A stretch of 23,960 nt of DNA, taken from the IMG/VR virus record IMGVR_UViG_3300021197_001094, positions 1-23,960 of that record. One strand, written 5' to 3'. Within the stretch, counting starts at the first letter, position 1; each line of letters begins with the position of its first letter. Shown here one piece after another: positions 1-23,960 of this stretch. The notes under the pieces are model-generated. The model was not told the origin of the DNA. It did no database searches and saw only the letters and a list, made by a program, of their open reading frames with translations. A program made the position numbers and the translations under genes. The DNA is from a virus.

Positions 1-894
1 ACTGAAGAATACACAAACAACAAAAAAAGAAATCGTAAAAAAGGATATATTTCTATTGTTACAATTAAGGATTCCGATACCTTTAAGGCTGCAGATTTCT
101 TACAATTTAATATGCACTTTAACCCAACAGAAGAAGCAGCAATATTTGGCGATGGGCCGATTAATGGTGAAACAGCAAAGCAAGTTATTTTTGATTTCTT
201 TGATAGAAATGCTGCTTGGGCAAGCCCAACTGAACGTGAAAAAGCAGAACTAGAATTAGCCAACACAATAGGGTCAGGTTTTTCGGCTACAACTAATGAA
301 GATGATTTTTCAAGTATAACGTTTCGAGCAAGCATTGGAAGCTATACTTTTAGCAACCTAATTGATGATAGAAGTAAATTGACTGCACCTGAGTTTGAAA
401 CAGTGCGAAAACTTATTTTATCAGAAAGTGACGATAATCTAGCAGAATTTAGACTTTTTGGTCAAAATGAAATTGGTTATAATCCATTGCAAGACGTAGA
501 AGGATTAACATCAAAAACCGTCAAACGTGAATATTTAAATTATAATAATGAATTAACTCAGTTTGTTGAAAATAAACTTGCTGAAGGATCGTCTTTAACA
601 CGAGGCCAAATAAAAGACAAAGCAAATGAATTATTAGCAGATGTTGAGATAAGAATTGTTAAACAGCTCAAGGGTGAATACTTAGCTCAGCTTTCAAGTA
701 TTGCTGCATTAACAAACAATCAATTAGTTTTAAATTCCACAGACAGCCCATATGCCCAGCTTGAGGCTTGGAATGACGAAAAAGAACGTACCCTTTCTGG
801 TAACAATGAGGCTCTTAAAGAAACACGGCGTATTTACCAACAAACAAAAGATAAACTTTCAACATATGATAAGTACATAGAAGTGACCTACTAA
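1..894 (+). CDS. Virion-associated protein, C-terminal part (5' end outside window)
   Basis: The reading frame is open from the first base to the stop at 892-894, giving 297 residues. The first in-frame ATG (112) has no clear ribosome binding site, and the frame upstream of it is open and protein-like, so this is probably the C-terminal part of a longer gene. The product is charged and predicted largely helical, with Glu/Lys-rich stretches in the last 150 residues and no membrane segment. The next gene starts on its last base (TAATGG), which implies one transcript. Its place just before two giant proteins and a tail fibre suggests an internal core or ejection protein like the T7 gp15/gp16 class. 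I recognise no domain, so this role is inferred from context only. Confidence 0.6.
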   Translation, partial: TEEYTNNKKRNRKKGYISIVTIKDSDTFKAADFLQFNMHFNPTEEAAIFGDGPINGETAKQVIFDFFDRNAAWASPTEREKAELELANTIGSGFSATTNEDDFSSITFRASIGSYTFSNLIDDRSKLTAPEFETVRKLILSESDDNLAEFRLFGQNEIGYNPLQDVEGLTSKTVKREYLNYNNELTQFVENKLAEGSSLTRGQIKDKANELLADVEIRIVKQLKGEYLAQLSSIAALTNNQLVLNSTDSPYAQLEAWNDEKERTLSGNNEALKETRRIYQQTKDKLSTYDKYIEVTY

Positions 895-3806
895 TGGAAG
901 ATGAACTTTATACAAATGGCGATGAAGAGCTTGATCGATACTATTCGGCATCACTAATACAAAAAGCAAACTTTCCTGTAGATAAGATGGATAAGAGTAC
1001 CCTTGTACGTCAGTATGATGAAGAGTCAAAAAGCGATAAATTATTTATGCCGCTTGATACTGGTGGCTATACATCTGTCGGAAATGCGCCAGCAGAAATG
1101 ATACAAATGCCAGCAAGCTCAAAGCAGATGGCGTTTCCTATTCCAAAAAATAGAAGAGGCAATGGATTACAGGCGTATTATGACGATCTTGGCAGTGCTG
1201 TTAAAACAGTTGCAGATCCTATTATAACTGGCGTAGCGCAAGGTGTTGATCGTTTTACAGATACTGCGTCTGATTTTCTTGGTAAATATATACAGTTTAA
1301 ACTTGATCCTAATTTGTTTGACGGCCAAGCATTCCCAGAAATAAATCCAAAAGAAATAATAATGGATGCAACAGGATTTGAGGGCATCGATGTTTCTATG
1401 TTTGAGCCAGACACAAAGCCTGGCATGATGGCAAAAGAATTAATATCTTACGTTGTTGGATATTCATTAACGCCTGGTGGCCCACTAGGATCTGCTGGCA
1501 AAGTTGCCATGAAAGACGCAGGCGCAATGATGTCTGAGGGGCCGTATATTGGCAATATATTTGAGGTTGCGGCAGCTTTAGGTTTAGAAAATGAAATCAC
1601 CTCGTATCTAAGTGCATCAATAGAAAATCCTGATGACGCAACTTTAGATGAGCGACTAGCAAGCAGAATAAAAGCAACAACGGATATTCCGCTATTGGCT
1701 GGCGTTGTATTTGCTGCTGTTAAAATATTAGGAAATAAAGCATTTCAATTGGCTGCTGGTGGGTTAACTGGCACAGCTTTAACGGCTCAAGAAGCTGAAG
1801 GCAGCCCACTTGGTACGTTTGTAAGTCAAACCTTAAAAAGACTTGAGCGTTCTAAAATTAATGAAGCTGCAATAAACCCAAAACAGGCGAAGATTGTTAA
1901 AGAAGAAACACTAAGAATTAAAAATGAATACCCACCAGAAGACGGTTGGTTGCCAATAAGTTTAAACACAGATAGTAACTTACCAGTTTTTAAAGTTAAA
2001 AAAGACGGTAGTTTTGATCTTAGATGGTCACAACCAAGCTACGCTTTTCATATACCGCCAGGGTCTAAGAAAGACAGTGCATCCGTTTTAAAGCATCAGA
2101 ATAATCTAGCGTCCAGAATGTATGACGATGTTTTAGGCGTTGTGGAAAGAGCGAAAACAGGAGATCAAGCAGCTATTGATATTATAGCGCAGGCCAATTG
2201 GTATCGTTCCATGCGCTCTCGATTGCGTAAAGAGTTTGGCGGTATGGCAGATGTTTTTGCTGATATAATCGGGGCAACGTCTGCTCAAACAAACGTGCAA
2301 CAAAATTACGAAAATTCATTAAATGTCTTGCGCCGCTTTAGTCGAGGCGAGTTTGATAACGAAATAGCAATGTATTCACAGAAAGTTGAAGCAGGCGAGT
2401 CGTTAAGTAGTAAGGATCTGGCTATTTTACATAAGGATGAAAACAGTCCGTTCCGACTTATTACAAAAGCTGGTGGTGAATTGTTTAACACAAACAGTCC
2501 AGCAGCTACACAAGCTCTTCTTGATATGTTTCGACAGATTAAAAAAGGAAGTTCTCCTAAGACGAAAAACTTTACAGGAAATCTAATTGGTTTTGGAAAT
2601 GATGCTACGGTTGATGTATGGGCTGCACGATATTTGCGTGATGCTTCTGGGTTGCCTAGAATACCGCCACCAGTAGAAAAAGCCGTTGCTGGTAACCATC
2701 TTACAGGAAGCACTCTAGAAAATCCGATAATAGGATCTGAGTTTGGTTTTGGCCAAAAAGTATTTTCTGAAGCAGCTGATGCAATAAATCAAAGTGGTAT
2801 GATACAACAAGTTGATCCATCTCTTGGCGATCTTGGCCCCGATGATTTGCAAGCAGTTGTTTGGTTTCTAGAAAAAGAAAAATGGACAAAGAATGGCTGG
2901 ACAACAAAAGCAGGCGAAGGTGGCTCATTAGATTTTGAATCTGTCTATGGCGGCTCATCAGACTTTTCTAGGACAAAAGAATTACGAAGTATTATCAATT
3001 CAGTAAACAGTAACCCAGAACAAATTGCGGCTGCTAAGGCAGAATTAAAAACATTAGAGGGCGCACCGCAACGCATGGTTGGCGGTGTTGCTATGGAACG
3101 GCCAGACGCTGTACCAAGCAATGTTCAGCAAGCAAATTTAGCTGCTGAGTTGACTGCACCGCTTGTTGACGATCCAACAGTTATTGGCTACCAGGCTAAT
3201 AATACACTTGGTGAGTTTATGGGTGATACGGAAAGGTCGCTTAATTTTGAAATTGTAACGCAAACAGATTTTGATCCAACGGCTGTAACACGCTCACTTG
3301 TAGAGGCTGGTAAAAAGAACAATCAAGACAGCGTATTTATTTCTAAAGTTGTTGATCCTACAGTTTCTGGGGCAAGACCTGGCGTTGAAATTTATTTTAA
3401 AAATCGTACTGATGTTGCTGGAACACAAGCCCTTACTAAAAAGGTTACAGATCTTTTACGAGATAGAGATCTTGTTGGGTTTACTTTTATTACAGATGCT
3501 AGACAAGGTGATCGAGTTGATGTTCAAGCCCTTACAAAAAACCAAGGACAACAGACAGCAGGCATTAACGGTATACGGTTTCAATACATTCCAGAGTTTG
3601 ATCCAAATTTTGATCCAGCAAATGCGTCAGAAATATTTAGACAAAAAGCCGATCTTTATCTTGAAATAACTGAAGAAATGATTAATGTAGAAGGTGTAAC
3701 CTATGCTGATACTGTGTATTACGATACACAAGTGTTTAAGAATGAAGGGATGGATTATATCAATGGTGGAACAAGCTATGATGAATACCTCAGCTCCAGT
3801 CAATGA
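894..3806 (+). CDS. Large internal virion-type protein (970 aa)
   Basis: A 970-residue protein whose ATG overlaps the stop of the preceding gene by one base. The N-terminal 100 residues are hydrophilic. Residues about 180-300 hold Gly/Ala-rich, partly hydrophobic stretches (near SYVVGYSLTPGG and IPLLAGVVFAAVKILG) that could be membrane-active helices. Residues about 400-490 have an aromatic and basic block (NWYRSMRSRLRKEFGG, then ADIIGATSAQTNV) resembling a domain I recall from other phage polyvalent proteins (DUF7178-like), not verified. The C-terminal third is mixed alpha/beta. Size, hydrophobic segments and position between another virion gene and the tail fibre fit an ejection/internal virion protein that enters the cell with the DNA. 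No peptidoglycan-hydrolase motif was recognised. Confidence 0.6.
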   Translation: MEDELYTNGDEELDRYYSASLIQKANFPVDKMDKSTLVRQYDEESKSDKLFMPLDTGGYTSVGNAPAEMIQMPASSKQMAFPIPKNRRGNGLQAYYDDLGSAVKTVADPIITGVAQGVDRFTDTASDFLGKYIQFKLDPNLFDGQAFPEINPKEIIMDATGFEGIDVSMFEPDTKPGMMAKELISYVVGYSLTPGGPLGSAGKVAMKDAGAMMSEGPYIGNIFEVAAALGLENEITSYLSASIENPDDATLDERLASRIKATTDIPLLAGVVFAAVKILGNKAFQLAAGGLTGTALTAQEAEGSPLGTFVSQTLKRLERSKINEAAINPKQAKIVKEETLRIKNEYPPEDGWLPISLNTDSNLPVFKVKKDGSFDLRWSQPSYAFHIPPGSKKDSASVLKHQNNLASRMYDDVLGVVERAKTGDQAAIDIIAQANWYRSMRSRLRKEFGGMADVFADIIGATSAQTNVQQNYENSLNVLRRFSRGEFDNEIAMYSQKVEAGESLSSKDLAILHKDENSPFRLITKAGGELFNTNSPAATQALLDMFRQIKKGSSPKTKNFTGNLIGFGNDATVDVWAARYLRDASGLPRIPPPVEKAVAGNHLTGSTLENPIIGSEFGFGQKVFSEAADAINQSGMIQQVDPSLGDLGPDDLQAVVWFLEKEKWTKNGWTTKAGEGGSLDFESVYGGSSDFSRTKELRSIINSVNSNPEQIAAAKAELKTLEGAPQRMVGGVAMERPDAVPSNVQQANLAAELTAPLVDDPTVIGYQANNTLGEFMGDTERSLNFEIVTQTDFDPTAVTRSLVEAGKKNNQDSVFISKVVDPTVSGARPGVEIYFKNRTDVAGTQALTKKVTDLLRDRDLVGFTFITDARQGDRVDVQALTKNQGQQTAGINGIRFQYIPEFDPNFDPANASEIFRQKADLYLEITEEMINVEGVTYADTVYYDTQVFKNEGMDYINGGTSYDEYLSSSQ

Positions 3807-3954
3807 GTTAGAAGAAACATTAAAAAGACGCATTGCAAAAGCTGGCGAAGATGATGTTGTGGTAAAACAAATTCGCAGACAGTTAGCTGCTGAAAAAACT
3901 GGTAAAAGTTTTGGGCAACTTTATGTATCAGGTTCTGTAAAAAGACCAGCATAA
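3778..3954 (+). CDS. Small hypothetical protein (58 aa) between two giant virion genes
   Basis: The frame overlaps the end of the 970-aa gene by 29 bases. The start is either of two adjacent ATGs (3778, 3781), with GGTGGA at 3765-3770 as ribosome binding site. The product is charged and probably helical (LEETLKRRIAKAGEDD, then IRRQLAAEKTGKS), with no membrane segment or known motif. The stop lies 27 bases before a terminator-like hairpin, so it closes this transcriptional block. It could be a small structural or scaffolding-type protein, but nothing shows a function. Confidence 0.55.
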   Translation: MMNTSAPVNELEETLKRRIAKAGEDDVVVKQIRRQLAAEKTGKSFGQLYVSGSVKRPA

Positions 3955-3980
3955 TACAACATAACAATTTAATTAAGGAT

Positions 3981-4006
3981 AAGGTCACTTTATGTGGCCT
4001 TTTTTT
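3981..4006 (+). terminator. Intrinsic terminator-like hairpin over the start of the next gene
   Basis: AAGGTCAC (3981-3988) pairs with GTGGCCTT (3994-4001), with one G-U pair and the loop TTTAT. T residues run from 3999 to 4006. This is the classic form of a rho-independent terminator for the upstream block. A possible GTG start of the next gene (3994) is inside the hairpin, and its ATG candidate (4012) lies six bases after the T run, so termination is probably partial. Confidence 0.6.
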
Positions 4007-4011
4007 ATGGC

Positions 4012-7000
4012 ATGGCATTAAATTTATCATTATCGGCAGAGGATCTGGCAGAGCAGAACCGCATGAACGAGGCTGAGCGTATGCGAGGTGACGTTACAGA
4101 AGTTAGCCAAGGGCCAGAGGTTGACAATAAACCTATTCAAATGGCTGGCGGTAGTGCTTTAGGGCAACTGTTTAAGAACTTAGGTAAGAAAACAGTAAGT
4201 GATGTTACGCCAAGTAACCAGCCAGCAAGAGTACCAACAGAACAAGAGATGCCTTTGCTTCAAGATAATGCTGATTATTCTTTGCGAAAAACACAAGAAG
4301 AACAATCGAAAGTATTGCTTTCACCAGAAGGCCAAAAAGAATTTGCATCCCAAAACTTTAGTGCATCACCAGCTCAAGATGATTTATTGTCTGCACAAAA
4401 AGCATTAGAAGAAGAAATTAGCGCAGCTGAATCTATGGCGACAGATGTAAATAAGCAGGCAAAAAGAGCGCTTAAAGCTGACGAAAACATCCAAGCTTCA
4501 GATCCTACAAAAAATGTAGCCTCTGAAGAATTAACAGATAAAGTTTTAATTCAAAGACAAGCAGCAATCGATCTTAGTAATGATAAATCTGGTTTTAATT
4601 TTGGTAACATTACAAGCTCAGATGATGTAAAAAACAGCATACAAATAATAGCGCAACAACTTCAAGATCCGCAAAATGTTGTAACCAGAGGCATTAGAGA
4701 TAACAAAACTACTATGGCAGATGCGGCAAAAATTGCTGCTGACGAAATGGGTTTTAAAAGAAAATTACTATCTCGCAAAGTTGGTGACGCAAATTTAAAT
4801 GCTGAAGAACTCGTTGCCTCTCGTATGTTGCTTGTTGACTCAGCCCAGCAACTTAATGATATGGCTGTTAAAATTGAAAGTGGCCAGGCTAATGCATTAG
4901 ATCGGTTGCGATTTCGCAGGCAACTAGCAATTCATGCTGGCATACAGTTGCAGATCAAAGGCGCACAGACAGAAGCTGCCAGAGCGTTACAGTCATTTCG
5001 TATCGATGTTGGCGGTGAAATGGATGGCATTCGTGCAGGGCAAGAAGCTATGCGAATGCTGAATGAAACTGGTGCAAATGTTACAACAGAAACACTAGCA
5101 AAACATTTACTAAAAGCGCAGAAAGAAGGTGGTCTAGGAGCTGTTAATAAATTTGCAGAAAATGGGTTTGGTGCAAAATTAAAAAAACAAGTGCATGAAG
5201 CCTACCTTGCAGGGCTTCTTTGGCAAACAGCTTCACAGTTTAAAAACATCTTAGGCAGTGCAACATTTATGCTTTATCAACTTCCGGCTGAGCAAGCTGC
5301 CGGTATGTATGGAGCATTTGTACGAGGTGGATATAAACTTATTGGTCAAAGAGCAAAAATACCAGAAGATCAAGTTTACTTAAATGATGCTTATTTAAGA
5401 ATTAAAGGGCAGATGGCTGCTTTTAAAGATGCCATGAAATTAGGTTCAATAGCTTTTAGAACAGAAATGCCGGCAAGCCAGGTAAATCGTGCAGATCTTG
5501 AAGAGTATAAATCCATAGCAAGTGGCACAGATCCAGAGTATTCAACAATAGGAAGAGCTATTGATGTTTTTGGAAAAGTTGTTCGGCTGCCATTTCGTGG
5601 GATGTTAACGGCTGATGAATTTTTTAAAACAATGTCGCAACGAGGGGAACTCTATACTTTAGTTAACCAACGCTACCAACACTTTAAGAACCAAGGTTTT
5701 ACAGACCAGCAAGCCGCAGATAAAGCTGGGATGCTTGCGCTAGATCCTGGTGCGGTTGGTGAGCAGTTAGATAAAAAAGCTCGATACGATACAATGATGT
5801 CAGATCTTGGCACGTTTGGAAAAATGTCTGGCATGGTTCAAAGAACTTGGGTAGGTAGATTTTTATTTCCATTTGTAACAGCTCCCACCAATTCAATGCT
5901 GGCAACATCTGATTTTATGCCCTTATTTGCACCTCGCACATACGCAGATCTTCTTGGAAAGAATGGAGCTAAAGGCCATCAAAGAGCAGTAGGAAAACTA
6001 GCAGTCGGTAGCGCATCCATGTTTATGGTTGGTGAGTATGCCATGAATGGGCAGATCACTGGATCAATGCCGCAAGATAAAAAGGTACGAGAAGCTTTAC
6101 CGAAAGGATGGCAGCCCTATAGCTTGGTATTTCGTAAGAATAATGATACTTGGCCAAAAGATGAAAATGACGAATTGCTACCAATCTACGATAAATATGG
6201 CAGACCTAATGGTGAATTAACTTATGTGAGTTATCATGGGTTTGAGCCAGTAGGGGCTATCATTGGAATTACCGCAGATATTATGCAACGCATGGTTCGC
6301 ACAAGAGATCCAGAAATGAGAGAGAACATTGTAATGGCCACCCTTGCATCTACAGCAGATTACTACACCCAGCTCCCAATGTTAAAAGGTCTTTCAGATA
6401 TTACGTCTGCACTGGAAGACGGCAATATAGTTAATTTATTGCGAGGCCCAGCGGAAGCCACAACAGATGGCGGTTTTCCAATAAGTGGTTTGTTACGCAT
6501 GATTAATAGAACCACAGATCCTATTAAGACTCGTACAACAGTACCTGTAGAATACTACACCTTAGCAGATGTTAATGAAAAGCTACCTAGCGGCGAACTT
6601 AGATTTAAGCATCCTGATGGCGGCCCTGACTTTAGAATGGTGGGTACAGCTAAAAATGATATGACAACTGTGGCTATGAACATACTCAAGCAAGTTGATG
6701 CGTATAATGCTAAAGATAGTAACTTCAGAGATGAAACGCAAAAAAATGTTGTGCTTTATGATACGCTTGGAAATACATTAGGTGCTGACGATTACCATTG
6801 GGCAACATCGCCAGGCTATACTTTGTGGAACAATATAACTGGTATTAGATTCAAAGAAGGCAAAGACCCTTCTGTTCTTGAAAATGAACTTATGCGAGTT
6901 GCAGCTGTTACGAATGGCTGGCCACTAACTTCACCTACAAATCGTAAAGCAGGCATTAAGCTTTCAAATAAAAATATAAGCGATTGGGTCAATCTTTCTA

Positions 7001-7248
7001 AAAATGAAATCTCTATAAAACAAAGCAGAGGTATTATGGATTTTAGAGATGCGTTGTTAGATTTAGTTGCAGCAAGCCCCTTATATAAAAAAGCAAATGA
7101 TTTTCAAAAAGCGTCATTAGTAAAAGCAAAAGAACAAGAATATTTAAATGCTGGGTTTGAAGCATTGATAAACTTGAAAGGAAACGAAGGGCTTAGAAAA
7201 GCCTATACCGAAAGCCAACTTGTAAAAGAAGAAGGACTCAAACGATGA
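4012..7248 (+). CDS. Very large internal virion / ejection-type protein (about 1078 aa)
   Basis: A giant protein typical of phage virion cores. Residues 1-350 are hydrophilic, Gln/Glu/Lys-rich and probably coiled coil. From about residue 390 there is a helical region (AYLAGLLWQTASQFKNILGS), then LPFRGMLTADEFFKTMSQRGELY and a block around VGRFLFPFVTAPTNSM. This order of 'ADEFFK' and 'RFLFPFVTAPTN' resembles the large polyvalent-protein domain LPD38, from memory and not verified. Hydrophobic stretches around residues 660-685 and 755-770 could contact membrane. The start is uncertain: GTG 3994 has AAGG nine bases upstream but lies in a terminator hairpin; ATG 4012 lacks an obvious ribosome binding site. 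The stop overlaps the tail fibre gene (ATGA), so the two are translationally coupled. Confidence 0.6.
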   Translation: MALNLSLSAEDLAEQNRMNEAERMRGDVTEVSQGPEVDNKPIQMAGGSALGQLFKNLGKKTVSDVTPSNQPARVPTEQEMPLLQDNADYSLRKTQEEQSKVLLSPEGQKEFASQNFSASPAQDDLLSAQKALEEEISAAESMATDVNKQAKRALKADENIQASDPTKNVASEELTDKVLIQRQAAIDLSNDKSGFNFGNITSSDDVKNSIQIIAQQLQDPQNVVTRGIRDNKTTMADAAKIAADEMGFKRKLLSRKVGDANLNAEELVASRMLLVDSAQQLNDMAVKIESGQANALDRLRFRRQLAIHAGIQLQIKGAQTEAARALQSFRIDVGGEMDGIRAGQEAMRMLNETGANVTTETLAKHLLKAQKEGGLGAVNKFAENGFGAKLKKQVHEAYLAGLLWQTASQFKNILGSATFMLYQLPAEQAAGMYGAFVRGGYKLIGQRAKIPEDQVYLNDAYLRIKGQMAAFKDAMKLGSIAFRTEMPASQVNRADLEEYKSIASGTDPEYSTIGRAIDVFGKVVRLPFRGMLTADEFFKTMSQRGELYTLVNQRYQHFKNQGFTDQQAADKAGMLALDPGAVGEQLDKKARYDTMMSDLGTFGKMSGMVQRTWVGRFLFPFVTAPTNSMLATSDFMPLFAPRTYADLLGKNGAKGHQRAVGKLAVGSASMFMVGEYAMNGQITGSMPQDKKVREALPKGWQPYSLVFRKNNDTWPKDENDELLPIYDKYGRPNGELTYVSYHGFEPVGAIIGITADIMQRMVRTRDPEMRENIVMATLASTADYYTQLPMLKGLSDITSALEDGNIVNLLRGPAEATTDGGFPISGLLRMINRTTDPIKTRTTVPVEYYTLADVNEKLPSGELRFKHPDGGPDFRMVGTAKNDMTTVAMNILKQVDAYNAKDSNFRDETQKNVVLYDTLGNTLGADDYHWATSPGYTLWNNITGIRFKEGKDPSVLENELMRVAAVTNGWPLTSPTNRKAGIKLSNKNISDWVNLSKNEISIKQSRGIMDFRDALLDLVAASPLYKKANDFQKASLVKAKEQEYLNAGFEALINLKGNEGLRKAYTESQLVKEEGLKR

Positions 7249-10200
7249 CAGTATCATCAACCAATACCAAACGGCAGTTTAACGGCGATGGCTCAACAGC
7301 TGCCTTTGCGTATAATTTTAAAGTCTTTGCTGACGCTGATTTGCAAGTCATTGTGCGAAGTGCGACTGGCACGGAAAGCGTTAAAACATCAGGATCCCAC
7401 TACAATGCTTCAGGGATTGGTGAAACAAGCGGTGGTACGGTTACATTTACATCCGGCAACATCCCAGCCTCTGGCGAAACAATAACGCTACGGAGAGCTA
7501 AGACAGTTGCTCAAGAGCTTGACCTCGTTGCTAATGATCCTTTTCCAGCCGCAAACTTAGAAAACCAGCTCGATAAATTAACGCATTTAATTTTGCAAAA
7601 TAATGAAGAGCTTGACCGTGCGTTGAAGCTATCACGAACAAACACGATGACTTCTACAGAGTTTACAAACTCAGCAACGGATCGAGCAAACAAGCTGTTA
7701 AGTTTTGATGGCTCTGGCGAGTTATCTGTAGCCCAGGAGCTTGGTTCATTCAAAGGCGATTGGGGAGCTTCTACGGCCTACGTTGTCAGGGATTTGGTAA
7801 AAGACACAAGCACAAACAATGTGTTTATATGTATTACTGCCCACACAAGTTCTGGCTCTCAACCTCTTACGACAAACACAGATTCTGCAAAGTGGTCTTT
7901 GATTGTTCAAAACCTTATCACCACGCAAACAGATATTACATCGATACTGAATACAAGCCTGGTGGTTGGGCGTGATGCAGATAACGATATTGATTTTGGT
8001 ACAGATAATACCATCATTTTAAGGGCAGCCGCAGCTGACCAAATTAAACTTGTTGATGGAGCTATTGCACCTGTTACTGATAACGATGTTGATTTAGGAA
8101 CAACATCTCTTGAATTTAAAGATATGTTCATTGATGGAACGGCTCATATCGATACGCTTGATGTTGATGTAAATGCAGCGGTTGGCGGTAATGCTACAGT
8201 TGCAGGCACACTTGGCGTAACAGGCGCAGTAACAGGTTCTAGCACAGTACAAGGAACAGTTATAACAGCAACGACAGGCTTTGCTCCAGATGCTTCTGAT
8301 GGAGCATATTTAGGTACAAGCTCATTGCAGTTTAGTGATTTATTTCTAGCTGACGGTGCAATCATAAAACTAGGTGATGACCAGGATGTAACGCTAACTC
8401 ATGTTGCAGATGTAGGCGTATTATTAAATAGCACAAGCCAACTGCAATTTGGTGATAGCGGTACATATATTCATCAATCAGCAGACGGTGTATTAGATTT
8501 AGTTTCTGATACTGAAATAGAAATTAACGCCACTACTATTGATATCAATGGTGCTGCTGATATTTCTGGTAACCTAGCAGTAGGCGGCACATTAGGAGTA
8601 ACAGGAGCAACAACATTAGCAGCTACTTCTTTTGGCGATGCAAATATAACTAATGTAGGCAATATAGCACTAGACTCAATAAGTGCAGACGGCACTGACA
8701 TAGCTGTAGCTGTATCCGATAATTCTGCTACAGCTTTAACTATTAAACAAGGCTCTAATCCTTATCTAATCATAGACACAGGCGATGGGGATGAGTCAGT
8801 CGCTATTGGAACAGGTGTTAACGGAACGGCAATTTCCATTGGCCATACAACTTCTGAAACAACCATCAATGATAACCTAACCGTGACAGGTGATTTAACG
8901 GTAAACGGTTCAACGACAACTGTTGATACGGCAAACCTTGCGGTTAAAGATAGCCTTGTTGGATTAAACACAGGAGCATCAACAGGAAACGATGCAGGCA
9001 TAATTATTGAGCGTGGCTCTACAGGCAATGACGCTTTAATAATGTGGGATGAGTCTGAGGATAAATGGACTTTAGGTACAACAACAGCAACTGCATCGAG
9101 TACAGGCAATTTAAACATCACCGCTGGAACTCTTGTAGCTAACCTGGAAGGTAATGTTACAGGCACAGCTTCAACAGCAACCGTTGCAACAACAGTTACA
9201 ATTACGGATAATGAAAGCACAAATGAAGATAATGCGGTTGTATTCACGGCTGGTGGTGATGTTGACGGTGGAAACATTGGATTAGAAAGTGACGGTAATT
9301 TAACCTATAATCCAAGCACAGGAAAGTTATCGTCTACACTTGTAAGCGGTGGAATACAAACAGCGTTAATAGAATTTACAGACGGAACGGATGCTATTAC
9401 GGTTGCTAGTGGTGGTGGTATTACAGCCAACGTAAGTTTGACCCTAGCTTCTGGCTCTACAGTTACAGCGGTACTTGATGAAGATAATTTTGCTTCAGAC
9501 TCAGCTACAGCCTTGGCCACGCAGCAAAGCATCAAAGCCTACGTTGGAACGATTGCAGGGCAGTCAAATAACATTGTTGGTCTTACAGCTTCGGCCGATG
9601 AATTAAATATTTTGGATTGTTCAGAAACAACGCCTGCTACTGTAACGGTTGTTGATGGCGATGGTTTAGTCTTTAGCGATGGTGGAAACGGTGGAACTCT
9701 TAAACAAATTACTGTTCAATCACTAGCGGCTTACCTGGACGATGAAATTACGGCAATGCCTAACCTTGTTACAACAGCAGCAACAACAGTTGGTGCTTTA
9801 GATGCAGGTTCTATTACATCAGGGTTTGGAACTATAAATACTGGTGCATCTGCTATTACTACTACAGGAGCAATCACAGGTGGTAGCTTTGTAATTGGTT
9901 CAGCAGATATAAATGAAAATGACTTAGAGTCTATTGATGGTATTACAGCAGGCACAGTCGCAGCAAGTAAAGCAGCAGTCGTAGATGCTAACAAAGATAT
10001 AACTGGATTTAGGAATGTAACACTTACAGGTGAACTTGATGCAGCTACCTTAGACATAAGTGGGAATGCCGATATTGATGGCGATCTAACGGTTTCTAGT
10101 GCTGCTGTTAAAGTTGCAGGAAAAGAAACTATTTGGATTCCTGCTGCAGCTATGTATCCAAGCACAACAAATGGTTGCTCTGCATTAACTCAAGTAGAAA

Positions 10201-10634
10201 CCACTGCAGGAAGACCAGACTTAAAATGTTTAGATTTTGCTACAGGTGCAGATGATTTTGCACAATTTAGTATAGCTTTTCCTAAAAGTTGGAATGAAGG
10301 TACAATAACTTTTCAGCCTTTTTGGACAGTTACAGGAACAAACACAGGAACAGTTGCATGGGGATTAGCAGGTGTAGCTTCAAGTAATGATGATACTATC
10401 AATATTGCTTTTGGAACAGTTGTTGTTACGACTGCAAAAGCTCATAGCGGTACTTCAAATGATTTGATGGTTTCTAATGCAAGTGGAGCAGTAACAATAG
10501 CAGGTTCACCTGCTGCAGATGATTTATGTTTCTTCCAAGTAAGTCGAGATGTTTCTGCTGATGACCAATCAGGAGATGCAAGATTGCTTGGTATAAAACT
10601 GTTCTTCACTACTAACGCAGCAAATGACGCATAG
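7245..10634 (+). CDS. Tail fibre protein with T7-type N-terminal domain
   Basis: The first 130 residues resemble the phage T7 gp17 N-terminal domain, which fixes the fibre to the tail. The sequence runs from a start with NTKRQFNGDGST, through SGGTVTF and ITLRRAKTVAQELDL, to FPAANLENQLDKL. Residues about 230-900 are repetitive, low-complexity beta-rich sequence (recurring GTLGVTGA, DVTLTHVADVG, LQFGDSGTYI, LDLVSDTEIEINAT) typical of trimeric fibre shafts in marine phages. The C-terminal 165 residues form a separate globular region with WIPAAAMYPS, GCSALTQ and FPKSWNEGTITFQPFW, probably the tip. I see no self-cleaving chaperone domain. The ATG overlaps the previous stop, with AAGGA about ten bases upstream. 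Its role is receptor binding at the virion tail. Confidence 0.85.
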   Translation: MTVSSTNTKRQFNGDGSTAAFAYNFKVFADADLQVIVRSATGTESVKTSGSHYNASGIGETSGGTVTFTSGNIPASGETITLRRAKTVAQELDLVANDPFPAANLENQLDKLTHLILQNNEELDRALKLSRTNTMTSTEFTNSATDRANKLLSFDGSGELSVAQELGSFKGDWGASTAYVVRDLVKDTSTNNVFICITAHTSSGSQPLTTNTDSAKWSLIVQNLITTQTDITSILNTSLVVGRDADNDIDFGTDNTIILRAAAADQIKLVDGAIAPVTDNDVDLGTTSLEFKDMFIDGTAHIDTLDVDVNAAVGGNATVAGTLGVTGAVTGSSTVQGTVITATTGFAPDASDGAYLGTSSLQFSDLFLADGAIIKLGDDQDVTLTHVADVGVLLNSTSQLQFGDSGTYIHQSADGVLDLVSDTEIEINATTIDINGAADISGNLAVGGTLGVTGATTLAATSFGDANITNVGNIALDSISADGTDIAVAVSDNSATALTIKQGSNPYLIIDTGDGDESVAIGTGVNGTAISIGHTTSETTINDNLTVTGDLTVNGSTTTVDTANLAVKDSLVGLNTGASTGNDAGIIIERGSTGNDALIMWDESEDKWTLGTTTATASSTGNLNITAGTLVANLEGNVTGTASTATVATTVTITDNESTNEDNAVVFTAGGDVDGGNIGLESDGNLTYNPSTGKLSSTLVSGGIQTALIEFTDGTDAITVASGGGITANVSLTLASGSTVTAVLDEDNFASDSATALATQQSIKAYVGTIAGQSNNIVGLTASADELNILDCSETTPATVTVVDGDGLVFSDGGNGGTLKQITVQSLAAYLDDEITAMPNLVTTAATTVGALDAGSITSGFGTINTGASAITTTGAITGGSFVIGSADINENDLESIDGITAGTVAASKAAVVDANKDITGFRNVTLTGELDAATLDISGNADIDGDLTVSSAAVKVAGKETIWIPAAAMYPSTTNGCSALTQVETTAGRPDLKCLDFATGADDFAQFSIAFPKSWNEGTITFQPFWTVTGTNTGTVAWGLAGVASSNDDTINIAFGTVVVTTAKAHSGTSNDLMVSNASGAVTIAGSPAADDLCFFQVSRDVSADDQSGDARLLGIKLFFTTNAANDA

Positions 10635-10643
10635 GATAGGTTT

Positions 10644-11540
10644 ATGAGTGGATTTGGTTACAATGTTTTAGGCTTTGTAACAGTAGCAGGTGTAGCTGCA
10701 TCAACTGAGTTGACTTATTTTTTAGTTGGCGGTGGTGGAGGCGGTGGCGGTACAGGTAGCTCTCAACAGAGAGCAGGTGGAGGCGGTGGCGGTGGTGTGC
10801 GGTCTTCATCATCTGCTTTTGAATTTACTGCGGGAACAGAGTATTCAATTACAATCGGTGGTGGTGGTTCTGGTTTTACTTTTGCTACTGCTGCTGTTGG
10901 AGGAACTACAGAAAGTGACATCGACAGTATTGGTGTGCAAGGCGGTGGTGCAGGTGGTGAACATAACAATAATAGTACTTCGCTTGTAAATGCTCCTAAT
11001 AGTGGAGCAGGTGGCGGTGGAGGCGGTGGGCGTGGTGCAGGAGCTTCTACTCGTGGTACAGGCGGTGATTTTGGTAATGATGGTGGTACTGGCACAGGTG
11101 GTGCTTTCAGTGGTGGCACAGCCGATGGATTAACAGGTAATTCTAAAGCAGGTGGTGGTGGCGGTGCAGCGTCTGCGGAAAATTATGCAGGTGGCGATGG
11201 CGGTGCAGGTGTAACCACTACAATAACAGGAAGTTCTGAAACTTTTGGAGGCGGTGGTGCAGGTGGAATGGCTAGTAATACTCTTTCAGAAGGAACTGCA
11301 GGTGCAGGTGGTGGCGGTGCAGGTGGAAAAAGTGGTGCAGGAACTGCAGGAACTGCAAATACTGGCGGTGGTGCAGGTGGACGAGGAATGTCTAGTGGAT
11401 TGGGAGCAAATGGTGGTAGTGGAGTATTTATTATAAGCACTGAAGCAACTGCTGCAGCAACAACTGGTTCGCCTACAGTAACACAATCAGGAACTTTTAA
11501 TATTTACAGATTTACAGGTAGTGGGAGCATAACTTTCTAA
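10644..11540 (+). CDS. Glycine-rich tail adhesin-like protein
   Basis: A 298-residue protein that is extremely rich in Gly, with runs of seven to nine Gly separated by short variable Ser/Thr/Ala segments. The motif EYSITIGGGGSG matches the pattern of phage glycine-rich domains (Gly_rich_2 type), where polyglycine helices pack into a scaffold that presents variable loops, as in T-even gp38 adhesins. The C-terminus ends in a short beta motif (TFNIYRFTGSGSITF). It lies nine bases after the tail fibre gene, with GGATAGG as ribosome binding site. The position suggests a fibre-tip receptor-recognition protein. The nucleotide repeats (ggtggcggt-like) make this gene prone to recombination and assembly error. 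Confidence 0.65.
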   Translation: MSGFGYNVLGFVTVAGVAASTELTYFLVGGGGGGGGTGSSQQRAGGGGGGGVRSSSSAFEFTAGTEYSITIGGGGSGFTFATAAVGGTTESDIDSIGVQGGGAGGEHNNNSTSLVNAPNSGAGGGGGGGRGAGASTRGTGGDFGNDGGTGTGGAFSGGTADGLTGNSKAGGGGGAASAENYAGGDGGAGVTTTITGSSETFGGGGAGGMASNTLSEGTAGAGGGGAGGKSGAGTAGTANTGGGAGGRGMSSGLGANGGSGVFIISTEATAAATTGSPTVTQSGTFNIYRFTGSGSITF

Positions 11541-11896
11541 TGGCACACTTTGCAGAAATTGATGATAATAATATTGTTTTAAGAGTTATTGTTGTTCATA
11601 ATAATGAATTGTTAGATGGCGATGGTGTTGAACAAGAGAGCAAAGGTATAGACTTTTGTAAAAATTTGCTGAGTGGAAACTGGGTTCAAACAAGTTATAA
11701 TTCTAAATTTAGAACACATTATGCAGGTGAAGGATTTACATACGATAAAGATAATAATGTTTTTATTCCACCTAAACCATTTAATTCATGGGTTTTAAAT
11801 ACTACATCTTGGATCTATGAAGCTCCAGTTTCTTATCCAGATGATGGTGAAGATTATTACTGGAATGAAGATACAACTGCTTGGGTTAAAAGCTGA
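11540..11896 (+). CDS. Conserved tail-associated protein of marine phages
   Basis: A 118-residue protein beginning MAHFAEIDDNNIV, with NWVQTSYNSKFRTHYAGEGFTYDKD and FIPPKPFNSWVLN in the middle. This pattern is one I recall as recurring next to tail fibre and lysis genes in T4-like cyanophages and other marine phages. Its biochemical role is unknown. It is soluble, acidic and rich in Trp, Tyr and Asn, with no membrane segment. The start overlaps the last base of the glycine-rich gene's stop (TAATGG), and the next gene overlaps its stop (ATGA), so it lies within a tightly coupled transcript. It could be a tail fibre accessory or assembly protein. Confidence 0.65.
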   Translation: MAHFAEIDDNNIVLRVIVVHNNELLDGDGVEQESKGIDFCKNLLSGNWVQTSYNSKFRTHYAGEGFTYDKDNNVFIPPKPFNSWVLNTTSWIYEAPVSYPDDGEDYYWNEDTTAWVKS

Positions 11897-12057
11897 TGAA
11901 AATTATTGAAGTAAAAGCAGAACTAGACACGTATAAGGCTGTATCAGAAGAGCGTTGGCTTGAGATTATCAGCCGTGTCAAACGCCTTGAAATGGTGCTG
12001 ATTGGCTCAGCTGGAACTACGATTGTATTACTTCTAAGCTTGGTAATCAAAGGTTAA
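11896..12057 (+). CDS. Small single-TM protein (53 aa)
   Basis: The ATG at 11896 overlaps the preceding stop (ATGA). The product has an amphipathic charged N-terminus (KAELDTYKAVSEERWLEIISRVKRLE) followed by one hydrophobic segment at about residues 33-51 and a short Lys-Gly tail. This shape, a helix plus one membrane anchor, is found in small phage haemolysin-XhlA-like lysis proteins (helix-then-TM layout). Context supports a lysis or membrane role: it opens a run of five small membrane proteins before holin and lysozyme. Function is inferred from architecture. Confidence 0.6.
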   Translation: MKIIEVKAELDTYKAVSEERWLEIISRVKRLEMVLIGSAGTTIVLLLSLVIKG

Positions 12058-12060
12058 ACT

Positions 12061-12492
12061 ATGCCAGATCCAGTAACGATAATGATGGCTTCATTCGCAG
12101 CCGTTAAAGCAGGCGTGGCTGGAGCAAAATCATTACACGAACTTGGCAAGGATATGGGGTCTTTATTTTCAGCCATTGATGACATTAAAGCCGATGCAAA
12201 GTCAGCCAAGAAAACTGGTGGCCCTTCGGCTATGGAAAAGTTCATAGCCCTAAAGCAAGCTGAAGACACCGAATATAATATACGTCAAATAATTCTTGCT
12301 AGTCGTGGCGAAGCAGCCTGGAAACAATTCAAACAGATGAGGGCAGCTGAAAAGCAAGATGCTATCCAGGGGCGATATGCAGAAGTGAAACGTAAGAACC
12401 AAATACTGACAGCTATTGGTTGGGCAGTATCGATCTGTATAACTGCTGGCGGTGGCTATCTTATGTACCTCTTTGCCATGCAATATAGATGA
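12061..12492 (+). CDS. Membrane-anchored hypothetical protein (143 aa) of the lysis/tail cassette
   Basis: Residues 5-50 are Ala/Gly-rich and amphipathic. Residues 55-112 are a charged helical stretch (AAWKQFKQMRAAEKQD), and residues about 115-139 form one hydrophobic segment ending in LMYLFAMQYR, so the protein is probably C-terminally anchored. I recall similar proteins near the lysis genes of marine phages, without a known function. The gene starts three bases after the preceding stop, and the same strand and spacing continue downstream, consistent with one late transcript. Confidence 0.6.
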   Translation: MPDPVTIMMASFAAVKAGVAGAKSLHELGKDMGSLFSAIDDIKADAKSAKKTGGPSAMEKFIALKQAEDTEYNIRQIILASRGEAAWKQFKQMRAAEKQDAIQGRYAEVKRKNQILTAIGWAVSICITAGGGYLMYLFAMQYR

Positions 12493-12502
12493 CCTGGAGT
12501 AA

Positions 12503-12610
12503 ATGTTTGATCTTGGCAACAAGCAATTGATCTTCATTACCATTGGAGTTTTTATAGTCACTTATCTTAAAGTAATACATGAACCACCAGCATGGATGTT
12601 ATTGAAATGA
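12503..12610 (+). CDS. Tiny membrane protein (35 aa)
   Basis: The ORF starts at ATG 12503 with GGAG four bases upstream. It encodes a peptide with a hydrophobic core (LIFITIGVFIVTYLKV) followed by a short tail ending in MLLK. It ends in an ATGA overlap with the next gene's ATG at 12607, strong evidence that it is translated. Size and single membrane segment resemble phage lysis regulators and pinholin-like peptides, but no family was recognised. Confidence 0.5.
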   Translation: MFDLGNKQLIFITIGVFIVTYLKVIHEPPAWMLLK

Positions 12611-12969
12611 AACAGAAAAAAGAAGCAAAAAAATTACAGCCAGGCAGTGCATGGGAACAGTTTGATCTTGACCAAGATGGAACGGTATCTGACGGCGAAT
12701 TGGCAATGGCCTCTAAAATAGAAAAGCTAGAGCATGAAAGGCAAATGCACGAAAACCTAGATCGTATGATGGATCAACAAAGACTAATGGCTTGGGTGGC
12801 GATGGGTTCAATGGTGCTGTTTACAGGCTTATTATTTCTACCACAATTAGATGGTTCTAAGATCATTAACTTTAGTGGAATACTAAACACATTCTATGTT
12901 TCACAAGCCGCTGTTGTAAGTGTGTTCATGGGGGCTACGGCCTACAGTAAAAGCAAGAACGGTAAGTAA
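12607..12969 (+). CDS. EF-hand membrane protein of the lysis cassette
   Basis: From ATG 12607 (overlapping the previous stop; an in-frame ATG at 12592 is an alternative) the product is 120 residues. Residues 20-31 are a canonical EF-hand loop, DLDQDGTVSDGE, with D20, D22, D24, T26, S28 and E31 in the calcium-coordinating positions and Gly at position 6. A charged helix rich in Glu and His follows (residues 38-58), then two hydrophobic segments at about 61-79 and 93-112. This is a single EF-hand attached to a two-pass membrane domain. I recall similar small proteins in marine phages. Calcium binding is predicted from the loop; a function in lysis or entry is only suggested by location. Confidence 0.65.
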   Translation: MKQKKEAKKLQPGSAWEQFDLDQDGTVSDGELAMASKIEKLEHERQMHENLDRMMDQQRLMAWVAMGSMVLFTGLLFLPQLDGSKIINFSGILNTFYVSQAAVVSVFMGATAYSKSKNGK

Positions 12970-13290
12970 GTGCCAAACCAACCAGTTAAAGAAGAAGATC
13001 ACCCATTAACGCTTGGAGCTGATCGGCATATATCTGTTCCAATCAGTTCTTTGATTTCGATTGTGGTAGCAACCAGCGTAGCCACAATACTTTATTTTCA
13101 AGTAACAAGTCGGCTCGACAAACTAGAATATGATCGTGATCTCATTGCTATTGAAGTCGAAGAAAACGACTCTTGGATAGATAACTTTGCTCCACCGCCA
13201 GCGGTACAAGATACTGTTCAGCGAGTGCGAGAGTTGGAAAAGGAATTACTTATTATGAAATATGATCTTCAAAGATTGAAGGCTGAGTAA
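12970..13290 (+). CDS. Single-TM coiled-coil protein (106 aa), possibly spanin-like
   Basis: The gene uses a GTG start immediately after the preceding stop. Residues 1-22 are hydrophilic, residues about 24-44 form one hydrophobic segment (SSLISIVVATSVATILYF), and the rest is charged and coiled-coil-like (SRLDKLEYDRD, VQRVRELEKELLIMKYDLQRLK). An N-terminal anchor with a periplasmic coiled coil is the architecture of an i-spanin, which bridges inner and outer membranes in lysis. I see no partner lipoprotein with a lipobox in the cassette, so the spanin assignment is tentative. Its last base overlaps the holin ATG. Confidence 0.55.
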   Translation: MPNQPVKEEDHPLTLGADRHISVPISSLISIVVATSVATILYFQVTSRLDKLEYDRDLIAIEVEENDSWIDNFAPPPAVQDTVQRVRELEKELLIMKYDLQRLKAE

Positions 13291-13748
13291 TGTTGTCAAT
13301 TCTAGGATCAGCCCTGGGCTTTGCTACAAGCATTGTTCCAGAAATTATATCTGTATTCAAACAAAAACAAAAAGATGCCCAGGCATTATTAGTGCTTGAA
13401 GCAAAGGCTAAGTATGCAGCAGAGCTAAGTAGACTCAAGCTACAGGAGCTGGACGTAGAAGCCGATATAAGCGAGCAGAAATCTATTTATGAGTCTATGG
13501 CTGCGGCCAATAGCAAGAGCAGCTTTGCTGCGGCTCTGAGTGGATCTGTGAGGCCTGTCGTGACCTACTTATTCGTAGCCTTGTTCTTAGCTGTTAAGGG
13601 AGGTGCTTTATACACGCAAATGCAAAATGGATTTAACTGGAACGAAGCAATGCAAACGATATGGGATCAAGAAACGGCGGCACTTTTTGCTGGCATAATT
13701 AGTTTTTGGTTTGGTCATCGAGCAATGCAAAAAATTAAGTTGAGGTAA
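13290..13748 (+). CDS. Holin of the 3-TM family
   Basis: A 152-residue protein with the layout of phage three-TM holins (Holin_3TM type). A hydrophobic N-terminal segment spans about residues 3-21. A long charged helix follows (KQKQKDAQALLVLEAKAKYAAELSRLK), then hydrophobic segments at about 88-108 (VRPVVTYLFVALFLAVKGG) and 129-142. It ends in the characteristic FWFGHRAMQK motif, which I recognise as conserved in the family. Holins form inner-membrane pores that release endolysin at the set lysis time. It lies two bases before the lysozyme gene, the expected partner. Confidence 0.75.
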   Translation: MLSILGSALGFATSIVPEIISVFKQKQKDAQALLVLEAKAKYAAELSRLKLQELDVEADISEQKSIYESMAAANSKSSFAAALSGSVRPVVTYLFVALFLAVKGGALYTQMQNGFNWNEAMQTIWDQETAALFAGIISFWFGHRAMQKIKLR

Positions 13749-13749
13749 C

Positions 13750-14193
13750 ATGGATATAGATAGATTAAGACAGCAACTTGAGATCGATGAAGGTTGTAAG
13801 CATGAAGTGTACTTAGATCATCTAGGGCTTCCTACGTTTGGAATTGGGCATCTGATTATCGACTCAGATCCAGAGGCAACGAAAGATGTTGGTGATCCTG
13901 TAACAGATGAGCGTGTCAAAGAATGTTTTGAAAAGGACGTAGAGTCAGTGCTTGTTGACTGCAAAAGATTGTATGATGATTTTGATGAGTTGCCTGACGA
14001 GGCCCAAGAAATAATTGCAAACATGGTCTTCAATATGGGGCTGAGCCGGATGCGTGGTTTTCGTGGCATGAAGGCTGGAATAGACGCAAGGGATTGGAAC
14101 AAGGCCGCTGATGAAATGGTTGACAGCCGGTGGTATCGTCAAGTCACAAACAGAGCAGAGCGTTTGGTACAGCGAATGCGTAGCCTTGCCTAG
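13750..14193 (+). CDS. Endolysin, T4-type lysozyme (GH24)
   Basis: A 147-residue endolysin that hydrolyses the MurNAc-GlcNAc bonds of peptidoglycan. The catalytic triad of T4 lysozyme (E11, D20, T26) is matched with identical spacing: E14 in IDEGCK, D23 in YLDHLG and T29 in PTFGIGH. The C-terminal part keeps the fold-defining ANMVFNMG and later RW/RAERL motifs. There is no signal peptide or signal-anchor, so export should depend on the holin just upstream. Length is slightly shorter than T4 gpe (164 aa). It is the last gene of the rightward late block; attP follows directly. Confidence 0.92.
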   Translation: MDIDRLRQQLEIDEGCKHEVYLDHLGLPTFGIGHLIIDSDPEATKDVGDPVTDERVKECFEKDVESVLVDCKRLYDDFDELPDEAQEIIANMVFNMGLSRMRGFRGMKAGIDARDWNKAADEMVDSRWYRQVTNRAERLVQRMRSLA

Positions 14194-14195
14194 CT

Positions 14196-14226
14196 TGGGT
14201 TGCAAATGGGTTGCAAATGGGTTGCA
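14196..14226 (+). repeat. Three tandem 11-bp arm-type repeats, left of attP core
   Basis: The unit TGGGTTGCAAA occurs at 14196-14206 and 14207-14217, and its first nine bases again at 14218-14226, starting 3 bases after the lysozyme stop. The same unit is found on the other side of the putative core, the arrangement of arm-type integrase binding sites in lambda-like attP. Binding is inferred. Confidence 0.65.
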
Positions 14227-14253
14227 GAACATCCCTTAACATCCCTTAACATG

Positions 14254-14271
14254 GTGTTACAATTGTCACAC
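14254..14271. promoter_or_regulatory. 18-bp near-perfect palindrome in the attP region
   Basis: GTGTTACAATTGTCACAC is palindromic except for one pair. It is preceded by two direct copies of the 10-mer ACATCCCTTA (14229-14248). It lies between the left arm repeats and the tRNA-like core, a place where excisionase or host factors bend DNA in other phages. No protein can be assigned. Confidence 0.4.
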
Positions 14272-14322
14272 GAAGTCCTTAAAAAACACGAATTGTTAAA
14301 GGATGTTCCGTCTAAATTTAGT

Positions 14323-14345
14323 TTCGAACCCATCCACCGGAGCCA
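14323..14345 (+). other. Putative attP core: tRNA 3' end (Asn-type)
   Basis: The bases read as the last 23 nt of a tRNA: T-loop TTCGAAC (14323-14329), T-stem strand CCATC, acceptor strand CACCGGA, discriminator G and CCA. The 5' half of the T-stem does not match (T precedes the loop where G53 is expected), so this is not a tRNA gene but the identity segment a phage carries to restore the host tRNA after integration. Discriminator G and an acceptor implying a 5' TCCGG fit tRNA-Asn best. The core is flanked by arm repeats and the integrase gene begins 120 bases downstream. Confidence 0.7.
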
Positions 14346-14390
14346 ATTAACTCATTGAAAAATAAAGATTATTTTTAGCAAAAGTGCATT

Positions 14391-14412
14391 TGGGTTGCAA
14401 ATGGGTTGCAAG
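14391..14412 (+). repeat. Two tandem 11-bp arm-type repeats, right of attP core
   Basis: TGGGTTGCAAA at 14391-14401 is followed by TGGGTTGCAAG at 14402-14412, in the same orientation as the three copies at 14196-14226. Together they bracket the tRNA-like core at 45-100 bp on each side, as expected for integrase arm sites. Confidence 0.65.
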
Positions 14413-14426
14413 CGGTGGATGGTAAC

Positions 14427-14443
14427 TTGACGTTTTACGTCAA
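14427..14443. promoter_or_regulatory. Repressor-type operator upstream of integrase
   Basis: TTGACGTTTTACGTCAA is a perfect 7-bp inverted repeat with a 3-bp spacer. It contains a consensus -35 hexamer (TTGACG) on the strand of the integrase gene, though no good -10 follows at 16-18 bp. It matches the operators overlapping the two early promoters at 18886-18902 and 19985-20001, so integrase is probably under the same repressor or Cro control. Confidence 0.65.
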
Positions 14444-14464
14444 TTTTTTGCTTGCATTTGGTGG

Positions 14465-15739
14465 ATGGCACACCCATATTATTCTTATCACAATAATAAT
14501 TGGATGGGAAAAATGGCTAAAAAATTACAAGTAGCGTATTGGAAATCAAAAAATAAAGTTGGTAAAGCTCCTTGGGCTGTTGATTGCAGACCAAGTGGCA
14601 AGTTGCAGTTCTTCAAAACCAAAGCGGAGGCGCAGTCAGTAATTGATTCTTTAAATCCTGTTGCAGATAATACTTGGTGGACTGTAGACGATCTTGCTGG
14701 CAATCCAGATGCTCCAAAACTTTATGATAACGGCGAGGCCATTGACTTTCTTTCTGAGCAAGTAGATCGCAACAAGCCGAACCGTGCTGAGATTGCAGGC
14801 AAGCGATTGCAGTTTATTACAGCCGCAGTCAAAACATTCTGTGAATGTCAGATCAATGGTCAGCGCATTGGCGGTCTTAAAGTTCATTCGATTACAGGCT
14901 ATCAGTTGCAGCAACACGTTGTCAGTCAAATGTCTGTTGGCGTTTCAAACAAAACTTTGCGTGATAAATGGAATGTGGTTGTTATGCTTTTTGCTTGGGC
15001 GAATGCAGGCGCAGGCATTATCAAAAGCAACCCAGCTTCAGAAGTACAGAACCTCAAAAAGCACGGACATAAAAATAAGAAACGTGCCGGTAAAATGGAT
15101 CGAGTGCAGCCTGATACAATTTCTAAGATTATTGCGGCGATGCCAAACCCACAATCTAATGCAAATCATTCGTTGTTGGATTGGGGCTTAATGGCAGAGT
15201 TTGCGGCTACCACTGGATTACGCCAGGGAGAGCAGCGGCCATTACGCTGGGCAGACCTAGACCTTGACGAAGGTTTTGTTTCAATCACCCATTCGATGGA
15301 AGATGATTTTTACGATACCGCTAACACTAAATCAGGCCGTCTTACTGGCGAATATAAAACCAGGGAAGTTGAGCTTTCAGATCCGCTTATAGCCAAGCTC
15401 AAGGAATGGTACATATATTGTGGCCGTCCATCTCAAGATACACTTGTCTGGTCATCACGTTCTGGTCACATTATAGCGTCATCTAGGTTTCGTGAAAAAG
15501 TGCGTGAAGTATGTAGTCGGTTAGAGATTGAGCTAGTGCATTGGCATGAGCTTAGACACTTCTACGCAGGCGATCAGCTACAGCGTGAAAGTGTCAAAGA
15601 AGTATCTTACCTACTAGGCCACTCATCAACGGCTGTAACTGAGCGTGTTTATGGTCATTGGGTTAAAGATGCTGCTGGCCGTAGGCGGCGCAGAGAGAGC
15701 GCAAACAATAGCACACTATATTCAGCAGGGGCTTCTTAG
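14465..15739 (+). CDS. int: Site-specific tyrosine recombinase (phage integrase)
   Basis: This enzyme catalyses integration and excision at attP. The C-terminal catalytic domain shows R253 in TTGLRQGEQRPLRW (box I), H361-x-x-R364 in HELRHFYA (box II), H386 in LLGHSS and the nucleophile Y396 in TERVYGHW. The N-terminal 60 residues (AYWKSKNKVGKAPW, KTKAEAQ) look like an arm-binding domain and residues about 95-200 like the SAM-like core-binding domain. Total length of 424 aa is typical. The start is uncertain: ATG 14513 (MAKKLQVAYW) has purine-rich sequence upstream and may be the real start, since a promoter with -35 at 14427 would leave almost no leader for ATG 14465. It adjoins attP and ends in an intrinsic terminator. 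Confidence 0.93.
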   Translation: MAHPYYSYHNNNWMGKMAKKLQVAYWKSKNKVGKAPWAVDCRPSGKLQFFKTKAEAQSVIDSLNPVADNTWWTVDDLAGNPDAPKLYDNGEAIDFLSEQVDRNKPNRAEIAGKRLQFITAAVKTFCECQINGQRIGGLKVHSITGYQLQQHVVSQMSVGVSNKTLRDKWNVVVMLFAWANAGAGIIKSNPASEVQNLKKHGHKNKKRAGKMDRVQPDTISKIIAAMPNPQSNANHSLLDWGLMAEFAATTGLRQGEQRPLRWADLDLDEGFVSITHSMEDDFYDTANTKSGRLTGEYKTREVELSDPLIAKLKEWYIYCGRPSQDTLVWSSRSGHIIASSRFREKVREVCSRLEIELVHWHELRHFYAGDQLQRESVKEVSYLLGHSSTAVTERVYGHWVKDAAGRRRRRESANNSTLYSAGAS

Positions 15740-15752
15740 CCCCTCTTTTTTT
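15727..15752 (+). terminator. Intrinsic terminator of the integrase gene
   Basis: AGGGGC (15727-15732) pairs with GCCCCT (15739-15744) around a 6-nt loop that contains most of the integrase stop codon (15737-15739), and is followed by C and seven T. The T run includes the stop of the convergent leftward gene (15751), so the two operons meet exactly here. On the other strand there is no T run, so it should act only rightward. Confidence 0.85.
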
Positions 15753-16272
15753 ATGCGTGAATGTTGGTTGTAAACCTGTGCCAAATTTGGTCAACACGAT
15801 CAAGATCACGCTGTGGAACAAACCAGCTCAAGCCTCTGCCTTGTTTGAATTCTTTTTGTTTTGCTTTTTGCTCAAAGAGTTCTTTTGATATTCCACCCAC
15901 AATTTCAACAACGTCTAGCTCTTCAGTTGCTAACACAAGAATAGCGTACTTAGACCGAAACCAGTTTTTGTTTTTAACAATTAAATTTGCATTGCAGTGC
16001 TTACTGATTTTGACATCAATACTCATTTTACCAAAATACATATCAATCCCATTATCTGGGCCTGCTGCATGAACATTAAATTCTAAGTTAAAACATTTGG
16101 CCACAGCCATTTCGCTTTTTAAAGCTAATGTATTTCGCTCCAAGGCAGTCATGCCAGATTCGGCAGCCTTATCTTTGCCGCCCATCTGTCCAAGAACCCA
16201 ACCTATCATAGTCCTCATATTTGCAGCTTGGTTAATATCTGATAGCTCTTGCTCACTCAGTCGTATCTTCAC
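15751..16272 (-). CDS. PD-(D/E)XK nuclease-like protein
   Basis: A 173-residue protein, last gene of the leftward operon. Its core resembles a restriction-endonuclease fold: E54 in LKSEMAVAK, D77 in DNGIDMYFG, and D86-V-K88 in MSIDVKIS, followed by beta strands (KYAILVLATEE, VVEIVGGIS). The E...D...DxK pattern suggests a metal-dependent nuclease, though no exact family is recognised. It uses a GTG start (16272) with GAGG upstream, overlapping the end of the preceding 25-codon ORF, which suggests coupling. Distance from the recombination genes and position between excisionase and integrase fit an accessory gene, for example exclusion or host takeover, but that is speculation. Confidence 0.6.
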   Translation of the reverse strand: MKIRLSEQELSDINQAANMRTMIGWVLGQMGGKDKAAESGMTALERNTLALKSEMAVAKCFNLEFNVHAAGPDNGIDMYFGKMSIDVKISKHCNANLIVKNKNWFRSKYAILVLATEELDVVEIVGGISKELFEQKAKQKEFKQGRGLSWFVPQRDLDRVDQIWHRFTTNIHA

Positions 16273-16330
16273 ATTGCCTCGCAGTTTTTAAGCATTCATA
16301 CGCCAGGTCAATCAGCTCCTGGCGTGTCAT
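16253..16330 (-). CDS. Very small ORF (25 aa) linking two leftward genes
   Basis: ATG at 16330 lies inside the end of the excisionase-like gene in another frame. The ORF encodes MTRQELIDLAYECLKTARQ followed by a short acidic tail, and its stop (16253) lies inside the start of the nuclease-like gene. The peptide is an amphipathic helix with natural-looking composition. It may be a true micro-protein or a leader that carries ribosomes from one gene to the next. Confidence 0.35.
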   Translation of the reverse strand: MTRQELIDLAYECLKTARQCEDTTE

Positions 16331-16574
16331 TGGCCGTGTGTAAAACCCTTGGTTCTTCAACCACACGCAAAGCTGGTGAGGCCGTGGATAGATTATTAAC
16401 TCCGTAGGATTGCAGCGTTGCTCTTGATATGAGGGCTGTTGAACCCATCCAGGTGCATGGGATTTCTTTAGTTTTGACAAGCCGCCTAAGAGCGTGTTCG
16501 CCGCTGCGTCCTGGCCTGTCTGGAAATAGAAACTGAGCCGCTTGCGGAATTGTAAAAAATATTTGTTCATTCAT
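16308..16574 (-). CDS. Excisionase-like small HTH protein
   Basis: An 88-residue protein beginning MNEQIFFTIPQAAQFLF, then HALRRLVKTKEIPCTWMGSTALISRATL. The order 'helix - RRLVKTKEIP - MGST-ALISRATL' matches the winged-helix fold of phage excisionases and AlpA/HTH_17 proteins, in which the basic turn contacts DNA and the final strand forms the wing. Such proteins bind next to attP and direct integrase towards excision. The start lies one base after the preceding stop. Expression from the early-left operon after repressor release fits an Xis. A second frame from ATG 16570 covers the same stretch; this frame is preferred for its HTH pattern and tight coupling. Confidence 0.55.
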   Translation of the reverse strand: MNEQIFFTIPQAAQFLFPDRPGRSGEHALRRLVKTKEIPCTWMGSTALISRATLQSYGVNNLSTASPALRVVEEPRVLHTANDTPGAD

Positions 16575-16575
16575 C

Positions 16576-16920
16576 CTAGAACTCTATCTCTTCCGGCGTG
16601 ACATTGATTTGGCTGGCTGGATCTTGATAGCCGCTCGATGCTTTGCTGAATGTACCAGCCTGCCTGTTTGGGTCTTCTGGGAACAGCATCATTGATCCAC
16701 GCTTTTCGTAGGAGTCCACGACCTTTTCTTGGAACTGAATTGATACTCGCATTCCATATTCAAGCAGTTTGTTTGCAATATACTCAGCCCTTTTTTTATC
16801 TTCATCACTCATGTTGGGGCCGTCAGCAGTCTGTATCCATGCGCTCGCTGAATAAGAATGCCCAGAATTAAGGCTGTGCATCAGGTTTACTTTGCTATTT
16901 TTTAACTGTGGTTTTGCCAT
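16576..16920 (-). CDS. Hypothetical protein of the recombination operon (114 aa)
   Basis: The start chosen is ATG 16920 (MAKPQLKNSK), just after the upstream stop, with GAGG in reach; an in-frame ATG at 16938 would overlap the upstream gene. The product is hydrophilic, with NSGHSYSASAWIQTADGPNMS near the N-terminus and helices in the middle (EDKKRAEYIANKLLEYG). It ends in an acidic tail closing in a hydrophobic residue (PEEIEF), loosely like the tip of single-stranded-DNA-binding proteins. Location two genes after the ERF annealing protein suggests a recombination accessory role, perhaps ssDNA binding, but no OB-fold motif was recognised. Confidence 0.55.
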   Translation of the reverse strand: MAKPQLKNSKVNLMHSLNSGHSYSASAWIQTADGPNMSDEDKKRAEYIANKLLEYGMRVSIQFQEKVVDSYEKRGSMMLFPEDPNRQAGTFSKASSGYQDPASQINVTPEEIEF

Positions 16921-16921
16921 T

Positions 16922-17215
16922 TTATTCGTCCTCTTCATTTAATTTATTGTTATGTTTTTGCAAATCTACCACTTCAGAAATGTTATCTCCGTAATATTTT
17001 TGATCTATTCTAAGTCGATCAGCCCGAAATTCATCGTGAATACGGTCACTGCTCTCCCTGTTTTTTTTCATTTGCTCTGCTATTTCAAACAATGCCACTG
17101 CTATTTTTTGAGTTGTATCAACAAGATTTGCTGCTTCCCAATTGCTGTCAGAAACATTGGGAGATATAAATGATCGCCTTATAGCTTCAGCTACAGTTTC
17201 TTTTCTTTCACTCAT
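16922..17215 (-). CDS. Hypothetical helical protein (97 aa) after the ERF gene
   Basis: The ATG at 17215 lies one base after the ERF stop, with AAGGAAAGTAAG upstream as ribosome binding site. The product is charged and mostly helical (KIAVALFEIAEQMKKNRESSDRIHDEF), with a basic patch (RADRLRIDQKYYG) and a strongly acidic C-terminus. It has no membrane segment and no recognised domain. Tight spacing on both sides places it in the exonuclease-ERF operon. Confidence 0.6.
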   Translation of the reverse strand: MSERKETVAEAIRRSFISPNVSDSNWEAANLVDTTQKIAVALFEIAEQMKKNRESSDRIHDEFRADRLRIDQKYYGDNISEVVDLQKHNNKLNEEDE

Positions 17216-17216
17216 C

Positions 17217-17897
17217 TTACTTTCCTTTCAAGTTTTCTTCTGCTGTTTTGTATTTATCGCCAAGCTCTTTAAATGCGTCTGGTTGATCTTCTTGTAACCT
17301 GCCCAGCATATTATTATTTTCACGCTTCCAGGCTGGTAATCGCCCAGGGAATGTAATCTCAGCAATCTCTGCTTTTGCCTGTTCAGCCCAGTTCAACAGC
17401 GTTTCTTTGGATGCTTGCTCGTACTTATTATCGCCAGGGAAGGGTGGGTCTTTACCTTCAACGTACACTGGTTTAGGTGCAGGCTTGGGCTGTTGCTTTG
17501 GTGCAACGTAACTACTTGATACAGCGTCATCGTCATCTGTTGCCAAGTTAAGTATCGCTTGAAGTGAGTACCGCCGAATGTAGCTCAGTGTAGAGCCAAT
17601 ATTTTGCAGCTTGTTTCCTTTTGTTAAGCTTTCCCAATTTAGATTTAACGGAAACTTAGAAACTATTTCTTCACCAGATAAATGCGTCACTGTCGTTATG
17701 AGCAACATATGATCATCATACGGTGCAAAAGTTTGGTGAACGGACAGCCCAGCCTCTGCCATTGGGCCTCGCACAGCGTTAAGAGTTGCTGCGAGATCAG
17801 CATACTTATAGTTGTAGCCTTGGCTGTTCTTTCCAATGTTACCGCCCATCGCAGCGTGGAATTTAACTAACGCCTTGTTCAGCTCTGGTGTACTCAT
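17217..17897 (-). CDS. erf: ERF-family single-strand annealing protein
   Basis: A 226-residue recombinase of the P22 Erf/ERF family, which anneals complementary single strands. Typical motifs are present: residues 28-43 (YNYKYADLAATLNAVR), 49-60 (AGLSVHQTFAPY), the beta strand and SGEE at 63-77, and the family core GSTLSYIRRYSLQAIL with acidic DDDD at 101-124. A Pro/Gln/Lys-rich linker follows, and the C-terminal 75 residues form a Glu-rich helical region. It overlaps the upstream exonuclease gene by four bases (ATGA), the usual pairing of exonuclease and annealing protein in a two-component phage recombination system. Confidence 0.9.
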   Translation of the reverse strand: MSTPELNKALVKFHAAMGGNIGKNSQGYNYKYADLAATLNAVRGPMAEAGLSVHQTFAPYDDHMLLITTVTHLSGEEIVSKFPLNLNWESLTKGNKLQNIGSTLSYIRRYSLQAILNLATDDDDAVSSSYVAPKQQPKPAPKPVYVEGKDPPFPGDNKYEQASKETLLNWAEQAKAEIAEITFPGRLPAWKRENNNMLGRLQEDQPDAFKELGDKYKTAEENLKGK

Positions 17898-18838
17898 TCA
17901 ATCCCCCATGTTTTCTTTGCCAAGTCTTTTATTTCTGGCACTTCATCACGCCAGGTAAAGTAATCAAAGTCTGGTGGATCAAGCAGCTCAAACAGATCTT
18001 CAACCGTTTCAGATCGACGCAACATTGTTTCAGTACGCTTGTGCATCTGGCTAATCTGCTCCACGCAGTCAGCTAAGAAGTCATCGCTTAATTCATCACT
18101 GTTATTAGGCGTAAATACCTGACAGTCTGTTGCTGTAGCGTAGACAAGAAAGGGCGGTCTATGGCCGTTTAAATGCCACCACCCAGCCGTTTGAAATACA
18201 TTGTTAATATCAAACATCCCAGACAGATTTTTGGGCGTTGAGATAGATCGAAAGCCAGACTTAGTTGTTGGAGCATAGCTTGCCCATTTTGTTTTAAGAT
18301 CACCACGCCTGCCATAATCAGGTTTTGTAAAGTGTGGGATCTCGTTGCGAGGCATCAGCCCAATATAATCCACTTCACCAATAATCTGGTTGTCCTGGCT
18401 CATGGCTTCTTTAAGACCTTCAACAGCCATTTTGATGGTGTCTGGAATATCTGTTTTATATCTATCAATGGATGCAATATCCGAATCAGTTAGATCCGCA
18501 CCGCCGTAGGTTCTTGGTGTCCAGTTTTCAGCATCTTTCAAAACATGGTCAAACGCCTCAGAAGGGTCAACAGGGTCAGCTCCATCAACGCCTAGTATCA
18601 GGTCAGCTCCAAGTTGCACAAGCTGTCCAGCCCTCATTTTGGGATTCTGTGAACGATTCCAACTATAAGCCCTAGCTTGTTCCCTAGAGGCTTCTGTATT
18701 TTCTTTGTAAAGCTTGTCTATGAGAGGGCGTAGAATTACCTTGCTAAAAAGCTTGTCAGATCGGCTGCCGCTTTTAGGATTGCTATGGTGAAAGTAGCTA
18801 AACTTTTCTGCCCATTCGGGTACAGGATTTAGTGACAA
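17894..18838 (-). CDS. PD-(D/E)XK phage exonuclease (YqaJ/Cas4-like)
   Basis: A 314-residue nuclease expected to resect double-strand ends so that ERF can anneal the exposed strand. Motifs: N-terminal HHSNPKSGSRSDK (17-29), E155 in IIGEVDYIG, D180-L-K182 in RRGDLKTKW, and Q216-T-A-G-W in a QhxxY-like helix, matching the RecB/Cas4-type PD-(D/E)XK order. The start is TTG at 18838: it has a strong GGGGAG six bases upstream and no better start is in frame. That ribosome binding site is in the stem of a leader hairpin (18842-18875). It is the first gene of the early-left operon, just behind a repressor-controlled promoter. Confidence 0.82.
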   Translation of the reverse strand: MSLNPVPEWAEKFSYFHHSNPKSGSRSDKLFSKVILRPLIDKLYKENTEASREQARAYSWNRSQNPKMRAGQLVQLGADLILGVDGADPVDPSEAFDHVLKDAENWTPRTYGGADLTDSDIASIDRYKTDIPDTIKMAVEGLKEAMSQDNQIIGEVDYIGLMPRNEIPHFTKPDYGRRGDLKTKWASYAPTTKSGFRSISTPKNLSGMFDINNVFQTAGWWHLNGHRPPFLVYATATDCQVFTPNNSDELSDDFLADCVEQISQMHKRTETMLRRSETVEDLFELLDPPDFDYFTWRDEVPEIKDLAKKTWGIE

Positions 18839-18841
18839 TAG

Positions 18842-18875
18842 AATCTCCCCATATTTTTTTGTATATGGAGAGATT
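18842..18875 (-). promoter_or_regulatory. Leader hairpin masking the exonuclease ribosome binding site
   Basis: Bases 18842-18854 pair with 18863-18875 (12 of 13 pairs) around an 8-nt loop. On the minus-strand RNA the 3' arm contains GGGGAG, the ribosome binding site of the TTG-started exonuclease. The predicted transcript start (about 18867) falls in the 5' arm, so a transcript from this promoter keeps only the inner 7 bp or so of the stem, while read-through from the repressor gene keeps all of it. Confidence 0.5.
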
Positions 18876-18902
18876 GTTAACTCAAATGACGTGTTACGTC
18901 AA
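18874..18902 (-). promoter_or_regulatory. Early-left promoter with overlapping operator
   Basis: On the minus strand, TTGACG (18902-18897) is followed after 17 bp by TAACAA (18879-18874). The 17-mer at 18886-18902 reads ATGACGTGTTACGTCAA on the plus strand, an operator palindrome with one mismatch that covers the -35. It begins directly after the repressor stop codon (18904-18906) and drives the exonuclease-ERF operon. Repressor bound here would block the -35. Confidence 0.72.
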
Positions 18903-18903
18903 C

Positions 18904-19569
18904 TCAATCAATTATATTGATGCCAAGGAGTTTAGGTTCGGTATATATTGCGAGGATTGGAGTAGCCCATACTACATCTTGTTCACGCTTCATAGAACCG
19001 TCGCCACGCATCCGTGTATTTTCGATGTCGTAACACACTTTGTTGGTTTCGCTTGTTCGTGACGATTTCCAAATTCTACCTAACTTTATGTTCCCATCGT
19101 GCTTAATAATCGACAACCGATTGTTTGTTTCTGGCTCGACGATTCGATTCGCCATAGCGGATCTGCCAAACACATAAAGCGTATGGTCTGTCCAGAACTC
19201 TTGCTCCTTATCATTGCCACCCAGCACAGCTGCTGAGTTTGGTGGAAAGTTAAAAGGAGCTGTTGCAGTTTTTGTCTTTTCTTCAAAGGATGTAAACTGT
19301 TCAACTATAAAGTTTGGCATAATTCGGCCAAGAACATCAATGCCCTTTGGTTCAAAGATAATCCATTCGGGCGGTACATCCAGGGCATCTGCATACCGTT
19401 CTACAAAGTCGTGGCTAATCGCAATCTTACCGTTCATATGGCGGCTTACTGTTTCCTTGGTGGTTCCAAGAATGTCAGCAAGTTCTTTGGCCATAATCCC
19501 TTTGCTTTTGGCTATTTCTTTGAGTTTATTTGTTTGCATATTAAAACTATTATTGTTGAAATTATTCAT
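18904..19569 (-). CDS. Lysogeny repressor (HTH_3, CI-like)
   Basis: A 221-residue DNA-binding protein. Residues 15-66 form a Cro/CI-type helix-turn-helix, with MAKELADILGTTKETVSRHM as helices 2 and 3. After PPEWIIFEPKG comes a C-terminal domain of about 130 residues that is mostly beta (HTLYVFGR, NRLSIIKHDGNIKLGRIW, VVWATPILAIYTEP), reminiscent of LexA/S24 C-terminal domains. I cannot find the GDSM-type catalytic serine and later lysine, so self-cleavage is doubtful. The start ATG 19569 has GGGAG six bases upstream, inside a hairpin. Position between the two operator-bearing promoters, divergent from a Cro-like gene, supports the repressor role. Confidence 0.8.
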   Translation of the reverse strand: MNNFNNNSFNMQTNKLKEIAKSKGIMAKELADILGTTKETVSRHMNGKIAISHDFVERYADALDVPPEWIIFEPKGIDVLGRIMPNFIVEQFTSFEEKTKTATAPFNFPPNSAAVLGGNDKEQEFWTDHTLYVFGRSAMANRIVEPETNNRLSIIKHDGNIKLGRIWKSSRTSETNKVCYDIENTRMRGDGSMKREQDVVWATPILAIYTEPKLLGINIID

Positions 19570-19575
19570 CTGATA

Positions 19576-19592
19576 CTCCCTTTTATAGGGAG
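19576..19592 (-). promoter_or_regulatory. Leader hairpin masking the repressor ribosome binding site
   Basis: On the minus strand CTCCCT (19592-19587) pairs with AGGGAG (19581-19576) around the loop ATAAA. The 3' arm contains GGGAG, the ribosome binding site six bases before the repressor ATG. This is the same arrangement as at the exonuclease start. Confidence 0.45.
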
Positions 19593-19653
19593 AGTCAAAA
19601 TGGCTTTGCTTATGTATTCCATGAGAGCAAAACCACGCTTATCTTTTGCTTAC

Positions 19654-19863
19654 TTAGCGTGTGGGGGGGGGGGGTGATTGCTGGCTGGCAGACCAGTTAC
19701 TAGCAGTGTTGCCGTGGCTGCTTGCACTAATAATTCCAAAGCCGCCATGATTGTGTGGAATTGTTTTTGTTTTGGACGAAACATTGTCTTGAATCCAACA
19801 GATGCTCCTATTGCTTTTATTCCCAAGTTCAAAATAGGGATTTATTGTAAGTTTTTGTGTCAT
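19654..19863 (-). CDS. Small ORF upstream of the repressor, ending in a C12/G12 tract
   Basis: The ATG at 19863 has a strong ribosome binding site, GGGAGG, six bases upstream, and the frame gives 69 residues beginning MTQKLTINPYFELGNKSN and ending in four prolines, Thr and Arg. The prolines are coded by a run of 12 C (12 G on the plus strand). A second minus-strand frame is also open here and contains a hydrophobic segment (MAALELLVQAATATLLVTG), so a frameshifted membrane protein is possible. It precedes the repressor by 84 bases on the same strand and may share its transcript. No family recognised. Confidence 0.4.
   Translation of the reverse strand: MTQKLTINPYFELGNKSNRSICWIQDNVSSKTKTIPHNHGGFGIISASSHGNTASNWSASQQSPPPPTR
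19663..19674. repeat. G12 homopolymer tract
   Basis: Twelve consecutive G on the plus strand, near the 3' end of the small ORF above and about 95 bases before the repressor ATG. With 11 or 13 bases the ORF would end in other residues (stop two codons later, or an extension of about a dozen codons towards the repressor). It could be a slippage-prone switch or a sequencing/assembly artefact. Confidence 0.6.
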
Positions 19864-19942
19864 TATAACCTCCCAGTAAGTTACACTATACATCAATTAA
19901 ACTACCTATAATCGTTACTTATTTACTTTCAGTACAGTAAAA

Positions 19943-19959
19943 GTGACAGATACCGTCAC
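19943..19959. promoter_or_regulatory. Second, weaker operator-like site
   Basis: GTGACAGATACCGTCAC has the same 17-bp size as the strong operators and keeps TGAC at the same place in both half-sites. It lies 25 bp before the operator at 19985-20001 and upstream of the leftward small ORF and repressor, where a repressor-maintenance promoter would be expected. Confidence 0.45.
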
Positions 19960-19984
19960 ACCTGTAAAGATAGTAAATACACAG

Positions 19985-20012
19985 TTGACGTATTATGTCA
20001 ATTAATTATACT
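19985..20012 (+). promoter_or_regulatory. Early-right promoter with overlapping operator
   Basis: TTGACG (19985-19990) and TATACT (20007-20012) are separated by 16 bp, a near-consensus sigma70 promoter. The operator TTGACGTATTATGTCAA (19985-20001) covers the -35 and part of the spacer. The expected transcript start is about 20019, so the leader before the Cro-like ATG (20050) is about 30 bases, with three copies of AGTTGAT at 20023-20049. It drives the rightward Cro-nuclease-methyltransferase block. Confidence 0.8.
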
Positions 20013-20049
20013 GAGCGTCAAAAGTTGATCTAAGTTGATGCGAGTTGAT

Positions 20050-20253
20050 ATGAAACTAAACGAGTGGCGGTTATCTAAGAAGCTAAGCTACAAAGATTTG
20101 GCTTACAAGGTTGGTGCGAAACACGCCACGATAGCACGGCGATGGTGCTTGGCTGAAGATCACCCACAGCGGCTTATCCCCAACACAGACTACATGAAAT
20201 CAATCATGCTTGCAACGCAAGGAGCGGTGAACGCCAATGACTTCTATAACTGA
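20050..20253 (+). CDS. Cro-like HTH regulator (67 aa)
   Basis: From ATG 20050 the product is 67 residues (in-frame ATG 20035 is an alternative; neither has a strong ribosome binding site). Residues 5-35 form a helix-turn-helix, WRLSKKLSYKDLAYKVGAKHATIARRW, with the usual Leu/Ala/Gly pattern. The rest is a short helical tail. It is the first gene after the early-right promoter and divergent from the repressor, the classic cro position; it would bind the same TTGACGT half-sites and favour lytic growth. Some replication or excision activators have similar size, so Cro is assigned mainly from location. Confidence 0.7.
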   Translation: MKLNEWRLSKKLSYKDLAYKVGAKHATIARRWCLAEDHPQRLIPNTDYMKSIMLATQGAVNANDFYN

Positions 20254-20638
20254 GGATCAGCTGCAAAAGCTCGTTGCACAGTATTTAACCTTGGCTCTAC
20301 CAGATGGCGCCGTATTCCATCACAGTCCTAATGAAGGTACACGCCATGTAAGTTTCAAAATGAAGCTCAAGAGCTTTGGCACACGATCAGGATGGCCAGA
20401 CCTGGAAATCTTCTGCCCAGATACAAAACCTATCTTCATAGAATTAAAACGGCCTGATGCAAAGGGCAGGGCAAAGGGTGTGCTGAGCCACAATCAGCGA
20501 TTGCTGAAAGAGCAGTTTGAAAACTTAGGTGTTCACTGGGCGATGTGCAAATCCCTTGATGACGTGGTGAACTTTCTTAGCCCATTAGTGAGGCTCAAGG
20601 GCGGTGATCGTTACGTTGATCTGGTGAGAGGTAAGTGA
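20237..20638 (+). CDS. VRR-NUC domain nuclease
   Basis: A 133-residue stand-alone VRR-NUC protein of the PD-(D/E)XK superfamily. Motifs: D55 in RSGWPDLEIF, E69-L-K71 in IFIELKRPDAKGR, Q87 in LSHNQRLL, and the closing GVHWAMCKSLDDVVNFL helix. Stand-alone phage VRR-NUC proteins are thought to act on branched or nicked DNA during replication or packaging. The start at 20237 overlaps the Cro-like gene by 17 bases, and its stop overlaps the methyltransferase ATG (TGATG), so all three are probably one transcript. Confidence 0.85.
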   Translation: MTSITEDQLQKLVAQYLTLALPDGAVFHHSPNEGTRHVSFKMKLKSFGTRSGWPDLEIFCPDTKPIFIELKRPDAKGRAKGVLSHNQRLLKEQFENLGVHWAMCKSLDDVVNFLSPLVRLKGGDRYVDLVRGK

Positions 20639-21744
20639 TGGCTCATGTGGATCTCTGCTCTGGCATAGGCGGCTTTGGATATGGCTTTGAAACCGTTGGA
20701 TTGAGCAAGCCAGTATTGTTCTGTGAGATAGATCCTTGGTGTAGAAAAGTCCTAAAGAAGCATTGGCCTGATGTGCCGATAGCAGAAGATGTAAAGGAGC
20801 TGGCAGATGACCCAGATCGATATGTTCCCAGAAACCTTAATTGGTCAAACACCATCCTCACAGCCGGATATCCCTGTCAGCCGTTCAGCGTTGCAGGCAG
20901 GCAAAGAGGCACAGAAGACCCTCGCCACATCTGGCCGTGGCTGCTTAAACTTGTTGCACTCAAAAGACCCAAGTTTGCCGTATTTGAAAATGTTACTGGT
21001 CACATTGCCTTGGGCCTCGATAAGGTTCTCAATGATTTGGAAGGTGAAGACTACGCCGTCACGACGCTTATTATTCCAGCTAGTTCAGTCGGTGCGCCCC
21101 ACAAGCGAGAGCGGCTCTGGATTATTGCACACTCCAACAGCAACAGCCAATCAGATGTCACCAAGCATGAGCAAGAGCGGTTGGTGGCCGACACCCAGAG
21201 CAGCAAGCGGTGGCCCAGGCAAGAACCCAAACAACAAAAGGGGGATGCACCAAGGCAATCCATTAGCAACGGCAGTGGCAATGTGGCCGACACCGACAGT
21301 ACAAGACAGCAACAAAGCTACAAAAAAATGGAGGACAGATCATCAAAACAATCTGACAGCAGCGATATTCAATCCAGACAAAATGTGGCCGACACCAGCA
21401 GCGAGGGATTGGAAGGGCGGCAACAGTTACGACAGCACACAAAAGAAAATGGACGAAGGCAAGAAGGCGCACATGGGTCAGTTGCCCAATGCTGTGATGA
21501 TGGCGCAGGGCAAACAGCCGACAGCACAGCTCAACCCAGAATGGGTGACCTGGCTGATGGGCTACCCAAGGGGCTGGACAGATTTGGAAGACACGACGGA
21601 TTTGAATTAGAGCCGTCTGATATTCCAAGAATTGCCAGTGGAATCAAAGACAGAGCGAACCGGCTCAAGGGGCTTGGCAACGCCATTGTGCCACAGATTG
21701 CAATGCAGATTGGCTTAGCCATCAAGGAGAGCCAATGGAAGTAA
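20638..21744 (+). CDS. DNA (cytosine-5-)-methyltransferase
   Basis: A 368-residue C5 methyltransferase that would transfer methyl from S-adenosylmethionine to cytosine, probably shielding phage DNA from restriction. Motifs: I, DLCSGIGGFGYGFE (5-18); IV, GYPCQPFS with catalytic C80; VI, ENV (117-119); VIII, GAPHKRERLWIIA (152-164); X, RLKGLGNAIVPQIA near the end. Between VIII and X, residues about 168-320 are unusual: hydrophilic, rich in Gln/Ser/Asp, with three VADT repeats (DNA repeat GTGGCCGACACC) and no recognisable target-recognition domain. Most of this region is also covered by a second long ORF in another frame. Start ATG 20638 rather than GTG 20635, because it overlaps the upstream stop. 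Confidence 0.92.
   Translation: MAHVDLCSGIGGFGYGFETVGLSKPVLFCEIDPWCRKVLKKHWPDVPIAEDVKELADDPDRYVPRNLNWSNTILTAGYPCQPFSVAGRQRGTEDPRHIWPWLLKLVALKRPKFAVFENVTGHIALGLDKVLNDLEGEDYAVTTLIIPASSVGAPHKRERLWIIAHSNSNSQSDVTKHEQERLVADTQSSKRWPRQEPKQQKGDAPRQSISNGSGNVADTDSTRQQQSYKKMEDRSSKQSDSSDIQSRQNVADTSSEGLEGRQQLRQHTKENGRRQEGAHGSVAQCCDDGAGQTADSTAQPRMGDLADGLPKGLDRFGRHDGFELEPSDIPRIASGIKDRANRLKGLGNAIVPQIAMQIGLAIKESQWK
20807..21610 (+). CDS. Overlapping ORF nested in the methyltransferase gene (267 aa)
   Basis: Entirely inside the methyltransferase gene, in its +1 frame. ATG 20807 has an ideal ribosome binding site, AAGGAG (20794-20799), seven bases upstream. The product begins MTQIDMFPETLIGQTPSSQP; QIDMF resembles the beta-clamp-binding pentapeptide (QADMF in DnaE). 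It carries three WPTP boxes (WWPTPRAASGG, MWPTPTVQDSNK, MWPTPAARDWKGG) and ends with LNPEWVTWLMGYPRGWTDLE, like motif IX of C5 methyltransferases. I recall phage proteins of this pattern annotated beside cytosine methyltransferases, not verified. An overlapping gene or frameshift partner supplying the missing recognition region is plausible; an artefact of the conserved methyltransferase sequence is the alternative. Confidence 0.55.
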   Translation: MTQIDMFPETLIGQTPSSQPDIPVSRSALQAGKEAQKTLATSGRGCLNLLHSKDPSLPYLKMLLVTLPWASIRFSMIWKVKTTPSRRLLFQLVQSVRPTSESGSGLLHTPTATANQMSPSMSKSGWWPTPRAASGGPGKNPNNKRGMHQGNPLATAVAMWPTPTVQDSNKATKKWRTDHQNNLTAAIFNPDKMWPTPAARDWKGGNSYDSTQKKMDEGKKAHMGQLPNAVMMAQGKQPTAQLNPEWVTWLMGYPRGWTDLEDTTDLN

Positions 21745-21914
21745 CCTACTACGCCGTAATGATCTTGATGCAGTTCCAAAGCCCAGAGGCCTGTGAGGCT
21801 TATGCACAAAACCTTAAACACCATCAAAACTGCGTACCGATTGTACGCTACGAAGACCCAAGCAACCTAGAGCCGTTGAAGCGGCCAAAGATAATAGAAG
21901 GGATGAAGATATGA
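21735..21914 (+). CDS. Small hypothetical protein (59 aa)
   Basis: ATG 21735 overlaps the end of the methyltransferase gene, with AAGGAG eight bases upstream. The product (MEVTYYAVMILMQFQSPEAC, then NCVPIVRYEDPS) has a short hydrophobic N-terminus, two cysteines and a Pro-rich charged tail. The stop overlaps the next ATG (ATATGAC). Composition and coupling on both sides support a real gene; function unknown. The N-terminal stretch is too short for a clear membrane segment. Confidence 0.6.
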   Translation: MEVTYYAVMILMQFQSPEACEAYAQNLKHHQNCVPIVRYEDPSNLEPLKRPKIIEGMKI

Positions 21915-22192
21915 CAAAACAAAGTATAGCGGAACAATTTGGATTGAAGGCAATCAAACGAAGCAACGTAAGTCTAAGCCGTGCTGCTGAAGGTGAAAAG
22001 GCTAGGGAAGCAAAGTACAAGGCAAATGCAAGCCCAGAGAGCGTGGCAAAGCACTACATTCAGTATCGTGTCAACAGTGGCTGGACATATCCACAGATTG
22101 CAAGGGCATCGAAGTTTGAGTTGCCGTTTGGTAAGACCAAGTGGTCAAAGCAGCTGCTTGTTGATGCCTGCGTTGAGTGGCTCACCAAATGA
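21911..22192 (+). CDS. Hypothetical protein (93 aa)
   Basis: The ATG overlaps the previous stop by four bases and the stop overlaps the next ATG (ATGA). The product begins MTKQSIAEQFGLKAIKRSN, has a basic helical middle (SRAAEGEKAREAKYKANASP) and a C-terminal region with WTYPQIARASKF and KTKWSKQLLVDACVEWL. The last part looks like two short helices with a turn, so a DNA-binding role is possible but no HTH family fits clearly. No membrane segment. Confidence 0.6.
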   Translation: MTKQSIAEQFGLKAIKRSNVSLSRAAEGEKAREAKYKANASPESVAKHYIQYRVNSGWTYPQIARASKFELPFGKTKWSKQLLVDACVEWLTK

Positions 22193-22290
22193 ACACAAAC
22201 AGCAGATTCTTTGATCTTTGGGTGGATAAACGCCCCTGGTGGAACAAAATGTGGACTCAAATACGAAAGGGGATTGACAGATGCTTTTAG
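22189..22290 (+). CDS. Tiny Trp-rich ORF (33 aa)
   Basis: ATG 22189 overlaps the upstream stop (ATGA). The peptide (MNTNSRFFDLWVDKRPWWNK, then MWTQIRKGIDRCF) is basic and contains four Trp in 33 residues. Its end overlaps the next possible start at 22281. Translational coupling is the main evidence; it has no recognised family. Confidence 0.4.
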   Translation: MNTNSRFFDLWVDKRPWWNKMWTQIRKGIDRCF

Positions 22291-22481
22291 GTTACGCTAT
22301 TCGTCAGAAGTCAGCTCCAGTAATTAAGCTCCACAAGATAAGCTCCACAAAGATTCGCTCCATAAGTGTTGCTTCACTAATAAATAAAATATTAAAAAGA
22401 TTAAGCAAAACGACAGCAGATAAGCACCTCAAGATAAGCTTATCTAGTGTAGCTTATCTAGTGGAGCTTAACTATGAGTAG
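22281..22481 (+). CDS. Doubtful ORF over an iteron-like region (66 aa)
   Basis: ATG 22281 has AGGGG eight bases upstream and overlaps the preceding ORF by ten bases. The product is basic and Ser/Ile/Lys-rich. Most of it is coded by short DNA repeats whose spacing is 14 or 15 bases, so the repeat is not kept in one reading frame. This suggests that the DNA sequence rather than the protein is under selection. It may still be translated as a leader for the next gene, whose ATG lies inside its end. Confidence 0.3.
   Translation: MLLGYAIRQKSAPVIKLHKISSTKIRSISVASLINKILKRLSKTTADKHLKISLSSVAYLVELNYE
22311..22470. repeat. Iteron-like repeats flanking AT-rich DNA (possible origin)
   Basis: Four consecutive 14-15-bp units share AGCTCCA at the same position (22311-22325, 22326-22339, 22340-22354, 22355-22369); a fifth is degenerate. 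An AT-rich stretch follows (about 22377-22410), then a 14-bp perfect palindrome AGATAAGCTTATCT (22432-22445) and two direct copies of AGCTTATCTAGTG plus T or G (22437-22450, 22451-22464), followed by AGCTTA. Iterons next to an easily melted block are typical of theta replication origins. No initiator gene is recognised in the window, so a regulatory role is equally possible. Confidence 0.45.
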
Positions 22482-22488
22482 CTCCACT
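22460..22488 (+). promoter_or_regulatory. Hairpin holding the start of the DUF6362-like gene
   Basis: AGTGGAGCT (22460-22468) pairs perfectly with AGCTCCACT (22480-22488). The 11-nt loop contains the ATG at 22474 and the 5' arm contains its ribosome binding site GGAG (22463-22466). In RNA this 9-bp stem would hide the ribosome binding site and loop out the start codon. Confidence 0.5.
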
Positions 22489-22878
22489 TATGATATTAAA
22501 TATCTCGATGATCTTTTCAGTGAAGCTGCGGAAACAGAGCGAAGGCTTCCAGCTGCAATTCGCAAGCAGAAGATGGTCACTTGGCCAGAGTATCTGAGCG
22601 ATTGGAAAAGCTACGGATGGGATGATTACACTCCTAGACTCTCACCAGCAACAACCATCCAGGTAGATCGATTTGAGTTGGCTTTAGACATGGGCATAAA
22701 ACATATGGACGCAGAAGATCGTAAGCTTGTCTGGCTGGTGTGCCACAGCGGTGCATTCAACGAAAGAGGGCCTCGATGGACGAAACTCGCCAGAGCTATG
22801 GGATCAGAACGTAGGATTGTAAAGCGGCGATATGACCAGGCAATCATAAGGCTTTACTACAAGCTTTTGCATTCCTAG
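22474..22878 (+). CDS. DUF6362-like HTH protein upstream of terminase
   Basis: A 134-residue protein with ETERRLPAAIRKQKMVTWPEY near the N-terminus, then RFELALDMGIKHMDAEDRKLVWLVC and a C-terminal sigma-region-4-like helix-turn-helix (WTKLARAMGSERRIVKRRYDQAIIRLYYKL). The order 'RLP...TWP...ALDMG...DRKLVW...HTH' matches DUF6362 proteins as I remember them, commonly encoded before the small terminase gene. The role is unproven; a late-gene regulator or packaging-related DNA-binding protein is plausible. GGAG lies seven bases before ATG 22474, inside a hairpin. About 250 bases of structured non-coding DNA follow. Confidence 0.7.
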   Translation: MSSSTYDIKYLDDLFSEAAETERRLPAAIRKQKMVTWPEYLSDWKSYGWDDYTPRLSPATTIQVDRFELALDMGIKHMDAEDRKLVWLVCHSGAFNERGPRWTKLARAMGSERRIVKRRYDQAIIRLYYKLLHS

Positions 22879-23131
22879 AAAAAAATACAGCCTCAAATAA
22901 AAAAACTATTGACTGAATGTCTGTAATGACTCAGATTCTGGATATAATCGGCAGATGTTGTCTGCCAAGCTCCCCAAACATATTAGGTTTCTTCCCAGAA
23001 TGCTGCCTCGACAGCATCAACTTGGCTAGGCTAGGCTGAGTATCAATAACACGACAGATGATGCCTCCCAGTACAGTCTAGCCCAGCTATTTTTAGGTAT
23101 AACCATGTTTCACAGAATAAAGGATTGGCTC
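22879..23131 (+). promoter_or_regulatory. Structured intergenic region before the terminase block
   Basis: No convincing gene except a possible 5' extension of the next one (ATG 23105). It holds a perfect -10, TATAAT (22943-22948), without a good -35, followed at once by the hairpin GGCAGA/TCTGCC (22950-22966), a second hairpin ATGCTG/CAGCAT (23000-23017), and tandem GGCTA repeats (23024-23036) that can pair with CTAGCC (near 23090). This could be a late promoter with a structured leader, a small RNA, or a packaging site, since pac or cos often lies near the small terminase gene. Confidence 0.4.
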
Positions 23132-23275
23132 ATGTCACTCTACAGAAATATTAACAAGAAAAAGAAAGCTGGCACAAGTAAGCCGAAGTCGAAGTCAACG
23201 ATAAGCCCCAAAGCTTACAAGGATATGAAAGCTGGGTTTCCAAACAGCAAGAAGAATAAGGCAAAGAAGAAGTAA
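23132..23275 (+). CDS. Small Lys-rich basic protein (47 aa)
   Basis: The start ATG 23132 has AAGGA eight bases upstream and gives MSLYRNINKKKKAGTSKPKS and a C-terminus of mostly lysine. I recall small proteins beginning MSLYxNI that are common in phages near the packaging genes. ATG 23105 (56 aa) is an in-frame alternative with a weaker site. The stop shares one base with the terminase ATG (TAATGG). The strongly positive charge suggests nucleic-acid binding; the function is unknown. Confidence 0.6.
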   Translation: MSLYRNINKKKKAGTSKPKSKSTISPKAYKDMKAGFPNSKKNKAKKK

Positions 23276-23679
23276 TGGTGAAACGCAACGTAACGCAGGC
23301 TCAGTTTAAGAGCATCTGCGAGCAGCTCATTCATGGCAAAAGCTTGGAAACAATCTGCAAGGCTGACAGTATGCCAAGCAGCAGAACCATTCTGCGATAT
23401 GTGCAAGACGATGAGGATGCTTACAAGCAATACAGAGCTGCGAGGGCGATCCAAGCTGAAGTTCTAAGGGATTCAATAATTGAGTTAGTTGAGCGAGAGC
23501 TGCCAACAGATCCTAAGCTTGCAATGGCAGAGGTACAGCGACGTAGATTAGAGGCTGACCACAAGGATAAGTATATACGGCAGCTCGCTCCACTTGGCAT
23601 TAGGGATCGATCAGAGGATAAGCAAGCATCAGGTAGCATCACGTTGTCATGGGAAGGTGCAGAGATAGTTAGTGGGTAG
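23275..23679 (+). CDS. terS: Terminase small subunit
   Basis: A 134-residue protein with the features of Sf6-like small terminases. An N-terminal helix-turn-helix (FKSICEQLIHGKSLETICKADSMPSSRTILRYV) is followed by AYKQYRAARAIQAEVLRDSIIELVE, a central oligomerisation helix (KLAMAEVQRRRLEADHKDKYI) and a short C-terminal tail. It would recognise the packaging site and regulate the large terminase. GTG at 23278 also follows its ATG directly. The large terminase gene is not seen in the remaining 281 bases, so it should lie beyond the window. Confidence 0.8.
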   Translation: MVKRNVTQAQFKSICEQLIHGKSLETICKADSMPSSRTILRYVQDDEDAYKQYRAARAIQAEVLRDSIIELVERELPTDPKLAMAEVQRRRLEADHKDKYIRQLAPLGIRDRSEDKQASGSITLSWEGAEIVSG

Positions 23680-23960
23680 CAAGTGATAACACAGATAAGT
23701 CAGATAAGTCCTCATGCCATTCATAGGTAGTAGGGATTTTACTGTATAACAAACGCTCTGTGTCGGTGATCTCGCACACGAAGCAGCACCACCAAGCTTT
23801 GTTTTTTGTTTTTGTTTGCCCAGGTTTGCAACCCATTTGCAACCGCAGCTAAAGTATAGCCTTGCTGTATTGGGTTTGGTGGTAGGGAACGCAACTACTA
23901 AGCTGCTTTTTTGGCAATCGCCGATGCCCACCCTCCAATATTTTTCGCCGCCTTCTTTTA
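23680..23960. other. Non-coding stretch after terS
   Basis: I see no convincing gene on either strand. It contains a tandem 9-mer CAGATAAGT (23692-23700, 23701-23709) and an inverted pair of arm-type repeats (23825-23846). A short minus-strand frame at 23898-23957 (KKAAKNIGGWASAIAKKAA) looks protein-like but has a stop directly upstream at the window edge and no start. Confidence 0.5.
23825..23846 (-). repeat. Distal copy of the attP arm-type repeats
   Basis: On the minus strand, a near-copy of TGGGTTGCAAA (23846-23836, 9 of 11 matching) is followed by an exact copy (23835-23825). They are in opposite orientation to, and 9.4 kb from, the copies at attP. Confidence 0.5.

Follow-up and report, generated by a model that had tools for sequence, protein, structure and literature searches.

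The window analysed here, a viral record 23,960 bases long, carries an ordinary phage attachment site (attP) and, in the gap between the packaging genes terS and terL, a further, unusual set of integrase-type sites that is well supported. We consider this overall reading likely, the role of the second set being inferred. Across related phages, the repeats in the attP arms, the distal pair of repeats in the terS-terL gap and two residues of the integrase co-vary, including in single switches between near-identical siblings. An earlier note on the window had described the attP alone with five arm copies. This account was incomplete, as it missed two more copies on the minus strand at 23825-23846, and the reading of the region as simply an attP held only in part because the arm motif is also present at this second place.

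The attP core, TTCGAACCCATCCACCGGAGCCA, spans 23 nt at positions 14323-14345 (plus strand) and corresponds to the T-loop, the 3' strand of the T-stem, the 3' strand of the acceptor, the discriminator G and the CCA of tRNA-Asn(GTT). The P arm (14196-14228, plus strand) consists of three tandem 11-bp arm-type repeats, two of them exact (14196-14206 and 14207-14217) and the third with 1 mismatch (14218-14228), while the P' arm (14391-14412, plus strand) consists of two, one exact (14391-14401) and one with 1 mismatch (14402-14412). The earlier note had placed the 23-nt core with three and two arm repeats within 14194-14464; this held, a check of its coordinates confirming the positions and showing a tandem spacing of 11 bp within each arm for all five copies. 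In total, 22 matches to the arm repeat with at most 2 mismatches were found in the window against 12.8 expected, a number reached in 0 of 100 shuffles, and the excess over chance is due to the clusters. Upstream, a phage lysozyme gene (13750-14193, plus strand; PF00959, 2.2e-11) stops 2 nt short of the P arm. Among viral_contigs, the core 23-mer was found in one other record, L001, which covers 4.7 kb of a sister phage and preserves the core along with the five arm repeats; DNA identity is 83% in the attP region, and the integrase is 87% identical to that of the window. The criteria for a lambda-type attP, a core identical to the 3' end of a host tRNA and arm repeats on both sides, are met. 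The adjacent integrase with conserved catalytic residues adds to the likeness with known lambda-type sites, from which the window differs by its extra arm pair 9.4 kb away in the terS-terL gap. Positions 14196-14412 are thus likely to be the attP of a temperate marine phage of podovirus type that uses the 3' end of tRNA-Asn as its insertion site; recombination between attP and attB is inferred and no experiment supports it. The presence of arms on both sides had been taken by the earlier note as the sign of an unintegrated genome, which fits with the phage genes found on both flanks, although tandem prophages are not excluded.

Two further sequence elements were observed close to the attP. A palindrome, TTGACGTTTTACGTCAA, followed by T's, is located at 14427-14443 just upstream of the integrase gene, and could be an operator or a terminator. 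In relatives, a comparable palindrome (TTGACG...CGTCAA) is found ahead of int, close to a promoter-like sequence. A promoter-like TTAACA-16-TACAAT sequence lies within the P arm at 14236-14263. Chance alone would give about one match of this kind in the region, but if the promoter is real, integration would separate it from the integrase gene.

The integrase gene (14513-15739, plus strand) encodes a tyrosine integrase of 408 amino acids (PF00589, 2.6e-18). At its longest the open reading frame starts at 14465; the ATG at 14513, which follows the ribosome-binding-like sequence GGATGGGA, was preferred as the start. Conserved residues R237, H345, R348, H370 and Y380 were identified in alignment A2. 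In the AlphaFold model (mean pLDDT 75, blocks of the N-terminal domain 62-81), the N-terminus folds as a sheet with strands at residues 7-9, 21-24 and 31-34 followed by a helix at 37-46. A three-stranded sheet with a helix is the usual shape of arm-binding domains. The protein therefore meets the criterion for a lambda-type integrase, namely the catalytic R, H-x-x-R, H and Y together with an N-terminal sheet domain, the latter with only moderate confidence. Residues 18 and 31, which are discussed below, are placed by the same model, again with moderate confidence, just before the second strand and at the start of the third, respectively.

The earlier note had read the core as a tRNA 3' end, inferred a host tRNA starting with TCCGG, probably tRNA-Asn, and proposed the attP as a route to the host, to be refuted if no bacterial tRNA gene ended in the 23-mer. 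The search was run on genome_contigs with the core plus two T-stem bases as the query, and it returned 2 stretches, both of them the 3' end of a tRNA-Asn(GTT) starting with TCCGG, in two marine Rhodobacteraceae/Paracoccaceae metagenome-assembled genomes (MAGs; L003 and L004). These claims therefore held and the refutation was not met. Of 394 genomes sampled across the family, 2 contain the 23-mer, and the 47-nt tRNA stretch ending in it is present in both genomes (2/2) of the one genus in genome_contigs. The host of the phage is thus likely to belong to a narrow Rhodobacteraceae genus. The earlier note had also suggested a search for prophages flanked by the core; no intact one was found, and the only trace of integration of this kind was a scar. 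In L004 (MAG NAT185), the tRNA passes directly into a sequence resembling the P' arm, with 54 of 66 nt beyond the core identical to the window and 56 of 66 identical to the sister phage. An equally good score was reached in 0 of 2000 shuffles, the BLAST alignment of 89 nt, core included, had an E value of 4.8e-24, and both P' arm repeats are decayed yet still recognisable. Since a decayed P' arm follows the tRNA and no integrase is present in the remaining 1.4 kb of the contig, we read the flank in this genome (G002) as the scar of an earlier integration, an inference from sequence alone. The L003 flank showed no similarity to the P' arm (1039 of 2000 shuffles were as good), and no relative of the integrase was found in either genome (G001 or G002) by a search that lacked a positive control. 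Separately, a 31-nt stretch of the host MAG G001 (L102, G001:C70:341-371; TGGGTTGCAAATGGGTTACAAAACACCCCT) matches the P arm of the window at 90%, on a contig without the tRNA, and is perhaps another integration remnant.

The distal pair of arm-type repeats is located on the minus strand at 23825-23846, on the opposite strand to the attP arms and 9.4 kb from them. Read 5' to 3' on that strand, the unit at 23836-23846 comes first (2 mismatches over 11 nt, 8/9 over the core 9-mer) and is followed by an exact unit at 23825-23835, with a spacing of 11 bp. The pair lies after terS (terminase small subunit; 23275-23679, plus strand; PHROG 1482, 1.9e-20), in a layout homologous to that of the relatives L019 and L020, from which terL is judged to begin past the end of the window. 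No tandem as good was found in 200 Markov-shuffled windows. An adjoining third, degenerate 11-bp unit, CCTGGGCAAAC (23814-23824, minus strand), is the same in L019 though the other two units differ. In L019 and L020, whose TerS proteins are 96% and 94% identical to that of the window, the same spot is occupied by a different tandem with an 11-bp period, which led to the hypothesis that the gap sites follow each phage's own integrase.

We kept 80 loci out of 239 encoding relatives of TerS, of which 73 were assessable. A tandem at 8 or 9 out of 9 was present in the expected window in 56 of these 73 loci, as opposed to 0 of 146 control windows; only 8-9/9 counts were used, since 6 of the 7/9 tandems represented a different repeat. 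The pair is found about 150-165 nt before the start of terL with a spacing of exactly 11 bp, the exception being G401, where a small open reading frame was apparently inserted. Its position is fixed relative to terL and variable relative to attP, with core-to-terL distances of 7.6-11.3 kb. In about 190 kb of sequence from 15 phages, tandems of a phage's own motif at 15/18 or better were found at attP and in the gap only, and none elsewhere. Taken together, the control windows, the Markov shuffles and the confinement of own-motif tandems to attP and the gap led us to reject chance as the explanation of the terS-terL pair.

The gap holds further conserved elements, read by eye: a GC-rich palindrome near terS, G-rich runs and a TATA-like stretch before terL. 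These would suit a packaging site or a promoter, and a role of the gap as the packaging start site is unproven. Contig ends showed no clear pile-up in the gap and so gave no good support for a cos or pac site; judged by eye, 4 of the contigs bearing terS stop less than about 60 nt past the gene, and the starts of terL contigs look evenly spread. No sigma-70-like promoter was found in the gap of L019. As a separate observation, two assemblies look complete and circular: that of G419, whose contig ends abut in the terS-terL gap when set against G415, and that of G409, in which a terminal repeat of 127 nt is present.

To compare the gap with attP, 31 of the longer TerS-bearing records among the 80 loci were searched, and an integrase was found in 19. 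The motif of the gap pair equals the phage's own attP arm motif in 18 of 18 phages with both sites readable, as it does in the window, and the distal pair hence meets the criterion for an arm-type site, a sequence matching the phage's own attP arms. The attP end of the remaining phage, G415, is missing, and the gap of G419 was read across the contig ends. The motif itself varies between phages, near-identical siblings included. In a permutation test of 13 non-redundant phages, 218 of 234 positions matched, whereas none of 200,000 shufflings reached 218, the maximum being 202. This test omitted the near-duplicates G422 and G401, did not include G425, G416, G421, G419 and G415 (the last without a readable attP), and used a G399 region joined from two pieces.

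The motif can be related to two residues of the integrase (window numbering). Among 18 phages, residue 18 goes with motif bases 1-3, with K corresponding to GGG (8/8), W to GCA (4/4) and H to GTG (3/3), and the R class being mixed (CGG, GGG and TGT). Residue 31 goes with bases 5-7, with Q corresponding to CAC (10/10) and R to GCC (6/6), and L with TGC and K with GGC in one phage each. For each residue, 0 of 100,000 shuffles matched the association. The shuffles ignore relatedness and the phage counts are not phylogenetically independent. Two pairs of siblings illustrate the switch. Between G408 and G412, the 130-nt gap window differs mainly by GC to CA in both arms, with few differences outside, and the attP arms change likewise; the HTH part of the repressor is unchanged except for F2L and N10H near its N-terminus, and the N-terminal domain of the integrase differs. 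Between G409 and G411, whose TerS proteins are 100% and repressors 95% identical, both sites switch from GCATCACAA to GGGTCACAA, alongside a change from KGWA to QNKK in the integrase.

A second, test set was collected via TerL. An integrase was found in 5 of the 15 records examined; G418, which was among these, had already been used, and all 4 new phages (G427, G428, G430 and G437) agreed. G430 carries GGGCGCCTA at both sites, a motif that is new relative to the attP sites of the first set. G427 combines W and R, a new combination of residues, and GCATGCC is found in its gap as well as in its attP arms, in line with the code (GCA and GCC); this is an agreement and not a blind prediction, as the gap was known before residue 31. 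Overall, the pair is present in 22 of 22 viral records with an integrase (7/9 identity in L093 and 8-9/9 in the others). No integrase was found in 20 records, of which 17 were assessable; 10 of them have the pair, and it is absent from the other 7, among them the 36,046-bp G429, most of these records being fragments.

The same arrangement is found in a cultured phage. The Pelagibacter phage HTVC028P (MW273921), placed in the proposed family Ubiqueviridae (PMC10504331), encodes an integrase. Its 36,388-bp genome contains six copies of the octamer TAGTGAAT, four of them near attP and two forming a tandem on the opposite strand within the terS-terL gap. This gap tandem is the best arm-motif tandem in the genome. 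As the automatic terL start was wrong, the gap pair was found by the motif count and the search for arm-motif tandems. HTVC028P is like the window in having an integrase and repeats in the attP region that recur as a tandem in the gap, and unlike it in that its core resembles the 5' half of tRNA-Asn, its repeat spacing is 10 bp and its motif is different. No comparable pair was detected near terL in six cultured relatives without an annotated integrase (HTVC010P, HTVC035P, HTVC100P, HTVC106P, Venkman and Greip), with the caveats that the terL start of HTVC100P was about 110 nt off and that Greip has a single AT-rich 8/9 tandem, located far from where a pair would be expected. HTVC011P showed no clear arm tandem beside its int gene, and Ochrobactrum phage OH and MEP301 have no annotated integrase. 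With regard to membership of the HTVC010P-type phages (proposed Ubiqueviridae), the window itself stops before terL; the TerL of the close relative G396 matches that of HTVC010P at 64% and that of HTVC028P at 58%. Prophages with a distant TerL were found in 11 of 240 Alphaproteobacteria genomes, and a sequence-pattern search of prophage regions from four of those genomes found no integrase.

Joint variation of arm repeats and integrase N-termini has precedents, but we found no integrase sites at terminase genes in the open-licence PMC literature searched. In Cluster K mycobacteriophages (CrimD, Anaya and Adephagia), 11-bp arm repeats vary among related phages and residues of the N-terminal domain were proposed as the cause (PMC3203893). 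The window shares the 11-bp arms and the variation tied to candidate N-domain residues, whereas only attP sites are described in the bearing sections of that report. A genome search of CrimD found no third tandem of the motif at 16/18 or better, which indicates that the distal pair is not general to such integrases. Cluster J mycobacteriophages have arm-like sites outside the attP pairs, for which a regulatory role of the integrase was suggested (PMC3706429), yet these overlap the start codon of the integrase gene and not terminase genes. In Oenococcus oeni prophages of the IntF/IntB-F type, the integrase N-terminus and the arm repeats change together (PMC8074189), and a distal site, unlike in the window, goes unmentioned in the bearing section. 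Finally, Int of Tn916, which unlike the window is a conjugative element and not a phage, was reported to act at oriT (Rocco and Churchward 2006, cited in PMC6540685 and PMC9371924), a case of a tyrosine integrase acting where DNA transfer begins; this result has been questioned (PMC9371924).

Other genes and occurrences of the motif were also noted. A CI-like repressor with an HTH (PF01381) is encoded at 18904-19569 on the minus strand, and a C-5 cytosine DNA methylase gene (20635-21744; PF00145, 3.6e-38) is located downstream of a VRR-NUC gene. In a comparison of window positions 15739-23960 with L019 (from G396), much of the early region shows 73-87% DNA identity. No relative of the repressor was found in G396 and its integrase is only 40% identical to that of the window, a sign of module exchange. 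The unrelated viral contigs L014, L017 and L018 carry GGTTGCAAATGGGTTGCA, in L014 and L018 directly after the apparent end of an integrase gene, and a motif of this type may possibly serve distant integrases. The 18-mer arm motif was rejected as a family marker, as its 8 viral_contigs stretches lie mostly in unrelated contexts. A search against Rfam gave no match.

We think it likely that the N-terminal domain of the integrase recognises the distal pair as well as the attP arms, binding being inferred in the absence of binding data. What such binding would do is far less certain. In the mechanism we favor, the N-terminal domain would bind the tandem pair at 23825-23846, and the bound integrase would hold down either the expression of terL or the action of terminase on the packaging region during integration or in the integrated state. 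Packaging would thereby be coupled to excision, waiting until the genome had been excised. We regard an integrase that restrains terL or terminase from the gap as the most likely mechanism, but the function is inferred, there are no expression or packaging data, and even this proposal falls a little short of being probable. A bolder reading would extend it to a broad clade of abundant marine temperate phages, in which the integrase has two jobs, dedicated and selected gap sites directly gate packaging or terL by integration state, and both sites and the protein co-evolve via the two-residue code; this too we hold only tentatively, with doubt outweighing confidence to a slight degree.

Among the alternatives, one assigns the distal pair to recombination, the integrase bound there bridging to the attP core sites or sensing the closed circle. 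Integrases of the lambda kind bind arm and core sites simultaneously, which supports this option, as does the fact that the pair always accompanies an integrase (22/22) within 7.6-11.3 kb of the core, taken as core to terL. On the other hand, the attP already has full P and P' arms, and the position of the pair is fixed from terL while its distance to attP varies, and we consider a recombination role unlikely. Alternatively, the integrase at the gap could act positively, as a specificity factor steering terminase to the place of cutting, akin to the proposal for Tn916 Int at oriT, where a recombinase is likewise put where transfer processing starts (PMC6540685, PMC9371924). This is also unlikely, as the Tn916 result was questioned (PMC9371924), there is no evidence that the gap is the cutting site, and the integrase is not expected to be necessary for lytic packaging.

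According to a third alternative, both places are read by another phage protein (the repressor, TerS or a recombination directionality factor), and the co-variation of the integrase residues merely reflects modules that travel together. In its favor, repressor regions also differ in some phages, for example between the window and G396. The CI-like repressor, which was the main alternative, is not supported by the sibling comparison, as the motif switches with the repressor HTH essentially unchanged in G408/G412 and the HTH does not track the motif. TerS is rejected as the reader by the switch between G409 and G411 with identical TerS. It is integrase residues 18 and 31 that follow the motif, and another reader appears very unlikely, within the limit that the sibling evidence concerns the repressor and TerS and that no directionality factor was identified. 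Lastly, the distal pair could be without function, either left over from an older attP or duplicated by chance. In favor of this, the adjoining third unit does not co-vary, but we consider it very unlikely given the fixed spacing and place (56/73 as opposed to 0/146 controls) and the repeated matched switching of both units, which argue for selection on the distal pair.

In summary, the tRNA-Asn match links an uncultured phage to one small marine Rhodobacteraceae genus, and the residue code makes arm specificity readable from the integrase sequence, so that a metagenomic contig carrying only terL can be assigned to the integrase type of its phage. If the restraint of packaging by the integrase is true, it would constitute a direct physical link from the recombinase to packaging in the lysis-lysogeny decision, a link that to our knowledge has not been described in phage models, and which is testable in the cultured pair of HTVC028P and Pelagibacter HTCC1062.

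Follow-up and report, generated by a model that had tools for sequence, protein, structure and literature searches.

The window, i.e. the whole stretch of DNA that was analysed, is a virus record of 23,960 bp, in which two ORFs share the same DNA in two reading frames (Table 1). The outer ORF encodes a C5 cytosine methyltransferase, referred to below as alpha, and the ORF nested within it in the +1 frame is referred to as beta. An earlier note, made from the sequence alone, had described the nested ORF together with its AAGGAG element, and the coordinates were borne out. The outer-frame motifs named there, I, IV (PCQ), VI (ENV), VIII and X, have all been located, and alpha matches PF00145 (3.6e-38, 132 bits against a cut-off of 22) and phrog_363 (3.8e-66). 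Between motifs VIII and X alpha consists of a linker of the VADT type. The layout of beta comprises, in order, (i) a QxxLF N-terminus, (ii) a helix-rich stretch lying over the catalytic motifs, (iii) three WPTP modules and (iv) motif IX. The QIDMF start, the three WPTP boxes and an end close to motif IX had all been read in the inner frame by the earlier note and were found where Table 1 lists them. The VADT repeats and WPTP boxes are, as claimed, one DNA read in two frames: GTGGCCGACACC occurs three times (21184, 21283 and 21385), and its translations are VADT (outer frame) and (W/M)PTP (inner frame).

The database search of the inner protein, proposed in the same note, was successful in part. 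Beta matches phrog_1008 (2.1e-31), a phage family labelled "DNA methyltransferase"; no family match was obtained in Pfam, NCBIfam or PADLOC, and no match by sequence in the PDB. The gene of a VRR-NUC domain protein adjoins the methyltransferase pair on the 5' side in 28 scored loci, and a functional link with the methyltransferase is possible. On the 3' side, a DUF6362 protein (22474-22878) and an Sf6-type small terminase (23275-23679) are encoded, both of which are kept in many related phages.

Table 1. Positions of the genes and sequence features of the alpha/beta locus in the window
Feature	Position	Strand	Remarks
VRR-NUC domain protein	20237..20638	+	Directly 5' of the pair; PF08774, 1.6e-6
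Alpha (putative subunit), outer frame	20635..21744	+	C5 cytosine methyltransferase ORF
Shine-Dalgarno element of beta, AAGGAG	20794..20799	+	Spacer of 7 nt; reads ..K-E.. in alpha
Beta (putative subunit), nested +1 frame	20807..21610	+	267 codons, ATG start, inside the alpha ORF
QIDMF, clamp-ligand-like peptide	20813..20827	+	N-terminus of beta
LHTPTATANQMSPSMSKSGW segment	21125..21184	+	First, partial beta module; recurs as LLHTPTAxANQMxPSM in many loci
WPTP module 1 of beta	21185..21283	+	WPTP box starts at 21185; equals VADT repeat 1 of alpha
WPTP module 2 of beta	21284..21385	+	WPTP box starts at 21284; cluster M13, common to four other loci
WPTP module 3 of beta	21386..21523	+	WPTP box starts at 21386
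Motif IX of beta, LNPEWVTWLMGYPRGW	21530..21577	+	
Motif X of alpha, GNAIVP	21676..21693	+	3' of the beta stop codon

Conservation and initiation of the inner frame

Homologous loci were gathered with the outer protein alone, and approximately 70 other distinct loci were scanned; one contig with a frame break (L006/L010) was left out of scoring. In every scored locus the same +1 frame stays open from a point past motif II as far as motif IX, a run of 188-406 codons, and the third frame contains 11-34 stops. Outer-synonymous codon shuffling predicted about 8.4 stops for the inner span of the window and a mean of 6.5 per locus, against none observed in either case, but these are supporting figures only, because the open run itself set the limits of the tested span. 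Almost all loci gathered conversely with the inner (beta) profile use the other frame for their catalytic part and motif X. Beta is conserved in about 200 loci, and those retrieved with its profile come from viruses and from MAGs assigned to Bacteroidetes, Nitrospirales, Clostridia, Planctomycetes, Spirochaetes, Verrucomicrobia and others; all these loci share kinship, and locus counts are counts of non-independent events. Among the loci classified, which were retrieved within the limits of the patterns MGYPxGWT, WLMGYPxGW and VEWMMGLP, no beta was found without an overlapping methyltransferase. E. coli chromosomes yielded nothing close to a copy of the L210 or K1-type genes. In four loci (L127, L183, L193 and L006) the catalytic part, the beta N-terminus and motif IX lie in different frames or ORFs, which may reflect sequencing errors, pseudogene formation or frame switching.

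The initiation region of beta has been retained as well. Beta starts with ATG or GTG, and the Shine-Dalgarno core is present in 88 of 97 non-redundant loci, compared with 36.7 expected from outer-synonymous shuffles; of these signals the Shine-Dalgarno count alone is informative, because the start site was itself chosen as a start codon. The lysine codon within this element is AAG in 70 of 71 cases, versus 190 of 384 in non-overlapping alpha. In one locus (L056) the start is shifted by one codon and is still present. An in-frame stop is located no more than five codons 5' of the beta start in 87 of 102 loci. The simplest reading of these features is that beta initiates independently and not by frameshifting.

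Division of constraint between the frames

The third codon position of the inner frame is the first of the outer frame, and the second inner position is the third outer one, so that divergence by codon position separates the two frames. Outside the overlap, alpha shows divergences of 0.16/0.08/0.45 at positions 1/2/3 upstream and 0.09/0.09/0.47 downstream. Within the overlap its third-position divergence falls to 0.27 over the catalytic motifs, and in the module region the pattern is inverted (0.22/0.08/0.07 at outer positions 1/2/3). The motif IX region gives 0.18/0.09/0.09, and at motif X alpha is back to normal third-position divergence. The module region of Kagunavirus was left out of this test, since differing modules misalign there.

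Estimates of omega for 42 disjoint pairs, with each locus used once, give the same division. Over the catalytic overlap omega is 0.44-0.46 for the inner frame and 0.19-0.20 for the outer; over the modules the values are 0.11-0.18 and 0.61-0.98, and over motif IX 0.14-0.15 and 0.32-0.33, respectively. The inversion in the modules is seen in 38 of 40 pairs, compared with none of 41 in the upstream non-overlapping control. Thus, the outer frame is the more strongly constrained over the catalytic motifs, and the inner frame from motif VIII to motif X. The omega pattern in the modules indicates that selection sees the inner WPTP text, the outer VADT text being nearly neutral, and this near-neutrality of alpha between motifs VIII and X means in turn that alpha is without a recognition region of its own. 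The repetitive, featureless recognition region that the earlier note ascribed to the outer frame is thereby accounted for: it looks like repetitive nonsense because it shadows the inner modules and is itself close to neutral.

The per-frame measurement of constraint across aligned homologues, which that note had put forward, was therefore run and finds the inner frame strongly constrained. Of its three explanations, a true overlapping gene is the one supported, by the open frame, by the retained start and Shine-Dalgarno element and by the strong inner-frame constraint among homologues. Comparison of the loci shows that both frames behave as protein-coding and selected, and the inner ORF is almost certainly a real gene under selection.

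Motifs of the two proteins and rival readings

Motif IX, with the consensus LNPxWVEWLMGYPxGW, is present in all 102 beta proteins and in none of the 102 alpha proteins, and GNA[VI] of motif X is found in 100 of the 102 alpha proteins. The match of alpha to M.HhaI is confined to residues 4-169, corresponding to motifs I-VIII; in a profile alignment beta motif IX aligns over VMGYPDSY of M.HhaI, although this stretch alone is not significant. Further arrangements were retrieved by a scan for the motif IX variant VEWMMGLP. They are of three types: (i) single-chain C5 methyltransferases in which one frame holds motifs I-VIII, this motif IX and motif X (37 strict cases), some of them (L268, L218, L228, L239 and L315) with the PTP modules in frame as well; (ii) single chains whose motif IX is in frame and whose PTP modules are read in +1 (L225, L252, L288 and L320); and (iii) splits similar to M.AquI (L221, L227 and L237). 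The chains with +1-frame modules have a stop before the WGxYxxAIxRWE region, which is another overlap arrangement. In L315 (490-2844) an intein (CFVAGTSVLTHDG...VVHN) interrupts the single-chain enzyme precisely at its catalytic PC|Q. Pyei1_p05 of Paracoccus was considered as an experimentally characterised relative and ruled out, its motif IX being ordinary and in frame (RELFRAQGFP).

The reading preferred here, to which a probability of about 0.86 is assigned, is that beta is the recognition and motif IX subunit of a C5 methyltransferase whose catalytic subunit overlaps it. Two overlapping frames would thus yield one two-subunit cytosine-5 DNA methyltransferase, with beta made by internal initiation on the mRNA shared with alpha, and the pair would rebuild an enzyme similar to M.HhaI. 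Alpha would be responsible for AdoMet binding and the attack on cytosine, and beta would supply the target-recognition region, composed of one or more PTP modules of about 41 residues, together with the motif IX that organises this domain. The part of alpha between motifs VIII and X would serve as a long unconstrained linker, which need only stay open for translation to reach motif X.

The composite enzyme suggested in the earlier note stands in so far as each product has conserved motifs that the other lacks; the programmed frameshift proposed to produce it is unneeded, because of the in-frame stop upstream of beta in 87 of 102 loci and the conserved signals for independent initiation. Under such a frameshift, translation would start with alpha and shift by +1 near motif VIII, giving one chain with motifs I-VIII, the modules and motif IX. 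Alpha up to motif VIII joined to the inner frame onward does form a normal-looking C5 methyltransferase of 324 residues, and single-chain relatives exist. However, beta keeps its own Shine-Dalgarno element and ATG or GTG just behind the stop, the approximately 100 beta codons preceding the modules are themselves under the inner-frame constraint measured over the catalytic overlap, and a single shift would miss motif X, which is conserved in the alpha frame. On casual inspection no conserved slippery site was noticed. The frameshift is accordingly considered quite improbable.

A similarly low likelihood is attached to beta being an overprinted accessory gene, translated without being a subunit, for example a regulator, a clamp-binding protein or an anti-defence protein. 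Overprinted phage genes commonly have free functions, and the QxxLF peptide of beta is enriched far above expectation. Such a role is at odds with the ending of beta in a C5 methyltransferase motif IX that alpha lacks in 102 of 102 loci, with the occurrence of beta-type modules and motif IX in frame in single-chain methyltransferases, and with the nearly neutral evolution of alpha between motifs VIII and X. The last of the readings, an inner frame that is a conserved by-product of the codon usage and repeats of the outer methyltransferase, is rejected as next to impossible: shadow proteins from homologous DNA do resemble one another and frames rich in GC frequently lack stops, but the homologues retain the inner start, ribosome binding site and an open frame free of the predicted stops, the inversion of constraint and the substitution pattern contradict a shadow, and in AT-richer relatives with PTP modules in frame the outer-type frame gains stops (23 in L227 and 12 in L237), a control that is partial because GC-rich relatives gain few.

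Beta modules, the QxxLF peptide and comparison with known systems

A total of 403 modules with a median length of 41 residues were identified in 141 distinct beta proteins, each of which has one to six, mostly three. They fall into 164 sequence clusters and 102 arrangements. In the Kagunavirus/Jerseyvirus isolates, whose aligned parts are 93-98% identical to K1G, relatives with similar flanks differ by whole modules, which in all cases are in frame in both readings: K1G has one module, K1ind2, Golestan and EcoPhCCP1 have two each, a Salmonella phage has three, and the single module of Bas72 is different from that of K1G. Judging by their position between motifs VIII and IX, the PTP modules are probably the target-recognition region, and each module may have a separate target. 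A change of specificity in these phages would then proceed through the exchange or addition of whole modules. The AlphaFold2 model of beta alone is weak (pLDDT 67, pTM 0.36) and gave no fold match in the PDB. The single chain L268 is modelled with a pTM of 0.76 and matches M.HhaI in Foldseek (5.5e-14), with its PTP modules at low confidence; because of this quality of the modelled modules, their assignment to recognition is based on position and constraint.

Short recognition units gained, lost and recombined between motifs VIII and IX are known from the C5 methyltransferases of the Bacillus phages SPbeta, phi3T and SPR. By that description the two groups are alike in having several short units in this place; in contrast to the single-chain, single-frame Bacillus phage enzymes, the array described here is located on a separate nested protein.

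The peptide Q..[LMI]F occurs within the first 25 residues of beta in 78 of 97 loci, whereas outer-synonymous shuffling predicts 5.1. QxxLF is located elsewhere in L002/L003 and several MAG loci, over motif IV of alpha, where the alpha sequence favours LTLF, and in a marine group its place is upstream, over the alpha residues DPxRLVP. The bacterial clamp-binding consensus is QL(S/D)LF. The beta peptide resembles a sliding-clamp ligand and might, as a weaker suggestion, anchor the enzyme on the sliding clamp of the host or of the phage. Combinatorial specificity of beta, with one target per module, cassettes traded while open in both frames, loading through QxxLF onto the clamp and methylation of nascent DNA, as by PCNA-bound DNMT1 in animals, is a tentative extension of the two-subunit reading, and taken as a whole it is somewhat doubtful.

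Among two-subunit enzymes, the small ORF of M.EcoHK31I reportedly lies within the large one, in a different frame, as Lee et al. in 1995 and later work are said to have described, and M.EaeI is said to be alike; the beta ORF lies inside alpha in the same manner. In M.EcoHK31I, termed naturally split (PMC3439449), the large chain bears motifs I-VIII and X and the small one motif IX, and the recognition domain is predicted to lie in the large subunit; M.AquI is also split, with motifs IX-X on the small chain (PMC3404938). Alpha and beta divide their motifs as M.EcoHK31I does, and three of the features that define this type, a large chain without motif IX, a small chain with it and a nested ORF, are all found at the locus. 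By analogy in motif layout and nesting, the pair is most likely a two-subunit C5 methyltransferase of the M.EcoHK31I type. There are differences, however: the constrained region between motifs VIII and X is on the small subunit here, and beta, which is phage-borne, combines several exchangeable modules with a clamp-like N-terminus. Four features are new here and go beyond the prototype: a beta with multiple modules, constraint divided by frame, QxxLF at the N-terminus and the wide distribution. With M.AquI the pair shares the construction of a C5 methyltransferase from two overlapping, mutually complementing ORFs, but motif X is on the large subunit, past the beta stop.

In the literature searched, no published account was found of the K1G-type pair as an enzyme or of the relation between its ORFs. 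The names phrog_363, phrog_1008 and "Mte8-like protein" (E. coli phages K1G/K1H) are annotation labels, and alpha and beta of the window match the two phrog families. Both nested ORFs are annotated in K1G, K1ind2 and PhiXhv-28, in K1G as "putative C-specific methylase" and a nested "putative Mte8-like protein". The annotations of Bas72 and Golestan contain alpha only, and for EcoPhCCP1 (L337 389-1180) GenBank has the inner ORF alone as "DNA methyltransferase", with the catalytic outer ORF omitted; the annotation of nested pairs is thus unreliable. The alpha/beta arrangement proves old and very common among phages: it extends over viruses, phages of E. coli, Salmonella, Paenibacillus, Lacticaseibacillus and Xanthomonas, and MAGs of many phyla, and what appeared as an annotation oddity becomes a large overlapping-gene family with a clear split of labour between the frames. 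The locus offers constraint on two frames in a genetically clean form, and the pair is carried by laboratory phages such as K1G and Bas72, the latter a Kagunavirus isolate of the BASEL collection. BASEL Kagunavirus phages stay sensitive to the restriction systems tested (PMC11990801), so broad protection by the methyltransferase pair is not a given.

Elsewhere in the window, dense AGCTCCAC/AGCTTATCTAGTG repeats are present at 22320-22480, overlapping a doubtful ORF (22281-22481), and are possibly a regulatory or a packaging/replication site. Three very large ORFs of 970, 1084 and 1129 aa lie in tandem at 894-10634; the family-library scan of the first gave a weak PHROG match only.
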